A DNA stretch of 64,000 nt from a virus. The stretch covers positions 1-64,000 of IMG/VR virus record IMGVR_UViG_3300042350_004632. The stretch is one strand, 5' to 3'. Numbering within the stretch: position 1 is the stretch's first letter; the number at the start of each line of letters is the position of its first letter. Of the stretch, positions 1 through 64,000 are shown piece by piece. The position numbers and the translations under genes are program-made. A model generated the notes under the pieces. That model ran no database searches, was not told where the DNA came from, and worked only from the letters and a program-made list of their open reading frames with translations.

Positions 1-7
1 TGATAGA

Positions 8-877
8 ATGGAAGCTAATAGAAAGAGAGGTACTCAACTTGAAGCGAATAATCCTCAAAACTTACATGTTTTTGAAACAGGATATACAAAAAAGAATCAA
101 TATGATAATTTTACAGCTTTAACAAATAGAGATCCTGTTAAAGAATACAGATTAGTTGTAATGCCTGAGTATGTTACTTTAACTTATTCAGTTGTTATTT
201 TTACTAATCACTTAGAACAAAATAATAAAATTACAGAAGCATTTCAATATGCTGCAAATACATACTGGGGTGAGTCAGGTAGATTTCAATTTAGAGCTAA
301 TATAGAACAATTTGCTACATCTACTGAATATGCGGTTAATGAAGAAAGAACTACAAGAACTAATTTCACTATTACTTTAAATGGATATATTATTCCAGAT
401 ACAGTAAATAGAGATATATCATATCCAAAGAAATATGTTTCTAAAGCTCAAATTGTATTTAATCTAGAAACAGATGATACTGAAATATTCACTATAGGTA
501 CAGCCATTAAAGGTAGAAATAAATCTAAGGGTGTTAATTTCCCAACTCAAGCTCAAACAATCAACATTGTAGAAACTCCTAACGAGGCGTTAATTTACTT
601 AAGTACAATTGTAACTAAAACTGGAGCCAATTTATCATTACCTAGTAATAATACTATACGTGTTTTAAATAGTACTATATATGCGGCACCTTCACCATTA
701 CCTTCAACAAATAAAACAAATTTTGAAGTTATTATTAACTCAACATATATACCAAATAATTTGGTATTATCTGTAACCCAAAATGGAAGTAATATTGACA
801 TAGTTATCGACACAGCGAGTTTAGGATATAATTTAGTAACAACTGAAGGAATGTCAGTATTCGGTAAATTTGTTTAA
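8..877 (+). CDS. putative neck/tail-completion structural protein
   Basis: A 289-residue protein of mixed, beta-rich composition. Residues about 45-75 (EYRLVVMPEYVTLTYSVVIF and onward) resemble the pattern I associate with tail-completion or sheath-terminator proteins of T4-like phages, in which a 'typical voltage' strand is followed by an E-Q-x-N-K-I helix. It comes just before fibre genes and upstream of the sheath and tube genes, which fits a virion role. There is no in-frame stop between base 1 and the ATG at 8, so the real start could lie outside the window. The family assignment rests on pattern memory only; a generic structural protein is the safe reading. Confidence 0.45.
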   Translation: MEANRKRGTQLEANNPQNLHVFETGYTKKNQYDNFTALTNRDPVKEYRLVVMPEYVTLTYSVVIFTNHLEQNNKITEAFQYAANTYWGESGRFQFRANIEQFATSTEYAVNEERTTRTNFTITLNGYIIPDTVNRDISYPKKYVSKAQIVFNLETDDTEIFTIGTAIKGRNKSKGVNFPTQAQTINIVETPNEALIYLSTIVTKTGANLSLPSNNTIRVLNSTIYAAPSPLPSTNKTNFEVIINSTYIPNNLVLSVTQNGSNIDIVIDTASLGYNLVTTEGMSVFGKFV

Positions 878-882
878 AAAGT

Positions 883-2088
883 ATGAGTAATTTAATACAA
901 GGATATCAAATAGCAGTACCACTTCTATTAAGCGGAAGCGGTGGTTCTCTTTTATTTAGCGGAAGCTATTTAGAAGTATCAGGATATGTTTCTGCTTCAG
1001 AATTTAGAGGAGCAATACTTGGTACAGCTAGTTATGCTGAAACCGCTGTAACATCTTCATATCCTATCTCTACTACAGGTAATACTTTATTTTCTACACA
1101 TCCAAGAGCAGGTCGTGTATCAGAAGAATTAAATCCAGATCACTCTATATATTTTGGATTTGAAGCAGGAGATGGTGCTTTAACTAGTGTACATTCTATA
1201 TTCATGGGATATAGATCTGGATATGGAGCTCAAACAGCTTTATATTCAAACTTTTTTGGAGAAAATGCAGGTTATTCAGCTTCAGATGCTTCTTATTCAA
1301 ATATGTTTGGATCAAATGCTGGACAGTTCGCTTCTAATGCTCAATTTTCAAATTTTATAGGAACTGGAGCTGGTAAAAATGCTACTAATGCTAGTGCTTC
1401 TAACTTTTTAGGACCAACTGCTGGTAGAGATGCTATTAATGCTTCATATTCAAACTTTTTTGGAGAATTTTCTGGATTTAGAGCTACTAATGCTGATAAT
1501 TCAAACTTTTTTGGATACCACTCTGGTTATTCATCATCACAAGCTAGTCATTCCATTTTTATGGGATACCAAGTTGGTAAAAATGTTGGTGGAACAGGAG
1601 TAGGAGCTAATAATATTATTTTAGGTACAAATATAACTCTAGAAAATAATAGAAAAGATTCTATCAATATAGGATCCATTATATTTGCTACAGGATCTTA
1701 TTTTAGTGAATATGTAGATCCATATTCTGGATCAATGATGGGTAGAGTAGGTATTAATAAATCTCTTCCACTTTATAATTTTGATGTTTCTGGTTCAGGA
1801 AATTTTGATAATAATCTAACAGTTACTGGATCATTTGATATTAATATAAAAGATAATGTATTTTTAATTCGATCAGAAAGTCAAATTTTTGTTGAAATAT
1901 CTGGTTCTAACAATACTAATATATATAGTGATCTTTTTATTATAAAGAATTTCACAACAAAACAACCTGTACTTACTGTTAGTCAAAGTATTGTACAATT
2001 TGCTACTCAATCATCTAATCCTGCTGGAACTACTCAAGCAGGTTCAATATGGTTTACTTCTACAAACATGTATATTGGTTTAGATTGA
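883..2088 (+). CDS. tail fibre-like protein with 17-residue repeats
   Basis: A 401-residue virion-type protein. Residues about 100-215 hold six or more tandem 17-residue repeats of the form S-N-F-F-G-x-x-A-G-x-x-A-x-x-A-x-x, resembling the left-handed beta-roll heads of trimeric adhesins. The C-terminal part (GSGNFDNNLTVTGSF and onward) has the short beta-strand pattern of phage fibre shafts. It follows the upstream structural gene by 5 bases and precedes two more fibre-type genes. Likely a trimeric tail or baseplate fibre that contacts the host surface; the receptor cannot be read from the sequence. No intramolecular chaperone domain is visible. Confidence 0.6.
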   Translation: MSNLIQGYQIAVPLLLSGSGGSLLFSGSYLEVSGYVSASEFRGAILGTASYAETAVTSSYPISTTGNTLFSTHPRAGRVSEELNPDHSIYFGFEAGDGALTSVHSIFMGYRSGYGAQTALYSNFFGENAGYSASDASYSNMFGSNAGQFASNAQFSNFIGTGAGKNATNASASNFLGPTAGRDAINASYSNFFGEFSGFRATNADNSNFFGYHSGYSSSQASHSIFMGYQVGKNVGGTGVGANNIILGTNITLENNRKDSINIGSIIFATGSYFSEYVDPYSGSMMGRVGINKSLPLYNFDVSGSGNFDNNLTVTGSFDINIKDNVFLIRSESQIFVEISGSNNTNIYSDLFIIKNFTTKQPVLTVSQSIVQFATQSSNPAGTTQAGSIWFTSTNMYIGLD

Positions 2089-2129
2089 TTTTGATATTTA
2101 TTCATATTTATTAACAAATAAATACATAT

Positions 2130-3197
2130 ATGGCAACTTGGAAAAAAGTCGTTGTTTCTGGTAGTAATGCTGAACTCAATAAATTAAATGTTGGTGCTAA
2201 CCAACAAATTTCATCTTCAGTAGCAACTACTTTCCTTTCAGGTTCATTTAGTGGATCATTTGAAGGCAGTTTAAAATCTGATTTAGCTAACGCTAACCAA
2301 GCAAATATTGTTGGTTACAATACAATTACTGGTTTATTTAGTTATCAAGGAACAGGATCATTTACAGCTACAACAGCTTCTTATGTTACTGGATCTGGAG
2401 TTTATGGTCCATACGGATCTAATAGTATATTATCTGCGTCATTTGCAGTCACAGCTGCTTATGCTTCTAATGTTCCTGATACTGCTTCATATGCTTTACA
2501 AGCGTTAAGTGCTTCATATGCAACATCTGCTTCTTCAGCAGTAAATGCTAATACAGCATCTTATGTTTTACAAGCAGTAAGTGCATCATTTGCAACTAAT
2601 GCCTCTACTGCTTCTTTTGTCTTACAAGCAGTAAGTGCTTCATTTGCTACAAAAGCTACAACAGCTGATTCTGCCTCATTTATTGGTGGAGCAGTAACAA
2701 ATAATACAGATAATAGGATATTAACAGCTACAGGTGGTGGATCAATTAATGGTGAATCAAATTTAACATTTGATGGTTCAACATTAACAGTAACAGGTAA
2801 TACAGTTATGACTGGTGACTTAACAGTTGCTGGTACAGCTAGTTTCTCAAACCAAACATCACTTTTAATAGCTGATAGATTTATATTATTAGCTTCTGGC
2901 TCTACTAGTTTAACAGATGCTGGTATTATAGCATCATCAGGAGGATTATCAGGTTCAGCTTGGTATTTAGAAGCTGGTTCTGCTGGTTCAACAGGTCCAT
3001 ATGGTAGATGGGCAACAGCTTTTGATCTTCACGCTAGTGCTTCAGTAGCTACACCTGATGAATTTGCTGTAACAGCTAAATTATCAGCTGCTTCTGCTCC
3101 AAGTGATGCTGTACCTCCAACATGGGGTAGTGGATCAAACGGAGGTGGTAATATATGGGTTAAACAAGATACAGGTGACATTTATATATGGGCCTAA
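2130..3197 (+). CDS. tail fibre-like protein (WKKVVVSGS N-terminus)
   Basis: A 355-residue protein beginning MATWKKVVVSGSNAELN, nearly the same N-terminus as the S74-type fibre at 3526-5505, so the two probably share a virion attachment module. Residues about 105-180 contain Ala/Ser-rich repeats (ASYALQALSASYATSAS), typical of thin fibre shafts. The end (GGNIWVKQDTGDIYIWA) resembles the short tip seen in many environmental phage fibres. A CATATTTATT motif lies about 20 bases before the ATG. No S74 domain is present, so folding or trimerisation must rely on another part. Fibre identity is inferred from composition and context. Confidence 0.6.
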   Translation: MATWKKVVVSGSNAELNKLNVGANQQISSSVATTFLSGSFSGSFEGSLKSDLANANQANIVGYNTITGLFSYQGTGSFTATTASYVTGSGVYGPYGSNSILSASFAVTAAYASNVPDTASYALQALSASYATSASSAVNANTASYVLQAVSASFATNASTASFVLQAVSASFATKATTADSASFIGGAVTNNTDNRILTATGGGSINGESNLTFDGSTLTVTGNTVMTGDLTVAGTASFSNQTSLLIADRFILLASGSTSLTDAGIIASSGGLSGSAWYLEAGSAGSTGPYGRWATAFDLHASASVATPDEFAVTAKLSAASAPSDAVPPTWGSGSNGGGNIWVKQDTGDIYIWA

Positions 3198-3217
3198 TAA
3201 ATAAAATAAAATCAGTT

Positions 3218-3421
3218 ATGGCTTTTACAACAAACAATTTGGTGACAAAAAATAAAGTAGAGGAGCCTGTAAAGATTTCTCTACCTTCATCTAACTTAAC
3301 TAAGAGTGAAGTTGAACTTTTATTAATGATGATTAAAGAATCTCATTTTAAAGGAGAACATATACAAAAAGTATATGAGTTAACTTTAAAGCTTCAAACT
3401 TATTATACTCAACTACCCTAG
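3218..3421 (+). CDS. small hypothetical protein
   Basis: A 67-residue protein if translation starts at the ATG at 3218. An in-frame ATG at 3188 would give 77 residues but overlaps the end of the preceding fibre gene. The later start has an A-rich leader typical of this genome. The C-terminal half is predicted helical (LTKSEVELLLMMIKESHFKG). No family recognised. It sits between two fibre genes, so a small virion or assembly role is possible but unproven. Confidence 0.5.
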   Translation: MAFTTNNLVTKNKVEEPVKISLPSSNLTKSEVELLLMMIKESHFKGEHIQKVYELTLKLQTYYTQLP

Positions 3422-3525
3422 TAGTATATTTATATACACAACCACTGTTGGCCCGTAAGGGAAGTAGGCATATACACGGCATAAAGTGTATGTATCTAAC
3501 CACAGATATAAATTGTTAAAATAAC
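3422..3525 (+). promoter_or_regulatory. intergenic leader with TATATTTATATA motif and hairpin
   Basis: The gap before the S74 fibre gene starts with TATATTTATATA at 3425-3436, a match to the promoter-like motif repeated through this genome, though no TTTG box lies 20 bases upstream. About 90 bases remain before the ATG, unusually long here. That leader contains an ATACAC/GTGTAT stem around an 8-base loop near 3473-3494 and a GC-richer patch (GGCCCGTAAGGGAAG). It could be a structured 5' leader; function unknown. Confidence 0.35.
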
Positions 3526-5505
3526 ATGCCAAATTGGAAAAAAGTCATTGTTAGTGGCTCTAACGCCTTATTAAACTCATTAGCTGTTACAACTAATATA
3601 ACAGCAACCTCATTCACAGGATCTTTACTAGGTACAGCTTCATTTGCCACTAGCGCATCGTTTACAGCAACAGCATCGTTTGCTACTAGTGCATCATTTG
3701 CAACAAGTGCATCGTTTGCATTAAATGGAGGTGTAACACAACTACTAGCAGGACCAAATGTAACATTATCACCAACAAATGGTTTAGGACAAGTTACAGT
3801 TTCATCAACTAGTGGTGGAGGTGGATTTAATACTGCAACAGGATCTTACGGTAGTTTTTACGATACTACAACTCAAACTAATGTAGCAGGTACCGCTCGC
3901 TCAATGTCTTTCAATACGACAGATATTACAAATGGAGTATCAATATCAGGATCAACAAATCCTTTTAACACTTATATCAAGACTGAAAATGCAGGTGTAT
4001 ATGATATACAATTTTCTGCTCAAGTAGATAAAACAGATAGTGGTACAGATGAAATATGGATTTGGTTAAGAAAAAATGGAACAAATTTACAAGATACTGC
4101 AACATCAATACAATTAACTGGTAACGGAGATCATTATGTAGCAGCATGGAATTTCTTTGTTAATTCAGCTGCAAATGATTATTATCAATTAATGTGGTAT
4201 TCACCTGATGCTAACGTACGCTTACACGCAGAACCTGGATTTGGAGTAGTACCAGGTATTCCTTCAGTAATAGCAACAGTTAATAGAGTAGATCAATTCT
4301 TAAGTAATACAGGATCGTTTAGTGGATCTTTTACTGGTTCATTGTTTGGAACATCATCATGGGCATCAAACGCTATAACAGCATCCTATGTTCTCAATGC
4401 TGTAAGTGCATCGTTTGCATCAACAGCATCTTCTATAAATACTCTATATCAAAACGTAATAATAACTGGATCATTAACAGTAGGATCTTCATCATTAGGA
4501 GCAAGTGAAAATACTATAACATTAGGAGCTAGAGATACAGCAAATGAAGGAGGCCAAATTGGCTTTAATGCCCCTGGAGGAACTTATACTTCAGCTTCAT
4601 TTATTGATAACTGGTCAAACTCTCATCGCATATTAGTCGGCACTAATGCTAGTAGTACCGCATTGATTGCTCAATGGAATTTGCATTCTAAACAAATGCA
4701 ACTCCCAGCTTATACTGCCGCTTCTTCATTTGTGGGAACAGCTACAGCAAATTTAGCAGTAGATTCTGGTGGAAATGTCATAACAGTAGCTACAGCTGCT
4801 TCTCCATTCCCTTATACAGGAAACGCAGTCATAACTGGTTCTTTAACAGTGACCCAACCAATTTATGTTCCTATAAATGGAGCTATGTATTTCCAAGGAG
4901 GAGATGACGCCGCACTTTATGATGTCAACATAGTAAATACTATGGGTATATACGGTGTGCAGGATATTACAGTAGGAGCTGTAAAATTAGGAAGTAATGG
5001 ACCAACCTTATATGGTTCAGGTAGTAGACTTGGAATAGGAACCATAACACCATTATATGCTTTAGATATTAATGCTAATACATTAACTGGAGCTAGAGTA
5101 TATAGTGGTTCATTAGCAGTAGGTAATATTATCCCTAGTGCAACAGTGGGCAGAATAGATGCTTCTAACGATATAGTAGCATATTCAACATCAGATATTA
5201 ATTTTAAGGAAAATATAACTCCAATCAATAATGCCTTAGAAAAAATAAATAAAATAGGTGGGTATGAATTTGATTGGAAACAAAATGAAGATCTAATCAA
5301 ATTTCATGGTTTTTCAGGTCATGATATAGGAGTAATAGCTCAAGAAATTGAAGAAATTTTACCTGAAATAATAACAATAAGAGATAATGGATATAAAGCT
5401 GTCAAATATGAAAAAATAGTTCCACTATTAATTGAAGCTATAAAAGAACTATCATCTAAAGTTAAAGAATTAGAAAACATCATAAAAATAAATAAAAGAT
5501 TCTAA
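3526..5505 (+). CDS. tail fibre with C-terminal peptidase S74 chaperone domain
   Basis: A 659-residue fibre. It begins MPNWKKVIVSGSNALLN, paralogous to the gene at 2130. Residues about 30-70 are Ala/Ser/Phe repeats (ASFATSASF). A jelly-roll-like domain lies near 105-260. The C-terminus from about 556 is a peptidase S74 intramolecular chaperone: S-D-I-N-F-K supplies the Ser (556) and Lys (561) of the self-cleavage dyad, followed by the usual IGVIAQEIEEILPE and KIVPLLIEAIKEL segments and a coiled coil. In known S74 fibres this domain trimerises the fibre and cleaves itself off before the Ser. A receptor-binding fibre is the likely role. Confidence 0.85.
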   Translation: MPNWKKVIVSGSNALLNSLAVTTNITATSFTGSLLGTASFATSASFTATASFATSASFATSASFALNGGVTQLLAGPNVTLSPTNGLGQVTVSSTSGGGGFNTATGSYGSFYDTTTQTNVAGTARSMSFNTTDITNGVSISGSTNPFNTYIKTENAGVYDIQFSAQVDKTDSGTDEIWIWLRKNGTNLQDTATSIQLTGNGDHYVAAWNFFVNSAANDYYQLMWYSPDANVRLHAEPGFGVVPGIPSVIATVNRVDQFLSNTGSFSGSFTGSLFGTSSWASNAITASYVLNAVSASFASTASSINTLYQNVIITGSLTVGSSSLGASENTITLGARDTANEGGQIGFNAPGGTYTSASFIDNWSNSHRILVGTNASSTALIAQWNLHSKQMQLPAYTAASSFVGTATANLAVDSGGNVITVATAASPFPYTGNAVITGSLTVTQPIYVPINGAMYFQGGDDAALYDVNIVNTMGIYGVQDITVGAVKLGSNGPTLYGSGSRLGIGTITPLYALDINANTLTGARVYSGSLAVGNIIPSATVGRIDASNDIVAYSTSDINFKENITPINNALEKINKIGGYEFDWKQNEDLIKFHGFSGHDIGVIAQEIEEILPEIITIRDNGYKAVKYEKIVPLLIEAIKELSSKVKELENIIKINKRF

Positions 5506-5509
5506 TGTT

Positions 5510-8500
5510 ATGGCTTTACCAGCAGCTAGTGGCTCTATATCAATCAGCTCTATAAATACTATTTTAGGGAGAGCAGCTAGTACTGCTAACTCTTCTTTAG
5601 CTGGTGGTATAATTCCTCAAACTGGATCTTTATTTTATTTAGGAGCACAAAGTGGTAGTCTTAATCAAACAGCACCTCATGCTATGAGTGAATGGTGGGG
5701 ATATGATACAACACCAACACCAACAACTTCTCCAAGTGTTACTCCATCAATTAGTATTAGTGTAACACCTTCTGTTAGTGTCTCACGTACACCAAGTGTA
5801 ACACCTAGTATCACTATAAGTAACTCAATATCAAATACTCCAAGCATAACTGTAAGTACTTCTATTAGCAACACTCCAAGTATTACTCCAAGTATAACTG
5901 TAAGTAATTCTATTAGTAATACTCCAAGTATATCAATTAGTAAATCTATAAGTAACACTCCAAGTATCACACCAAGTATTTCTATAAGTGCTACTCCATC
6001 TGTTACTCCAAGTATTAGTATTAGTAAATCAATATCAAATACTCCAAGTGTTACTTTCACACCAAGTATAACACCAAGTATTAGTATTAGTGCTACTCCA
6101 AGTATTACACCAAGTATTTCAATTAGTAAATCAATAAGTAACACACCAAGTATTACTGTAAGCACTTCTATTAGTAACACACCAAGTGTGACACCAAGTA
6201 TTTCAATTAGTGCTACACCTAGTATTACTATAAGTAACTCTGTAAGTAACACACCAAGTATAACTGTTAGTAACTCAATAAGCAATACACCTAGTATTTC
6301 TATTAGTCCATCATTTAGTAATACTCCATCTGTAACACCTAGTATATCAATTAGTGCTACACCTTCTGTAACACCAAGTATATCAATTAGTAAATCTATT
6401 AGTAATACTCCAAGTATTTCAATTAGTAAATCAATATCAAATACTCCATCTGTTACTCCATCTATTAGTATTAGTGCTACACCTAGTGTAACTCCATCTA
6501 TCAGTATTAGTCCATCATTTAGCAATACTCCAAGTGTTACTTTCACTCCAAGTGTAACACCAAGCATTTCTATTAGTGCTACTCCAAGTGTGACACCAAG
6601 TATTTCTATTAGTAAATCTATATCTAATACACCAAGTATATCAATTAGTAAATCAATAAGTAACACACCAAGTATTACTTTCACTCCAAGTATCAGTATT
6701 AGTAATACACCTAGTATTTCAATTAGTCCATCTATTAGTAACACACCAAGTATTAGTATTAGTAAATCAATATCTAATACACCAAGTATTAGCATTAGTC
6801 CATCATTTAGCAATACTCCATCTGTTACTCCATCTGTTAGTATTAGTGCTACACCTAGTGTTACACCAAGTATTAGTATAAGTCCTTCATTTAGCAATAC
6901 TCCAAGTGTTACTTTCACACCTAGTGTTACACCTAGTATTTCCATTAGTGCTACTCCAAGTGTAACACCTTCTATTAGCATAAGTGCTACTCCAAGTGTT
7001 ACACCTAGTATAACAATAAGTAACTCAATTAGTAACACACCAAGTATTAGTATTAGTAAATCAATATCTAATACTCCAAGTATAACAGTATCTAGATCAA
7101 TTAGTAACACACCTAGTGTCACACCAAGTATTAGTATTAGTAAATCAATATCTAATACTCCAAGTATATCAATAAGTAAATCAATATCAAATACTCCAAG
7201 TGTAACACCTTCTATTAGCATAAGTGCTACTCCAAGTGTCACACCAAGTATTTCAATAAGTAAATCAATATCAAATACACCTAGTATAACTGTAAGTAAC
7301 TCAATCAGTAACACTCCAAGTATTACACCTAGTATTTCCATAAGTGCTACTCCAAGTGTGACACCAAGTATTTCTATTAGTAAATCTATATCTAATACAC
7401 CAAGTATTAGTATTAGTCCATCTATTAGTAACACACCAAGTATTACTTTCACTCCAAGTATAACACCAAGTATTAGTATTAGTGCAACACCTAGTGTTAC
7501 ACCAAGTATATCAATTAGTAAATCAATAAGTAACACACCAAGTATTTCAATAAGTAAATCAATATCAAATACTCCAAGTGTAACACCTTCTATTAGCATA
7601 AGTGCTACTCCAAGTGTCACACCAAGTATTAGTATTAGTAAATCAATTAGTAATACACCTAGTATTACTTTCACTCCAAGTATAACACCAAGTATTAGTA
7701 TTAGTCCATCATTTAGCAATACACCTTCTATAACACCAACTCGAACACCATCTGTAACTCCTTCAACTACAAAAGCTTATAATTCATTCTTGTTAGCATA
7801 TGATGCTTCAAATGGATATACAGCTTGTACTAACTATCCAACATTATTCACTAACACTTATTACACTGATCCAAATATTAGTGTAATAGATAATAGTGTG
7901 ACAATATATCAAAACACTGCATTAACTAATGTAGCAGGAAATGGATTCTATTCTGATGGAACTAATTTCTATGAAATTAGTGGAGGAACTGGATTACTTG
8001 CTAATAAGACATCTTGTACACCACCATCTGTCACTCCAAGTGTAACACCTAGTGTAACACCTAGTATTTCAATAAGTAAATCAATAAGTAACACACCAAG
8101 TGTTACACCAAGTATTACACCAAGTATTACACCAAGTATATCAATAAGTAAATCTATTAGTAATACACCTAGTATAACAGTAAGTACATCAATTAGTAAC
8201 ACACCTAGTGTTACACCTAGTACATCAATTAGTAACACACCTAGTGTTACACCTAGTATATCAATTAGTGCAACACCTTCTGTAACACCAAGTATATCAA
8301 TTAGTAAATCTATTAGTAATACTCCAAGTGTTACTTTCACACCAAGTATTTCTATTAGTAAATCAATATCAAATACTCCAAGTATATCAATAAGTAAATC
8401 TATTAGTAACACACCTAGTGTCACACCAAGTATTTCTATTAGTAAATCAATATCAAATACTCCAAGTATATCAATAAGTAAATCTATTAGTAACACACCT

Positions 8501-9103
8501 AGTGTAACACCAAGTATTTCAATTAGTAAATCAATTAGTAACACACCTAGTATATCAATTAGTAAATCTATTAGTAACACACCTAGTGTAACACCAAGTA
8601 TTTCAATTAGTAAATCAATTAGTAACACACCTAGTATATCAATTAGTAAATCTATTAGTAACACACCTAGTAAAACACCTAGTATAACAGTAAGTAAATC
8701 TATTAGTCCATCATTTAGTAATACTCCAACTAACACACCTAGTAAAACACCTAGTACATCAGTACAAACATTTACAGTTAATATTTACGCTAAAACAGCT
8801 ACTTCTTTTGCAACCACAGTTGCATTATGGACTTCAACTGATAATGTTAACTGGACTAGACGTGGTTCTGCTATGGGTACAGGTTGTGTAGTTAAATATG
8901 GTCCTGTTAGTATAGCTAGTGGTACAACGATATACTATCAAGTAGCTGCAAACACTGGTACCCCACCATCCAATAATTCTTATCTACATGGCTCAAATAC
9001 AACTACAACATGTCCAGCATCAGCAAGTTCAATTTGTGTAGGATCATTTGTTGTGACAGCGAATACTAATAGAGCACTTACAGCGCAAGAAGTAGTTTGT
9101 TAA
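5510..9103 (+). CDS. giant Ser/Thr/Pro/Ile-repeat fibre protein
   Basis: A 1197-residue protein. Residues 1-67 (GSISISSINTILGR ... MSEWWGYD) match the N-terminal pattern of phage tail proteins. Residues about 68-753 and 838-1085 are degenerate repeats built on four-residue blocks (TPSI, SISK, SISN, TPSV). A globular insert with three Cys lies at about 754-837. A C-terminal domain at about 1086-1197 (NIYAKTATSF ... TNRALTAQEVVC) is almost copied in the gene at 22061-25387. Lys, Asp and Glu are scarce in the repeats. The composition is mucin-like and could be a long stalk or an O-glycosylation target. The virion location is inferred from context. Confidence 0.6.
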   Translation: MALPAASGSISISSINTILGRAASTANSSLAGGIIPQTGSLFYLGAQSGSLNQTAPHAMSEWWGYDTTPTPTTSPSVTPSISISVTPSVSVSRTPSVTPSITISNSISNTPSITVSTSISNTPSITPSITVSNSISNTPSISISKSISNTPSITPSISISATPSVTPSISISKSISNTPSVTFTPSITPSISISATPSITPSISISKSISNTPSITVSTSISNTPSVTPSISISATPSITISNSVSNTPSITVSNSISNTPSISISPSFSNTPSVTPSISISATPSVTPSISISKSISNTPSISISKSISNTPSVTPSISISATPSVTPSISISPSFSNTPSVTFTPSVTPSISISATPSVTPSISISKSISNTPSISISKSISNTPSITFTPSISISNTPSISISPSISNTPSISISKSISNTPSISISPSFSNTPSVTPSVSISATPSVTPSISISPSFSNTPSVTFTPSVTPSISISATPSVTPSISISATPSVTPSITISNSISNTPSISISKSISNTPSITVSRSISNTPSVTPSISISKSISNTPSISISKSISNTPSVTPSISISATPSVTPSISISKSISNTPSITVSNSISNTPSITPSISISATPSVTPSISISKSISNTPSISISPSISNTPSITFTPSITPSISISATPSVTPSISISKSISNTPSISISKSISNTPSVTPSISISATPSVTPSISISKSISNTPSITFTPSITPSISISPSFSNTPSITPTRTPSVTPSTTKAYNSFLLAYDASNGYTACTNYPTLFTNTYYTDPNISVIDNSVTIYQNTALTNVAGNGFYSDGTNFYEISGGTGLLANKTSCTPPSVTPSVTPSVTPSISISKSISNTPSVTPSITPSITPSISISKSISNTPSITVSTSISNTPSVTPSTSISNTPSVTPSISISATPSVTPSISISKSISNTPSVTFTPSISISKSISNTPSISISKSISNTPSVTPSISISKSISNTPSISISKSISNTPSVTPSISISKSISNTPSISISKSISNTPSVTPSISISKSISNTPSISISKSISNTPSKTPSITVSKSISPSFSNTPTNTPSKTPSTSVQTFTVNIYAKTATSFATTVALWTSTDNVNWTRRGSAMGTGCVVKYGPVSIASGTTIYYQVAANTGTPPSNNSYLHGSNTTTTCPASASSICVGSFVVTANTNRALTAQEVVC
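5710..7770 (+). repeat. degenerate 12-bp-period coding repeat (TPS/SIS)
   Basis: About 2 kb of tandem coding repeat made from four-residue (12-base) blocks, most often T-P-S-I/V, S-I-S-K/A and S-I-S-N, often joined as 12-residue units. Ser, Ile and Pro codons vary freely between copies, so the protein pattern is much better conserved than the DNA. It resumes at about 8020-8765 in the same gene and recurs at 22760-24425, 24720-25045, 50860-51000 and 51530-51740. Units are not separated by unique spacers, so this is not CRISPR. Confidence 0.9.
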
Positions 9104-9119
9104 AATAAAGATTTGGTTG
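8767..9119 (+). repeat. duplicated 3' module, copy 1 (second copy 25052-25404)
   Basis: The last ~112 codons of this giant repeat gene and the bases just past its stop are closely repeated at the end of the second giant repeat gene (about 25052-25404). Shared protein stretches include DNVNWTRRGSAMGTGCVVKY and VVTANTNRALTAQE. Identity runs past the stop codon through AAAATAAAGATTTGGTT, which carries the TTTG box of a predicted promoter. Duplication or gene conversion is the simplest explanation. Confidence 0.85.
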
Positions 9120-9143
9120 TTTTCTAAAAATATTATATATTTA
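9112..9143 (+). promoter_or_regulatory. predicted Bacteroidota-type promoter
   Basis: TTTG at 9112-9115, then exactly 20 bases, then TATATTTA at 9136-9143, matching the -33 TTTG and -7 TAnnTTTG arrangement known for Bacteroidota. The ATG of the next gene is at 9169. The -33 box lies in the segment duplicated at 25396. Confidence 0.6.
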
Positions 9144-9168
9144 TATATGTAAACCAAAAAATAAAAAT

Positions 9169-9408
9169 ATGTTAACCATTATTATTGTATTAGTACTCGC
9201 CGCTGCTCTTATTTTTTTCCTTACAAAAAAAGGTAAAATTGCTGACACTAACCACAACAACATTCCTGATGTGATTGAAACTAAAGTAGAAGCAGTTGTA
9301 GCTGAAGTTAAAGAAGAAATTAAAAAAGTAAAAAAATCAATTGCTAAATCAACAGCTAAACCAGCTGCAAAAGCCCCAGCTAAAAAAGCAGTAAAAAAAT
9401 CAAAATAA
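9169..9408 (+). CDS. small membrane protein with Lys/Ala-rich tail
   Basis: A 79-residue protein. Residues 2-18 form a single N-terminal transmembrane helix (LTIIIVLVLAAALIFFL). This is followed by DTNHNNIPD, which resembles the Asp/Asn calcium-binding loop of thrombospondin type 3 repeats, then an acidic-to-basic helix, and a tail rich in Lys, Ala and Pro (KPAAKAPAKKAVKKSK) like the nucleic-acid-binding tails of histone H1-like proteins. It follows a predicted promoter and lies 3 bases from the next gene. No function is known; a membrane anchor for DNA, virions or another protein is conceivable. Confidence 0.6.
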   Translation: MLTIIIVLVLAAALIFFLTKKGKIADTNHNNIPDVIETKVEAVVAEVKEEIKKVKKSIAKSTAKPAAKAPAKKAVKKSK

Positions 9409-9411
9409 TAT

Positions 9412-9636
9412 ATGAGTGAAATTAAAAAACTAGAAGCTGATGAACTTCAATCTGTTAAAGAAGTTAAACAAGAATATAATAATTTAGCTTTAGAATTAGG
9501 TGAATTAGAATTACAAAAAGCTCGTTTATTAGATTACCAAAAAATCATAGCAGATAAAGAAGGTAAATTAGCTAATAAATTAACTGAAAAATATGGTCCT
9601 GGTACAATTAATATTGATACAGGAGAAATAAATTAA
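9412..9636 (+). CDS. small coiled-coil protein
   Basis: A 74-residue charged protein. Residues about 5-58 are predicted helical with coiled-coil spacing (LALELGELELQKARLLDYQK). The end contains KYGPGTINIDTGEIN, a tail seen in other small phage proteins. It follows the small membrane protein by 3 bases, probably on the same transcript, and is followed by a terminator. Family not recognised; a small assembly factor is possible. Confidence 0.55.
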   Translation: MSEIKKLEADELQSVKEVKQEYNNLALELGELELQKARLLDYQKIIADKEGKLANKLTEKYGPGTINIDTGEIN

Positions 9637-9670
9637 CAATATGTATTGTTAGGTGTTAGGAGTTAATATA

Positions 9671-9712
9671 GAAGAACCTCGTCAGTAATGACGGGGTTTC
9701 TTCGTTTTATAA
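9671..9712 (+). terminator. Rho-independent terminator
   Basis: Left arm GAAGAACCTCGTCA at 9671-9684, loop GTAA, right arm TGACGGGGTTTCTTC at 9689-9703 with one G-T pair and a small bulge, followed by GTTTTAT. It ends the two-gene unit 9169-9636 just before the sheath gene. Confidence 0.8.
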
Positions 9713-9754
9713 TATAACTTATATATTTATCAATAGACAAAATCTAATTTAAAC

Positions 9755-11500
9755 ATGGCGCAAGAAACATTAATTTCCCCAGGTGTTCTCACAAGAGAGA
9801 ACGACTTATCACAAATAACTCAGCTACCTCCTTCAGTTGGTTTAGCTTTAGTTGGCCCAACTGTTAAAGGACAACCTAACATACCTACCGTTGTTAGATC
9901 ATATAGTGATTATGTAAATCGCTTCGGCGGTTCATTTATCAGTGGTGGCGCTTCTTATGAATTTTTAACTTCAATAGCAGCATTTAACTATTTTCAACAA
10001 GGTGGTACTAGTATATTAGTAACAAGAGTAGTGACTAGCTCATTTACACCAGCTTCAGCTAGTGTAATGATATCAGGTAGTAATTCAGTATCTTCATTCA
10101 CTTTAGAAACACTAAATTATGGCGATATGGCTGATAATAGTGGTTCTATTTTAAGTAACGGTTCATTAGAAAGTGGATCTCAAGAAAATGTAAGATGGGA
10201 AGTAAGAAATGTAAACTCAGGTAGTGGTACATTTACTTTATTAGTTCGTCGTGGTGATGATAACACAAATACTCCTGTAATTTTAGAAACATATACAAAC
10301 GTTTCTCTAGATCCAAATCAACCAAACTACATTGAACTAGTATTAGGTAACCAATCCAAAACAGTTCAGTATGACGCTGATATGGGTGGTTATTATATTA
10401 AAATATCTGGTGACTATCCAAATAATAGTCGCTATGTAAGAGTGAAATCAGTTAACAAAACTACTCCAAATTATTTTAACAACGCCGGTGGTGTTGCTGT
10501 AGATGGTACAGGCACTAGTTATTCAGCTTCATTACCATTTGCTGGTAGTGGTTCTTATGGTGGTTCATTTAATTTCGCTGTAGGTAACGATATTCCACTT
10601 ATTGGTAATACTTTATTTAGTAATATTGGTGCTTCAACTCAAGGTTTAGTAGCTAGTAATTATGTAACAGCAAGTAATATTTTATCTAATAAAGATGAAT
10701 ATGATTATGAATTATTAGTAACACCAGGTTTGATCCAAAATCAACACTCATCAGCTGTATCAAGCTTTATTCAAAATGCTGAAAACAGAGGTGATTTCTT
10801 TTATATTACTGACTTAACAGTTTATAATTCATCTATTGGAACCCCAGTTAATGTAGCTGCTGGTATGGATACTAACTATGCAGGTGCTTATTGGCCTTGG
10901 GTTCAAGTTGTATCTCAAGAAACTGGAAAGTTAGTTTGGGTACCTGCTTCAACAGTAATGGCTGGTGTTTATGCTTTCAATGATAGTGTAAGTGCTGAAT
11001 GGTTCGCTCCAGCAGGTCTTAACAGAGGTGGATTAGGTGGTGTTATTCAAGCAGAAAGAAAATTATCTCCAACAAATCGTGATAATTTATATGCTGCTAA
11101 AGTTAATCCAATTGCTACTTTCCCTAATGTAGGTGTAACAGCTTTTGGTCAAAAAACATTACAACAAAAATCAAGTGCTTTAGATAGAATTAACGTTCGT
11201 AGATTATTAATTGCTCTTAAACGTTACATAGGTGATATTGCTAAAACATTAGTGTTTGAACAAAATACAACAATCACTCGTAATCGTTTCTTATCTCAAG
11301 CAACTCCATACTTAGAAAGTGTACAACAACGTCAAGGTTTATATGCGTTCAAAGTAGTAATGGATGATACAAATAACACTCCAGATGTAATTGATAGAAA
11401 TCAATTAGTAGGTCAAATTTACTTACAACCAACTCGTACAGCAGAATTTATCTTACTTGATTTCAACATCTTACCAACTGGTGTAGAATTTGGTTCATAA
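9755..11500 (+). CDS. contractile tail sheath protein (T4 gp18-like)
   Basis: A 581-residue tail sheath subunit, the protein that surrounds the tail tube and contracts to drive it through the envelope. The N-terminus (ISPGVLTRENDLSQI) and the following VGPTVKGQPN with the Y-x-D-Y-V-N-R-F-G motif are sheath hallmarks. The C-terminal third (LNVRRLLIALKRYIGDIAK-like region, then TRFLSQATPYLESVQQRQGL-like) is the conserved core that meshes subunits together. The middle is a variable surface domain. The length is usual for the family. An ATATTTATC motif lies 23 bases upstream of the ATG, and the tube gene follows after one small gene. Confidence 0.93.
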   Translation: MAQETLISPGVLTRENDLSQITQLPPSVGLALVGPTVKGQPNIPTVVRSYSDYVNRFGGSFISGGASYEFLTSIAAFNYFQQGGTSILVTRVVTSSFTPASASVMISGSNSVSSFTLETLNYGDMADNSGSILSNGSLESGSQENVRWEVRNVNSGSGTFTLLVRRGDDNTNTPVILETYTNVSLDPNQPNYIELVLGNQSKTVQYDADMGGYYIKISGDYPNNSRYVRVKSVNKTTPNYFNNAGGVAVDGTGTSYSASLPFAGSGSYGGSFNFAVGNDIPLIGNTLFSNIGASTQGLVASNYVTASNILSNKDEYDYELLVTPGLIQNQHSSAVSSFIQNAENRGDFFYITDLTVYNSSIGTPVNVAAGMDTNYAGAYWPWVQVVSQETGKLVWVPASTVMAGVYAFNDSVSAEWFAPAGLNRGGLGGVIQAERKLSPTNRDNLYAAKVNPIATFPNVGVTAFGQKTLQQKSSALDRINVRRLLIALKRYIGDIAKTLVFEQNTTITRNRFLSQATPYLESVQQRQGLYAFKVVMDDTNNTPDVIDRNQLVGQIYLQPTRTAEFILLDFNILPTGVEFGS

Positions 11501-11516
11501 TAAAATAAAAAAATAA

Positions 11517-11801
11517 ATGAGTAAAATAAAACTAAAAGAATTTGAAGACGACGCATCCGCTGATTCAGCGGTTGCGGGCGTTACTTCTTCTTTAACTAAA
11601 TTAGCTTCTGCTATTTCAAATGCTAAAGATTATTCTCGTGTAATTGAAGCACTTATGAAATGGTTAAAAAACAAAAAAGGTAGTCAATTAAGTGGTCTTG
11701 ATAGTAATCAAAACTATAAAATGGTAATGAGCTACCTAAATAAAATGCAATCAGATCTTGACGATAAAGATAAAAAACAACCTGAACAACCAGTTGCATA
11801 G
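11517..11801 (+). CDS. small hypothetical protein between sheath and tube
   Basis: A 94-residue protein. Residues 20-60 are predicted helical (SSLTKLASAISNAKDYSRVI) and the C-terminus is charged and Pro/Gln-rich. It is 16 bases after the sheath gene and 38 bases before the tube gene, so it is probably expressed with the tail genes. No family recognised; it may be a minor virion protein or an assembly aid. Confidence 0.55.
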   Translation: MSKIKLKEFEDDASADSAVAGVTSSLTKLASAISNAKDYSRVIEALMKWLKNKKGSQLSGLDSNQNYKMVMSYLNKMQSDLDDKDKKQPEQPVA

Positions 11802-11839
11802 AAATAATAATTATTAATATTTATATTAAACAATAGACA

Positions 11840-12325
11840 ATGGCAGTATTAGACCCAACAGAAATCATGTTCACAGCGTTTGAACCTAAAGTTCAAAATC
11901 GCTTTTTGATGTACATCGATGGTATCCCTTCATATTTAATCAAAAAAGCATCTTCACCTTCTTTCAACGCTGGTGAGGTTATATTAGACCATATAAATGT
12001 TTACCGTAAAGTAAAAGGTAAAGTTAGATGGAATGACATGACTTTAGAATTATACGATCCTGTAACTCCAAGTGGTGCTCAAGCAGTAATGGAATGGGCT
12101 CGTTTAGCACATGAATCAGTAACAGGTAGAGATGGATATAGTGATTTCTATAAAAAAGATATACGCTTAGATATCTTAGGTCCTGTAGGTGATGTAGTAG
12201 GTGAGTGGATTATTAAAGGAGCTTATGTTAAAGAAGCTAACTTTGGTGAATATGATTGGGCTAACGAAGCTTATGTAACTATCAATACTACAATAGCAAT
12301 GGATTATTGTATTTTGAATTACTAA
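11840..12325 (+). CDS. tail tube protein (T4 gp19-like)
   Basis: A 161-residue protein of the T4 gp19 tail tube family, which stacks as hexameric rings to form the inner tube. The family pattern is clear: NRFLMYIDGIPSYLIKKA near the N-terminus, the 'P-S-F-N-A-G-E-V-I-L-D-H' turn, KGKVRWNDMTLELYDP, and the ending strand WANEAYVTINTTIAMDYC. The length matches T4 gp19 (about 163). It lies downstream of the sheath gene as expected and is closed by a strong terminator. An ATATTTATA motif lies 14 bases before the start. Confidence 0.93.
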   Translation: MAVLDPTEIMFTAFEPKVQNRFLMYIDGIPSYLIKKASSPSFNAGEVILDHINVYRKVKGKVRWNDMTLELYDPVTPSGAQAVMEWARLAHESVTGRDGYSDFYKKDIRLDILGPVGDVVGEWIIKGAYVKEANFGEYDWANEAYVTINTTIAMDYCILNY

Positions 12326-12345
12326 AAATATTCAATATATTTTAA

Positions 12346-12374
12346 AGAGCCGTCCTTTTGGACGGCTTTTTTTA
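12346..12374 (+). terminator. Rho-independent terminator overlapping a promoter
   Basis: Perfect 8-bp stem AGCCGTCC/GGACGGCT (12348-12355 and 12360-12367) with a TTTT loop, followed by a run of T. The loop plus the first G of the right arm spells TTTG, the -33 box of the next predicted promoter. Confidence 0.9.
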
Positions 12375-12388
12375 TCTTTATATATTTA
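12357..12388 (+). promoter_or_regulatory. predicted Bacteroidota-type promoter inside terminator loop
   Basis: TTTG at 12357-12360, 20 bases, TATATTTA at 12381-12388, then 24 bases to the ATG of the gp26-like gene. The -33 box is made by the loop of the tube-gene terminator. Confidence 0.6.
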
Positions 12389-12412
12389 TATATATAAAAC
12401 AAATACAACGTT

Positions 12413-13177
12413 ATGGAACAAAATTACAAATATCCAACAGAACAAATTGACTTACCTTCTAAAGGTTTAATCTACCCTCCAGAATCACCATTATCAAAAG
12501 GAGTTATTGAGATGAAATACATGACAGCAAAAGAAGAAGATATTTTATCTAATGCTAACTTTATTAAAAATGGTACTGTAATTGATAAGTTATTACAATC
12601 AATGATTGTAACACCTATTGATTATAAAGAATTATTAAATGGAGATAAAAATGCTATATTAATAGCTGCTCGTATTTTAGGTTATGGTAAAGATTATGAA
12701 ATTTTATTCACTGATCCAAAAACAGGAACAACTGAAAAAACAATAGTTGACCTAACATTACTTGAAGCTAAATTATTAGATGAATCATTATATACTCCAG
12801 GTAAAAATGAATTTAGTCTACAATTACCTTTTTCAAAAGTGACAGTTACTTTTAAATTATTAAATCATAATGATGAAAATAAAATAGAAAAAGAAATTAA
12901 AGGACTAGAAAAAATTAACGCTCAAGGCGCATATGATGTTACAACTCGTTTAAAACATACTATTGTAGCAGTTAATGGAGATAGAGATCAAGCCAACATC
13001 AGAGAATTTTGTGATAATATGTTAGCTAGAGATGTTAAAGCATTACGTGAACAAATTAATAAAGTAATGCCCGATGTTAATATGAAAATTGATATAACCA
13101 GATCTAATGGCGACGTAGTGGAGGGCGTTGACTTACCAATAGGAGTTAACTTTTTTTGGCCTGACTCCGGAGTATAA
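12413..13177 (+). CDS. baseplate protein, T4 gp26-like
   Basis: A 254-residue protein. The N-terminal DLPSKGLIYP, SPLSKG and EMKYMTAKEEDIL motifs are the signature of the T4 baseplate gp26 family (Pfam T4_baseplate), proteins needed for hub assembly. It lies between the tube and tape-measure genes, where a tail assembly chaperone is normally found. The 3' end (13151-13157) holds a run of seven T, and the +1 frame is open from 13143 through 13439 with a plausible protein sequence, so a frameshifted long form may exist. The normal stop is TAA at 13175. Confidence 0.8.
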   Translation: MEQNYKYPTEQIDLPSKGLIYPPESPLSKGVIEMKYMTAKEEDILSNANFIKNGTVIDKLLQSMIVTPIDYKELLNGDKNAILIAARILGYGKDYEILFTDPKTGTTEKTIVDLTLLEAKLLDESLYTPGKNEFSLQLPFSKVTVTFKLLNHNDENKIEKEIKGLEKINAQGAYDVTTRLKHTIVAVNGDRDQANIREFCDNMLARDVKALREQINKVMPDVNMKIDITRSNGDVVEGVDLPIGVNFFWPDSGV

Positions 13178-13439
13178 GAAAATAATACTAGACGAAATAT
13201 TTCTACTTTGTTATCACAGTAATGGTGGTTTCATACATGATGAAGTATATAATATGCCTATAAGATATAGGAGATTTTATTTACAAAAATTAATTGAAAC
13301 TAATGAAAAACAACAAGAAGAAATGGATAAAAAATACGGTAATGCTAAGAAAACTGAAACATTAGGTCCAAGTAAAAAACCTCGAGAACCATTACCAATA
13401 CCAGATTTTGCAACAAAAGTAAGAGCGCCTAAAAAATAG
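13143..13439 (+). CDS. putative +1-frameshift extension of the gp26-like protein
   Basis: The frame one base ahead of the gp26-like gene is open from just after TAG at 13140 to the stop at 13437-13439. Its first ATG is at 13254 (61 residues). The stretch before that ATG reads like real protein: FGLTPEYKKIILDEIFLLCY, then HSNGGFIHDEVYNMP, running straight into IRYRRFYLQKL. The two frames overlap across T7 at 13151-13157. A +1 (or -2) slip there would give a fusion, as in tail assembly chaperone pairs of many phages. The alternative is a separate small gene from ATG 13254 or an unusual start. The tail is charged and Pro/Lys-rich. Confidence 0.5.
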   Translation, partial: ELTFFGLTPEYKKIILDEIFLLCYHSNGGFIHDEVYNMPIRYRRFYLQKLIETNEKQQEEMDKKYGNAKKTETLGPSKKPREPLPIPDFATKVRAPKK

Positions 13440-13449
13440 GCGCTTTTAA
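13424..13449 (+). terminator. terminator overlapping the stop codon
   Basis: Perfect 7-bp stem AGCGCCT/AGGCGCT at 13424-13430 and 13438-13444 around a 7-base A-rich loop, followed by TTTAAT. The TAG stop of the small gene is inside it. Confidence 0.75.
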
Positions 13450-13477
13450 TATTTATACCCGATATAAACTAGCTTAA

Positions 13478-15856
13478 ATGGGAGATCCAATATTACCAAC
13501 TCAAGAGGAATTAAATAGACTGCAAAAAATTGAAGAACTTTCAATAACACTAGAAGACTCTTTTCAGTCAATGGCTGCTAGTCTAGCTAAAATGGCTAAA
13601 AATCATAAAGAAATCTCTGAAGATGATTTACCCGCTAATGTTGCTTTAACAAAAGAATTAGTTAAAAGTTATAATTTATTATCTAAAAAAGCTTTTGATT
13701 TAGTAGAAAATACTGAGAAATTAAACACAGGATCTATTAAAAGTAAAGATATTCAAAAGCAAATAGAAATAATAGAAAGAGAAAAAGTTCTTAATGCTAG
13801 AAAATTTAATATACTTAAAGATAGAGGAGTACAATTTAATCAAGAAGAACTTAGAATACAAAGTGATTCTATACAAAATTCTGATACTCAAATTCAACAA
13901 CTACAAGAACAAGTTGCTGAAGCTAAAAAATTAGAAAAAACAGCTGGTTTAACATCTAAAATATTTGAGGGTATTAAAGATATACCTTTTGTTAATAAAT
14001 TAGTTGATGCTGAAAAAGTTACTGAAGCTATATATATAAACGCTAAAAAAACAGAAAATTCATATAAAGCGTTTGGAGCAGGTGCATCAAATATATTTGG
14101 TCAAATGACAAAAAGCTTAAAAGATCCATTATTGCAACTTACATTAATGGCTGCTTTTTATAAAAAAATATTTGATTTAGCTAAAGAGCATGATGAAATG
14201 CTAACTAAGAGTGGACGACAGTTAGTAATGAATAAAGAAGCATCAAATGATTTATATAAAAACTACTCCAATTATGCTAGCTCAGTTCATGATTCTTTTG
14301 TTACTGGAAAACGTTTACTTGAATCAAATTTAGCATTAAATGAAGCATTAGGTACAACAGTTGCTTTTAGTGAAAAAAGTGCAGATGCATTTGCTCGTCT
14401 ATCTCATTTTTATGGTTTAAGTGCTGAACAAGCAGGTAAATTAGAAGAGTTAGGTCAAGAACAAGATAAAGACGCTAGTTTTATTCTTAACACTACTATT
14501 AAAACAGCGGCACAACAAAAATTACAATTTGGAGGTGCTATAAGCTATCAAAATGTACTTAAAAAAGTAAGTGGAGTAAGTGGTGAAATTTTAACTAAAT
14601 TCAAAGGTAATACAGCTGCTTTAGTTGAAGCTGTAATGCAAGCCGATAGATTAGGTTTAACACTAGAACAAGTAGATAAAATTGGTGAATCATTACTTAA
14701 TTTTGAATCATCAATTGAATCTGAACTTAAAGCAGAACTACTAACAGGTAAAGCAATTAACTTAGAAAAAGCTAGATCTGCTGCTTTATCTGGTGATACA
14801 GCTAAATTAACTGAAGCAATAGTAGAACAAGTAGGTAATATTCATGATTTTGAAAGAATGAATGTTATTCAAAGAAAAGCATATGCTGAAGTATTTGGAA
14901 TGGGTGTGAATGAAATGGGTGATATGCTTCGTAAAAAAGAATTTGAAGCCAAATTAGGAGACAAAGTATCAGCATCAGCAGAAGAACAACTTAAATATGC
15001 TACAGAACATGGTATAACAATGTCTGAGTCTATTAAACAAAGTCTTGAACAAAAAAGTTTAGCTGAAGAACAAAAAGAAATATTTGATAAATTAAGAGAT
15101 GTTATTCGTAAAATTACATCAGGACCAATGCTCGCGTTTTTTCATTTAATAGAAAAATCACTTAGTGGAGTATTAAAACTAGTAGAAGGATTTGGAGCAT
15201 TGACTGGAGGAGCTTTAGGTACAGCTTTAGGAGCTGCATTGTTAGGATTACCTTTAGCTTTAATGTCTTTTAAATTATTAAAAGGTACTATCCTTAATCC
15301 TATGATTACTAAAGATATTAGTATGACTAGAATGGGAGGAGGAATGGGACCTGTAGCTTCAAATTCAATAACTTCATCAAGAGGTTTAACACTTACAAGA
15401 GCTGGAGGTCCATCATCTGTTGTCACTCCTGGAGCTGGTAAAGGAGGATTTGGAGCATTTTCACCTAAAGCTATGGGTGTAGGATTGGGACTTGGGGTAG
15501 GAGGAATGGCTTTATCTAGCGCGGCTGGAGGAATGGAGGAAGGAGGTGCTAAAGATACTGTTAGTGTTTTAGGAGGGGCAGCGACAGGAGCTGGTGTAGG
15601 TATGATGTTTGGGCCATGGGGCGCTGCTATTGGAGCTGTAGTTGGTGGAGTTGGTAGTTTAATTAGTGTATTAAATGAATCTGAAGAACGTAAAAAACAA
15701 GAAACAGCCTCCGCTAAAGAAAGTGAGAAAAAAACAACAGACTTATTAAATCAATTAGCTGTTCGACCTATTAATCTAAATGTTGGTGGTAAAACCATTA
15801 TGGAATATAACACCGCATCTGATTTATTTGGAACTCAAAATAGCTCATTTAAATAA
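13478..15856 (+). CDS. tail tape measure protein
   Basis: A 792-residue protein directly after the gp26-like gene, the usual place for a tape measure, which sets tail length and is ejected during infection. Residues 1-190 are long charged helices and coiled coils. The middle is helical with a conserved-looking segment around 250-450 (KSADAFARLSHFYGLSAEQA). The C-terminal quarter has Gly/Ala-rich hydrophobic stretches near 570-600 (GGALGTALGAALLGLPLALM) and 670-735, typical of membrane-active tape-measure ends. The ATATTTATA motif is 20 bases upstream. Function is inferred from architecture, size and position. Confidence 0.78.
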   Translation: MGDPILPTQEELNRLQKIEELSITLEDSFQSMAASLAKMAKNHKEISEDDLPANVALTKELVKSYNLLSKKAFDLVENTEKLNTGSIKSKDIQKQIEIIEREKVLNARKFNILKDRGVQFNQEELRIQSDSIQNSDTQIQQLQEQVAEAKKLEKTAGLTSKIFEGIKDIPFVNKLVDAEKVTEAIYINAKKTENSYKAFGAGASNIFGQMTKSLKDPLLQLTLMAAFYKKIFDLAKEHDEMLTKSGRQLVMNKEASNDLYKNYSNYASSVHDSFVTGKRLLESNLALNEALGTTVAFSEKSADAFARLSHFYGLSAEQAGKLEELGQEQDKDASFILNTTIKTAAQQKLQFGGAISYQNVLKKVSGVSGEILTKFKGNTAALVEAVMQADRLGLTLEQVDKIGESLLNFESSIESELKAELLTGKAINLEKARSAALSGDTAKLTEAIVEQVGNIHDFERMNVIQRKAYAEVFGMGVNEMGDMLRKKEFEAKLGDKVSASAEEQLKYATEHGITMSESIKQSLEQKSLAEEQKEIFDKLRDVIRKITSGPMLAFFHLIEKSLSGVLKLVEGFGALTGGALGTALGAALLGLPLALMSFKLLKGTILNPMITKDISMTRMGGGMGPVASNSITSSRGLTLTRAGGPSSVVTPGAGKGGFGAFSPKAMGVGLGLGVGGMALSSAAGGMEEGGAKDTVSVLGGAATGAGVGMMFGPWGAAIGAVVGGVGSLISVLNESEERKKQETASAKESEKKTTDLLNQLAVRPINLNVGGKTIMEYNTASDLFGTQNSSFK

Positions 15857-15891
15857 CAAAAATATAACATATTTATATAAAACATAGTATC

Positions 15892-16431
15892 ATGGCATTA
15901 TTTGATAAATTAAAAGATAGTACACTTAGCTTAAATGGACAACCAGGTCTTAATTTTGAAAATGAAACACAACGTTTCACATCAAATATTCAAGCTTTAG
16001 CTAGAAATAATAATTTAGTATCCTCTCAAGATTTACAACTTGGAAGAACATATGGACAATCTCCAAATAGAACTACAGTTCCAACATCAGTATTAGATAT
16101 AAATGGTACAACACCTGCTAATTATGATGTATTAAAAACATTTAGTCTTGATAAAAGATTAGAATTTAGTAGATATGGATTAAGAGGTCAACAAGGACCT
16201 AATTTTGAAAATGTAAGTCAATTAAGTACTTCTGATATCCAAGCATTAGCTAGTAATAACATACTAAAATCATCTCAAGATTTAATATCAGGTAGAAAAT
16301 ATGGAACTGGAAGATTTTCAGTATTTGTTCCACCATCTTCATTAGACACAAATAGTAATCCATTTTATCCATCATTAGGTGGTACTAATGCTGTTTATAA
16401 AAATAAAGGTCCTAAAGAAGGAAGATACTAA
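15892..16431 (+). CDS. virion-region protein with internal duplication
   Basis: A 179-residue protein containing two copies of a ~44-residue unit. Residues about 17-60 carry NGQPGLNFENETQRFTSNIQ and about 100-143 carry RGQQGPNFENVSQLSTSDIQ; both continue with ALA-x-N-N and SSQDL, and end R-x-Y-G. Its start is preceded by an ATATTTATATAAAACATAG element also found before 41062. It lies between the tape measure and baseplate genes, so a tail or baseplate role is likely. No family recognised. Confidence 0.55.
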   Translation: MALFDKLKDSTLSLNGQPGLNFENETQRFTSNIQALARNNNLVSSQDLQLGRTYGQSPNRTTVPTSVLDINGTTPANYDVLKTFSLDKRLEFSRYGLRGQQGPNFENVSQLSTSDIQALASNNILKSSQDLISGRKYGTGRFSVFVPPSSLDTNSNPFYPSLGGTNAVYKNKGPKEGRY

Positions 16432-16446
16432 AACCAAAAGCAATAG

Positions 16447-18198
16447 ATGCCATTTCTAAACTTAAACAACAGTTGGTCTGATTTATCTAAATACTACAAT
16501 CAAAATTTCAATAGCAAACCAGAAATACCTGCTATTAGATTCAATGATTATGGTGATGGCCTAATACGTGGTGGTATATTAAATACAACTTTAGCATCTG
16601 TTAGAGACACAGCACGTATAAGTAAATTTTATGCATCTGGACGAGGCGCTTTATTTATAATTAAACAAGTTGGATTACAAAAATCAAATCCAGAACTTGA
16701 ACTGCCTGCTAATAACGGACCTATATCTAATACCAATTTAAGAAAACTAAATGTAAGATCATCTTCAAGTTTAGTGAACAAAGCAGCTAATGCTATTAAT
16801 ACAGTTTCAACTGTAGCTAATAATTACGCTAATAAAATTGGTCCAACACGCACTTATAACTTAGGAATTAATACATTAGCTCAAATACCACTTAACGCTA
16901 TAGGAGGCCATATTATAAGACATGGTTTAACACCTGTTGGAGGAGTTGGATTTTTAGGAGGAGATAGTAGTACTATTCAAGGTTATAATTATGAAAAAAT
17001 AACTAACGACAATAATATACTTCAAGGAGATGTTATTGGTTTTTCTAAAGGATTTTATGATAGTGATTATTATGGTAAAAATCCTAATAGATTAATGAAT
17101 TATCTATCTATCATTAACAATAATGATAATGGAGTTACTAATTTATTAACATATGATGGTGGAGCTTCTTCTGTCTATGGGATTGGTCAAACCCGTATTA
17201 ATACAACTAATGTTAGAACTACTATAGGTAAAAGTATTCTAACTCCAGGAGCTGAAAAAAATCTAAATGGATTTACACCATTAACTAATGGTCAAATTAG
17301 TATAGCTCCTCAAGCTGAATTAAATAGTTCTTTAAAAGATCAGTTAAAAAACTCTCCCCTATCTATTAATAATAATGAGTCTAATTTTAATATTGAAAGT
17401 AGAATAGGTATATCACGTGGAAGTAAAAATCCAATCAATAGAAATGTAGATTCTATAAATGCTATAAGTATACTAAATAACGGAACTTTTTACGGCAATT
17501 CACTAGCAACAAACTCAGATGCTAATTCAAAAACTCCTGGTTTATTCACTTATTCAAGTGGATCAAATAGTGAAGTAAATGGTGAAAGTAAATTTGGTCG
17601 TGATATAATTAAATTTAGACTTGAATTTTTAAATAATAATGTTTCATCTACTAGTACAGATGTATTAGCGTTTAGAGCATATATTGATGATTTTAATGAT
17701 GGAATGAGTGCTAGATGGAATCCATATCGTTACATGGGTAGAGGTGAGGAATTTTATGTATATGATGGTTTTACAAGAGATATAAGTGTATCATTTACAA
17801 TGTATGCTCATTCTCCTGAGGAAATGAGACCATTATATCAAAAGTTAAATTATTTAATGTCTACATTTGCTCCTGACTATAGCGAAAAACTAAAAATGAG
17901 AGGTAATATAGGTTACTTAACAGTTGGTGATTATTTATATAGACAACCAGGTGTATTCACTGATATTAAATTAAGTGGATTTCTAGATACACATTGGGAA
18001 ATAGCTTTAAATGATCCTGAAAATGGTTCTGATGTTGGTCAATATGAGACACCTAAACATATTAAGGTAGCTTTATCATTTAAACCAATACATACATTCT
18101 TACCTCGTAGAGCATACAAAGACACATTATCTAAAGTACCGTTTATCACTCGTGATAAAGCAGCGTATAATTTGCCTACTAACAAATATTTGGACTAG
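16447..18198 (+). CDS. baseplate/tail structural protein
   Basis: A 583-residue protein of the tail module. The C-terminal third (FRAYIDDFNDGMSARWNPYR, then GRGEEFYVYDGFTRDISVSF and PLYQKLNYLMSTFAPDYS) resembles proteins placed between tape measure and gp53 in T4-like phages, which cap or initiate the tail tube at the baseplate. The N-terminal part is Asn/Gly/Ser-rich without a recognised domain. It is followed after 33 bases by the gp53-like gene. The role is an inference; no catalytic motif is seen. Confidence 0.55.
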   Translation: MPFLNLNNSWSDLSKYYNQNFNSKPEIPAIRFNDYGDGLIRGGILNTTLASVRDTARISKFYASGRGALFIIKQVGLQKSNPELELPANNGPISNTNLRKLNVRSSSSLVNKAANAINTVSTVANNYANKIGPTRTYNLGINTLAQIPLNAIGGHIIRHGLTPVGGVGFLGGDSSTIQGYNYEKITNDNNILQGDVIGFSKGFYDSDYYGKNPNRLMNYLSIINNNDNGVTNLLTYDGGASSVYGIGQTRINTTNVRTTIGKSILTPGAEKNLNGFTPLTNGQISIAPQAELNSSLKDQLKNSPLSINNNESNFNIESRIGISRGSKNPINRNVDSINAISILNNGTFYGNSLATNSDANSKTPGLFTYSSGSNSEVNGESKFGRDIIKFRLEFLNNNVSSTSTDVLAFRAYIDDFNDGMSARWNPYRYMGRGEEFYVYDGFTRDISVSFTMYAHSPEEMRPLYQKLNYLMSTFAPDYSEKLKMRGNIGYLTVGDYLYRQPGVFTDIKLSGFLDTHWEIALNDPENGSDVGQYETPKHIKVALSFKPIHTFLPRRAYKDTLSKVPFITRDKAAYNLPTNKYLD

Positions 18199-18231
18199 TC
18201 AAATTTCCCAATTAAATTCATATTTATTATC

Positions 18232-18549
18232 ATGGATCGCTATGATAATAATAATATACTTCTAACTACTCCTACGGTGCAAGATCCAAAGGTAATCAGA
18301 TATCGTTCATCAACTAAATATCCAGATGTACCATTATCTGAAACCGATGTTTATCTTTACACAATGCGTGGGGATAGATTAGATAATTTAGCTTACCAAT
18401 TTTATGGTGACTCAACATTATGGTGGATACTATCAACAGCTAATCCAGATTTGCCAAATGATTCATTATATCCAACTCTTGGTTATCAGTTAAGAATACC
18501 TACTGATATTAACCAAATATTAAATGATTTTGAGCAACTAAATAATTAA
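18232..18549 (+). CDS. baseplate wedge protein, T4 gp53-like
   Basis: A 105-residue protein with a LysM-like fold pattern: RGDRLDNLAYQFYGDSTLWW followed by ILSTANPDLPNDSLYPTLGYQLRIP. The G-D-x-L-D-x-L-A-x-x-x-Y-G-D-x-x-L-W-W motif is diagnostic for gp53-type wedge proteins and related baseplate proteins of contractile tails. It is shorter than T4 gp53 (196 residues) but the core is complete. It lies between two larger baseplate genes. A CATATTTATT motif ends 3 bases before the ATG. Confidence 0.8.
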   Translation: MDRYDNNNILLTTPTVQDPKVIRYRSSTKYPDVPLSETDVYLYTMRGDRLDNLAYQFYGDSTLWWILSTANPDLPNDSLYPTLGYQLRIPTDINQILNDFEQLNN

Positions 18550-18557
18550 AAAGTGTT

Positions 18558-21500
18558 ATGTCAATATTTAAAAGTACTCTTAAACCTGAAATAGCAGCTC
18601 AGCTTAAAGCTCGTGAAAAAATTATTTCACAAACTTCAGATTCTGGTGTTAAAGATAAAAAAGGTAATCCTATTTTTAATATAGGTACATTACCTAGAGA
18701 TAGCAACTTTCTTCGTTTTGCAGCTGGAAAAAATTCATGGGTTAGAATGGTATCATTTGTTGATGCTGACTATGGTTGTAAAAAAATAAAAAACAGCAGT
18801 GGTGAAGATATTATTAATCCAACAACAAATAAACCAAAAGTAGAATGTTTATATACAGGTAATCAATTAGCTAAAAAATATATTTTAGAAGGTGGTACTT
18901 TATATAACAGTGGTAAAGAAGGAGATGATACATTTTCTCTCAGAAGAGGAGTAAATAAAACAGATGGAGTGTATGGTAGTAATATAGATAGAATATCTAA
19001 CACAGGAACCACATTAGATAGACCATTAGGTTTAAGACCAATGCCTGGTATTACATCATTAAATGTTACTAATAAAAGTGCTTATGGTTCATTAAGAGAA
19101 GCTACTGTTGAATATTACTGTTGGGATAAACATCAATTAGAAGAAATAGAACTTCTATATATGAGACCAGGCTATTCAGTCATGCTAGAATGGGGATGGT
19201 CACAATATCTAGATCATGGTGTCGCTAATGATATAAATAAATATCCTGATAATATATCAATAAAAAATTTTGATCTTAATACTATAGATGCTTTTAAAGC
19301 AGAAACTGAAGATTATGTTTATAGTCAAATTGATGAACTTGTATCAAAATCTAAAGGTAATTATGATGCTATTTTAGGACTTGTAAAAAATTTCTCATGG
19401 CAATTAATGCCTAATGGTGGATATCGTTGTACAACTATATTAATATCTAGAGGTGAAGTTTTAGAAACAATAAAAGCTAGTTCTAACCCTAATATTATAT
19501 TAGGTAGCACACCACCTCCTGCGCCTGTTAATATTGATGGAACAACAGTTGGATCAAGTTCTCCTATTTTCACATTATTTGAACGAATATTCTTAACAAT
19601 TAAGGCCGCTATTAATAAAAGTGAAATAACAAATCCTGATGGAGAAATCAGACAACAAATAGTACCAAAACCAAATCCAGAAGATCCAAATACACCTCCT
19701 CCTACTCTTTCAGAAGACGCTCAAGCTCAGTTAGATAAATTTGATACTTATGCTTCTGAAACATATAATTCTATTAAGTCTAATTTGGAAGATCAAAAAA
19801 TCAAATACAAATTTGACATGGGTGATCAATTTGTTGATAGAAATTTTAATTTAAGTATAGCTGGTTTAGGTTTAGTTAGGTTATCTGAGGCATCAACAGA
19901 CGGTACAGGTATAGAATACATGAATATGAAAACATTCATAGTTATACTTAATAGATTTTTTATACCTAGAAATAAAGAAACAGGTGATCCTTTACTTTAC
20001 CTAGTAATACCAGAAGAAACAACTTGTTTAATGAGTGAGGATAGTGTTAGTATTGATCCTACAATATGTTTGATAAGCAATGATTTAGCTACATTTATAA
20101 CAGATAGTGAATCAACAACAGATCAACAAGATCGTGGATTTAACCCTTTAATGTTTAATGGATTTACATTTGATCCTGCTTTAAATTCTTACAAAGCAGG
20201 TTCATCATATGTCTTACCTTCCTTTTATAAACAAGATACTATTAAACAAAAAGATGGTTATAAAGTTGTTAGTGTAGGAAAAATAGGAAATATATATATT
20301 TCTATAGGCAAAATATTAGAAGTATATAGAAAATATTCAGGCGGAGAAAATGGAGTAGATATAACTAAATTATTAACAGAATTACTAGAAGACATATCAT
20401 TTGCCTTAGGTGGAATAAATGACTTCAAATTATACACTAATAGAAATATTATCCAGATAATTGATGCTAAGTACTTAGAGACAGGTGAGGGCGCTAGTAG
20501 TAAATTCATGTTTGATACATTTGGTTTAAAAAGCATATGTCGAGATGTTAAGATTAATTCTCGTATATTTTCTGAACAATCAACTATGATTGGTATAGCC
20601 GCTGGTTCATCAGGAAATGTTAAAAATTTAGGTGATATTTATGCTTCAACACAAACTTATTTTAATGAAGGATTAAGTGATAGAATTAAAAATAATTTAG
20701 ATATATCAACATCTGAAACAGCTGGAAATAGCAGTATTTTAGATAAAGATGGAAAGGAAATAGAAGCTAATACATTATATTATTATAACATATATAATAA
20801 TGTATCAATATTAACAGGTTATATAAATAAAAAAATATTAGGAGATTACACTACAAAATATAATGTATCTACTGCTAATCCTAAAGGAATTAGAGAAACA
20901 AGAATACCACAACAAATAGAAACTAGTAATGCTTCTAATTTATTAAAAACTTTCCATTATCAAATAAATGGTAAAGATGTTAATTTCAAATCAATTATAC
21001 CTTTTGAACTTGAACTCACATTAGACGGGATAGGAGGATTTATTATTGGTCAAATTTTTAGAATTGATAAAGACATGTTACCTAGAAGTTATTATAACTC
21101 TAATGTTGGTTTTATAATCACAGGTATATCTCATTCTTTACAAAGTAATGATTGGATAACAACTTTAAAAACACAAATGTGTTTATTAGATAATGAAGCG
21201 ATTGAACTTTCTATTGATAAAAATAAATTAAAACAAGTAATACAACAGATTAAAACACAAATAAAAGGAAACTCATATTTGGTTTTTGCTATGGCTGATT
21301 ATTTAGTTTATCAAACTCTTAGAACAATAGGTGATAATAATCCAACTTTAAAAGAACCATTTTTAGAAGGAAATAAAAAATTAACTTCAAGTACTATAAG
21401 TTTTGATAGAGTAAAAGCAGATGATGCTGTGTATATATTCAACGCTCTAACAAGTACTACTAAAGCATTAACTTTTGATGAATATCTTACATTATGGTTT

Positions 21501-22046
21501 AACAAAGCAAGTCAAAATCCACCTCCTGATTTTCCCGCTACATTAGCAGAATTAAAAGAAGTGACAGTATATACTGGTCAGAAATTACAAACAGAAATAT
21601 TAACTGGTACAAATTTTTATAGAGGATTTTTTATAAAAGATCTTGGATCAGATAAATATAAAAAAAGCATAGATCAATCTCGTTTTGTAAAAGAATCAGA
21701 TTTTAAATCTACAGATATATTTTTATTTAGGATATTTGGAGATGAAGCTGGAGAGAAAATTAAAAATGATCTAACTACAATTGATGATAATCCTGATACA
21801 GTAACTTATTATGGTACAATAGTTAAATCTATTAATTTACAGAATTTATATCTTACAATGTTAAATGCTGTAAATCAAAATGTAATACAATCAAATGAAA
21901 CCTTTAGTGCATTTATAGATATAACAGCGGTTGAAAAATTTTCACAAGAAATTGATATTAAAAATATATCAAAAAATAAAATCATTTATGAAAGTAAATG
22001 TAAACAAGGATCAGAGTCATCAGGTTGTTTAAAACCAGTTAAATAA
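18558..22046 (+). CDS. large baseplate (hub-type) structural protein
   Basis: A 1162-residue protein following the gp53-like gene by 8 bases. The N-terminal region (residues ~150-300: LREATVEYYCWDKHQLEEIE, GYSVMLEWGWSQY) and a segment near 830-880 (LDGIGGFIIGQIFRIDKDML, then GFIITGISHSLQSNDWITTL) read like the oligomer-forming beta domains of baseplate hub proteins such as gp27 and gpD. The last ~270 residues are a separate helical region with no match I recognise. No lysozyme motif is visible. Hub identity is inferred from position and these segments. Confidence 0.6.
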   Translation: MSIFKSTLKPEIAAQLKAREKIISQTSDSGVKDKKGNPIFNIGTLPRDSNFLRFAAGKNSWVRMVSFVDADYGCKKIKNSSGEDIINPTTNKPKVECLYTGNQLAKKYILEGGTLYNSGKEGDDTFSLRRGVNKTDGVYGSNIDRISNTGTTLDRPLGLRPMPGITSLNVTNKSAYGSLREATVEYYCWDKHQLEEIELLYMRPGYSVMLEWGWSQYLDHGVANDINKYPDNISIKNFDLNTIDAFKAETEDYVYSQIDELVSKSKGNYDAILGLVKNFSWQLMPNGGYRCTTILISRGEVLETIKASSNPNIILGSTPPPAPVNIDGTTVGSSSPIFTLFERIFLTIKAAINKSEITNPDGEIRQQIVPKPNPEDPNTPPPTLSEDAQAQLDKFDTYASETYNSIKSNLEDQKIKYKFDMGDQFVDRNFNLSIAGLGLVRLSEASTDGTGIEYMNMKTFIVILNRFFIPRNKETGDPLLYLVIPEETTCLMSEDSVSIDPTICLISNDLATFITDSESTTDQQDRGFNPLMFNGFTFDPALNSYKAGSSYVLPSFYKQDTIKQKDGYKVVSVGKIGNIYISIGKILEVYRKYSGGENGVDITKLLTELLEDISFALGGINDFKLYTNRNIIQIIDAKYLETGEGASSKFMFDTFGLKSICRDVKINSRIFSEQSTMIGIAAGSSGNVKNLGDIYASTQTYFNEGLSDRIKNNLDISTSETAGNSSILDKDGKEIEANTLYYYNIYNNVSILTGYINKKILGDYTTKYNVSTANPKGIRETRIPQQIETSNASNLLKTFHYQINGKDVNFKSIIPFELELTLDGIGGFIIGQIFRIDKDMLPRSYYNSNVGFIITGISHSLQSNDWITTLKTQMCLLDNEAIELSIDKNKLKQVIQQIKTQIKGNSYLVFAMADYLVYQTLRTIGDNNPTLKEPFLEGNKKLTSSTISFDRVKADDAVYIFNALTSTTKALTFDEYLTLWFNKASQNPPPDFPATLAELKEVTVYTGQKLQTEILTGTNFYRGFFIKDLGSDKYKKSIDQSRFVKESDFKSTDIFLFRIFGDEAGEKIKNDLTTIDDNPDTVTYYGTIVKSINLQNLYLTMLNAVNQNVIQSNETFSAFIDITAVEKFSQEIDIKNISKNKIIYESKCKQGSESSGCLKPVK

Positions 22047-22060
22047 AATATTTAGAATAA

Positions 22061-25000
22061 ATGAATATATCTCCTTCAAATATAGTTGAGACTGGATATG
22101 ACCAAGGGTTTAAATTTGTAGACTCTAAGGGAGATTACTATAAAGGATTTTATCATAAAGATGATAAAGATAGATATTGGACTGGTCAAACACATACAAT
22201 AGCATCTATTAGAATATATGATACACGTAAACCAATTAATACAGATCCAAATAGTTTAGTTAAAACTCTAGGCTCAAATAATGCTTATAATAAACATTAT
22301 AATCAAAATCTAGCTACAGTTTTATTAAAATCAGATTTCATTCAACCAACAGATACTGATTATAGTTTAGGATTTTTTCCTCGTTATATAGTTCAATTAA
22401 AGGCATCAACAATACCTGAAAATAACATATATGAGTTAAATGCTATTAATTTTAACAAATATAGAAATGATGTTAGTTTTTTAAATTCATATAATGCTAT
22501 TGTTATAGGATGGAAATTAACAGGTCCATTAAATGATGTATATAAAAATAATGTTAGAATTCAACCTGGTCTTATAGATTCTAACTTACGCGCTATAGCA
22601 GATGCAAATAAAACTATTATAAATCTAAACAAATATTTAACTGATCCCCTTCAATATACTTTAATTAATGAACGTTTAGAACTAGAAATTATAACCAATC
22701 CAGTAGTGTTGGTAGAAGTACCAATATATGAAGAACTTGATCTATCAGTTTCATCATTACCTACTCCTAGTATAACAATAACTCCAACTTCAAGTCCCAC
22801 ACCTTCAATAAGTGTAAGTCCATCAATTGGATCTTCATTATCACCTAGTATTAGTGTTTCACCATCTATTACTATATCTAGAACACCATCAAAAACACCA
22901 AGTATTAGTAAATCTGCTTCAATTAGTAGAACACCTAGTGTTACTTTAAGTAAATCAATTTCTAAATCTCCTAGTATAACACCTTCAGTTAGTATCAGTG
23001 CTACACCAAGTGTAACACTAAGTGAAACACCTTCAATTAGTATTAGTGCTACACCAAGTGTTACACCAAGTGAAACACCTTCAATAAGTGTTAGTGCTAC
23101 ACCAAGTGAAACACCTTCAATAAGTGTTAGTGTTACACCAAGTGAAACACCTTCAATTAGTATTAGTGCTACTCCAAGTATTAGTATAACACCTAGTATT
23201 ACACCAACAATTAGTATAACACCATCAATAAATTCATCTATAACAGCTAGTCCTAGTATAACACCTAGTATTAGTATTAGTGCCACTCCAAGTAGAACAC
23301 CAAGTGAAACACCTTCAATAAGTGTATCTAAAACACCAAGTGTAACACCTTCAATTAGTATATCTGGAACACCAAGTGAAACACCTTCAATAAGTGTATC
23401 TAAAACACCAAGTATTTCTATTAGTACAACACCTAGTATTTCTATTAGTCAATCAATATCTAACACTCCAAGTATAACTGTTAGTAATTCTATAAGCAAT
23501 ACACCGAGTATTACTGTTAGTAATTCTATAAGTAATACTCCAAGTATTACTATAAGCAGCTCAATAAGTAACACACCTTCTGTAACACCAAGTATTTCTA
23601 TTAGTACAACACCTAGTATTTCTATTAGTCAATCAATATCTAACACTCCAAGTATTTCTATAAGTGCTACACCAAGTGTAACACCTAGTATCACTATAAG
23701 TAACTCAATTAGTAATACACCAAGCATATCAATTAGTCCATCTATTAGTAATACACCTTCTGTAACACCTAGTATAACAGTGAGTAACTCTATAAGTAAT
23801 ACACCAAGTATTTCTATAAGTGCTTCTATAAGTAATACTCCAAGTGTTACTCCAAGTATTTCAATTAGCGCTACACCAAGCATATCAATTAGTCCAACTC
23901 CAAGTATTTCAATTAGTAAATCAATATCCAATACTCCAAGTATTACTCCATCTATTAGTATTAGTGCAACACCAAGCGTTACACCTAGTATTACTATAAG
24001 TGCTTCTATTAGTAACACACCTAGTATAACTGTTAGTAACTCTATAAGTAATACTCCATCTGTAACACCTAGTATCACTATAAGCAACTCAATATCAAAT
24101 ACACCAAGTATTAGTATTAGTGCAACACCAAGTGTAACACCAAGTATTTCAATTAGTAAATCAATATCAAATACTCCATCTGTTACTCCATCTATTAGTA
24201 TTAGTGCAACACCAAGCGTTACACCTAGTATCACTAAATCAATATCAGTTAGTGTAACACCAAGTATATCAATAAGTAAATCTATTAGTAATACTCCATC
24301 TATAACACCTAGTATCACTATAAGCAACTCAATATCAAATACACCAAGTATTAGTATTAGTCCATCATTTAGCAATACACCTTCTATAACACCAACTCGA
24401 ACACCATCTGTAACTCCTTCACCAACAATATCTTATAGATCATGGTTATTAGCTAATGGCAACGATACAGTTTTCCATGATGGGTTTGAAGTTTGTGGGT
24501 GGTATCCAACAATAAGCACAACTACTTATTACACTTTACCTAATGTGACTAATCTATCAAACGGAACTACCATATACACTGATCCAGGATTAAGTATACC
24601 AATTAGTGAAAATAGTAATCCGTATGCTGTATATTTATCTGATGGTGTAAGCTATTGGAATATTGGAGACAATCCAACTGATGCTGGTAAGATATTTAAT
24701 GAAACTTCTTGTACTCCACCTTCACCAACACCTAGTATCACTAAATCAACATCAATTAGTGCTACACCAAGTATATCAATAAGTACTAGTATAAGTAAAA
24801 CACCAAGTATATCAATAAGTAAATCTATTAGTAGAACACCTAGTATTACACTAAGTAGAACACCTAGTGTTACACCAAGTATATCAATTAGTAAATCTAT
24901 AAGCAATACACCAAGTATTAGTATAAGTAAATCTATTAGTAACACACCTAGTATTACACCAAGTAGATCAGTAGCGGCAGCTAGTGTCACACCAAGTATT

Positions 25001-25387
25001 TCAATAAGTAAATCAATTAGTAATACTCCAAGTACATCACCTGCTGTAACAACATTTACAGTTAATATTTACGCTAAAACAGATGTTACTTTCCTAGGTG
25101 GAGCGGCATTATATACTTCAACTGATAATGTTAACTGGACTAGAAGAGGATCAGCTATGGGTACAGGTTGTGTAGTTAAATATGGTCCTGTCAGTATAGC
25201 TAATGGTACAACAATATACTATCAAGTAGCTGATAACGCAGTTAATCCAGGTTCTGGTGGTGATACTTACTTCCATGGCGCAAGTACAAATACAACATGT
25301 CCAGCAGCAAGTACATCTTGTGTAGGATCATTTGTTGTAACAGCGAATACTAATAGAGCACTTACAGCGCAAGAAATAGTTTGTTAA
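22061..25387 (+). CDS. second giant Ser/Thr/Pro/Ile-repeat virion protein
   Basis: A 1108-residue protein. Residues 1-230 are an ordinary globular domain (PSNIVETGYDQGFKFVDSKG start) probably docking on the baseplate. Residues about 233-788 and 887-996 are TPS/SIS four-residue-block repeats. A globular insert at about 789-886 is homologous to the one in the gene at 5510. The last ~110 residues repeat that protein's C-terminal domain (DNVNWTRRGSAMGTGCVVKY). Different N-termini on a shared stalk and tip suggest modular reuse of one distal structure at two virion sites. The mucin-like repeat could be an O-glycan target. Confidence 0.6.
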   Translation: MNISPSNIVETGYDQGFKFVDSKGDYYKGFYHKDDKDRYWTGQTHTIASIRIYDTRKPINTDPNSLVKTLGSNNAYNKHYNQNLATVLLKSDFIQPTDTDYSLGFFPRYIVQLKASTIPENNIYELNAINFNKYRNDVSFLNSYNAIVIGWKLTGPLNDVYKNNVRIQPGLIDSNLRAIADANKTIINLNKYLTDPLQYTLINERLELEIITNPVVLVEVPIYEELDLSVSSLPTPSITITPTSSPTPSISVSPSIGSSLSPSISVSPSITISRTPSKTPSISKSASISRTPSVTLSKSISKSPSITPSVSISATPSVTLSETPSISISATPSVTPSETPSISVSATPSETPSISVSVTPSETPSISISATPSISITPSITPTISITPSINSSITASPSITPSISISATPSRTPSETPSISVSKTPSVTPSISISGTPSETPSISVSKTPSISISTTPSISISQSISNTPSITVSNSISNTPSITVSNSISNTPSITISSSISNTPSVTPSISISTTPSISISQSISNTPSISISATPSVTPSITISNSISNTPSISISPSISNTPSVTPSITVSNSISNTPSISISASISNTPSVTPSISISATPSISISPTPSISISKSISNTPSITPSISISATPSVTPSITISASISNTPSITVSNSISNTPSVTPSITISNSISNTPSISISATPSVTPSISISKSISNTPSVTPSISISATPSVTPSITKSISVSVTPSISISKSISNTPSITPSITISNSISNTPSISISPSFSNTPSITPTRTPSVTPSPTISYRSWLLANGNDTVFHDGFEVCGWYPTISTTTYYTLPNVTNLSNGTTIYTDPGLSIPISENSNPYAVYLSDGVSYWNIGDNPTDAGKIFNETSCTPPSPTPSITKSTSISATPSISISTSISKTPSISISKSISRTPSITLSRTPSVTPSISISKSISNTPSISISKSISNTPSITPSRSVAAASVTPSISISKSISNTPSTSPAVTTFTVNIYAKTDVTFLGGAALYTSTDNVNWTRRGSAMGTGCVVKYGPVSIANGTTIYYQVADNAVNPGSGGDTYFHGASTNTTCPAASTSCVGSFVVTANTNRALTAQEIVC
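22760..24425 (+). repeat. degenerate TPS/SIS coding repeat, second gene
   Basis: A repeat of the same four-residue-block type as at 5710-7770, with extra variants (TPSETPSISV, TPSISITPS) in its first 600 bases that are rare in the first gene. Its later part is much closer to the first gene, which suggests exchange between the two. Continues at 24720-25045. Confidence 0.9.
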
Positions 25388-25404
25388 AATAAAGATTTGG
25401 TTAT
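25052..25404 (+). repeat. duplicated 3' module, copy 2
   Basis: Partner of 8767-9119: the last ~110 codons and ~17 bases past the stop codon match closely. The copy again supplies the TTTG box of the promoter for the next gene. Confidence 0.85.
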
Positions 25405-25427
25405 CTAGATTTTTAACTATATATTTA
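25396..25427 (+). promoter_or_regulatory. predicted Bacteroidota-type promoter
   Basis: TTTG at 25396-25399, 20 bases, TATATTTA at 25420-25427; the ATG of the polymerase-like gene is at 25444 with AAAGG just before it. Confidence 0.6.
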
Positions 25428-25443
25428 ATCTATAATAAAGGTT

Positions 25444-26712
25444 ATGTTTTATATAGTCGAAACAAAAGAACAACTTGAACATTTAGGTAAACCAGAAAAC
25501 AATACTTGTTTTATTAATGTCACTACATTAAATGATAATAGTCATCCATCATTAACTAAACCATGTTTGGTGTATTATAATGATGGAGATAAAGGTTATA
25601 TATTACCTATAGACCATAGTGAAGCATTTAAGCTAGATTGGGAAACAGTTAAAGAATTTATTTCTAGTATTGACACTGTCTATGTTTTAGATAAAAAATA
25701 CCATTTATATTTTCTATCAGGTGATAATTTATTAGATATTAATTTTACTAATTATGTTGATGAATCACAATTTGATACTAAAGTACATACTGATTTTAAT
25801 AATCAAAAATATTATATAAATGATTTAAATTCACTTATACCCATACCTAAACATTATGAAAAATGGGAAAATATATATACTCATTTAAAGGATAAATTAT
25901 ATTTTTCTAAATTTTACACTAATCATAAAAACGAATTTTTAAATACGTTTACTGAAGTATTTTACCAGATTGAAAAAAGTGGTATAGGTATTGATTCACG
26001 TAAGTTTAATAAACATTTTGAAACTACTTGGAAAGATAATTCGATTTACGGGAATACAGTTTATACACAATACAATTTATATAATTTAACTACTCGTCCG
26101 TCAAACGCATTTAATGGCGTTAATTACGCCGCTTTACCTAAGGGTAGCGCACGTGAGTCATTTGAACCAAATAATTATGTTTTTGTTGAATTTGATTACA
26201 GTGCTTACCATCCACGTATAATAGCTAAAATGATTGGTTATACATTTGAAGGTGAACCATATGATGAAGTACCTAAAGAAATTATGTTCCAAAACATATA
26301 TGGTGGTATTAGAGATGAATATGCTTGGTTTCCATTTTTTGCTAAATTAAATGAATGGTTAGATAATAAATGGAAAGAATTCAAATCAACACATATTAAT
26401 AGTTTAATATTACCTTCAGGTATTACTATACCACAAATAAAAATAGAAAATCCAAATAAAAATAAAATATTAAGTTACTTAATCCAATCATACGAAACAT
26501 ATTATAATACATTAACATTAGAACGTGTGTTAAAATTACTAGATGGTAAAAAAACTAAAATAGTATTATACACATATGATTCTATATTGTTAGATGTAGC
26601 TAAAGAAGATATTAAAACATTATTACCCAAAATTAAACAAGAGCTAGAGGCTAATGGTTTCCCAACCCGTATGAGTGTTGGCGAGAATTATGGCGCTTTA
26701 GTAAAAAAATAA
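25444..26712 (+). CDS. family A DNA polymerase-like protein
   Basis: A 422-residue protein with the three polymerase motifs of family A. Motif A is EFDYSAYHPRI with the catalytic Asp near residue 251. Motif B is K-E-I-M-F-Q-N-I-Y-G from residue 278, fitting K-x3-F-x3-Y-G. Motif C is LYTYDSILLD with Asp 379. RPSNAFNGVNYAALPKG fits the template-contact segment before motif A. Motif C reads Y-D-S rather than the usual H-D-E. It is much shorter than T7 or Pol I enzymes, and I see no 3'-5' exonuclease motifs in its first 200 residues. It starts the replication module, yet a family B polymerase is also present at 52467. It could be a repair or gap-filling enzyme. Confidence 0.75.
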   Translation: MFYIVETKEQLEHLGKPENNTCFINVTTLNDNSHPSLTKPCLVYYNDGDKGYILPIDHSEAFKLDWETVKEFISSIDTVYVLDKKYHLYFLSGDNLLDINFTNYVDESQFDTKVHTDFNNQKYYINDLNSLIPIPKHYEKWENIYTHLKDKLYFSKFYTNHKNEFLNTFTEVFYQIEKSGIGIDSRKFNKHFETTWKDNSIYGNTVYTQYNLYNLTTRPSNAFNGVNYAALPKGSARESFEPNNYVFVEFDYSAYHPRIIAKMIGYTFEGEPYDEVPKEIMFQNIYGGIRDEYAWFPFFAKLNEWLDNKWKEFKSTHINSLILPSGITIPQIKIENPNKNKILSYLIQSYETYYNTLTLERVLKLLDGKKTKIVLYTYDSILLDVAKEDIKTLLPKIKQELEANGFPTRMSVGENYGALVKK

Positions 26713-26719
26713 CATATTT

Positions 26720-27145
26720 ATGGAATATAATATAACCATACAAGAATTGGCCAATAAGTTATTCGGAACTTTCGCAAAGAAAGAAGACATAGATCAAACG
26801 TTAGACATTATAACTGGTCGCTACTCTATTCTATATAATAAAATTTTTATTTTAGAATCAAAAGATAGTGACGAGGTTATATTTACTTATAATATTGATC
26901 CAGGTAATATGAGTACAACTTCTGTATTACCTAACACTATATTAGTACATCGTAAAAAAGAATCGAATACTTTATATACTATTAATGCTTTAAACGCGTT
27001 AATTAAATCTTTAAATAATGGTTATGCAGATCCTAATTACAGAATAGAATGGAACGACTATCGCAACACAATTCTACTCACACAAGGTCCAGACCAATTA
27101 AGAAAATTGGAAACAACAATTCACAAAATAATTAATATTAACTAA
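26720..27145 (+). CDS. hypothetical protein in replication module
   Basis: A 141-residue acidic-to-neutral protein, 7 bases after the polymerase-like gene. The start (TIQELANKLFGTFAKKEDID) is helical and the rest is mixed alpha/beta (NTILVHRKKESNTLYTINAL; YRIEWNDYRNTILLTQG). No motif or family recognised. Placement between a polymerase and the SSB suggests a replication or regulatory role, but nothing in the sequence proves it. Confidence 0.5.
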   Translation: MEYNITIQELANKLFGTFAKKEDIDQTLDIITGRYSILYNKIFILESKDSDEVIFTYNIDPGNMSTTSVLPNTILVHRKKESNTLYTINALNALIKSLNNGYADPNYRIEWNDYRNTILLTQGPDQLRKLETTIHKIININ

Positions 27146-27179
27146 GAGCTTTTAGAAATGAAAGCTTTTGTTAACTTAG
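27141..27179 (+). terminator. terminator-like stem-loop
   Basis: CTAAG and AGCTTT pair with AAAGCT and CTTAG across 27142-27179 around the loop TAGAAATG, with TTTTG after the inner stem. Weak as a terminator; it immediately precedes the SSB promoter. Confidence 0.45.
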
Positions 27180-27180
27180 G

Positions 27181-27212
27181 TTTGGCCTCTAATTTTTCTG
27201 ATGCTATATTTA
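27181..27212 (+). promoter_or_regulatory. predicted Bacteroidota-type promoter of the SSB gene
   Basis: TTTG at 27181-27184, 20 bases, TATATTTA at 27205-27212; the SSB ATG is 26 bases further at 27239. Confidence 0.6.
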
Positions 27213-27238
27213 GTTATAAATAAATAAACAGTTATAAT

Positions 27239-28045
27239 ATGGATTTAAATCAAATTAAGCAACGTATGCAATCGTTGCAAAACAAAAAAGGCGGCTTCAT
27301 TAAAGAAGATCGTACTAAGACATTTTGGGCTCCACCTATTGGCAAAGCAGTAATTCGTATTGTTCCATCCAAATTTAACAAAGCTAATCCGTTTAGAGAA
27401 GTGATGTTTCATTATGGTATTGGAAACAAAACAATGTTATCGTTAACTAACTTTGGTGAAAAAGATCCAATTGTTGAATTTGCATCTCAGTTAAGAAAAA
27501 CTAGTGACAAGGAAAATTGGTCATTAGCTAAGAAAATTAGTCCTAAAATGAGGATATTTGTTCCTGTTATTGTTAGAGGCGAAGAAGATAAAGGTGTTCG
27601 TCTATGGCAGTTTGGTAGGGAAATGTATCTTGAACTATTAGGTATTGCTGAAGATGAGGATATTGGAGATTACACTGATATTATGGATGGTAGAGATTTA
27701 ACAATCGATACTGTTGGTCCTGAAGTTACAGGTACTAAATTCAATAAATCATCAGTTCGTATTAAACCAAAAACATCAGGATTATCTGATGATAATGAAG
27801 CCATTAAAAAATGGATTAGTGAACAACCAGATGTACTTGAACTCTATAAGAAATATGAGTTTGATGAAATGAAAAACATGTTGATGGAATGGTTAGAACC
27901 AAGTGAAGAAACAACTACTGAAGAAGAAACAACTGACGAAGTTACAGACACACCAGTAGTAGAATCACCTAAGACTAATTATGCGTTAAATACTAAGAAA
28001 AAAGGATTTGACGAGAATGAATTTGATGAACTTTTTAATAAATAA
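27239..28045 (+). CDS. single-stranded DNA-binding protein, T4 gp32-like
   Basis: A 268-residue gp32-type SSB that coats exposed single strands in replication and recombination. The N-terminus is a basic helix (MDLNQIKQRMQSLQNKKGG) like the cooperativity domain of gp32. The core has strands with aromatic and basic residues (FWAPPIGKAVIRIVPSKFN; VPVIVRGEEDKGVRLWQFG). The end is an acidic, Thr/Glu-rich tail (residues ~215-268) of the sort used to recruit partners, closing with DENEFDELF. I do not see the full gp32 zinc motif. It has its own predicted promoter and precedes the recombinase by 5 bases. Confidence 0.85.
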   Translation: MDLNQIKQRMQSLQNKKGGFIKEDRTKTFWAPPIGKAVIRIVPSKFNKANPFREVMFHYGIGNKTMLSLTNFGEKDPIVEFASQLRKTSDKENWSLAKKISPKMRIFVPVIVRGEEDKGVRLWQFGREMYLELLGIAEDEDIGDYTDIMDGRDLTIDTVGPEVTGTKFNKSSVRIKPKTSGLSDDNEAIKKWISEQPDVLELYKKYEFDEMKNMLMEWLEPSEETTTEEETTDEVTDTPVVESPKTNYALNTKKKGFDENEFDELFNK

Positions 28046-28050
28046 TTATT

Positions 28051-29154
28051 ATGGCTAAATCAGCTAAAAGTGTAAATACAAGTGTTTCTCAAGCAATTAA
28101 GGGTACATTTGATCTTGATAAATTCAAGAAAACAAAAAAGCTGGATCAGTCATCAAATTTTAAGACGCAGAAGTGGATCCCATTTTCACCAGCGATGCAG
28201 GACACTTTATCTATACCTGGTATACCAATGGGTCATATCACAATAGCTAGAGGTGGTTCAGATACAGGTAAAACAACACTATTGATTGAGACAGCTGTCG
28301 CTGCTCAAAAGATGGGTATATTGCCTGTGTTTATCATCACTGAGATGAAATGGGATTTCATTCATGCTCAAAAAATGGGATTTCAATGTAATGCAATTCC
28401 AGATGAAGCAACAGGCGAAGTAATGAATTATAGTGGTTTCTTTCTTTATGTTGATAGATCATCTTTAAATTCAATTGAAGATGTATCAGCGTTCATAGCT
28501 GATATTTTAGATGAACAAAAGAAAGGTAATTTACCTCATGATTTATTGTTTCTATGGGATTCAGTAGGTTCTATACCATGTGATTTAAGTATCGAACAAG
28601 GTAAAAACAATCCGATGTGGAACGCGGGTGCCATGTCAACACAGTTTGGTAACTTTATTAATCAAAAGTTTCCAATGTCTCGTAAAGATAACTCACAATT
28701 CACAAATACATTTTTTGTAATTAATAAAGTAGGAGTTCAACCAGCACTTACACCTATGAGTCAACCAAGAATGACTAATAAAGGTGGTAATACAATGTAT
28801 TGGGACGCTTCAATTGTAATTACATTTGGTAATGTGACTAATAGTGGTACATCTAAAATACATGCTCAACATAAAGGTAAAAAAGTTGAGTTTGCTAAAC
28901 GTACAAAAGTATCTATAGATAAAATTCACGCTGATTGTGGAGTAGCTACATCATCAACTGTTATAGTAACACCACATGGTTTTATTGAAGATGATCCAGA
29001 TGCTACAAAAGAATATAAAAAACAACACGCTCATGAGTGGTTTTCAGAATCTATAACTAATGTGGATGAATTAAAAATTACTGAAGATAATAGTGAATGG
29101 GAAGAAAGTATCAGTATTTCACCTACAATAGAAATAGATAATGACGAAGAATAA
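28051..29154 (+). CDS. uvsX: UvsX/RecA-like recombinase
   Basis: A 367-residue RecA-fold recombinase that would catalyse strand exchange in phage recombination and recombination-dependent replication. Walker A is G-G-S-D-T-G-K-T-T at residues 68-76, followed by the VFIITEMKWDF segment that carries a catalytic Glu in this family. Walker B is LLFLWDSVGSIP near 168-180. NKVGVQP and GGNTMYWDASIVI fit the later RecA core motifs. The C-terminus is acidic. It lies between the SSB and FEN genes, with which it would act. A sequence-divergent RecA rather than strictly UvsX is possible. Confidence 0.88.
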   Translation: MAKSAKSVNTSVSQAIKGTFDLDKFKKTKKLDQSSNFKTQKWIPFSPAMQDTLSIPGIPMGHITIARGGSDTGKTTLLIETAVAAQKMGILPVFIITEMKWDFIHAQKMGFQCNAIPDEATGEVMNYSGFFLYVDRSSLNSIEDVSAFIADILDEQKKGNLPHDLLFLWDSVGSIPCDLSIEQGKNNPMWNAGAMSTQFGNFINQKFPMSRKDNSQFTNTFFVINKVGVQPALTPMSQPRMTNKGGNTMYWDASIVITFGNVTNSGTSKIHAQHKGKKVEFAKRTKVSIDKIHADCGVATSSTVIVTPHGFIEDDPDATKEYKKQHAHEWFSESITNVDELKITEDNSEWEESISISPTIEIDNDEE

Positions 29155-30175
29155 AATGTTCAAGCAGATGCTTGATGGTATAACAAGTGCCAAAGACGAA
29201 CCTTTACATTTAAATAGTAGAGTACTTCTTATAGACTCTATGAATACATTTCTTAGGAGTTTCGCCATGATTAACCATATGAATCCTAGTGGAGCCCACA
29301 TTGGTGGGCTCACTGGTTTTCTAAAATCAATTGGTTTTGCTATTAGGCATATTAAACCTACTAGAGTAATTCTAGTATTTGATGGTACAGGCAGTACTAC
29401 TAATAAGAAGAATTTATTTCCTGAGTATAAAGCTCATAGAAAAATTCAACGTATAACTAATTGGGATGGATTTAATGATAAAGATGATGAGTCTGAATCA
29501 ATTGAAAATCAATTAGTACGTTTAGTTCAATATCTAAGATGTTTACCTGTTGGTTTACTATCTATTGATAAAGTAGAAGCGGATGATGTTATCGGATACA
29601 TAACTAAAAGAGTTGAAGATGAAGTTTATATCATGTCAGCAGATCAAGATTTCTTACAATTAGTAACTCCTAAAGTAACAGTATATTCTCCTATTAAGAA
29701 AAAGTTTTATACACCTAAGTTAGTTAAAGAAGAATATGGTTTAGAAGCATATAATTATCTTAACCAAAAAATACTAATGGGTGACAATTCAGATAATATA
29801 CCCGGTGTAAAAGGATTAGGACCTAAAAAATTATTTAAATTATTTCCTGAATTAGAAAGTACCAACGCTGTTACTTTAGAGAGTATTTTAGAAAAATCTA
29901 CAGAATTAGTTAATGAACATGGTTTGTATGGTAATATTGTTAATTTTAAAAAACAATTACTTATAAATCAAGAATTAATGGATCTATCAGATCCAATTAT
30001 GCCTGAGAATAGTATTATTGAGATAGAAGAAGTAATACATAATGAACCTAATAAAATAGATAAGTTACATTTTTTAAAGCTGTACAATGAAGATAAGCTT
30101 GGTAATTCAATACCTAATGTAGAAGTTTGGCTTTCAGAAATATTTAGCTATCTTCAAGTATATAAAACAAAATAA
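29141..30175 (+). CDS. 5'-3' exonuclease / RNase H (FEN family)
   Basis: A 344-residue FEN-family nuclease, expected to remove RNA primers and 5' flaps. Metal-binding acids appear in order: LLIDSMNTF near residue 25, LVFDGTGS near 80, KVEADDVIGY near 147, and SADQDFLQL near 168. The GDNSDNIPGVKGLGPKK segment near 215-230 is the helix-hairpin-helix that binds DNA. It overlaps the recombinase gene by 14 bases from the ATG at 29141; an in-frame ATG at 29156 would avoid this and may be the true start. T4 Rnh is the functional counterpart. Confidence 0.88.
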   Translation: MTKNKMFKQMLDGITSAKDEPLHLNSRVLLIDSMNTFLRSFAMINHMNPSGAHIGGLTGFLKSIGFAIRHIKPTRVILVFDGTGSTTNKKNLFPEYKAHRKIQRITNWDGFNDKDDESESIENQLVRLVQYLRCLPVGLLSIDKVEADDVIGYITKRVEDEVYIMSADQDFLQLVTPKVTVYSPIKKKFYTPKLVKEEYGLEAYNYLNQKILMGDNSDNIPGVKGLGPKKLFKLFPELESTNAVTLESILEKSTELVNEHGLYGNIVNFKKQLLINQELMDLSDPIMPENSIIEIEEVIHNEPNKIDKLHFLKLYNEDKLGNSIPNVEVWLSEIFSYLQVYKTK

Positions 30176-30178
30176 GTT

Positions 30179-31549
30179 ATGACAACATTTTCAAAATTAA
30201 ACCAATATGGTTTGAATTTTCAAACTAAGGTGATTAGTTCACTTTTAAAAAATAAAAAATTTCTACTTAATATTCGAGATGTAGTAACACCAGATTACTT
30301 TGATAATCAAGCACATCAATGGTTAGTAGAAACTATCACTAAATATTTTGATAAATGGCATGCAACTCCAACACTTGATATACTTCATATTGAAGTAAAA
30401 AAGATTGAGAATGAAGTATTAAAAACAACAGTAGTAGAACAACTTAAAGAAGCTTATAAAACATCAAATGAAGATGCTGATTATGTTGAAGCTGAATTTA
30501 GTAATTTTTGTAAAAATCAACAATTAAAAAAAGCACTATTAACATCAGTTGATTTACTACAATCAGGTATGTATGATGATATTAGAGCGCTTGTTGATAA
30601 TGCTTTAAAAGCAGGAATGGATAAAAATTTAGGTCATGAGTATGAAAAGGATGTTGAAGATAGATATCGTGAAGAATATAGAAATCCAATTGCTACACCT
30701 TGGCCTGTTATAAATGGTTTATTACAAGGTGGTTTGGGTGGTGGTGATCTTGGATTAATATTTGGAGGTCCAGGAGGTGGAAAAAGTTGGTCATTAGTTG
30801 CCTTAGGAGCAGCGGCTATACAAGCTGGATTTAATGTTAATCATTACACACTTGAATTAAGTGAAGCTTATGTTGGTAAAAGGTATGATGCTTGTTTCAC
30901 TAATATACCAGTTAATACAATTCAAGAACATAGAAAAAACGTTGAATCTGTTGTATCTAATTTATCCGGTAAGTTGGTTATTAAAGAATATCCGATGGGT
31001 AAAGCGACTATAAGTACTATTGAATCACATATACAGAAATGTAGAGATTTAGATCAGTCACCTGATTTAATCCTTATAGATTATATTGATTTATTACGCG
31101 CTGATAGATCAAGTAAAGAACGTAAAGAAGAAATTGATGATGTATATATGGCTACTAAAGGTTTAGCACGTGAATTAAATTTACCAATATGGAGTGTTAG
31201 TCAGGTTAATAGAGCTGGTGCTAACGATAATATTATTGAAGGTGATAAAGCAGCAGGTTCATACAATAAAATGATGATTACTGATTTTGCATTATCATTA
31301 TCACGTCGACGTCAAGACAAAGCAGGTGGTACAGGTAGATTCCATGTCATGAAAAATAGATATGGAATGGATGGTATAACTTATTCAGCTGTCATAGACA
31401 CTTCTACAGGCCATATACATATTGATAATAATGAACTAGATGAAGAAACACTAGAACGTGAAAAACCAACTAAATTAAATGATAATTTTGACTCAGTAGA
31501 TCGTGATATTTTAAAGAAAAAGTTTTTTGAACTTAATAACAATAGTTAA
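30179..31549 (+). CDS. replicative DNA helicase, DnaB/gp41-like
   Basis: A 456-residue DnaB-family helicase that would unwind the replication fork as a hexamer. An N-terminal helical domain (residues 1-150) is followed by the RecA-like motor: Walker A G-G-P-G-G-G-K-S at 196-203, Walker B LILIDYIDLLRAD near 298-310, and SVSQVNR near 340, the usual H3 region. RFHVMKNRYG fits the H4 motif and arginine finger area. Residues after 430 are acidic and charged. It lies 3 bases after the FEN gene. No primase is seen in this window. Confidence 0.9.
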   Translation: MTTFSKLNQYGLNFQTKVISSLLKNKKFLLNIRDVVTPDYFDNQAHQWLVETITKYFDKWHATPTLDILHIEVKKIENEVLKTTVVEQLKEAYKTSNEDADYVEAEFSNFCKNQQLKKALLTSVDLLQSGMYDDIRALVDNALKAGMDKNLGHEYEKDVEDRYREEYRNPIATPWPVINGLLQGGLGGGDLGLIFGGPGGGKSWSLVALGAAAIQAGFNVNHYTLELSEAYVGKRYDACFTNIPVNTIQEHRKNVESVVSNLSGKLVIKEYPMGKATISTIESHIQKCRDLDQSPDLILIDYIDLLRADRSSKERKEEIDDVYMATKGLARELNLPIWSVSQVNRAGANDNIIEGDKAAGSYNKMMITDFALSLSRRRQDKAGGTGRFHVMKNRYGMDGITYSAVIDTSTGHIHIDNNELDEETLEREKPTKLNDNFDSVDRDILKKKFFELNNNS

Positions 31550-31568
31550 TTTATCCATATTTATACCC

Positions 31569-32057
31569 ATGAGTACAGTTGTATTAGTTTCATGTTCCGC
31601 AGGTAAAGAAGAAAAGTCAATGCCTGCCGAAAAATTATATAATTCTGATTTGTTTAAAAAACAATTAGAATATGCTAAAAAATTAGCACCCTCAAATCAT
31701 ATATATATTATATCTGCTAAGTACCATTTAGTACCACTAAATAAAACCATAGCACCATATAATTTAACATTAAAAGATCTACCAGCACCTGATCGTGAGG
31801 CGTGGTCTGAAGTTGTTAAAAAACAATTAGAACAAAAAGGTTACAATCTCCAAAAAGATAAATTCATTTTTCTAGCAGGAATGGCCTATCGTCAATATTT
31901 AGAACCCCAAATGAAGAATGTTAGTGTTCCATTTGAAGGATTACGTATAGGACAACAGAAAAAAGCTTTGTTACAAAAGCTAAAAGAAACAGTTATAAAA
32001 TTAACCAGATATATAATTAAAGAAGTAAAAAAACTTTACAAAAATGGAGTTCTCTAA
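31569..32057 (+). CDS. DUF6884/YaaA-like protein
   Basis: A 162-residue protein starting MSTVVLVSCSAGKEEK from the ATG at 31569. An upstream in-frame ATG at 31527 would overlap the helicase gene and lacks the CATATTTATA motif that ends 3 bases before 31569. The pattern VSCSAGK, PAEKLYNSDLFKKQLEYAKK, IYIISAKYHLVPLN and IAPYNLTLKDL is that of DUF6884, related to YaaA. Such domains occur in phages next to nucleobase-modifying enzymes, and a 7-deazaguanine cluster begins 3 kb downstream. The biochemical role is unknown, so a link to that cluster is only a suggestion. Confidence 0.65.
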   Translation: MSTVVLVSCSAGKEEKSMPAEKLYNSDLFKKQLEYAKKLAPSNHIYIISAKYHLVPLNKTIAPYNLTLKDLPAPDREAWSEVVKKQLEQKGYNLQKDKFIFLAGMAYRQYLEPQMKNVSVPFEGLRIGQQKKALLQKLKETVIKLTRYIIKEVKKLYKNGVL

Positions 32058-32307
32058 AAAACGAATAGAAAAATTAATGGATCAATATCTTCAAGACAAT
32101 GAAGATTTCGGTGACTATACTGAAAACACATTAATGATTGAAGTATTTAATAAATTCAATTCATTGATTTTAGAGAATACAAGTAATACAGTTTCATCAA
32201 CACTTCTTCAAGAACATTCTAATTCATTAGATGGTGTTCCTAAAGATATATTTGAAGATTTTATGCTGTATATCAACATGACTGAACTAGACAGTCGATT
32301 ACTTTAA
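32044..32307 (+). CDS. small hypothetical protein
   Basis: An 87-residue acidic, helical protein overlapping the DUF6884-like gene by 14 bases, so the two are probably translated together. Segments such as MDQYLQDNEDFGDYTENTLM and IFEDFMLYINMTELDSR give no recognised family. The overlap and conserved reading support a real gene. Function unknown. Confidence 0.5.
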   Translation: MEFSKKRIEKLMDQYLQDNEDFGDYTENTLMIEVFNKFNSLILENTSNTVSSTLLQEHSNSLDGVPKDIFEDFMLYINMTELDSRLL

Positions 32308-32378
32308 AGATTTATTAAAAAATAAAAAGTCATGAAAATGACTATGACATCATACACTTAACTATTAAATAACAAAAA
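32308..32378 (+). other. intergenic gap with GAAA-capped hairpin
   Basis: The gap before the ribonucleotide reductase gene holds a 6-bp stem AGTCAT/ATGACT at 32328-32333 and 32338-32343 capped by GAAA, a stable GNRA tetraloop. No T run follows, so it is not a clear terminator, and it is far too short for a cobalamin riboswitch. Possibly an mRNA-stabilising hairpin. Confidence 0.35.
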
Positions 32379-34229
32379 ATGGATGTAACACAGAGTATCC
32401 TTAGCGAAATAACTACTTATATGAAGTATGCTAAGTATAGACCAGAATTAAACAGAAGAGAAACATGGGAAGAGTTAGTAACAAGAAACAAAGAAATGCA
32501 TCAAGTAAAGTTCCCCCAATTAAAAGATGAAATTGAAAATGCTTATAAATTAGTATATGATAAAAAAGTTTTACCATCTATGCGCTCATTACAGTTCGCG
32601 GGTAAGCCCATTGAGCTTAATAATGCTCGTATATTTAATTGTTCTTTTTTGCCTCTCGATGATTGGCGTGCTTTTAGCGAAATAATGTTCTTACTATTAA
32701 GTGGATGTGGAGTAGGATATAGTGTACAAACACATCATATAGATAATTTGCCTGAAATTAAAGTACCAACTAAACATAAAAGATATTTAGTAGGTGATAG
32801 TATTGAAGGATGGGCTGATGCTGTTAGAATGCTTTGTAAAGCATATTTTCAAGGAGCTCCACTTCCAACATTTGACTTTAGAGATATTAGAGCTAAAGGC
32901 GCTCAGTTAATTACTGTAGGTGGTAAAGCACCTGGCCCTGAACCATTAAAAGAATGTTTATTTAATTTACAAAAGGTATTTGAACGTAAGAAAAATGGTG
33001 ATAAACTAACATCAATAGATGCTCATGATATGGCTTGCCATATTGCAGATGCAGTACTATCAGGAGGTATTAGAAGAGCAGCATTAATTTCATTATTTAA
33101 TTTAGATGATGAAGATATGTTAACTTGTAAGTTTGGAAATTGGTGGGAACAAAATCCACAACGTGGAAGAGCAAATAACTCAGCTGTAGTTATGCGTCAT
33201 AAAATTACTGAAAGTGAATTTTTCAAATTATGGAAAAAAATTGAATTAAGTAACTCAGGTGAACCAGGTATTTATTTTAGTAATGATAAAGAGTGGGGAA
33301 CAAATCCATGTTGTGAGATTGCTCTTAAAGCTTTCCAATTCTGTAATCTATGTGAAGTAAATGTTTCAAATATTGAATCACAAGAAGATTTAAACGAAAG
33401 AGTACGTGTAGGTTCTTTTATTGGAACTTTACAAGCAGCATATACTGATTTCCATTACTTAAGAGAAGTATGGCAAAAAACAACTGAAAAAGAAGCTTTA
33501 TTAGGTGTTGGGATGACAGGTATTGGTTCTGGAGTTATCTTGAATTATGATTTAAAGAAAGCAGCTGATTTAGCTAAAGAAGAAAATACTCGTGTTGCTG
33601 ATATTATAAAAGTAAACAAAGCATCTCGTGTGACTACAGTTAAACCATCAGGTACTAGTTCATTAGTATTAGGAACTGCATCTGGAATTCATGCTTGGCA
33701 TAATGATTACTATATTCGTAGAATCAGAGTAGGTAAAAATGAAGCAATTTACTCTTACCTTGCAATTAACCATCCTGAACTAGTTGAAGATGATTTCTTT
33801 AAACCAACAATACAAGCTGTAATTTCAGTACCTCAACAAGCACCAGAAGGTTCTATTTTAAGAACTGAAAATGTACTTGATATGCTTGAGCGTACTAAGA
33901 AATTTAATGTACAGTGGGTTAAAAAAGGTCATCGCAAAGGAGCAAATACAAACAACGTATCAGCGACTGTATCAATTCAAGAAGGTGAGTGGGAACAAGT
34001 AGGCAAATGGATGTGGGAAAATAAAGAAACATTTAATGGACTATCAGTATTACCTTATTTTGGAGGTACTTATACTCAAGCACCATTTGAAGATATTACT
34101 AAAGAACAATTTGATGAAATGGCTAAATATTTACATAATATTGATTTAAGTAAGATTGTTGAATTTAGCGATGATACAGCGTTAATGGACCAAGCCGCGT
34201 GTGCTGGAGGCGCTTGTGAGATAGTATAA
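32379..34229 (+). CDS. nrdJ: class II (B12-dependent) ribonucleotide reductase
   Basis: A 616-residue monomeric-type reductase that would make deoxynucleotides using adenosylcobalamin. The active-site Cys set fits the Lactobacillus-type enzyme: Cys 88 in FNCSF, Cys 311 in N-P-C-C-E, and Cys 322, keeping the 11-residue spacing between the thiyl-radical Cys and its partner. ADAVLSGGIRRAALISLF and KPSGTSSLVLGTASG are substrate-site motifs. The C-terminal CAGGAC pair (about 608-613) would be the thiol shuttle. It needs no second subunit and works with or without oxygen. It is somewhat shorter than the 739-residue reference enzyme. It precedes the deazaguanine and dCTP-deaminase genes. Confidence 0.85.
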   Translation: MDVTQSILSEITTYMKYAKYRPELNRRETWEELVTRNKEMHQVKFPQLKDEIENAYKLVYDKKVLPSMRSLQFAGKPIELNNARIFNCSFLPLDDWRAFSEIMFLLLSGCGVGYSVQTHHIDNLPEIKVPTKHKRYLVGDSIEGWADAVRMLCKAYFQGAPLPTFDFRDIRAKGAQLITVGGKAPGPEPLKECLFNLQKVFERKKNGDKLTSIDAHDMACHIADAVLSGGIRRAALISLFNLDDEDMLTCKFGNWWEQNPQRGRANNSAVVMRHKITESEFFKLWKKIELSNSGEPGIYFSNDKEWGTNPCCEIALKAFQFCNLCEVNVSNIESQEDLNERVRVGSFIGTLQAAYTDFHYLREVWQKTTEKEALLGVGMTGIGSGVILNYDLKKAADLAKEENTRVADIIKVNKASRVTTVKPSGTSSLVLGTASGIHAWHNDYYIRRIRVGKNEAIYSYLAINHPELVEDDFFKPTIQAVISVPQQAPEGSILRTENVLDMLERTKKFNVQWVKKGHRKGANTNNVSATVSIQEGEWEQVGKWMWENKETFNGLSVLPYFGGTYTQAPFEDITKEQFDEMAKYLHNIDLSKIVEFSDDTALMDQAACAGGACEIV

Positions 34230-34230
34230 A

Positions 34231-34481
<251 letters not shown>

Positions 34482-34506
34482 TTATATTTAATTAATAATA
34501 AAGGTT

Positions 34507-34989
34507 ATGGTGAAACATTCTATAGAAACTGTTAATAGAGAAATAGCCAAATTACAGGCTATTAAATACAACCAATTCTTTTGGTGGAGAAAATTTAAAG
34601 AGAAGTCTCCATTATCATCCAAAGATGCATTACATGCTAGGATTGATAATGGAGATTTTGATTTTTCTTCATATTATTGGCAGGCACAATATGCTATTCA
34701 TGAAATGGAAGAAAAAACAGGACATATTGTTGATCCTGCTAGTAGACATGAATCACAATCAATATATAGAGAACGCTGGAGACGATTAATGAATGATTTT
34801 GAAAAAGATGAACCACAACGTTTAGAAAATTATATTAAATCTATAACTAGTATATTTGAAATAGAAAAAGAAGACTTAGAAAGAAAAATGGAAGATTTCG
34901 AGGGTACCTTAAAAGAATTATATATATTAATAAAAACAAATTACAGTTTTAGAACTAAACAAAAACGCGGAAGATCTAAAAAAATATAG
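34507..34989 (+). CDS. hypothetical helical protein upstream of queD
   Basis: A 160-residue charged protein, mostly helical, with a Trp-rich segment (NQFFWWRKFKEKSPLSSKDA) and a basic end (RTKQKRGRSKKI). It is preceded by AAGG and a TATATTTAA motif 15 bases before the ATG. It starts the deazaguanine gene run and ends 3 bases before queD, so they are probably co-transcribed. No family recognised. Confidence 0.55.
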   Translation: MVKHSIETVNREIAKLQAIKYNQFFWWRKFKEKSPLSSKDALHARIDNGDFDFSSYYWQAQYAIHEMEEKTGHIVDPASRHESQSIYRERWRRLMNDFEKDEPQRLENYIKSITSIFEIEKEDLERKMEDFEGTLKELYILIKTNYSFRTKQKRGRSKKI

Positions 34990-34992
34990 TAT

Positions 34993-35457
34993 ATGAGTAA
35001 ATTTCAATCAACAAAATTATTTGACGGATTTAGTTGTGTGTTTCGTCAATGGAAAGCAGAAGGTACACACTGTCGTTTTCTCCACGGTTATGGAGTATCA
35101 TTTAGAGTATGGTTTGAAGGTGAATTAGATGAAAAAAATTGGGTTTGGGACTTTGGAGGTATGAAACGTGCTAAAGGTACTATTGATAATATGAATCCTA
35201 AAGAATGGATGGACTACATGTTTGATCATACTACAATTATTGCAGAGGATGATCCTGGAATAGGTGGATTTAAAACAATGGATCAACTAGGTATAATTCA
35301 GCTTAGAGTCATTCCAGCTGTTGGAGCAGAACAATTTGCTAAATTTATATTTGAGAAATTAAATACATTTGTTCAAGAGGAAACAAGCGGTAGAGTTAAA
35401 ATAGCGAGAGTAGAATTCATGGAACACGCTAAAAATACTGCTATATATGAAGGCTAA
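34993..35457 (+). CDS. queD: QueD: 6-carboxy-tetrahydropterin synthase-like
   Basis: A 154-residue member of the QueD/6-pyruvoyl-tetrahydropterin synthase family, converting dihydroneopterin triphosphate to carboxy-tetrahydropterin, step two of preQ0 synthesis. HCRFLHGYGVSF fits the C-x3-H-G-H-x-Y metal and catalytic motif, though the second His is Tyr here. WVWDFGGMK and FDHTTI match the V-x-D-F-x2-L-K and L-D-H segments, and ARVEFMEHAKNTAIY matches the C-terminal V-x-V-x-E-T strand. FolE upstream and QueE/QueC downstream in the pathway are all encoded within 5 kb. The His-to-Tyr change deserves a structure-based check. Confidence 0.82.
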   Translation: MSKFQSTKLFDGFSCVFRQWKAEGTHCRFLHGYGVSFRVWFEGELDEKNWVWDFGGMKRAKGTIDNMNPKEWMDYMFDHTTIIAEDDPGIGGFKTMDQLGIIQLRVIPAVGAEQFAKFIFEKLNTFVQEETSGRVKIARVEFMEHAKNTAIYEG

Positions 35458-35719
35458 ATTAAGTAAACAACTCCAAAAAGAATTAATCAATAAATATGAA
35501 TTAGAAAATCCACCTCCATATACTGAAGGACATTGGGATGATGCTATGTTGGAGAATGATAGTTTTTATGATATAGATATACTTCATAAACATAATAAAC
35601 CAATTTTAGAAAAAATTAAATATTGGCAAGATGAATTTAAACCATCAGGCAACATGGGAAAATGGTGGGCATCAGTTCAAATAGAAAAATTAAGGAAACA
35701 ACTAAAACATTATAAATGA
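35447..35719 (+). CDS. small hypothetical protein between queD and dpdA
   Basis: A 90-residue charged protein overlapping queD by 11 bases and dpdA by 4 bases (ATGA), so strongly coupled to both. Segments include ENPPPYTEGHWDDAMLENDS and WWASVQIEKLRKQLKHYK. No family recognised. The tight overlaps suggest it belongs to the deazaguanine operon. Confidence 0.55.
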   Translation: MKAKLSKQLQKELINKYELENPPPYTEGHWDDAMLENDSFYDIDILHKHNKPILEKIKYWQDEFKPSGNMGKWWASVQIEKLRKQLKHYK

Positions 35720-36501
35720 AAATATCACACGAACTACCTCTTAGTTTAATGGATTATGCTTACAAATGGAATGATTATGATTATTGTCTTCCTCACTTAA
35801 TAGATGAATCAATGCAGTATAGATTATTCTTTCAAAAATCAAGAATAGATAAAAGATTCATTATAATGGATAATGGATTATTTGAAGGAGTAGATCATAC
35901 AATAGAAGATTTACTTGAAAAAATTAGTCTTATTCATCCTAATGTATTCATTATTCCTGACGCTTGGAATGATTCAACCTCAACTATTAGAAGTGCAAAA
36001 CATTGGATGATAAATTATGGTGATAAACTAAAGGAAATTGATGTTAATTTAATGGCTGTATGTCAAGGCAAAACAATAGGTGAATTAATAACTACATATC
36101 AAACATTAGTTGATTTAGGCTACAAACATATAGCATTCAATCATTCTAGCATTGCCTATCAAGAACTAGGATATGATAATTCTTTAAAGAATCAAATGTA
36201 TGGCAGAATGGAATTTATTAGAAAATTAGTTGAAAATAAAACTATTAGAGAAACATTCTACCATCATTTACTTGGTTGTTCTTTACCTCAAGAATTTATG
36301 GCTTATAAAGATTGGAAATTTATCAAATCAGTAGATACATCTAATCCTATCCTAGTAGGAGCAGAAGGTAAACATTACACAGATAGTGGTATAAATTGGA
36401 AACCAAAAGAAAAATTAGCTTATTATTTTGAAAAAGATTTATCTGACCGAATTGATGATATTAGCTTTAATGTAAATAAATTTAAAGAATATGTTAAATA
36501 A
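35716..36501 (+). CDS. dpdA: DpdA-like DNA guanine transglycosylase
   Basis: A 261-residue TIM-barrel transglycosylase of the TGT superfamily, expected to exchange guanine in DNA for a 7-deazaguanine base. Signature positions: RFIIMDNGLFEG (counterpart of the TGT D-S-G-G-F segment), VFIIPDAWNDS with the acidic catalytic position, MAVCQGKTIGE (the Q-G substrate contact), HIAFNHSSIAY, LLGCSLPQEF, and SVDTSNPILVG near the end. It is short compared with bacterial TGT, as expected for a phage DpdA without a tRNA-specific domain. It lies among queD, queC, queE and folE. The subfamily cannot be fixed by eye. Confidence 0.82.
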   Translation: MKISHELPLSLMDYAYKWNDYDYCLPHLIDESMQYRLFFQKSRIDKRFIIMDNGLFEGVDHTIEDLLEKISLIHPNVFIIPDAWNDSTSTIRSAKHWMINYGDKLKEIDVNLMAVCQGKTIGELITTYQTLVDLGYKHIAFNHSSIAYQELGYDNSLKNQMYGRMEFIRKLVENKTIRETFYHHLLGCSLPQEFMAYKDWKFIKSVDTSNPILVGAEGKHYTDSGINWKPKEKLAYYFEKDLSDRIDDISFNVNKFKEYVK

Positions 36502-36790
36502 TACACAATCACTTTATGATTATTTAGGTAGAGCAGCTGGTCCAACATTAGGTTTAGAAGTAGCTAAATATGCTAGACAACAAAATTCACCAGTACAAAC
36601 TAGAGAAATATCAAATCCTAAATATTCAGGTCTTGTAAATTTATATACTGAAAATTTATTAATGGCTTTTTTTAATAATCCAAATTATAGAGATATTATC
36701 AACACTGATAAAATCCAATACGAATTAAAATCAAAAAAATCGCTTGAACGGAAGATAAGCGAATCACAAGATAATACTCTTCCATTTTAA
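36491..36790 (+). CDS. small hypothetical protein downstream of dpdA
   Basis: A 99-residue protein overlapping dpdA by 11 bases. It has an N-terminal helix with LYDYLGRAAGPTLGLEVAKY, similar in feel to a short DNA- or protein-binding helix pair, and ends in a basic stretch (KSKKSLERKIS). No family recognised. The overlap places it in the deazaguanine operon, 12 bases before queC. Confidence 0.55.
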   Translation: MLNNTQSLYDYLGRAAGPTLGLEVAKYARQQNSPVQTREISNPKYSGLVNLYTENLLMAFFNNPNYRDIINTDKIQYELKSKKSLERKISESQDNTLPF

Positions 36791-36802
36791 TTTAAAATAA
36801 AA

Positions 36803-37606
36803 ATGAAAAAATCAGTTTTAAGTCTTTCAGGTGGAATGGATTCTAGTTCATTATTACTTCATCTATTAGCTAAAGGTTATCAAGTAACAGCTTTAGGTTT
36901 TGATTATGGTCAAAAACATAAAGTAGAATTAGACCGTGCTAAATCATTAGTAGAATATTTAAAATCTAAAGGACAAAAAGTAACACATCAGATTATTAAG
37001 TTGGATGGTTTATCTCAATTACTTAATTCAGCTTTAGTCACAGGTGGTAAAGATGTACCTGAAGGACACTACGAACAAGACAATATGAAAGATACTGTTG
37101 TTCCTAATCGTAATAAGATATTTGCTTCACTTATTCAAGCGGTAGCATTATCAGAAGCGACTAAAGATAAAAAACAAGAATGTATTATAGCAATGGGTAT
37201 TCACGCTGGTGATCACGCTATTTATCCTGATTGTAGACAAGAGTTTAGAGATGCTGATTTTGAAGCATTTAAAGTTGGTAATTGGGATTCAGAATTAGTA
37301 TCACATTATACTCCATATTTGAATACTGATAAATTTGGTATTTTAGAAGATGGTTTAAAATGTTGTGAAATACTAGATTTAGAATTTGATAAAGTTTATA
37401 GGCGTACAAATACTTCTTATAAACCAATATGGTTTGAAGGAGAATGGTATTCAGATTATAAATCAGCAGCATCTGTAGAGCGTATTGAAGCATTTATTAA
37501 ACTAGGTCGTCCTGATCCTGTAGCTTATGCTGATGAAACAGGACCTGTACGTTGGGAAGTAGCTAAAACAGCAGTAGAAAAAGTATTAAACGAATATAAT
37601 AAATAA
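36803..37606 (+). CDS. queC: QueC-like preQ0 synthase lacking the zinc Cys cluster
   Basis: A 267-residue PP-loop ATPase of the QueC family, which converts 7-carboxy-7-deazaguanine to preQ0. The PP-loop LSLSGGMDSSSLLLHLL at residues 6-22, ALGFDYGQKHKVEL and VVPNRNKIFASL are typical. The normal C-terminal zinc site (four Cys in a C-x8-C-x2-C-x2-C type pattern) is missing: the matching segment reads TNTSYKPIWFEGEWYSDYKS then AASVERIEAF, with no Cys. The surrounding framework, ending GRPDPVAYAD, is retained, so the family assignment is solid while the metal site is lost. Confidence 0.85.
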   Translation: MKKSVLSLSGGMDSSSLLLHLLAKGYQVTALGFDYGQKHKVELDRAKSLVEYLKSKGQKVTHQIIKLDGLSQLLNSALVTGGKDVPEGHYEQDNMKDTVVPNRNKIFASLIQAVALSEATKDKKQECIIAMGIHAGDHAIYPDCRQEFRDADFEAFKVGNWDSELVSHYTPYLNTDKFGILEDGLKCCEILDLEFDKVYRRTNTSYKPIWFEGEWYSDYKSAASVERIEAFIKLGRPDPVAYADETGPVRWEVAKTAVEKVLNEYNK

Positions 37607-37734
37607 TGCATGAATTTCAACATATATTAGGATTATGTGCTGACTCAAAAACACATTTAAACATATTGGGGTTTCTTTTGGAACCCCAACTTTTACAACA
37701 TATATTTAATTATCTAAAAACATGGAGGATTTAA
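37606..37734 (+). CDS. possible 42-residue peptide spanning the terminator
   Basis: A short frame beginning MHEFQHILGLCADSKTHLNI, whose ATG shares the last base of the queC stop (TAATG). It runs through the hairpin at 37666-37689 to a TAA just before the next gene. Coupled layout argues for translation; overlap with a terminator argues against. Weakly supported. Confidence 0.3.
   Translation: MHEFQHILGLCADSKTHLNILGFLLEPQLLQHIFNYLKTWRI
37666..37694 (+). terminator. terminator overlapping a promoter
   Basis: Stem TTGGGGTT/AACCCCAA (37666-37673 and 37682-37689) extended by T-G and C-G pairs, loop TTTT at 37676-37679, followed by CTTTTAC. The loop with the next G forms the TTTG box of the downstream promoter, exactly as at 12357. 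Confidence 0.8.
37677..37708 (+). promoter_or_regulatory. predicted Bacteroidota-type promoter inside terminator loop
   Basis: TTTG at 37677-37680, 20 bases, TATATTTA at 37701-37708. It drives the pair 37738 and queE. The first gene also has GGAGG at 37724-37728, nine bases before its ATG, one of the few strong ribosome sites here. Confidence 0.6.
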
Positions 37735-37737
37735 CCA

Positions 37738-37968
37738 ATGAAGTGTCTTAAAAATGTCAAAACAGGAACAATTATTCGCTTAGATGACTTTAAAGCGGAC
37801 AACATGGTAGGAAGGGAGTGGATTTTTGTTTCCAAAACAGAATGGAAATCATTAACTCGTAAACCAGAACCAGTAGTTGAATCTACAAAAACTATCTCAG
37901 ACAGTATTATTAGAGGTCTTGAAGGAGAAACAATTTCAGAAAAACAATTAAAACGTAAGAAAAAATGA
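37738..37968 (+). CDS. small hypothetical protein upstream of queE
   Basis: A 76-residue basic protein with its own promoter and a strong GGAGG ribosome site. Residues 1-40 form a compact, possibly beta-rich fold (CLKNVKTGTIIRLDDFKADN, REWIFVSKTEWKSL). The tail is a charged helix ending QLKRKKK. It overlaps queE by 4 bases. No family recognised; the first half resembles the small Lys-rich modules frequent in Bacteroidota phages. Confidence 0.55.
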   Translation: MKCLKNVKTGTIIRLDDFKADNMVGREWIFVSKTEWKSLTRKPEPVVESTKTISDSIIRGLEGETISEKQLKRKKK

Positions 37969-38855
37969 GTAAAATAGATCCTAAAAAACTATTAATAAGC
38001 TCTGATTTCTACTCTGTCCAAGGTGAGGGTATTTCATCAGGAGTACCTTCATACTTTGTTCGTTTAGGTATTTGTAATCTGACTTGTGGTATGAGTAGAG
38101 CATTTACAAATAATCTTTTAAAAGAAGCATCATTAGAAGATGGTGAAATTTTTAAAGGTGATTTAGAGTTAGAAGGTAAAGCGTCTTGGACTTGTGATTC
38201 AACAAGTCAATGGTTATGGAGAGGCGAAGATAAAGAATTTGATTATTTAATTAAACGTTGGAAAGATGAAGGTGTTTATGATGATATATTAAATGGTATT
38301 ATTCATATCATTTGGACAGGTGGAGAACCTACAATTAAAGGACATCAAGAAGCTATTGTTAATTTTCATAAGTATTGGCTATTACAAGTAGATCCATCAA
38401 CAACACTTCCTGGTAAAGAATATGCTTGGAGATTACCGGAGAATGATTTAATTGTAAGGCATAACTATAATGAAATAGAAACAAACGGTACAATAGTAAT
38501 TGAAGATGATTTATTTAAAATTATAGATCAAATCAACTGTTCACCTAAGTTATCTAATTCAGGTATGGATGTTAAACAGCGTATTAATGAAGCTGCTATT
38601 AAACGTGTAATGGAACATAAAAATTATCAATTTAAATTTGTTATATCTAATGAAGAAGATGTTCAAGAATTATTTCGTGACTTTGTCATACCATTTAGCA
38701 TACCTCTTACCAACTTGGTTTGTATGCCAGGATTAGATGATGTATCTAATTTTGAAGAACGTACTCAATTTTGTTTAGAAATGGCTAAAAAATATAGATT
38801 TAGAGGTTTGACTCGTCTTCATATTGCAGCCTGGAATAAAACACTTAATGTATAA
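37965..38855 (+). CDS. queE: QueE-like radical SAM 7-carboxy-7-deazaguanine synthase
   Basis: A 296-residue radical SAM enzyme of the QueE family, step three of preQ0 synthesis. FYSVQGEGISSGVPSYFVRL is the standard QueE entry, HIIWTGGEPTIKG the SAM-binding G-G-E-P motif, followed by EIETNGT and INCSPKLSNSG as in other QueE proteins. The cluster-binding motif is odd: CNLTC supplies two Cys, then 35 residues intervene before the third in SWTCDS, instead of the usual C-x3-C-x2-C. The inserted segment is charged and helical. All else is intact, so it is probably functional with an expanded loop. Confidence 0.85.
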   Translation: MSKIDPKKLLISSDFYSVQGEGISSGVPSYFVRLGICNLTCGMSRAFTNNLLKEASLEDGEIFKGDLELEGKASWTCDSTSQWLWRGEDKEFDYLIKRWKDEGVYDDILNGIIHIIWTGGEPTIKGHQEAIVNFHKYWLLQVDPSTTLPGKEYAWRLPENDLIVRHNYNEIETNGTIVIEDDLFKIIDQINCSPKLSNSGMDVKQRINEAAIKRVMEHKNYQFKFVISNEEDVQELFRDFVIPFSIPLTNLVCMPGLDDVSNFEERTQFCLEMAKKYRFRGLTRLHIAAWNKTLNV

Positions 38856-38973
38856 AATAATTAATTTAATATTAGGTTTAGTAGCTACATTTAGTATTCC
38901 TTTAGGTTTACTATGGTTAGCTACTACCTATTCAAACAAAAAAGATAAAAATGAATATAACAATAACTCCTGA
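38848..38973 (+). CDS. small membrane protein (41 residues)
   Basis: A frame starting MYKIINLILGLVATFSIPLG, overlapping the queE end by 8 bases (ATGTATAA) and ending 23 bases into the next gene. Residues 4-26 form one clear transmembrane helix; the tail is Lys/Asn-rich. The overlap and clean hydrophobic profile support a real gene of unknown function. Confidence 0.5.
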   Translation: MYKIINLILGLVATFSIPLGLLWLATTYSNKKDKNEYNNNS

Positions 38974-39169
38974 TAATGTCTATACAGGTATAGCTTTATT
39001 ACTTATGAGTTTACAGATTTACCAATATAGACAATTAGAAAAATCTAGAAAAGAAATACAACGACTGTGGGATCAAATAGCTACATTTAACACTATGGTC
39101 GCTTTAAAACTTTTGGAAACTCAACAAGATATTAATAAATTAAATGAAAATAAGAATGATGGAAAATAA
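38951..39169 (+). CDS. small membrane-anchored coiled-coil protein
   Basis: A 72-residue protein. Residues about 9-24 (VYTGIALLLMSLQIYQY) form a transmembrane helix, followed by a charged helix to the end (QLEKSRKEIQRLWDQIATFN) with coiled-coil spacing. It overlaps a small membrane gene upstream and folE downstream. Possibly an inner-membrane adaptor; family unknown. Confidence 0.5.
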   Translation: MNITITPDNVYTGIALLLMSLQIYQYRQLEKSRKEIQRLWDQIATFNTMVALKLLETQQDINKLNENKNDGK

Positions 39170-39887
39170 AAGAAGAACAGTAGCAGATATTGAAGCTCTA
39201 GAAACTGCTAAACCTGGTTTTGCAAATGGTATTTCATTACAATTAAAATCACGTATTGAAGATGGTTTCCATCGTTCACTTACAGATAATGAAAAATGGC
39301 TTATTGTAGGTGAAGCTGAAACAGCATATGGTAAATTTTTAGATGCGTTAGGTGTTGATTGGAGAAATGATCCAAATAGTATGGAAACACCTCGTCGTGT
39401 AGCTAAAGCATATGTATTTGATTTATGGAAAGGTAGATATGAATTACCAACTGACATTACATCATTTCCATCTGATGGATATGAAGGTATTGTATTAGAA
39501 AGAGATATTCCAATTGTTAGTATGTGTTCTCATCACCACCAAGCAATTTTAGGTAAAGCACACGTAGCTTATATACCAGGTAAAGAAGGTAAAGTAGTTG
39601 GTTTAAGTAAATTAAATCGTATTGTAGAACATTTTGCTCGTAGAGGTGCTATCCAAGAACAACTTACAGTTGCTATTCATAACGCTGTAAATACTGTTTG
39701 TGAAGATAACGCAGGTGTGATGGTAATAGTACATGCTGGACACCAATGTGTTAGTTGTAGAGGGGTTAAACATCAAGGAGCATCAATGGTTACAAGTGAA
39801 GTAAGTGGAGTATTTGCTGATCATAGTCGTACTGCTAAAGCTGAAGTATTAGAAATGATTAAATTAAATCTTCAATCTTATTGTTGA
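39159..39887 (+). CDS. folE: FolE: GTP cyclohydrolase I
   Basis: A 242-residue GTP cyclohydrolase I that would make dihydroneopterin triphosphate, the first step toward preQ0. IVSMCSHHHQAILGKAHVAY carries the zinc Cys and catalytic His pair. VVGLSKLNRIVEHFARR and AGHQCVSCRGVKHQGASMVT carry the second zinc Cys and the substrate loop. The N-terminal helices are those of the type I family. Start chosen at ATG 39159 (MENKRRTVADIEAL); in-frame ATGs at 39144 and 39156 overlap the preceding gene more. With QueD, QueE, QueC and DpdA it completes the pathway from GTP. Confidence 0.92.
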   Translation: MENKRRTVADIEALETAKPGFANGISLQLKSRIEDGFHRSLTDNEKWLIVGEAETAYGKFLDALGVDWRNDPNSMETPRRVAKAYVFDLWKGRYELPTDITSFPSDGYEGIVLERDIPIVSMCSHHHQAILGKAHVAYIPGKEGKVVGLSKLNRIVEHFARRGAIQEQLTVAIHNAVNTVCEDNAGVMVIVHAGHQCVSCRGVKHQGASMVTSEVSGVFADHSRTAKAEVLEMIKLNLQSYC

Positions 39888-39907
39888 AATTTAAAATAAA
39901 ATAGATA

Positions 39908-40318
39908 ATGAATAAAATATACTTAACCTGGAATAATATTGAAGACGCTGTTGTAAGTTTAGCTCACCAAATTAAAACTAGTGGCAAATCTATAGAAGCA
40001 ATAGCTGGATTACCTAGAGGAGGACTTATTCCAGCTGTATTGCTTTCTCATAAACTTAATTTACCATATGTTGATATAATGGGAGACTGTGAAGAATATG
40101 AACATATTCTAATAGTAGATGATATATGTGACTCAGGAGTAACTCTTAAACAATATCATCAATTATTTTCTACAGCTACTATTCATTATAAACAAACAGC
40201 TATAGTTGAACCTAATTTTTACTATAGTTTAGTCTCTGAAAGTATATGGATAGTATACCCATGGGAACGTGAAGATTCAGAAGCGGTACCTGATTATTTA
40301 AAAAGATCAATAATGTAA
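39908..40318 (+). CDS. type I phosphoribosyltransferase
   Basis: A 136-residue phosphoribosyltransferase. EHILIVDDICDSGVTLKQYH at about 75-95 is the PRPP-binding motif (two acids followed by a small-residue loop), and IAGLPRGGLIPAVLLSHKLN is the preceding P-loop-like segment. The hood that selects the base is short, so the substrate cannot be told; xanthine/hypoxanthine-type enzymes are the nearest in feel. It directly follows folE, so salvage of purine or deazapurine bases linked to the DNA modification is possible. Confidence 0.75.
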   Translation: MNKIYLTWNNIEDAVVSLAHQIKTSGKSIEAIAGLPRGGLIPAVLLSHKLNLPYVDIMGDCEEYEHILIVDDICDSGVTLKQYHQLFSTATIHYKQTAIVEPNFYYSLVSESIWIVYPWEREDSEAVPDYLKRSIM

Positions 40319-40322
40319 TAAT

Positions 40323-40484
40323 ATGCAACAAAAAGAAAGTAAAACAAATTGGCATTTCAGACTCAGTATGATTAAATCAGTTTTTAGAATATTCGCAGGT
40401 GTAGCTATTATGTTCCAAGATTTTGAAATTGGAGGTTTTTTACTTATATTAGCTGAAGCAGTTGGAATAGCAGAAGAATTTTAA
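40323..40484 (+). CDS. small membrane protein (53 residues)
   Basis: A frame starting MQQKESKTNWHFRLSMIKSV, 4 bases after the phosphoribosyltransferase stop. Two hydrophobic stretches (FRIFAGVAIMF; GGFLLILAEAVGIAEEF) make a helical hairpin of the type common among short phage membrane proteins. It ends 12 bases before the next gene. Function unknown. Confidence 0.5.
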   Translation: MQQKESKTNWHFRLSMIKSVFRIFAGVAIMFQDFEIGGFLLILAEAVGIAEEF

Positions 40485-40496
40485 TAAATTTATAAT

Positions 40497-41030
40497 ATGT
40501 TAAACGCAAAACAAATAGTAGATGAAGGATTACTCCTTCTAGAAAACACAAAAGGTAAACCAGCACAAGTAGGTTATGACCTTAGTTTAAAAGCAGTAAA
40601 TAAAGTAGGTTCTAGTAGAGTCGTAGGAGGAACTTTTAATAAAGATGCTAAAATAGGTAAAATATTAAAAGATAAGACTGAATTAACTACTTACATTCCA
40701 ATTGACCCAATCAAATTAGATGGAGATGAAGGATGGTTATTATATGAAGGTGTATATGATATTACATTTAATGAAGGATGTAATATACCTGATAATAGAG
40801 TAGCATTCATTAAACAACGATCATCTCTCTACCGCAACGGTGCTATAATTAATAGTCCTGTATTTGATCCTGGCTTTAAAACCGAATTTATGGGTACATT
40901 ATTGTATGTACATGAAACAATATTCATTGAACAAGATGCTAGAGTAGCACAAATATATTTTCATGAGTGTATGTCCGCTGAAATGTATGATGGTCAATGG
41001 CAAGGTGATAAACAACGTAATTCTCTTTAA
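40497..41030 (+). CDS. dcd: dCTP deaminase / dUTPase superfamily protein
   Basis: A 177-residue trimeric dUTPase-fold protein. AFIKQRSSLYRNGAIINSPV followed by FDPGF is the dCTP deaminase signature (R-S-S-L/x-R and the V-F-D-P-G-F strand), with Glu and Arg positions for catalysis. The ending MYDGQWQGDKQRNS resembles the dCTP-deaminase C-terminal lid. It would convert dCTP to dUTP, or both to dUMP in the bifunctional forms. It supports nucleotide supply together with the ribonucleotide reductase; I see no thymidylate synthase in this window. Confidence 0.8.
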   Translation: MLNAKQIVDEGLLLLENTKGKPAQVGYDLSLKAVNKVGSSRVVGGTFNKDAKIGKILKDKTELTTYIPIDPIKLDGDEGWLLYEGVYDITFNEGCNIPDNRVAFIKQRSSLYRNGAIINSPVFDPGFKTEFMGTLLYVHETIFIEQDARVAQIYFHECMSAEMYDGQWQGDKQRNSL

Positions 41031-41061
41031 TTCGTATATATTTATATAAAACATAGATAAT

Positions 41062-41385
41062 ATGGAAGGATTTGATCCGAAACAAGAATCTAAAGGTGTA
41101 GGAGATACAATAGCTAAAATAACTAATTTTTTTGGTATTGATAAAGTAGCAGATGCTATAGCTAAAATAGCAGGAGCTGAAGGATGTGGATGTGGTGAAC
41201 GTAGACAATTATTAAATGAGTTATTTCCTTATGAAGGAAAAATAAGAAAATTTAAAGTTTTAAAACAATTCACTTGGGCTGGAGAAACTTATTTTGAAGG
41301 ACAAATATTAGATATAAATAGTAAACACCATATATTCACAGGTGTTATAAATTTGACTCAAGATAAAACATTAGAAGAATTATGA
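41062..41385 (+). CDS. hypothetical protein with CGCGERR motif
   Basis: A 107-residue protein. The N-terminal half is an amphipathic helix pair (GVGDTIAKITNFFGIDKVAD) followed by EGCGCGERRQLLNELFPY, a Cys-rich motif seen in small phage proteins. The C-terminal half is beta-rich (KFKVLKQFTWAGETYFEG). It has the same 19-base upstream element ATATTTATATAAAACATAG as the gene at 15892. The Cys pair might bind metal. Function unknown. Confidence 0.55.
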   Translation: MEGFDPKQESKGVGDTIAKITNFFGIDKVADAIAKIAGAEGCGCGERRQLLNELFPYEGKIRKFKVLKQFTWAGETYFEGQILDINSKHHIFTGVINLTQDKTLEEL

Positions 41386-42434
41386 AGATAGATAAATACT
41401 TTAGACTTAAAAATGACTTAGAAACATTTAATTTTGAGAAAAGTTTTAATCCATTAAGTAGGACACTCTATTATTTCTCATTTTTAGGAAATATATTCTT
41501 AATATTGTTTAGTTATTTTTTTATTAAAGATGTGACTAATAATATTCCTGCATTATTTATAGGACAAAATATTTTTTTCTCTGTATTCATTATTTTGTTT
41601 ATGACAGGATATGAATTATTTAAACGATTTGCTTTTGAACAACTTACCTCTACTATATTACGTGTACGTAAATTTACTATTAATATAGCATCAGGAGTAA
41701 TAATTTGTTTAGCATTAGTATCTGGATCATTTTATCTATCACTTAATGGTGCTCATAGATTAATTGATACTAGTGAAATAACAGCATCAAAATTAGATAC
41801 TATAACAACCAACGTATCTGATTCTATATCGGCTATATACTCACAAAGAATCGCTTTAAAGGAACAACAAATACAAGCCATCAATACTAATGATGAAGAT
41901 GGAGTGCTAAGTAAACGCCAGTTAAACACTGTTAAGTCACTAGAAAATGATGTTAAAGTATATGAGACTGAGAGAGATAATCGTATAGCTCAGTTTGAAG
42001 AAAAAACAGGTAAAAAATTAAATAAACAAGAAGATAAAGTAAAACAAAATAGTATTGCTTTTGCTGTCATGGTATTCTTTTTAGAATTTATTATATTGAT
42101 AGGAGTAGCATTTAGCGCTTATTATACTTGGACTTCATATAGTGAAATGAAAAGTCTATTAGCAACACCTACATTTAAACAGTTAGAGTTAAATCTTAGA
42201 TTATTAAAACTCTATTATCAAAACGGAAGGAAAAAAGAACAAGACTCATCTATACCACGCTCTAAATTAATAGCGTTAGCTAATTCATCTAAAATACAAT
42301 GTAATCAAAAAGATATTGATAGTTTTATAGTATTATGTTCTGAACTTGAAATTGTTACAGGTGAAAGAAGAAAAAAAGTTTATAATATGAGTTATGAAAA
42401 AGCTAAACATTTGATTGAAACCCAAGAAATTTAA
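41382..42434 (+). CDS. multi-pass membrane protein with helical C-terminal domain
   Basis: A 350-residue protein overlapping the previous gene by 4 bases. Hydrophobic segments near 30-50, 58-78, 98-118 and 225-248 suggest four membrane helices, with a long soluble coiled stretch (about 120-220) between the third and fourth. The last ~75 residues (SIPRSKLIALANSSKIQCNQ ... YNMSYEKAKHLI) look like a winged-helix fold. A membrane-tethered DNA-binding or signalling protein is conceivable. No family recognised. Confidence 0.55.
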   Translation: MKIDKYFRLKNDLETFNFEKSFNPLSRTLYYFSFLGNIFLILFSYFFIKDVTNNIPALFIGQNIFFSVFIILFMTGYELFKRFAFEQLTSTILRVRKFTINIASGVIICLALVSGSFYLSLNGAHRLIDTSEITASKLDTITTNVSDSISAIYSQRIALKEQQIQAINTNDEDGVLSKRQLNTVKSLENDVKVYETERDNRIAQFEEKTGKKLNKQEDKVKQNSIAFAVMVFFLEFIILIGVAFSAYYTWTSYSEMKSLLATPTFKQLELNLRLLKLYYQNGRKKEQDSSIPRSKLIALANSSKIQCNQKDIDSFIVLCSELEIVTGERRKKVYNMSYEKAKHLIETQEI

Positions 42435-42453
42435 GTTATATTTAAAATAAGTT

Positions 42454-43713
42454 ATGGAAACAATTTTTATATCAATCGCGAGTTATCGCGACCCGGAGTT
42501 ATTACCAACATTAAGAGATTGTATAGCAAATGCTAAACAATCAGATAGACTAGTATTTGGAATCTGTAGACAATTTCACCCAGATGATAAATTCGATGTT
42601 TTAGATGAATTTAAAAATGATCAAAGATTTAAAGTTGTTAATGTACCTTATGAACATTCTAAAGGTACATGTTGGGCTAGAAATATGATCCAAGATTTAT
42701 ATGATGGGGAAACTTATTATATGCAATTAGATTCACACCATCGTTTTACTAAGAACTGGGATTTGACTTTAATTAAAATGTTAAAGCAACTTAAAAAATT
42801 AGGACACAAGAAACCATTATTAACAGCTTATTTACCTGGATTTTTTCCAGATAATGATCCAGTAGGTCGAGTCCAAGATTGTTGGAATTTAGAATTTGAT
42901 AGATATATGCCTGAGGGTCCTATTTTTATTAAGCCTCATTCTATTGATGGGTGGCAAAATTTAGAATCACCTTATCCAGCTAGATTTTTATCAGCACATT
43001 TTATCTTTACTTTAGGCAAATGGGCTAAAGAAGTAAGATATGATCCTAATTTTTATTTTCACGGTGAAGAACCATCATTAGCTGCTAGATCATATACTCA
43101 TGGATATGATTTATTTCAACCACATATACCTGTTATATGGCATGAGTATACTAGAAATGGTAAAACTAAACAATGGGATGATGATAAAGAATGGGCTGAG
43201 AAAAATAAAGTATCATATTCTAGATATAGAGCATTACATGGAATGGGTAGTGTAATTGAAGGTACAACTAAAGATTTATTTGAAAAATACGGATGGGGTA
43301 AAGAACGCTCATTACATGAATATGAAAGATATATTGGTGTAAGATTTTCCACAAGACAAGTACATAAACATACATCTGAATATCTTCCACTTCCAGTTCC
43401 ACAAGAAGATTTTGAAGAAAATTTAGTTAACAGAATTAAAGTTTGTATTGATTATTGGAAGGGAGCTTTAGTTGAACCAGATTATGATCTATTAGTTGTT
43501 GCTATATTAGATAAAAATGGAGAAGATATCTTTAGACAAGATGTAGATAAAAATGAATTAAATTCCTTAATAAACTCTGATCCACAAGATCAATTTATCC
43601 ATATTTGGAGAGAATATGATGATAATAAACAACCATCTAAATGGAGAGTTTGGCCACATAGTGAATCAAAAGGTTACTTAGAAAGAACAGATCAAGACAT
43701 ACCATATGAATAA
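42454..43713 (+). CDS. GlcNAc-type glycosyltransferase (PF11397-like)
   Basis: A 419-residue GT-A enzyme. ISIASYRDPELLPTLRDCI, LVFGICRQFHPDD and TCWARNMIQDLYDGETYYMQ, then LDSHHRF, fit the family typified by the Skp1-hydroxyproline GlcNAc-transferase (Pfam PF11397). LDSHHRF is the D-x-H-type metal and sugar-nucleotide site near residue 90. HGEEPSLAARSYTHGYDLF is the conserved acceptor-side segment. The last ~100 residues are an extra domain (DLLVVAILDKNGEDIFRQDV). It starts a sugar-modification cassette and overlaps its paralogue by 8 bases. The acceptor is unknown. Confidence 0.82.
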   Translation: METIFISIASYRDPELLPTLRDCIANAKQSDRLVFGICRQFHPDDKFDVLDEFKNDQRFKVVNVPYEHSKGTCWARNMIQDLYDGETYYMQLDSHHRFTKNWDLTLIKMLKQLKKLGHKKPLLTAYLPGFFPDNDPVGRVQDCWNLEFDRYMPEGPIFIKPHSIDGWQNLESPYPARFLSAHFIFTLGKWAKEVRYDPNFYFHGEEPSLAARSYTHGYDLFQPHIPVIWHEYTRNGKTKQWDDDKEWAEKNKVSYSRYRALHGMGSVIEGTTKDLFEKYGWGKERSLHEYERYIGVRFSTRQVHKHTSEYLPLPVPQEDFEENLVNRIKVCIDYWKGALVEPDYDLLVVAILDKNGEDIFRQDVDKNELNSLINSDPQDQFIHIWREYDDNKQPSKWRVWPHSESKGYLERTDQDIPYE

Positions 43714-44962
43714 AAAAGAAACAATACTGGTACATCTACCAGCGTATCGCGACCCAGAGTTAGTTCCTACTATTAAAGATGCTTTGGATAAAGCTAAATA
43801 TCCTAAACGTATTCATTTTGGAATATGTAGACAATATCATCCTGAAGATAGTTTTGACAATCTAGACGAGTTTAGAAAAGATAAACGTTTTCATATCATG
43901 GATGTGTTATATACTGAATCACAAGGTTTACCTTGGGCTAGAGCACAGATAAATGAGAAATTACTAACTAATCAAGATTATATCTGCCAGTTAGATTCAC
44001 ATCATCGTTTTGCTCAAGATTGGGATGTAACATTAATTGAAATGCATAACAATCTAGAAAAGAAAGGTCACAAACCAATTTTAGCGGCTTATCTACCATT
44101 ATACGATCCATTTAATGACCCAGCAGGTAGAGCTGATGTACCATGGCAACAACAGTTTGTCTGTTTTTATCCACATGGAACAATATTTATTAGACCAGCT
44201 TTATTAACAGGATGGGAAAATATGACTGAACCTCCATTTAGTAGATTTTTATCAGGACATTTTTGTTTTGCTAGAAACGAATGGGCTAAAGAAATAAGAC
44301 ATGATCCAGATATTTACTTTAGTGGTGAAGAAATTAATTTAACAGTTAGATCTTATACTCATGGATATGATTTATTCCATCCTCATAAAATGGTAATATG
44401 GCATTCAACAATGAGAGAAGAACGAGCGGGTAAATTAAAGTGGGATGATGATGCTAAACTAGGAGTTGATTGGTGGACTAAACAAGAATATGCTCGTAAA
44501 AAAATAAGAACATTATTTAGAGTAGAAGACAATCCAGAAATTAATTTAACAGGATATGATTTAGGAACTGCTAGAACAATAGCTGATTATGAGGCATATG
44601 CTGGAGTTAATTTTAAAACAAGATCAGTACAAAAATATACTGTAGAAAATGGATATCCACCAACACCAATTAATAGTCCATGGTCTAAATCATTCTATCA
44701 TTTAGTTACAATTTATAGACAATCACTTCCTGAAAATGATTATTCATCTATATTAATAGCATTTGATGATAAAGATGGTATAGGTATTTATTCTAAAACT
44801 ATAGAAGGATATGAATTACAAAATTTCTTAAATAATAATGGACCTATTCATTATGAAGAATATTTTGAATACTTTGATAAAGAACCATCTAGGATGGTGG
44901 CATGGGCATATAGTAAAGAAAGAGGTTGGGCTGAACGTTTTGAAACTAGTTTAAATGATTAA
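43706..44962 (+). CDS. second GlcNAc-type glycosyltransferase (PF11397-like)
   Basis: A 418-residue paralogue of the preceding gene with the same order of motifs: LVHLPAYRDPELVPTIKDAL, IHFGICRQYHPED, YICQLDSHHRFAQDWD and SGEEINLTVRSYTHGYDLFH. The C-terminal extension is also shared (SILIAFDDKDGIGIYSKTIE). The two are clearly duplicates that have diverged, suggesting two successive sugar additions or two acceptors. It overlaps the upstream gene by 8 bases and lies 3 bases before the next. Confidence 0.8.
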   Translation: MNKKETILVHLPAYRDPELVPTIKDALDKAKYPKRIHFGICRQYHPEDSFDNLDEFRKDKRFHIMDVLYTESQGLPWARAQINEKLLTNQDYICQLDSHHRFAQDWDVTLIEMHNNLEKKGHKPILAAYLPLYDPFNDPAGRADVPWQQQFVCFYPHGTIFIRPALLTGWENMTEPPFSRFLSGHFCFARNEWAKEIRHDPDIYFSGEEINLTVRSYTHGYDLFHPHKMVIWHSTMREERAGKLKWDDDAKLGVDWWTKQEYARKKIRTLFRVEDNPEINLTGYDLGTARTIADYEAYAGVNFKTRSVQKYTVENGYPPTPINSPWSKSFYHLVTIYRQSLPENDYSSILIAFDDKDGIGIYSKTIEGYELQNFLNNNGPIHYEEYFEYFDKEPSRMVAWAYSKERGWAERFETSLND

Positions 44963-44965
44963 TTT

Positions 44966-45904
44966 ATGATGAAAATTTACTTTTTAGAGACCCAATATCA
45001 TTACATGGGATGGAATGATGTATTTTTAGAATTAGTTAATAATCTAAAAGAAAAATATAACGCTGAAGTAATACATCAGAAAGGTGGTCATTTATATATA
45101 GAAAAATTCGATTATAATATGCCCGATTGTGAATTAATAATTCATGATGAAGAAAATGATATATTAAAAAGTATCACTTGGTCTGAAAGTCCAACTAATA
45201 TATTTGATATATATAAACAAAGAAATAATGAGAAAGATATTTTATTATTAACTCAACAAGCTTATTGGTTTCCTAAAGATTATGATTTTTCAGTATATAA
45301 TTTTACAGTTAAACCAACTACATTTTATACATTCACTCCTCAAACATGTCATGATCACTTTTATAATTTAAGAAAATTTAAAAACTTTGATTCTTTAATA
45401 GATCAAATGTTTTGTTTATTTACTACAAGAAGAGAAGATCCATTTAGACTTAGAGAAATGGGACTTAGCAATACATCTCCTGGAATATTAAGTATAGATG
45501 ATTATTTAAAAGGAGCTATTAATTTTAAAGTAGGATTATCTTTATCCAGTTTAGCAGAAGTTTGTTATAGAGATATAGAATATATGGCTGTGGGATTACC
45601 AATGATGAGATTAGAGTATATGACTCCATTTGACCCACCATTAATTCCTAATTACCATTATATCTCTATTCCTAGAGATGGATTTGATTGGAGTACTGAG
45701 TCAGATAGACGTGGTGGAGAAAAATATGTAGAAGCTTATAAAAATAGATTTTTAGAAGTAAAAGATGATGAACAATTTTTAAATTTTATTACTAAAAATG
45801 CTAGAGAATATTATACAACATATTGTAGTCCTCAAAACCGAGTTACTCATATAATGAATAGATTAGAAATTAATCCAACTTTATCTGATGGCTTCAATAT
45901 TTAA
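44966..45904 (+). CDS. putative GT-B type glycosyltransferase
   Basis: A 312-residue protein in the sugar cassette. The C-terminal half (NFKVGLSLSSLAEVCYRDIE then YMAVGLPMMRLEY) resembles the nucleotide-sugar half of GT-B or exostosin-like transferases, where an acidic residue and a G-x-P-x-x motif follow a Rossmann strand. No D-x-D is seen, as expected for GT-B. The N-terminal half (IYFLETQYHYMGWNDVFLEL) could be the acceptor domain. Assignment leans on context; function is uncertain. Confidence 0.5.
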   Translation: MMKIYFLETQYHYMGWNDVFLELVNNLKEKYNAEVIHQKGGHLYIEKFDYNMPDCELIIHDEENDILKSITWSESPTNIFDIYKQRNNEKDILLLTQQAYWFPKDYDFSVYNFTVKPTTFYTFTPQTCHDHFYNLRKFKNFDSLIDQMFCLFTTRREDPFRLREMGLSNTSPGILSIDDYLKGAINFKVGLSLSSLAEVCYRDIEYMAVGLPMMRLEYMTPFDPPLIPNYHYISIPRDGFDWSTESDRRGGEKYVEAYKNRFLEVKDDEQFLNFITKNAREYYTTYCSPQNRVTHIMNRLEINPTLSDGFNI

Positions 45905-46757
45905 TGAAAAAGTAGCTATTTGTTACTCATGTGCTGGAGAAAGTTATAGAGAAAGTGCTAAACGTCAATTAGAAAACAATTATATTGATGATGATAATCT
46001 TTATTATTTTATTATAACAGATGATAAAGAATATTTTAAAGATATAAATAGACAAAATCTAATAGTTAACGAACTTAAAGATTTCTATCCAGAATTTCCA
46101 TTAATAGAAAAATATGAAGCATTAATTGACTCTACAGATAAGAGTGATTATGCTAAAAAATTTATAGATAACGATTATGTTTATTCTTTCTCATTAATGA
46201 GATTTCACTTTTTACAAGCGTATAAACATGATATAAAAAATGTTTCTATAATGTGTACTGACACAAATATGTTTTTAGAATCAATTAATCCAATATTAAA
46301 AGATAAAAACACAATATACAACGCTGTATCAGAGTGGGATGAGAATATCGCTAATAAAGATATGTCTATAATATCTAATGTATTAAAAGAAAAATATAAC
46401 TTAGAACCAGATCAAATAATTAGAGTTTTGGATGCCGCAGGAAGATTTTTTATATTTAATGATATTAATTACATGAAGAATTTTTTCGACATATGGAATG
46501 ATATTATATTTTATTTATTTGAAACTAACCTAATAGAACGTTTCAGAGGATCATATGTTTACCATGATGAATATATTTTAGCTCCTATATATAATATATT
46601 TGGATTAAATAAAAGACATTCTCATGCTGGGTATAGATTATTTGAGGTACAACACAATCAAATACAAGAAAGATTTTGGCGTATGGGAGTAACAGGATAT
46701 ATAGAACATACTGATTATAATGAATTTTTAAGATTAAATAATTTACAAAATGGCTAA
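45888..46757 (+). CDS. putative glycosyltransferase-like protein
   Basis: A 289-residue protein overlapping its neighbours on both sides (17 and 8 bases). The N-terminal part (EKVAICYSCAGESYRESAKR; LYYFIITDDKEYF) and SIMCTDTNMFLES near residue 120 read like a GT-A fold with a D-x-N in place of D-x-D. RFFIFNDINYMKNFFDIWND resembles a segment in the gene at 60397, so the two are likely related. The sugar and acceptor are unknown. Confidence 0.5.
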   Translation: MASIFNEKVAICYSCAGESYRESAKRQLENNYIDDDNLYYFIITDDKEYFKDINRQNLIVNELKDFYPEFPLIEKYEALIDSTDKSDYAKKFIDNDYVYSFSLMRFHFLQAYKHDIKNVSIMCTDTNMFLESINPILKDKNTIYNAVSEWDENIANKDMSIISNVLKEKYNLEPDQIIRVLDAAGRFFIFNDINYMKNFFDIWNDIIFYLFETNLIERFRGSYVYHDEYILAPIYNIFGLNKRHSHAGYRLFEVQHNQIQERFWRMGVTGYIEHTDYNEFLRLNNLQNG

Positions 46758-48432
46758 TATAAGTTTTCATGGTTCCCATAATGGAGCTTTTGTAGTAGAA
46801 AAAGATGGAGAAATACTTTGTATTATAGAAGTAGAAAGATTTCTCAATTATAAAAATGTAGGAATATCTCAATATAAAGTTCCTAGATATATAATGATAA
46901 CAGTAGAAGAAATTATAAAGTGGATTGAGCAAGAATATGGAATATATGAATATGACAATTGTTATTTCTCATCTACTGATTTTATAGGAGAAGATTTTAA
47001 AGGTACTCACACTGCATTCCAAACTAATGCTTTAATAAATGCTAAAAATTATGTTCATGGATTACACCATGAATCTCACGCTTATGGAGTATTTTATCAA
47101 TCACCATATCCAGAAGCATTAATATTTTCATTTGATGGAGGAGGAGATGATGGTGAATTTAATATATACCATGCTAAAAAAGGTGAAGATATAATTCGAC
47201 TAGCACAAGTTAAAAATCCATTGACTGGAGATGATGGTCCATATTATAATTTAGGTTTTGCCTATATGATATTTGGACAATATCTAAAAGATATCCAAAT
47301 GGATGGAATGGCTGAAGGTAATTTAGTATGGCCTGGAAAAATAATGGGATTAGTTTCTTACGGACAGTGGAAAGAAGAATGGTTAGATGCTTTTATTACT
47401 TTCTTTAAAAGTGATCCTGATGGAGGAAATGATGATTATGTTGATAAATTAAATATTTTAGGAAATAAAACCGGAATAATATTTGATATCAATAATAGAT
47501 TAGAAGGACAATTAGCTTATGATGTAGCAGCAACAGCTCAAAGAGCATTTGAAGAATGTTTTTTAGAAGTAGCTAAACCATATTTTGATGAATATCCAGA
47601 TTTACCTATTTGTATAACTGGAGGATGTGGTTTAAATATTATACTTAATACAAGAGTAAAACAAGAATTTAATAAGGAAGTATTTGTAGGTCCAAATCCA
47701 AGTGATTGTGGTATAGCTTTAGGTTTAATGTTACGTCATTTAAGACCTGAGAAACCATTAGATATTACTTATAAAGGTTTACCTATATTAGATAAAAATA
47801 TTTTAGCTCAAACATTACCTGAATATCCAAATGTTAGAAAGTTAATGAAACAAGATGAATATTATCATCCGTTTGAACAATATGATCCTTCAATAGTAGT
47901 TAAAGACTTAGTTGAAGGTAAAATAATAGGTACAGTACATGGTCAAGCTGAACATGGTCCTAGAGCATTAGGTAATAGAAGTATTATCTGCAATCCATCA
48001 ATATCTGAAATGAAAGATATTCTAAACGCTAAAGTAAAACATAGAGAATGGTATAGACCATTTGCTCCAGTTGTTAGATTAGAAGACGTTTCAAAATATT
48101 TTGAACTTGAAGAAGAAGCAAGATGGATGAGTTTTTGTCCTATAGTTAAAGAAGAATGGAGAGAAAAATTAGCTGCAATTACACATGTTGATAATACAGC
48201 TAGAGTACAAACAGTAACTAGAGAACAAAATGAATGGTTATATGATTTAATAACTGAATTTGAAAAAGAAACAGGTGTAGGTGTTTTATTAAATACATCA
48301 TTTAACGTTAATGGTAAACCAATTTTATCAACATATAAAGATGCCTTCATAATATATAATCAAACAGAGTTAGATTGTTTATTATTAGAAGATTATTACA
48401 TAAGAAAAGAAAATTTTCCAAAATGGAGTTAG
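46750..48432 (+). CDS. carbamoyltransferase (NodU/TobZ family)
   Basis: A 560-residue enzyme of the NodU/CmcH/TobZ family, which transfers a carbamoyl group to a hydroxyl, usually on a sugar. The N-terminal Kae1-like part shows ISFHGSHNGAFVVEKDG, HGLHHESHAYGVFYQSPYPE with the metal-binding His pair, FSFDGGGDDGEF and PICITGGCGLN. The C-terminal part shows TVHGQAEHGPRALGNRSI and EWYRPFAPVV, both family hallmarks, and GVLLNTSFNVNGKPI. The full length is normal. In this cassette it probably decorates a sugar added by the neighbouring transferases. Confidence 0.9.
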   Translation: MANISFHGSHNGAFVVEKDGEILCIIEVERFLNYKNVGISQYKVPRYIMITVEEIIKWIEQEYGIYEYDNCYFSSTDFIGEDFKGTHTAFQTNALINAKNYVHGLHHESHAYGVFYQSPYPEALIFSFDGGGDDGEFNIYHAKKGEDIIRLAQVKNPLTGDDGPYYNLGFAYMIFGQYLKDIQMDGMAEGNLVWPGKIMGLVSYGQWKEEWLDAFITFFKSDPDGGNDDYVDKLNILGNKTGIIFDINNRLEGQLAYDVAATAQRAFEECFLEVAKPYFDEYPDLPICITGGCGLNIILNTRVKQEFNKEVFVGPNPSDCGIALGLMLRHLRPEKPLDITYKGLPILDKNILAQTLPEYPNVRKLMKQDEYYHPFEQYDPSIVVKDLVEGKIIGTVHGQAEHGPRALGNRSIICNPSISEMKDILNAKVKHREWYRPFAPVVRLEDVSKYFELEEEARWMSFCPIVKEEWREKLAAITHVDNTARVQTVTREQNEWLYDLITEFEKETGVGVLLNTSFNVNGKPILSTYKDAFIIYNQTELDCLLLEDYYIRKENFPKWS

Positions 48433-50780
48433 TAAATAAAATAAGAACTTTTAGAAACAGTAAAGTTGACGCTAGTATCATAAGCGAAGATCAACTAGAT
48501 TATCTAGTATTGTATGCTTTAGATGCTATTGAAAAAGGCATTGAAGGTGATTTTGTCGAATTTGGATGTTATGTAGGTGAATCAAGTAAGTATCTAAGAA
48601 AAACATTAGACGAAACTAAATCAAATAAAGATTTATATGTGTATGATTCATTTGAAGGTTTACCTCCATTATCTAAATGGGAAGAAAACACAGGATGGAG
48701 AGCAGGTACATTAAATGTTAGTGAAGAAATACTAATTAAAAATTTTAGAGATAATAATCTAAAACCACCATATACAAATAAAGGATGGTTCAAAGATATT
48801 CCAGACTATAGAATACCAGATAAGATTGCTTTTGCCTTTTTAGATGGAGATTTTTATGATTCTATCTTTGATAGTTTAACTAAAATATATAATAAAGTAT
48901 CTGATGGTGGGTATATATTATTTCATGATTATGAAAGAAATGATTTACCTGGAGTTAAAGCAGCTATTGAAGCGTTTTTTGCTTTAAGAGGAGAATCATT
49001 TAATATTTTAAAAGTTTGTGATCAAGTAGGAGCTATACAGAAAAATGGAAAAGTAGAACAATTACATATGCCTACTTCTAGTATGGAAATAAAAAATAAA
49101 GACTTAACAGTTGTTACAGGATTATGGGATATAAGTAGACCAGGTAGAGACTTTAGTCACTACATAGAACATTTTAAAAATTTTCTAGACATACCTGTTA
49201 ATATGTTTATCTTCATTCCAGCTGAATATGAATATTTAGTTTGGGAGAAAAGGAGTAAAGAAAACACATTTGTTAAAGTATATGAACTAGAAGATGTAAA
49301 AAATCTTTATAGTCCACATTGGGATATCACTCAAAAAATTAGAACCACTCCAGAATGGTTTAATAAAACTGGAGAACATGGTTGGTTAGTAGGTTCACCT
49401 CAAGCATCTTTAGAATGGTATAATCCAATAGTACAATCAAAAATGTTTATGTTAAATGATGTTACTATATGGAATCCATTTAATACAGAATATTTTATTT
49501 GGCTAGACGCTGGTATTACAAATACTGTTTATGATAAATTCTTCAGTGAGCATAAAGCCTTAGATAAGATAAATCCACATTTAGATACATTCTTATTTTT
49601 AAGTTATCCATATGAAGCTAATGATGAAATTCATGGTTTTGATTTTACAGCTATGAATCGCTACGCTGGTAAAAAAGTAGAACATGTTTGTCGAGGTGGA
49701 TTATTTGGTGGAAGAAAAAATATAATAAATGACGCTAATAATCTTTATTATCCATTGTTACAAAGAACATTAGGTGAAGGTTATATGGGTACTGAAGAAA
49801 GTATTTTTACTCTTATGTCTTATATTGAACCTGAAAAGTATAGAAGATATGCTTTAGATAGTAATGGCTTAGTGACTAAATTCATTCAAGCATTATTAGA
49901 TGATAAAGTCGAATTAGAACCAATTCCAGAACAACGTGTATTTTTAAAACCTAAAAATTTGGATACATCAAAATTGAAAACATCTTTATATATACTTACT
50001 TTTAATTTCCCAGAACAAGTAAGACATACTTTAGAAACATATAAACTACATCCAGAGTGGTTAGATAAAACAAGAAAAATATTAATTGATAATTCTAATA
50101 ATGATGAAGCAGTAGCTGGTAATAAGGCTATTTGTGAAGAATATGGAATGGAACATCTTGTAACAGGTGAAAATTTAGGTATTAATAGAGGTAGATTATA
50201 TGCTGCCAAACATTTTCAAGAATCTGATAGTGACTATTATATATTCTTAGAGGATGATATGGGTATATATAATTCAACTAGTGATATTTGTCGTAATGGT
50301 TTTAGACAATATATACCTGGATTATTTGAGAAGATTCATAAGATAATGTTAAAAGAAGAATATGACTTTTTAAAATTATCATTTACAGAAGTATATATGG
50401 ATAACTACATGCAATGTTCTTGGTATAATGTTCCACAGTTTATTAGAACTGAAATGTGGCCGGGATATGATAAATTGCCTATTCAAGGTTTAGATACAAA
50501 TTGTCCTAGAACTAAGTTCAATAAAATTGATAATGTTGATGGTTTAACATATATTGATGGTGATGTATACTATGCTAACTGGCCTATGATTGTAGGTAAA
50601 GCAGGTAACCAAAAAATGTTTTTAGATATAGATTGGACACATCCTTACGAACAAACATGGATGTCTCATATGTTTCAAGAAACACGTAAAGGTAATATCA
50701 AACCAGCTATATTATTAGCATCTCCTATAAATCATAATAGAATAAGTCATTATAGTGCGCAAGATCGTAGAGAAAATTAA
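48423..50780 (+). CDS. three-domain fusion: TylF-like methyltransferase, HtrL/WlaTC-like, GT2
   Basis: A 785-residue protein from ATG 48423 (10-base overlap with the carbamoyltransferase). An in-frame ATG at 48375 lies deep in that gene and is less likely. Residues ~1-205 are a TylF/MycF-type methyltransferase: DFVEFGCYVGESSKYLRKTL, YVYDSFEGLPPL and FAFLDGDFYDSIFDSL. Residues ~225-500 match the HtrL/YibB/WlaTC family (VVTGLWDISRPGRDFSHYIE; GLFGGRKNIINDANNLYYPL). Residues ~520-785 are a GT2 enzyme (SLYILTFNFPEQVRHTLETY; DYYIFLEDDMGIYN with an E-D-D metal site). Such a chain could methylate and extend one glycan. Confidence 0.78.
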   Translation: MELVNKIRTFRNSKVDASIISEDQLDYLVLYALDAIEKGIEGDFVEFGCYVGESSKYLRKTLDETKSNKDLYVYDSFEGLPPLSKWEENTGWRAGTLNVSEEILIKNFRDNNLKPPYTNKGWFKDIPDYRIPDKIAFAFLDGDFYDSIFDSLTKIYNKVSDGGYILFHDYERNDLPGVKAAIEAFFALRGESFNILKVCDQVGAIQKNGKVEQLHMPTSSMEIKNKDLTVVTGLWDISRPGRDFSHYIEHFKNFLDIPVNMFIFIPAEYEYLVWEKRSKENTFVKVYELEDVKNLYSPHWDITQKIRTTPEWFNKTGEHGWLVGSPQASLEWYNPIVQSKMFMLNDVTIWNPFNTEYFIWLDAGITNTVYDKFFSEHKALDKINPHLDTFLFLSYPYEANDEIHGFDFTAMNRYAGKKVEHVCRGGLFGGRKNIINDANNLYYPLLQRTLGEGYMGTEESIFTLMSYIEPEKYRRYALDSNGLVTKFIQALLDDKVELEPIPEQRVFLKPKNLDTSKLKTSLYILTFNFPEQVRHTLETYKLHPEWLDKTRKILIDNSNNDEAVAGNKAICEEYGMEHLVTGENLGINRGRLYAAKHFQESDSDYYIFLEDDMGIYNSTSDICRNGFRQYIPGLFEKIHKIMLKEEYDFLKLSFTEVYMDNYMQCSWYNVPQFIRTEMWPGYDKLPIQGLDTNCPRTKFNKIDNVDGLTYIDGDVYYANWPMIVGKAGNQKMFLDIDWTHPYEQTWMSHMFQETRKGNIKPAILLASPINHNRISHYSAQDRREN

Positions 50781-50801
50781 TATTTATAGCAAACATAAAC
50801 A

Positions 50802-51344
50802 ATGCCATTAACTGAAAGATTATACCAAAAGAGTAACTCTACTATAAATGTTGCTCCAACACCACCAAATACACCTAGTATTACATTAAGTGTTAGTCCA
50901 ACACCATCAATTAGTATAACACCAAGTGTAACTCCAACAGTTAGTTTCACACCTACTATAACTCCATCAATTAGTATTACACCAACACCAACACCATCAT
51001 TAGCGTATAATTATTTATTTAATGTTTATAACTGTCTTGATGGTAATTGTAATCAATTTTTAAGTCAAAAAATTGGATTTAGTTATGGTACTAGTCTTAC
51101 ATTAGGATATTATTATTCAAGTGGTTCATCAGCTGTACAACCAGTTGGTGTATCAGGAGGAACACCTGTATTTAATCTTGATGATACTACAGGATATGCT
51201 AATTGTGCTTCAATTTGTAATCCACCAAGTGTGACACCTAGTATAAGTGTTAGTGTAAGTCTAACTCCAAGTATAAGTATTAGTCCAACACCAAGTATAA
51301 GTCTTTCAAGAACACCTACTCCAACTCCATCCCCATCAGTATAA
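50802..51344 (+). CDS. small Ser/Thr/Pro-repeat protein with Cys-rich domain
   Basis: A 180-residue protein. Residues about 20-66 and 143-180 are TPS-type repeats (TPSITLSVSPTPSISITPS). Between them lies a ~75-residue domain with four Cys (FNVYNCLDGNC ... YANCASICNPP), comparable in place and Cys content to the inserts of the two giant repeat proteins. It directly follows the sugar cassette by 21 bases, with an ATATTTATA motif 13 bases upstream. A short virion stalk or decoration protein is the likely role. Confidence 0.55.
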   Translation: MPLTERLYQKSNSTINVAPTPPNTPSITLSVSPTPSISITPSVTPTVSFTPTITPSISITPTPTPSLAYNYLFNVYNCLDGNCNQFLSQKIGFSYGTSLTLGYYYSSGSSAVQPVGVSGGTPVFNLDDTTGYANCASICNPPSVTPSISVSVSLTPSISISPTPSISLSRTPTPTPSPSV

Positions 51345-51366
51345 TATAAATAACAACATAAAGATT

Positions 51367-51396
51367 TAAGTTTAGCGTCTTCGGACGCTTTACTTA
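51367..51396 (+). terminator. terminator-like hairpin with UUCG loop
   Basis: Stem AGCGTC/GACGCT at 51374-51379 and 51384-51389 capped by TTCG, the very stable tetraloop, with outer TAAGT/ACTTA pairing and a short T-rich tail. It lies between the two repeat-protein genes. Confidence 0.6.
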
Positions 51397-51411
51397 TTTC
51401 ATATTTATAAT

Positions 51412-52422
51412 ATGATGAATAGTAAGTTTAAATTTAAAAGTATAGTTCCTCAAAAATTAAGAACTGATACAGAATTTCCAAAAAAAGGAAATATTATATT
51501 TATTGAGAATGGTTATGTGATATACCCAAGTGTATCACCTAGTTTTAGTGTTACACCTAGTATAACTCCATCATTTACACCTAGTATTAGTATTACACCT
51601 AGTAAAACACCTAGTATAACACCTTCTGTTAGTATAAGTGCTACACCTAGTATTTCTATTAGTCCATCAATTAGTAATACACCAAGTATAACTATACCAC
51701 CAAGTACTCCTCCTTCTCCTACACCTTCACCATCATCAGGTTCAAATGGTGGTATAGTAACAAGTGGATTAATATTTAATTTACAATCAGCACCTTCATC
51801 AGGAACAACTTGGACTGATGCTTCAGGTAATGGATATAATGCGACTTTAGAAGGCACACCTTCATATACAGGTTCGTTTGGTGGTGGTATAAAATTAAAT
51901 AATGATGATTTGAATGGAACTGATTATATTATTGTTCCATATAATATTAGTACTAGTACTGTAACAGTTGAAGTTATAGCTTCATTTAATCCAACATCAA
52001 ACTGGGCAACTGTTTGGGGTAATGAATTTTACAACTCTGACGCTGGTTATTTTGCTTACATGGATAGCGCTATAACATTAAATTATGGTAAGCCAACTTC
52101 TGAATCCTCAAAAACTATAACAGCAAGCAATGCTGTAAGACAATGGATTTTTGTCCTCAATGGTACACAATATAGTTTATATTTAAATGGTTCACAAGTT
52201 GGTACTACGGACACAGTGAATATTCAAACTCTATTCACATCTAATAATTTCTATTTTGGTGCAAGACATAATAATGAAGGTACAGGATTTGGAGATGTAT
52301 TGAATAACTCAAACACAGCGTTACAACCTGTGTTCTATCAAATGAGATTATATAATAGAGCATTATCTGGAGCCGAAATTACTCAAAACTATAATGCAAA
52401 TAAAAGTAGATTTGGATTATAA
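51412..52422 (+). CDS. Ser/Thr/Pro-repeat protein with LamG-like lectin domain
   Basis: A 336-residue protein. Residues 1-37 are a short globular lead; about 38-115 are TPS/SIS repeats and a Pro/Ser linker. Residues ~120-336 form a concanavalin A-like (LamG, Pfam Laminin_G_3) domain: SGLIFNLQSAPSSGTTWTDA with SGNGYNATL, WIFVLNGTQYSLYLNGSQVG, and the diagnostic ending QMRLYNRALSGAEITQNYNA. Such domains bind carbohydrates or add adhesion to virions. Placement after the glycosylation cassette and the shared repeat suggests a fibre whose stalk may be glycosylated and whose tip binds host glycans. Confidence 0.78.
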   Translation: MMNSKFKFKSIVPQKLRTDTEFPKKGNIIFIENGYVIYPSVSPSFSVTPSITPSFTPSISITPSKTPSITPSVSISATPSISISPSISNTPSITIPPSTPPSPTPSPSSGSNGGIVTSGLIFNLQSAPSSGTTWTDASGNGYNATLEGTPSYTGSFGGGIKLNNDDLNGTDYIIVPYNISTSTVTVEVIASFNPTSNWATVWGNEFYNSDAGYFAYMDSAITLNYGKPTSESSKTITASNAVRQWIFVLNGTQYSLYLNGSQVGTTDTVNIQTLFTSNNFYFGARHNNEGTGFGDVLNNSNTALQPVFYQMRLYNRALSGAEITQNYNANKSRFGL

Positions 52423-52430
52423 TTATAATG

Positions 52431-52462
52431 TTTGCTAACCCAAGTAAAGCTTAATATATTTA
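52431..52462 (+). promoter_or_regulatory. predicted Bacteroidota-type promoter abutting the start codon
   Basis: TTTG at 52431-52434, 20 bases, TATATTTA at 52455-52462. Only four bases separate it from the ATG at 52467, so the transcript may be leaderless or nearly so. Confidence 0.55.
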
Positions 52463-52466
52463 ATAT

Positions 52467-55055
52467 ATGTTTCAAGCTATACACTATGATTTTAGAAATA
52501 AAACATGTCATCTAAGAGATGATAAACAAGGATGGATGAGTTTTGAATACTATCCAACTTACTATAAACTTGATCCTGATGGCAAGTATGAAACACTAGA
52601 TGGTAAACGAGTATCACCAACCCAAAAATGTGATAAAAATGATCCACTAACGTATTATGAGATAGATATACCTATGGAAACTAGGGTATTAGTTGATGCT
52701 TATAAAGATTTAGATGAGGCGCCTCAATATCATAATACAGTATTTATAGACATAGAGTGTGAAATTGGAGGAGCATTAACAACTGATTATATTAAATCAG
52801 CTCCAATGAAAATAACATCTATAGCTTTATATGATGTTACACTTAAAAAATACTATTGTTTAGTTTTAGACGAAAAAAAACAGTTAAATGATATTAAAGA
52901 AGATAACAAAGAAATTATATCATGTGCTAAAGAATTTGACTTACTATCTAAATTCATCAGTATATGGCTTGATTCTGATCCTACTATTATCAGTGGTTGG
53001 AATAGTGAGTTTTTTGATATACCTTATCTTTATCATAGGATTTGCAGGGTATTGGGTGAAGAAAAAGCTAAAGAATTATCACCGTTAGGTATTGTTTCTA
53101 CACAAGATTTCTTTAATAAGAAAGCTCAAACAAATGAATCTGTAGTTAATATAGCAGGTGTTAATCATCTTGACTATATGTTGTTACATAAGAAATATAT
53201 TATGAAACAAGAGTCATCTTACAAACTAGGTGACATAGGAGAGAAATATGTTAAGTTAGGTAAGATAGAATATGAGGGTTCACTTGATAAATTATTTAAA
53301 GATGATGTTCTTAAATTTATAGAATATAACTTACGTGATGTTGAGATATTAATTGAATTAGATAAAAAATTACAGTTTATAGATTTAACAGTTAATATAT
53401 GTCATTTATGCCATGTACCTTATGAGAATATATATTACTCAACAGCATTAAATGAAGGTGCTATTTTAACTTATCTAAAACGAAAAGATATAGTTTCACC
53501 TAATAAACCAACTACTTACAATCCAGCATTAAAAGAAGCAAATGAAGAATATGCTGGTGGTTATCTAAAAGATCCAGAACCAGGACTATATGAATGGGTG
53601 AGTGATTTAGATTTTACATCACTATATCCATCAATTATTCGTAATTTAAATATGGGTATTGAAACATTAGTTGGTAGAATACAAAATAGAAACAAGTATG
53701 ATAACCAATGGGGATTAGGAGATTTAAAAGCAATGGATGGTGAAGAAGAAATACCAATTGAAAAAGTAACACCAGATAGAAGAGTTAAATTAACTTACAT
53801 AAAAGTAAAAAACCTAATTGATTTAATTGAAAATAATAAATTAATAATATCAGCTAATGGTACTTTGTTTAGAAAAGATAAGTCTAGTATTATAGTAGAG
53901 ATATTAAATGATTGGTTTGATAAAAGAAAACAATATAAAGATTTAATGAAAGCTGCTTTTAAAGCTGGTGATACAGCTAAAGGTGAATATTATAATCGAT
54001 TACAACATACTTTTAAAATTAAATTAAACGACGTATATGGAGTATTTGCTCAGAATGGATGGAGATATAGTGACGGTAATTTATTTATTAGTAAAGCAAT
54101 CACACTCACAGGTCAACGTTTGGACCAGGAATCAATTAACTTTATCAATAGAGAAATTAGCACAGAGTTAGGAGTAGAAAAAGACTATGTAATTACAGCT
54201 GATACAGATAGTTTATTTTTTGAATTAAAAGATCTAATATTAAAACGAAAACCAGATATTAATATTAATAATAGAGAAGAAGTAGTACCTGTTGCTCTTG
54301 AGATAACTAAAGACTATCAAGATAAAACAAAACCATTCTTACAAAATTTATGTAAAGATTTATTTAATATTGATAATGAATATTTTGAATTAAAACAAGA
54401 GGTTGTTCTTGAACGAGGTTATTTTGCTGGTAAGAGAAGATATGCTCAATTTATTGTTAATAAAGAAGGTGTACCAACTGAAGAATTAGATATTAAAGGA
54501 ATGGATGTAATGAAATCAAACATGAATCCATTATATAGAAAGTTTGGTGAGGGTATTTTACTAGATATAATGTATGGTAAAACTAAAACTGAAATTGATA
54601 AAAAGATTATTGATTTTAAAAAATCATTAGATATTGTACCTATTAAAAGTATCGCTAAACCAACCGGAGTTAGAAATATTAAAAAATATATAGCTTCACC
54701 TCCACAATCAGGACAGATATTTTCTAAACTAGAACTTAAATGTCCTATTAATACTAAAGCTGCTATATGGTATAATGATTTATTACGTTTTAAAAAACTA
54801 GATAAAAAATATTCATGTTTTACAGAAGGTGATAAGATGTATTACATACAATTAAAAGACAACCCATATAAAATAGAAGTGATAGGATTTACAGGTAATG
54901 ATCCAGAATTCATAACTGATTTTATTATTAAATTTATTGATAAAGAAGAAGGATTTAATTCAACTCTACTAAACAAATTACAAGGTATATATAGTGATCT
55001 GAAATGGTCATTTCCAAGTTTAAATGCTTATGTAAATAAGTTTTTTTCATTCTAA
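52467..55055 (+). CDS. DNA polymerase, family B (T4 gp43-like)
   Basis: An 862-residue replicative polymerase with proofreading. Exo I is TVFIDIECEI (Asp 95, Glu 97), Exo II ISGWNSEFFDIPYL near 175, Exo III YNLRDVEILIELDKKL near 290. Polymerase motif A is DLDFTSLYPSIIRNLNMG near 380, motif B KIKLNDVYGVFAQNG near 520, and motif C ADTDSLFF near 578. All catalytic acids are present. The length is close to T4 gp43 (898). The clamp gene follows 21 bases downstream. It is probably the main replicase, with the family A-like protein at 25444 in a secondary role. Confidence 0.95.
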   Translation: MFQAIHYDFRNKTCHLRDDKQGWMSFEYYPTYYKLDPDGKYETLDGKRVSPTQKCDKNDPLTYYEIDIPMETRVLVDAYKDLDEAPQYHNTVFIDIECEIGGALTTDYIKSAPMKITSIALYDVTLKKYYCLVLDEKKQLNDIKEDNKEIISCAKEFDLLSKFISIWLDSDPTIISGWNSEFFDIPYLYHRICRVLGEEKAKELSPLGIVSTQDFFNKKAQTNESVVNIAGVNHLDYMLLHKKYIMKQESSYKLGDIGEKYVKLGKIEYEGSLDKLFKDDVLKFIEYNLRDVEILIELDKKLQFIDLTVNICHLCHVPYENIYYSTALNEGAILTYLKRKDIVSPNKPTTYNPALKEANEEYAGGYLKDPEPGLYEWVSDLDFTSLYPSIIRNLNMGIETLVGRIQNRNKYDNQWGLGDLKAMDGEEEIPIEKVTPDRRVKLTYIKVKNLIDLIENNKLIISANGTLFRKDKSSIIVEILNDWFDKRKQYKDLMKAAFKAGDTAKGEYYNRLQHTFKIKLNDVYGVFAQNGWRYSDGNLFISKAITLTGQRLDQESINFINREISTELGVEKDYVITADTDSLFFELKDLILKRKPDININNREEVVPVALEITKDYQDKTKPFLQNLCKDLFNIDNEYFELKQEVVLERGYFAGKRRYAQFIVNKEGVPTEELDIKGMDVMKSNMNPLYRKFGEGILLDIMYGKTKTEIDKKIIDFKKSLDIVPIKSIAKPTGVRNIKKYIASPPQSGQIFSKLELKCPINTKAAIWYNDLLRFKKLDKKYSCFTEGDKMYYIQLKDNPYKIEVIGFTGNDPEFITDFIIKFIDKEEGFNSTLLNKLQGIYSDLKWSFPSLNAYVNKFFSF

Positions 55056-55076
55056 AAAATATATTATATTTAAAAT

Positions 55077-55811
55077 ATGAATAAGCAAATTCTAACATCA
55101 GTTATTGATAAGTACCATTTAGGAGGAACTGTAGAATCAGTTAAATGGGTTGTTAACAATAAAAATATAGTTATCAATTTTATTACTCCATTTAAAAACT
55201 TAGTAGGTAAAATAACCAGTTCTAACATCGATTTAGAGGACAGTGAAATTGGGATATATAATACTAGTCAATTTGTTAAGCTAGTCAAGATAATGGATAA
55301 TTATATAGTTTTAAAACTAAATAAAAGCGAACGTGGTACTCCACTTGAACTAACTTTAGCAGATAATCAATATGATTTGAATTATTACTTATCAGATCTA
55401 AATTTAATTGAGTCTGTTCCTGATATTAATGAACCAACTGCATATGATGCTACAGTAGATATTGATAGTGAGTTTATTAATAAATTTGTTAACGCTAAAA
55501 AGGCATTAGGTGATACTAAACAATTTACAGTTAAAACAGAATATGATGCTAATGAAGGAACACAATTGTTAATCACTATAGGTGAAGGAAATGGTTACGC
55601 TAATAAAATTAAATTTAAAAATAATTGTGAATCATTATTTGGATTAAGTGAAATACCATTCCCTGCTGATATAATGTTAGAAATATTAAAAGCAAATTCT
55701 GATACAACTAAGGGTAAAATAGAGATTAGTCAAGAAGGATTAATGAAATTAACATTTGAAGAAGATTCTATAGAATCTATTTATTATTTAGTTCGTCTTT
55801 CCACAAACTAA
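55077..55811 (+). CDS. DNA polymerase sliding clamp (gp45-like)
   Basis: A 244-residue protein, close in length to T4 gp45 (228), right after the polymerase gene. Repeated alpha-beta units are visible: ILTSVIDKYHLGGTVESVKW, then GIYNTSQFVKLVKIMDNYIV, and in the second half DIDSEFINKFVNAKKALGDT and SLFGLSEIPFPADIMLEILK. It ends IYYLVRLSTN, like the last clamp strand. It would encircle DNA as a trimer and hold the polymerase. Clamp-loader genes are not in this window. Identification rests on position and fold pattern. Confidence 0.82.
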   Translation: MNKQILTSVIDKYHLGGTVESVKWVVNNKNIVINFITPFKNLVGKITSSNIDLEDSEIGIYNTSQFVKLVKIMDNYIVLKLNKSERGTPLELTLADNQYDLNYYLSDLNLIESVPDINEPTAYDATVDIDSEFINKFVNAKKALGDTKQFTVKTEYDANEGTQLLITIGEGNGYANKIKFKNNCESLFGLSEIPFPADIMLEILKANSDTTKGKIEISQEGLMKLTFEEDSIESIYYLVRLSTN

Positions 55812-55909
55812 TATATTTATAAACACAAACAGAGACACGGTAGGTCTCTTAGTTACGAATAATTAAAAATCGCTCACCTTCGGGGAGCATAAAACACAGG
55901 AGGTTTAAA
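55812..55909 (+). promoter_or_regulatory. structured leader of the Hsp20 gene
   Basis: TATATTTA at 55812-55819 (TTAG lies 20 bases upstream, a partial -33 match) begins a ~90-base leader. It contains AGAGAC/GTCTCT (55831-55836 and 55844-55849) and a UUCG-capped stem GCTC-CC/GG-GAGC (55872-55888) with one bulge. A perfect AGGAGG at 55898-55903 sits 6 bases before the ATG. Little of the ribosome site is paired in this fold, so a thermosensor is only a possibility. Confidence 0.5.
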
Positions 55910-56353
55910 ATGACATATTTATCCCATTGGGAAACAGACCCAATTGACATTTTTTGGAAGAATTTTTTTGACCAAAACAGTAAGTTTCAAAACACAATTG
56001 ACGCTAAAATCAACTACCCAGTTGATATCTACGAGACAGAAAACGGGTTACGATTTGAACTCGCAGTAGTTGGTCTAGACAAAGAAGATCTAGATATACA
56101 AACAGAATCAGATACATTAAGAATTAAACACGAAAAAAAGGAAAGTGATATTCCACTTGAAGCATACTACCAAAAAGGTATAGCTAAACGCTCATTTGAT
56201 TTAGCGTGGAAAATATCATCTAAACTTGATTTAAGCAAATTAGATGCTACATTGGATAAAGGATTATTAATCATTGATGTTCCTTATTCAGCTGATAAAG
56301 CACCTAAAAAAGTTGAAATCAAATCAAACAATAAATCCTTATTACAAGGATAA
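55910..56353 (+). CDS. small heat shock protein, Hsp20/alpha-crystallin
   Basis: A 147-residue Hsp20 chaperone that holds unfolding proteins. The alpha-crystallin domain spans about 38-140: PVDIYETENGLRFELAVVGL, KEDLDIQTESDTLRIKHEKK, then IAKRSFDLAWKISSKLDLSK and LDKGLLIIDVPY. A V-E-I near the end is the usual I-x-I anchor. It has the strongest ribosome site in the window (AGGAGG). Hsp20 genes also occur in T4-like cyanophages. Here it leads a chaperone group with GroES and GroEL. Confidence 0.9.
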   Translation: MTYLSHWETDPIDIFWKNFFDQNSKFQNTIDAKINYPVDIYETENGLRFELAVVGLDKEDLDIQTESDTLRIKHEKKESDIPLEAYYQKGIAKRSFDLAWKISSKLDLSKLDATLDKGLLIIDVPYSADKAPKKVEIKSNNKSLLQG

Positions 56354-56381
56354 TTAAAACGAGACCTACCAAAACTCTGTT

Positions 56382-56591
56382 ATGTTAATACCAACCCAGC
56401 TTATTCCATTCCAAGATAAACTTTATATCTTAAAACGTCGTGTTATAGATGATCCTAAATACACTGGTGAACCATTAGACACTATGATGAAATGGATAGG
56501 ATCAAATAAAGTTTTAAGAAAAGATGGTTATTTATTTTTTCTAGAAGAAATAGAAGAAGCTGAAGTGCTTGGCTATGAGACAAAAAATTAG
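56382..56591 (+). CDS. small hypothetical protein
   Basis: A 69-residue protein between Hsp20 and GroES. Strands such as IPFQDKLYILKRRVIDDPKY and GYLFFLEEIEEAEVLGYE suggest a small beta-rich fold. It probably shares a transcript with the chaperone genes. No family recognised. Confidence 0.5.
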   Translation: MLIPTQLIPFQDKLYILKRRVIDDPKYTGEPLDTMMKWIGSNKVLRKDGYLFFLEEIEEAEVLGYETKN

Positions 56592-56614
56592 TATATTAAT
56601 TAAAATAAAGTATT

Positions 56615-56905
56615 ATGAGTAAATTAAAACCATTAAATGGGAACATTATTATTAAGCCTTTAGAGGACCAAGAAACAACTTATGGCAATATTGTAATTCC
56701 TGATATGGGAAAAGAAAAACCAGAAATAGGAGAAGTAATATCAGTAAGTGACACCTTAAATTGGCATACAGGAGAGTATGTTTGTTCAAAAATTAAACCA
56801 GGAGATATAGTTCTTATACCTAAGATGGGCGCTGTATCATTTATGGTGGATGGAGAAGATTATTATGTAACTAAAGAAACAGAAATATTAGCAATTTATG
56901 AGTAA
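56615..56905 (+). CDS. groES: GroES-like co-chaperonin
   Basis: A 96-residue Hsp10. LKPLNGNIIIKPLEDQETTY opens the fold, NIVIPDMGKEKPEIGEVISV is the conserved region after the mobile loop, KPGDIVLIPKMGAVSFMVDG and EDYYVTKETEILAIYE form the roof-side and closing strands. The mobile loop (about 20-32) is short compared with host GroES. It overlaps the GroEL gene by 8 bases, so the pair is translationally coupled. It would cap the phage GroEL ring. Confidence 0.88.
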   Translation: MSKLKPLNGNIIIKPLEDQETTYGNIVIPDMGKEKPEIGEVISVSDTLNWHTGEYVCSKIKPGDIVLIPKMGAVSFMVDGEDYYVTKETEILAIYE

Positions 56906-58568
56906 AATTATAGAGTATAATCAAGAAGCAAGACAAAAACTAGCTGAGGGAGCTAGAAAGTTATCTCAAGCAGTTGTATCAACATTAGGTCCATTTGGTC
57001 GTAATGTTATTATTGAAAGACAAAATGAGTTACCTCAATCAACTAAAGATGGTGTTACAGTAGCTAAATCAATTACTTTAAAGGATCCAATTGAAAACAT
57101 AGGTGCTGAGGTGATTAAACAAGCCGCCATTAAAGCCGCTAATACTGCGGGTGATGGTACAACAACTACAACACTATTAGCTTATTCTATTATTAAAGAA
57201 GGTTTAAATAGTGTTAGAGCAGGTTCAAATGCTGTTGAAATCAAAAAGGGTATTGATGCTGCTGTTAAACAAGTAGTTAAAGCTCTAAAAGAAAATAGTA
57301 AAGACATTTCATCTGAAGAACAATTAAAACAAGTAGCTACAATATCAGCTAATAATGATGAGTCAACAGGTGAATTAATCGCTACTGCTATTGATAAAGT
57401 AGGTAGAGAAGGAGTAGTTGCTATTGAGGAAAGTAAAACAGGTGAAACATCACTTGAAGTAGTAGAAGGTATTCAGTTTGATAGAGGATATAAATCACCT
57501 TATTTTGTCACTAATAATAGTACAATGCAGTCAGTTTTAGAAGATCCATTTATATTAATTTATGATGGTCGTATAACAACAGCTGCTGAGTTATTAAATG
57601 TATTACAAAAAGTAAATAGTGAGAATAAATCATTACTTATTGTAGCTGATGATATTGATGGTGAAGCACTAGCCACACTTATTGTTAATAAAATGAGAGG
57701 TGTTGTTAAAGTATGTGCTGTTAAAGCACCTGATTTTGGTGAACGTAAAACATTACTATTAGAAGATTTAGCTATTGTTACTGGAGGTCAAGTTATATCT
57801 AAAGATAAAGGTTTGAAATTAGATAAAATGCCTGTAAGTCAATTAGCATCTTATTTAGGTACAGCTAGAACAATAACAGTAAGTAAAGAAAAAACAACTG
57901 TTGTTGATGGTAAAGGATCTGAAGAAGCAATCACCGCTAGAGCTATAGAAATTAAAACACAAATTGATAATGCTCAATCATTCTTTGAAAAAGAAAAATT
58001 ACAAGAACGTTTAGGTAAATTAATTGGTGGTGTAGCTATTATTAATGTTGGTGGTGTGAATGAGATTGATATGAAAGAATATAAAGATAGAGTTGAAGAT
58101 GCTTTATTTGCTACTCGTGCCGCTAATGAAGAAGGTATACTACCCGGTGGTGGAGCAGCGTTATTATATGCTAGAGAAGCTATTACATACAGTAAAGAAG
58201 AAAGTGAAGATTTTAAAACAGGTAAAAAAATAATTTATAGTGCTTTATCAGCTCCATTTATTCAAATACTTGATAATGCTGGTTATACTAATCCAAGTTG
58301 GTACATGTATGAATTAGGTAAAACAGCTTTAGACCCAAATACTGATGTATATGATAATACATGGAGAGGATATGATTTAAAAACTGAAACATTTGTTAAT
58401 ATGCTTGACGCAGGTATATTAGATCCAACTAAAGTAGTTCGTTTAGCAATTGAAAATGCATCATCTGTAGCAGGTACTATATTAACAACTGAAACTGTTA
58501 TATATGAGGAACCAACTAAAGATAAAAAAGATGATGAAGGAATGGGTAATATGATGGGAATGATGTAA
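56898..58568 (+). CDS. groEL: GroEL chaperonin
   Basis: A complete 556-residue GroEL. TLGPFGRNVIIERQNELPQS and TKDGVTVAKSI near the N-terminus, AANTAGDGTTTTTLLAYSII (the ATP-site D-G-T-T-T), an apical domain at ~190-375, EEGILPGGGAALLYA near 410, and a Gly/Met tail ending GMGNMMGMM are all present. Thr replaces Ala in the usual D-G-T-T-T-A-T block. With the coupled GroES it would fold phage proteins, perhaps the large capsid or fibre proteins. Phage GroEL/ES pairs are uncommon. Confidence 0.95.
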   Translation: MSKIIEYNQEARQKLAEGARKLSQAVVSTLGPFGRNVIIERQNELPQSTKDGVTVAKSITLKDPIENIGAEVIKQAAIKAANTAGDGTTTTTLLAYSIIKEGLNSVRAGSNAVEIKKGIDAAVKQVVKALKENSKDISSEEQLKQVATISANNDESTGELIATAIDKVGREGVVAIEESKTGETSLEVVEGIQFDRGYKSPYFVTNNSTMQSVLEDPFILIYDGRITTAAELLNVLQKVNSENKSLLIVADDIDGEALATLIVNKMRGVVKVCAVKAPDFGERKTLLLEDLAIVTGGQVISKDKGLKLDKMPVSQLASYLGTARTITVSKEKTTVVDGKGSEEAITARAIEIKTQIDNAQSFFEKEKLQERLGKLIGGVAIINVGGVNEIDMKEYKDRVEDALFATRAANEEGILPGGGAALLYAREAITYSKEESEDFKTGKKIIYSALSAPFIQILDNAGYTNPSWYMYELGKTALDPNTDVYDNTWRGYDLKTETFVNMLDAGILDPTKVVRLAIENASSVAGTILTTETVIYEEPTKDKKDDEGMGNMMGMM

Positions 58569-58618
58569 TAAATTTTGACCTGGAATTAAAACATATATTT
58601 AATATATAAATAAAAATT

Positions 58619-58849
58619 ATGATTTGGTATATTTACATTATTAGTATTAGTTATTGTGTTTGGAAAATGACTAAAAGCTATAAAAAAGTATATGGCGAAG
58701 GAAATCCAATTGGACCAACACCAGGATTAGAAACTCTATTTATTATTCCATTTGCTCCAATTCTAGCGGCGGTTGATATTACTATGACATGGGTTAGATG
58801 GTCGCGTGAAGCAGAAGAAGCTAAAGTGAGAAGAAATAAAATATTCTAA
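58619..58849 (+). CDS. small membrane protein
   Basis: A 76-residue protein. Residues 2-16 (WYIYIISISYCVW) and about 38-58 (GLETLFIIPFAPILAAVDIT) are hydrophobic, the second a likely membrane helix. The end is charged (WSREAEEAKVRRNKIF). A TTTTGACC box and a TATATTTAA motif precede the ATG, in the same arrangement as before 34507. Function unknown. Confidence 0.5.
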   Translation: MIWYIYIISISYCVWKMTKSYKKVYGEGNPIGPTPGLETLFIIPFAPILAAVDITMTWVRWSREAEEAKVRRNKIF

Positions 58850-58853
58850 TAAT

Positions 58854-59009
58854 TGTCAAGTGGTGAAAGCTAGATCAGCAGGTAGACACACCCACTCGTC
58901 TCGTGGGCGCTGAGTTTGAGATAGATGTTTGGATATGGGTTGACCACAAGCCGGCTATTTTGTCCAACATTGAATCACAGCGTGGATGGTTCGAATCCTC
59001 CCTTGACAG
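58854..59009 (+). ncRNA. tRNA-like RNA with oversized variable region
   Basis: A 156-base element folding like a tRNA: acceptor TGTCAAG/CTTGACA (58854-58860 and 59002-59008); a GTG/CAC D-stem whose long loop holds an extra GCT/AGC hairpin; an anticodon-like hairpin CCCAC-TCGTCTC-GTGGG near 58890; and a T arm GGATGG-TTCGAAT-CCTCC whose stem pairs fully if one T is bulged. Between the anticodon-like and T arms, about 75 bases form a CGCTG/CAGCG stem enclosing a paired ATGTTTGGA/TCCAACAT arm. The anticodon loop lacks U at position 33. It may be a decayed tRNA, an intron-bearing tRNA or a tRNA mimic. Confidence 0.5.
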
Positions 59010-59019
59010 CTTAAATATA

Positions 59020-59279
59020 GATACAAAAGGTTGATTGGGAAGCCTTACACCTTCATTAAAAAGTTGGAATGTAAGCAAGGAGGTGTAGGAACCGAAGTAA
59101 AGCCAATCGTAAAAGTAGATGTCCACGCACCCATCTTCTACTTTCCTAAAATTATTGACACGCACGGCAACCGAAGTCATACTAGTCAAAGATTAGGCAA
59201 TGCGAACAATCATGAAGAATACCTCACTGTGCGTAGGTTAGTTTTAAGTTCTTCTGACCGTGGGGAAAGGCCCACTCCA
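59020..59279 (+). ncRNA. GC-rich structured RNA region of unknown family
   Basis: This stretch between the tRNA-like element and tRNA-Leu has no credible gene. Bases 59041-59280 are about 43% G+C against roughly 20-30% in nearby coding DNA. Visible pairings include GATTGG/CCAATC (near 59032 and 59103), ACACCT/AGGTGT, competing CTTACA/TGTAAG, AAAGTAGA/TCTACTTT (near 59112-59154), ACGCAC/GTGCGT (near 59160-59234), GGTTAG/CTGACC and GTGGG/CCCAC. I recognise no RNase P, 6S, intron or riboswitch signature. It could be part of a larger RNA with its neighbours. Confidence 0.45.
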
Positions 59280-59364
59280 GCCTGGATGTTGGAATTGGTA
59301 TACAAGAAGGTCTTAAAAACCTTTGAGCTGAAAGCTCGTGCGGGTTCAAGTCCCGCTCCAGGTA
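59280..59364 (+). tRNA. tRNA-Leu (anticodon TAA)
   Basis: An 85-base type II tRNA. Acceptor GCCTGGA/TCCAGGT (one G-T pair), D arm with GAATTGGTATA loop, anticodon stem AAGGT/ACCTT with loop CTTAAAA giving TAA, long variable arm GAGCTGAAAGCTC, and a perfect T arm GCGGG-TTCAAGT-CCCGC. CCA is not encoded. UUA is a preferred Leu codon in this AT-rich genome, which explains why the phage carries it. Confidence 0.93.
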
Positions 59365-59410
59365 CATACAAAAAAATATTAGTTTCTAGTATCTACCAAT
59401 ATTTATTAAT

Positions 59411-59878
59411 GTGAAACAATATGATACTAAAAAATCAAACAGTTGGAAAAAATTAGGAATAAAACCTAAAAATATTCCACAACAAGAGTTCATTGACATA
59501 TGTAATAGTAGTGAATCAATGGCTCACGCTGCTTCTAAATTAGGATTACATTTTAATACCTTTAGAAAATACGCCATGGGTTATGGTTGTTATAACACAA
59601 ACCAATCTGGTAAGGGATTAAAAAAAGATTTTAAAAAAAGAATAACTAATATAAAAGACTACGCAACAAGAGCATCAGTAAGAAAACGTATTTTACAAGA
59701 AAATCTTATTCCTCATGAATGTAATGAGTGTGGAATTTCAGATTGGAAAGGTAAAAAACTATCACTACATTTAGATCATATTGATGGTAAAGCATGGAAT
59801 CATGAATTATCTAATTTAAGATTTTTATGCCCAAACTGTCATTCACTAACCAGTACATATACTGGAAAGAATAAATAG
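59411..59878 (+). CDS. HNH homing endonuclease-like protein
   Basis: A 155-residue free-standing HNH nuclease. The start is GTG at 59411, since an in-frame TAG lies just upstream and the next ATG is inside the protein. An N-terminal helix-turn-helix (SMAHAASKLGLHFNTFRKYA) would read DNA. The HNH part has CNECGISDW, LHLDHIDGKAWNHELSNLRF and LCPNCHS: the central His-Asp-His, Asn and paired Cys ribbons are intact. It sits between tRNA-Leu and the tmRNA gene, typical for mobile endonucleases that spread in phages. It is too small for an IscB-type protein. Confidence 0.85.
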   Translation: MKQYDTKKSNSWKKLGIKPKNIPQQEFIDICNSSESMAHAASKLGLHFNTFRKYAMGYGCYNTNQSGKGLKKDFKKRITNIKDYATRASVRKRILQENLIPHECNECGISDWKGKKLSLHLDHIDGKAWNHELSNLRFLCPNCHSLTSTYTGKNK

Positions 59879-59891
59879 TTCTTTAATTTAT

Positions 59892-60285
59892 GGGGGTAAC
59901 ATGGTATCGATTCGTAATCGGAGGATAGTATCACATGCAGAGGGAAGGCGTTCAAACCTCTTTAATATCCATGCTAAACAATAACTGACGAAATGTCAAC
60001 AATGACCTTCGACGACCTTATGGCGTTCGTAGGCGCCGACTACGCTGTAGCAGCTTAGTCCGCATCGGGTATGAAATCCTAGGAACAGAATTCATTGAGT
60101 ACTCACAATCGACTCATTAAATAAGGACTGTGAATTAGTTTTCTCTGTAGTCATAAAACAGAGTGGTGGATTCAGACCATGACGGTCATGCCCATTACGG
60201 TGCAATAGAAATATAGTACTAAGCGTGTGAGACGTTGGTATTATTGTTCATTACGAAGACGTGGGTTCGAATCCCACTACCTCCA
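59892..60285 (+). ncRNA. ssrA: transfer-messenger RNA (tmRNA)
   Basis: A 394-base tmRNA. The tRNA-like ends pair perfectly: GGGGGTA at 59892-59898 with TACCTCC at 60278-60284. ATGGTATCGATTCG fits the D-like start, and GTGGG-TTCGAAT-CCCAC is the T arm (60261-60277). The tag frame ends ...GADYAVAA with TAG at 60056-60058, close to the usual YALAA degradation tag; where the tag begins (perhaps GCG at 60023) is unclear. Downstream pseudoknot-type pairings such as TCTCTGT/ACAGAG are present. CCA is not encoded. It would rescue stalled ribosomes and mark truncated proteins. Confidence 0.9.
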
Positions 60286-60310
60286 CTATATTTATAATAA
60301 ATAATTATAT

Positions 60311-60400
60311 ATGAACACAATTGATATAGTTGCTGTAGCAACAGTGTTAGTAGTATCAGCTATATTTGGTATAGCATTTTTATATAAAAAAAACAAATGA
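60311..60400 (+). CDS. 29-residue membrane peptide
   Basis: A frame starting MNTIDIVAVATVLVVSAIFG and ending YKKNK, one clean membrane helix, with a TATATTTA motif 16 bases upstream. Its stop overlaps the ATG of the next gene (ATGA). A real but tiny membrane peptide is likely; function unknown. Confidence 0.5.
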   Translation: MNTIDIVAVATVLVVSAIFGIAFLYKKNK

Positions 60401-61398
60401 CAGAACTAAAAGATTTTTATTATATCTACACTCTTGTAGGTACTAATTATATCAAACCAGTTATTCAAAGTTTTCAATTTGTTCCGAAAGAAGCTAATAT
60501 TGTTATTGTAACTAACACACCAGAAATATTAAAGGATGTTAAAGTTGATTTCAATTTAATAATATCTGATTTAGAATCATTAAGAGATGATTGGAGTAAA
60601 GAACATGAATATCTAATTCAGGAAACTGATGACCAAAAATATATGGATCAGTTAAGAGAGTTATATAAGGAAAGCTATAAATTTCCTATGGGTATAATGA
60701 GGTACGGAATGAAGTGGGCAATAGAAAATAATATAACAAAATTTGCTTTAGTAGACTGTGGTGTAAAAGTAAATTATGTTTTCAATCCTCAACCTGCACT
60801 TGATAAATTCAATGAATTAGGAGCAACTAAAAATTTATTATTTGGTTCTCCTATGTTAGGTGAAGGTGGTGATTTTGCTCATTTATTATCTAATAATTAT
60901 TTTAAAAATATATTTACTAAGTATAATGTACGAATAGATAATTTAAATGATTCATATTTATTTGAATGGAAAGAAAATTATATAGGTGATATTACATTTG
61001 ATGGTTGGATAAGAGGATTTTGGTTTAATGATATTAAGTTAATAGAGTTATATTTCAATTTATGGAATGACATAACAAAACAAACTTATAACAGTAATGA
61101 TATGTATCCAATACTTCAAACAAGTCATTGGATACAAGCATTTGAATGGGTTAGTATTATACTTAATTCAGTATTTGCTATCAATTATAATACTATGATT
61201 TGTGGAACATGGGATATAGCTCATCACATTAGACATCCAGAAATTGATTTTTTCGCCGCTGATTATAAAATGGGACAAGAAAATTTTGAATGGGTACCAA
61301 CTGAAACTAGAGATGAATTTTTAAAAATAAATAGAGAAAAATTATTAAAATGGTATGGTCCAGAGAGAGCAAAAGATATTGTATATGGATGGACTTAA
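60397..61398 (+). CDS. putative glycosyltransferase-like protein
   Basis: A 333-residue protein. The opening FYYIYTLVGTNYIKPVIQSF and ANIVIVTNTPEIL, then KFALVDCGVKVNYVFNP near 125-140, resemble a GT-A sugar-nucleotide domain with D-C-G in place of D-x-D. IKLIELYFNLWNDITKQTYN resembles a segment in the gene at 45888. It lies 10 kb from the main sugar cassette, as a possible extra member. The missing D-x-D means activity is uncertain. Confidence 0.5.
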   Translation: MTELKDFYYIYTLVGTNYIKPVIQSFQFVPKEANIVIVTNTPEILKDVKVDFNLIISDLESLRDDWSKEHEYLIQETDDQKYMDQLRELYKESYKFPMGIMRYGMKWAIENNITKFALVDCGVKVNYVFNPQPALDKFNELGATKNLLFGSPMLGEGGDFAHLLSNNYFKNIFTKYNVRIDNLNDSYLFEWKENYIGDITFDGWIRGFWFNDIKLIELYFNLWNDITKQTYNSNDMYPILQTSHWIQAFEWVSIILNSVFAINYNTMICGTWDIAHHIRHPEIDFFAADYKMGQENFEWVPTETRDEFLKINREKLLKWYGPERAKDIVYGWT

Positions 61399-61410
61399 AA
61401 ATAAATAATA

Positions 61411-61455
61411 CTTAGCACAGTTCTCAAAAGTTTTACTGTCCCAGGCTAAGTTTTT
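61411..61455 (+). terminator. terminator-like stem-loop
   Basis: CTTAGC/GCTAAG (61411-61416 and 61445-61450) and CAGT/ACTG inside, followed by TTTTTA. The first of three consecutive hairpins after the glycosyltransferase-like gene. Confidence 0.55.
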
Positions 61456-61461
61456 ATTCCA

Positions 61462-61490
61462 GGCAACCAGCAATGGTTGCCTTTTTTTTT
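61462..61490 (+). terminator. strong Rho-independent terminator
   Basis: Perfect 7-bp stem GGCAACC/GGTTGCC at 61462-61468 and 61475-61481, loop AGCAAT, then nine T. It closes the preceding gene. Confidence 0.92.
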
Positions 61491-61521
61491 ACTATAATAT
61501 TTATATGTGTAATAAATTAGG

Positions 61522-61549
61522 TTGTATATTAATATATACAATCTTTTTC
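61522..61549 (+). other. hairpin before the lysis-like module
   Basis: Perfect 8-bp AT stem TTGTATAT/ATATACAA (61522-61529 and 61534-61541) followed by TCTTTTTCT. It may be a weak terminator or a leader hairpin of the gene at 61572. An ATATTTATA motif lies just upstream at 61497-61505. Confidence 0.4.
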
Positions 61550-61571
61550 TGTTTAAATAAAAATTAAAAGT

Positions 61572-61814
61572 ATGAAAAAATTCTTCAGTCAATTATTTGA
61601 CGACAACAACACTATTAATGAAAAAGCTATTATTGGTTTTTTAGCATTTTGCATGATGTGTGCATTTGCTATAGCTGATATAGTTACAGGCGCCATGAAC
61701 AAACCATTGTTAGTAAATGAATTTATTTATGATTCATTTAAAGTATTAACAATTGCTTGTTTCGGAATTGCTTCTGTAGATAAGTTCATTAACAAGAAAA
61801 AAGAAGCAGAGTAA
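61572..61814 (+). CDS. putative holin-like membrane protein
   Basis: An 80-residue protein with two membrane helices: residues about 19-38 (AIIGFLAFCMMCAFAIADIV) and about 53-70 (FKVLTIACFGIASVDKF), a short loop between, and a charged tail KKKEAE. Size and topology fit small phage holins, which make the inner-membrane lesion for lysis. It starts a row of membrane genes. No endolysin is visible nearby, so the assignment is tentative. Confidence 0.5.
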   Translation: MKKFFSQLFDDNNTINEKAIIGFLAFCMMCAFAIADIVTGAMNKPLLVNEFIYDSFKVLTIACFGIASVDKFINKKKEAE

Positions 61815-61824
61815 ATAAACAATA

Positions 61825-62220
61825 ATGGATAACCTAAGTAAATTTGTTCCATTATTCCTAAATGGAGGTTGGATAGTATTACTTATTGGAGCAGCAGGAA
61901 TGATCGCCAGGCTTGCGACAAGCAAGAATCCTGAAGATAAAACTCCTTCACAAGTTATTAGTAATATATCTGCCTCCATGATTGCTTCTCTAATTGCTTG
62001 GTTCATATTAGAGCAGTTTGAAGTGCCATCCATGTATAAAGCTATTACTTATGGATTGGTAGGATTAAACTCTCCTGAGTTATTAACAGGCATAGTTAAG
62101 ATATCTACAAACTTTGCTAACAACCCAACAGATTTTATTAAAAATATAAAAACAGGTGGAACACCACCTCAAAAAAAAAGAATAATTAAAAAATCAAAGT
62201 CACGAATCAAAAGAGGTTAA
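61825..62220 (+). CDS. membrane protein with basic tail
   Basis: A 131-residue protein, 10 bases after the holin candidate. Two hydrophobic helices lie near 10-28 (FLNGGWIVLLIGAAGMIARL) and 50-66 (ISASMIASLIAWFIL). The last ~25 residues are strongly basic (QKKRIIKKSKSRIKRG). A second holin or antiholin, or a membrane scaffold, is possible. No family recognised with confidence. Confidence 0.5.
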   Translation: MDNLSKFVPLFLNGGWIVLLIGAAGMIARLATSKNPEDKTPSQVISNISASMIASLIAWFILEQFEVPSMYKAITYGLVGLNSPELLTGIVKISTNFANNPTDFIKNIKTGGTPPQKKRIIKKSKSRIKRG

Positions 62221-62221
62221 T

Positions 62222-62926
62222 ATGAAGAGTTCAACAATTATGATCATTCTTACAGCGATAATAATAGCTGTAGCATTATTTGGAAAGCATGTAAATGATA
62301 AAATACAAGCATCCGCCACTACAATTTTAGAAGACAGATTAAAGCCAGGACCCCTTTTATCACACAGATTTGATTACTACGGAACCTACATCAGTAGTGC
62401 GTTATCTACCAGCATTATTAATGTAGATACGCTACTTACTCATAAAGATGAGATAATGGAAGTAAGAGAACAAACAGGTAAAGAGTGGAAAGCTTATCTT
62501 TCTACATATTTAGTTCCTGAAGAAGACTCAGTTGCTAAGTTATCTGATAAGCAAATGATTGACATTGATGAAAAACTTGATGATATATTTAAGTTAGCTG
62601 AAACTGATAAAATAGGTGCTCAAAAATTATTAGAGCAAAGTAATATTAAAGAAGAGCTACTATCAGTAACAGACAGGATTAACTGGTTAACAGATTTACA
62701 GTCTAGAATTGGTCAAGAAGAAACAGTTAAGATGTTATCACTTATCCGAATATTTGATAACTTTATGATTGGTTGTTTAGCATTAGCTATAATGCTAAGT
62801 GGATCAATATTCTATTCAGCTATAAGAGATAGAAAAAAAGCTCAACCTGTAAAAAAGACAGCTAGGAGAGTAACTAAAAAACCAATAGCAAAAAAGAAAC
62901 CAATTAAAAAACCAATAAGAAGATAA
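62222..62926 (+). CDS. membrane protein with helical domain and Lys-rich tail
   Basis: A 234-residue protein starting 1 base after its neighbour. It has an N-terminal helix (residues ~5-22), a soluble helical region to ~170, a second membrane helix near 178-198 (FMIGCLALAIMLSGSIFYSA), and a very basic Lys/Pro/Arg tail (RVTKKPIAKKKPIKKPIRR). This layout puts most of the protein in the periplasm, a little like a spanin or a sensor, with the basic tail in the cytoplasm. Function unknown. Confidence 0.5.
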   Translation: MKSSTIMIILTAIIIAVALFGKHVNDKIQASATTILEDRLKPGPLLSHRFDYYGTYISSALSTSIINVDTLLTHKDEIMEVREQTGKEWKAYLSTYLVPEEDSVAKLSDKQMIDIDEKLDDIFKLAETDKIGAQKLLEQSNIKEELLSVTDRINWLTDLQSRIGQEETVKMLSLIRIFDNFMIGCLALAIMLSGSIFYSAIRDRKKAQPVKKTARRVTKKPIAKKKPIKKPIRR

Positions 62927-62933
62927 ATTAAAA

Positions 62934-63389
62934 ATGAAAAACATTATAATAATAATACTACTCCTAATAAGTTCAGCAGCGTACAGTCAAAAAAACTATG
63001 TATATGCTGGTACAGGGTTGTTTTTTAATTCTCCCATCAAAGATTGGAAAAATACACTAGGTGCTAATGTTGAATACGGCAGGTATTTAAAATCAGGAAT
63101 ATCGATAGGAGTTAACTTTGGATACTGGTCATTGCTGAAAGGATATGAGTATAATGGCGCAAAGATAACTTTTCCGCTCTACAGCAATAAGTATTATTCC
63201 TTTTCCTTTAGCGGCGGCTTAAACTACTTTTATGCATTCAAAGATATCTTAGCTGAATACGATTTAAATAATAATTTATATATTTTTAAAGATAAATCAA
63301 TATCACTATCTCTAAATTACTGTAGACAAAGTGGTTTAGGGTATGATAAAGCAGAAAGTTTTAATTTTGGAATAAATAAAGATTTTTAA
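62934..63389 (+). CDS. small outer-membrane beta-barrel-like protein
   Basis: A 151-residue secreted protein. Residues 1-18 are a signal peptide (MKNIIIIILLLISSAAYS) with a cleavage site near SAAYSQ. The rest alternates hydrophobic and polar residues in strands (YVYAGTGLFF, SGISIGVNFGYWSL, YYSFSFSGGLNYFYAF, KSISLSLNYC) and ends in Phe, as outer-membrane barrels do. A phage-encoded outer-membrane protein could alter the receptor or block superinfection. Confidence 0.65.
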   Translation: MKNIIIIILLLISSAAYSQKNYVYAGTGLFFNSPIKDWKNTLGANVEYGRYLKSGISIGVNFGYWSLLKGYEYNGAKITFPLYSNKYYSFSFSGGLNYFYAFKDILAEYDLNNNLYIFKDKSISLSLNYCRQSGLGYDKAESFNFGINKDF

Positions 63390-63434
63390 AAAATAGTGTA
63401 TAAAAAATTATTGTTATTATTAAACAAACACTAA

Positions 63435-63466
63435 TTTGGCTTGACCGAGATAAGACGTTATATTTA
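63435..63466 (+). promoter_or_regulatory. predicted Bacteroidota-type promoter of the lipoprotein gene
   Basis: TTTG at 63435-63438, 20 bases, TATATTTA at 63459-63466. A TTGACC at 63441 with TTTAAT 16 bases later is an alternative sigma70-like reading. The ATG is at 63489. Confidence 0.6.
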
Positions 63467-63488
63467 ATTATATAAAAAAATAAATTTT

Positions 63489-63692
63489 ATGAAAAAAGTT
63501 ATGATTGTATTAGCAACTGTTGTATTTACAGCTTGCGGAGGAAACAGTTCAACAGAACAGACAACTACTGACAGTTTAGTAGTATCAGACAGTGCATCAG
63601 TAGTTGATTCAGCTATATCAGCTACAGACTCTACCACATCTCAAATTCCAGTAGGTGGAGAAACACCAAACCGTCCAGTTCCAGTTAAGTAA
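63489..63692 (+). CDS. small lipoprotein
   Basis: A 67-residue protein with a lipoprotein signal: KKVMIVLATVVFTACGG, where the lipobox Cys is at residue 16. The mature part is Ser/Thr/Asp-rich and disordered, ending in a Pro-rich stretch (PVGGETPNRPVPVK). It has its own promoter and terminator. Size and Pro-rich end recall outer-membrane spanins, but a superinfection-exclusion lipoprotein is equally possible. Confidence 0.7.
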   Translation: MKKVMIVLATVVFTACGGNSSTEQTTTDSLVVSDSASVVDSAISATDSTTSQIPVGGETPNRPVPVK

Positions 63693-63698
63693 GTAAAA

Positions 63699-63728
63699 GG
63701 GGACTCATTTGAGTCCCCATTTTTTTTT
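63699..63728 (+). terminator. strong Rho-independent terminator
   Basis: Perfect 8-bp stem GGGGACTC/GAGTCCCC at 63699-63706 and 63711-63718, loop ATTT, then a run of T. It ends the lipoprotein transcript. Confidence 0.93.
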
Positions 63729-63744
63729 ATTATTAATTAAGGTT

Positions 63745-64000
63745 ATGTATAGAATAAAACAATTCTTCAAACAAATCTACAATTTAATTCGTTGGTTTCC
63801 TATTATCTGGAAAGACCAAGATTGGGATGATCATTTCATTTTTGAAATACTCAAATTTAAACTTAAAAATCAAGCTAAGTATATTGGTGATAAAGATAGA
63901 CATACTAGAGCTAAACGTGATGCTGAAATAATGATGCTGTGTGTTCGTTTAATTGAAAAAGTACAAAGCGAATATTATGGGATGGAATACATTGATTATT
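63745..64000 (+). CDS. hypothetical protein, truncated by the window end
   Basis: A frame from ATG 63745 (preceded by AAGG) open to the last base, at least 85 residues. It starts MYRIKQFFKQIYNLIRWFPI and continues with WKDQDWDDHFIFEILKFKLK. The motif W-K-D-x-D-W-D and the following helix are reminiscent of a small protein frequent in Bacteroidota phages. Function unknown; the 3' end is outside the window. Confidence 0.65.
   Translation, partial: MYRIKQFFKQIYNLIRWFPIIWKDQDWDDHFIFEILKFKLKNQAKYIGDKDRHTRAKRDAEIMMLCVRLIEKVQSEYYGMEYIDY

Follow-up and report, generated by a model that had tools for sequence, protein, structure and literature searches.

The window analysed here is the stretch of 64,000 nucleotides at positions 1–64,000 of IMGVR_UViG_3300042350_004632, a 72-kb virus contig, and the feature under study occupies positions 59020–59279. 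Genes for a tail sheath, baseplate/tail-fibre-like proteins, DNA polymerase, helicase, ribonucleotide reductase, and GroEL are present, and the record is therefore attributed to a contractile-tailed phage. At 56615–58568, a 96-aa ORF judged by eye to be GroES-like lies immediately 5' of the phage GroEL. The RNA-gene array is arranged in the order module A, module B, module C, tRNA-Leu, an HNH endonuclease gene, and tmRNA (Table 1).

Table 1. Features of the RNA-gene array and of its modules B and C (window coordinates).
Feature	Position	Strand	Details
Module A, tRNA-Asp-like RNA	58854–59009	+	~80-nt insert; acceptor UGUCAAG/CUUGACA; G73
Module B, structured RNA family	59027–59148	+	three-way junction; R1 match, covariation, members
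B, helix P0, 5' strand AAGG	59027–59030	+	pairs with CCUA 59145–59148; outermost pair unformed in the window copy
B, helix P1, 5' strand UGAUUGG	59032–59038	+	7 bp; pairs with CCAAUCG 59103–59109
B, pseudoknot 5' strand GGUG	59082–59085	+	pairs with loop bases CACC 59128–59131
B, internal-loop strand AGUAAAG (AGWAANG)	59096–59102	+	opposite GGGAA, above P1
B, hairpin P3 (AAAGUAGA/UCUACUUU)	59112–59144	+	8 bp; loop 59120–59136, UGUCCACGCACCCAUCU, 17 nt
Module C, whole	59157–59275	+	~100–120 nt
Module C, core	59157–59259	+	24-sequence alignment
C, putative pseudoknot strand ACGCAC	59160–59165	+	pairs with downstream GUGCGU, crossing the ACCU/AGGU helix
C, optional 3' hairpin GUGGGGAAAGGCCCAC	59260–59275	+	compensated stems in relatives, by eye
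tRNA-Leu (UAA)	59280–59365	+	ARAGORN; Rfam 53.9 bits
HNH endonuclease gene	59411–59878		between tRNA-Leu and tmRNA
tmRNA	59892–60286		ARAGORN and Rfam

The initial annotation had singled out this stretch as G+C-rich and gene-free, flanked by RNA genes, and folded into a structured RNA of unknown type beside tRNA-Leu. Its G+C content is indeed 42.7%, compared with 30.3% for the window, and only ~1% of 260-base windows are equally rich. Its ORFs of 104 and 127 codons are mechanical, and the longer one runs through the tRNA. A coding role was rejected because the lengths of B are not kept in multiples of three and because a tRNA lies inside the ORF; one open frame is found in 65 of 180 B elements (at least 180 were collected), as expected for such a short stretch. 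The RNA gene on the right is tRNA-Leu(UAA), starting at 59280, and the one on the left is module A, called neither by ARAGORN nor by Rfam.

The folding energy of 59020–59279 is no better than that of shuffled sequence (z = -0.18), and neither B nor C nor the stretch as a whole reaches significance by single-sequence folding energy. Structure therefore had to be decided by comparison, and its proof, read from aligned sequences, is comparative and does not come from single-sequence folding. The Rfam search proposed in the initial annotation returned no family for the stretch. Only tRNA and tmRNA were found in the window at the gathering thresholds of Rfam 15, and at E ≤ 5 over 58800–59420 tRNA was accompanied by two chance matches overlapping it. 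Ten array loci likewise yielded tRNA and tmRNA only, and a B of another type, in locus L086, gave one sub-threshold snoRNA match on the opposite strand (18.1 vs. 50 bits). Conservation across homologous regions is present, and the strong covariation described below upholds the structured RNA.

Comparison loci were retrieved with the GroEL protein, whose relatives occur in 72 distinct viral loci, and with DNA patterns. In these loci the stretch is seen to be a mosaic of two independently moving modules, B and C. B occurs without C in L006 (between tRNA-Glu and tRNA-Thr) and, standing apart, in both L039 and L050, and no B adjoins C in L088, L237, L260, and L270. In L004, two other RNAs take the place of B between A and C, and C lies directly 3' of B in 6 of 31 C copies. 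Thus, the single large, ornate RNA of ~260 nt that had been envisaged gives way to two separable RNAs, and a single molecule reaching from A to C was rejected for the same reason. The HNH endonuclease gene is a candidate agent of array mosaicism.

Module B was aligned as 36 diverse members (alignment A1), with element lengths of 73–159 nt. Its three helices are paired in 97.8% of cells, and 9 of 19 pairs have both partners changed (in 50 cells, compared with 12 in shuffles). The covariation score is 0.239, compared with 0.106 for shuffled partners and 0.03–0.05 for slid partners. The covariance model R1 scores the window copy, itself one of the 36 training rows, at 100.4 bits (E 1.9e-20), and recovers full-length members well above noise, including those outside the training set. 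There is hardly any doubt that B exists as an RNA family with this secondary structure. At least 180 distinct sequences were collected from at least 174 loci of uncultivated phages, in and around the tRNA arrays of environmental phages. No relatives were found in 50,697 INPHARED phage records at blastn sensitivity, where only tRNA-Leu and chance matches were returned, and a core pattern limited to GCAN loops gave 10 matches in 84,980 bacterial and archaeal genomes, none with the B structure. Within the collections searched, the distribution of B is phage-only.

B is closed by helix P0 (columns 1–4/157–160), with the consensus NAGG/CCUN; the outermost pair of P0 is UA in 15 members, AU in 7, GC in 1, GU in 1, and unpaired in 11. 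The consensus of P1 is UGAUUGG/CCAAUCR, with 99.2% of cells paired and both-sided changes in four of seven pairs. Above it lies an internal loop, GGGAA/AGWAANG, which may resemble the sarcin-ricin/loop-E motif; in the AGWAANG strand A, G, A, A, and the last G are invariant in all 36 rows. The P2 region above P1 is variable. In one type of B a further pseudoknot, GUGUAUAUC/GAUAUACAC, is likely within P2, with counterparts elsewhere (GUGUAUUUC/GAAAUACAC and GUGUAUGUC/GACAUACAC), all of them unscored readings of the sequences. Another conserved RNA-like element (AATCAGCAGGG..) was seen inside P2 at L079:4900-5060, L194:899-1058, and L212:1993-2152, and a AATCAGCAGGG-like sequence lies 3' of B in L101 and L148.

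Hairpin P3 has the family form AAAGNNNN/NNNNCUUU with a 17-nt loop, is 99.7% paired, and shows both-sided changes in four of eight pairs. Its loop reads GUCCAC-NNNN-CCAUC, with bases 2–7 and 12–16 invariant in 88 of 88 elements among the matches listed. In a scan in which the loop was left open, with 18–34 nt allowed to lower circularity and ascertainment, the spacing was exactly 25 nt in all 88 distinct elements among the matches listed, 20 of which, again among those listed, came from loci found by that scan alone.

Three of the four inner loop bases, together with the C that follows, pair with a GXYZ motif just above P1. The partners change together: GAAC with GUUU, CAAC and CGAC with GUUG, CGCC with GGUG, and CCCC with GGGG. 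Loop and motif are fully complementary in 70 of the 96 elements with the GGAG landmark, compared with a mean of 28 and a maximum of 43 in 2000 shuffles. The signal is weaker when unique combinations are counted (11 of 28 complementary, a value reached in 18 of 2000 shuffles). Where a GCAC loop accompanies a CGGUU motif, most members form only two or three of the four pairs. An earlier reading, in which loop variation would encode specificity for an external target, was replaced by pseudoknot pairing.

This covariation is compatible with intramolecular and intermolecular pairing alike, so that copies of B could instead join one another into rings or cages, in the manner of phi29 pRNA or of the GOLLD and ROOL nanocages, and tandem copies with self-matching loops would then form separate assemblies. 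In seven loci (L085, L103, L106, L127, L143, L149, L156) tandem copies do carry different loops, and the complementary loop–motif pairs differ between copies in one genome. GOLLD and ROOL, likewise found near phage tRNA islands, are homo-oligomers (PMC12286853). However, the fixed lengths of P1 (7 bp) and P3 (8 bp) fit side-by-side docking of two helices, which explains them more simply within one molecule, and 4 bp alone would be weak for assembly without further contacts. We consider such assemblies unlikely, and intramolecular docking is retained as the preferred arrangement.

The gene setting of B is that of a unit in an array. A tRNA starts within 60 nt downstream in 77 of 167 copies among the matches listed, 75 of them at 5–8 nt past the final CC, and ends within 60 nt upstream in 63 of 162, also among the matches listed, 54 of them at 1–5 nt; in another 22 of these 162 listed copies, B is preceded by the T arm of a tRNA-like RNA. 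The other 3' neighbours among the 167 listed copies are tRNA-like shells (19), C (6), a second B (6), an ORF (32), and something else (27). This spacing is that of tRNA-array units and speaks for an RNA gene that is processed along with the adjacent genes, not for a general leader. As B usually abuts tRNAs or other RNA genes within a few bases, most likely it acts in trans as an RNA processed from the tRNA transcript, rather than as a leader or an intron. An own promoter of the Bacteroidetes type (TANNTTTG), hinted at by L311, was rejected for want of overall enrichment, with 1 of 72 free-standing copies having such a promoter upstream against a 3% background.

The same position could be read as that of a ribozyme that separates the RNAs of the array by cleaving or processing itself, with the docked invariant surface as its active site. 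Its three-way junction is compact, with a pair of docked helices and numerous unpaired bases that do not vary, and B often lies exactly between RNA genes. Yet the flanking tRNAs already provide RNase P and RNase Z sites, free-standing copies and copies preceding an ORF also occur, and the models of known ribozymes do not match B, which makes catalysis rather improbable.

We likewise do not favour B as a cis-regulatory leader, either a riboswitch or a protein-binding leader, of the genes that follow it. Its invariant bases are pocket-like, and 32 of 167 copies among the matches listed lie 13–70 nt 5' of an ORF, of which ~20 belong to one gene family (MKQEVYTDYEN..) at near-constant spacing. B stands ~22–29 nt 5' of this small gene in L077, L093, L098, L113, and about 16 more loci, in copies with differing P2 domains; the first 60 residues of the protein match no Pfam family, and upstream of this family a cis role would also fit. 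At least 108 copies, on the other hand, lie directly 5' of a tRNA, a tRNA-like shell, C, or a second B, and the remaining downstream ORFs differ. A consistent 5'-leader position before functionally related genes, as expected of a riboswitch, was not found, since most copies precede RNA genes. For the family as a whole, a leader is therefore improbable, and B is better described as a unit of the array.

Comparison of 24 members (alignment A2) identifies C as a second covarying RNA family; it has no Rfam match. Its covariation score is 0.310 vs. 0.133 in shuffles, with 60 vs. 19 both-sided cells; two of five summary measures are not clearly above shuffles (both-sided pairs 39/500; further pair types 471/500). 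Helix P4 (GAAGA-A/U-UCUUC) shows both-sided changes in six of six pairs, and two other helices covary. The ACGCAC/GUGCGU pairing is formed in 98.6% of cases and is nearly invariant, so covariation supports it weakly; the pseudoknot is likely, on the strength of complementarity. The 3' hairpin has the forms GCCGG/UCGGC and GCUCG/CGGGC in relatives and is missing in L254, L260, L266, and L270. A tRNA-like shell encloses the C core in L260 and L270, where the core takes the place of the anticodon arm.

Module A has 86 distinct relatives in 86 loci, with an acceptor stem that is fully paired in 84 of 84 testable relatives (588 of 588 pairs, 17 acceptor sequences), a figure that is somewhat circular because the profile was built from members with paired acceptors. 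G73 is present in 85 of 86, the loop at the anticodon position is YYGUCUC in 58 of 60, with U37 and mostly C33, and the conserved insert of ~80 nt carries GGUUGACCAC. The loop and G73 match the determinants of tRNA-Asp, G34, U35, C36, C38, and G73, and A may be charged by AspRS or may titrate it. A near-constant tRNA-Leu-like shell (AGTCAGGTGGCGGAATTGGTAGACGC ... ACAGGTTCGAATCCTGTCCTGACTACA) holds differing inserts instead of the anticodon arm at L002:5808-5914, L006:7143-7284, L201:4212-4391, L260:3431-3603, and other sites. There are 29 distinct AGTCAGG shells, and shells of all kinds number 103, compared with 1 in shuffled DNA; the tRNA-Leu-like shell has the look of a natural tRNA scaffold into which RNA cassettes are set. 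At least three more recurrent, unannotated RNA-like elements were seen in the same arrays as B and C: AATCGTTCGAACGTGGAACGACGAAGACA in L174, L366, and L004; TTAGTAAAGACTACATCCATAGGTGACCAC in L006, L178, and L181; and a GTCAGCGGTGTAAAGCAACCCCACTGG-like element in L088 and L172.

The explanation that accommodates these observations best is that B and C are two phage non-coding RNAs, neighbouring units of the RNA-gene array, most likely transcribed with it, excised by the tRNA-processing enzymes that act on their neighbours, and active in trans. In B, P0 closes the element, and P1 and P3 would be held parallel by the 4-bp pseudoknot between the P3 loop and the motif above P1. Such a docking geometry would gather the invariant GUCCAC, CCAUC, and AGWAANG on one surface, with P2 left as a free, replaceable module. 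Leaving its role aside, B is probably an array unit of this kind, trans-acting and with the docked fold. We can speculate, as a guess to which we would give rather less than even chances, that B serves as a decoy or takeover RNA whose invariant surface would bind a component, protein or RNA, of the host translation machinery or of a defence directed at tRNAs. Phage tRNAs counter tRNA-targeting defences (PMC10264068, PMC11555353), which motivates this guessed role and is no test of it. Equally tentative is the broader picture, in which environmental phages carry in their tRNA arrays a toolkit of undescribed trans-acting RNAs (B, C, and others) in the form of interchangeable cassettes, some of which replace the anticodon arm of a tRNA-like scaffold. 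In this picture the invariant surface of B, a double-docked RNA, would capture or mimic some part of the host translation apparatus or of a tRNA-directed defence. That B and C are functionless relics or passengers kept by array recombination (decayed tRNA genes, intron remnants, or homing-site debris) is very improbable, for although their distribution is mosaic and an HNH endonuclease gene adjoins, no group I or II intron matches, the loop invariant in 88 of 88 elements among the matches listed and the compensatory changes over many phages speak of selection, and covariation already contradicts this reading.

B is a well-supported RNA family missing from Rfam and common in uncultivated phages; neither isolated phages nor bacterial genomes were seen to carry it, and ordinary annotation therefore misses it. 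Its fixed architecture and invariant loop make it a clean target for structure determination and pull-down work, and the family bears on the question of which tasks, besides the supply of tRNAs, the tRNA arrays of phages perform. A search of the literature, mostly of open-access papers, found no description of B or C.

Among known systems, no tRNA is called in B or C by ARAGORN or Rfam, no Rfam intron model of group I or II matches, with B mostly located between complete genes, and no model of the known self-cleaving ribozyme classes matches B. The acceptor stem and T arm of tmRNA and tRNA-like RNAs are retained in module A and in the shells that enclose two copies of C, whereas B has neither and C has them only when in a shell. 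Defence-evading phage tRNAs share with B and C the compact tRNA array; B and C themselves, however, lack an acceptor stem, a T arm, and an anticodon. The phi29 pRNA is a three-way junction of ~120 nt with two complementary 4-nt elements. B is likewise a three-way junction with complementary 4-nt elements, whose pairing is known from covariation alone; it differs in having no model match and in its location in tRNA arrays, here that of a phage with a tail sheath. GOLLD and ROOL are pseudoknotted, structured RNAs of unknown function in phage tRNA islands (PMC12286853), and B resembles them in being phage-encoded, pseudoknotted, and in or beside such islands. They exceed 500–800 nt and have their own Rfam models, whereas B measures 73–159 nt and C ~100–120 nt, and B showed neither a match to those models nor a length above ~500 nt. 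Structured RNAs encoded in phage tRNA islands are already known as a broad kind; what is new, as far as our searches reach, is the B family with its fold and its behaviour as a cassette.
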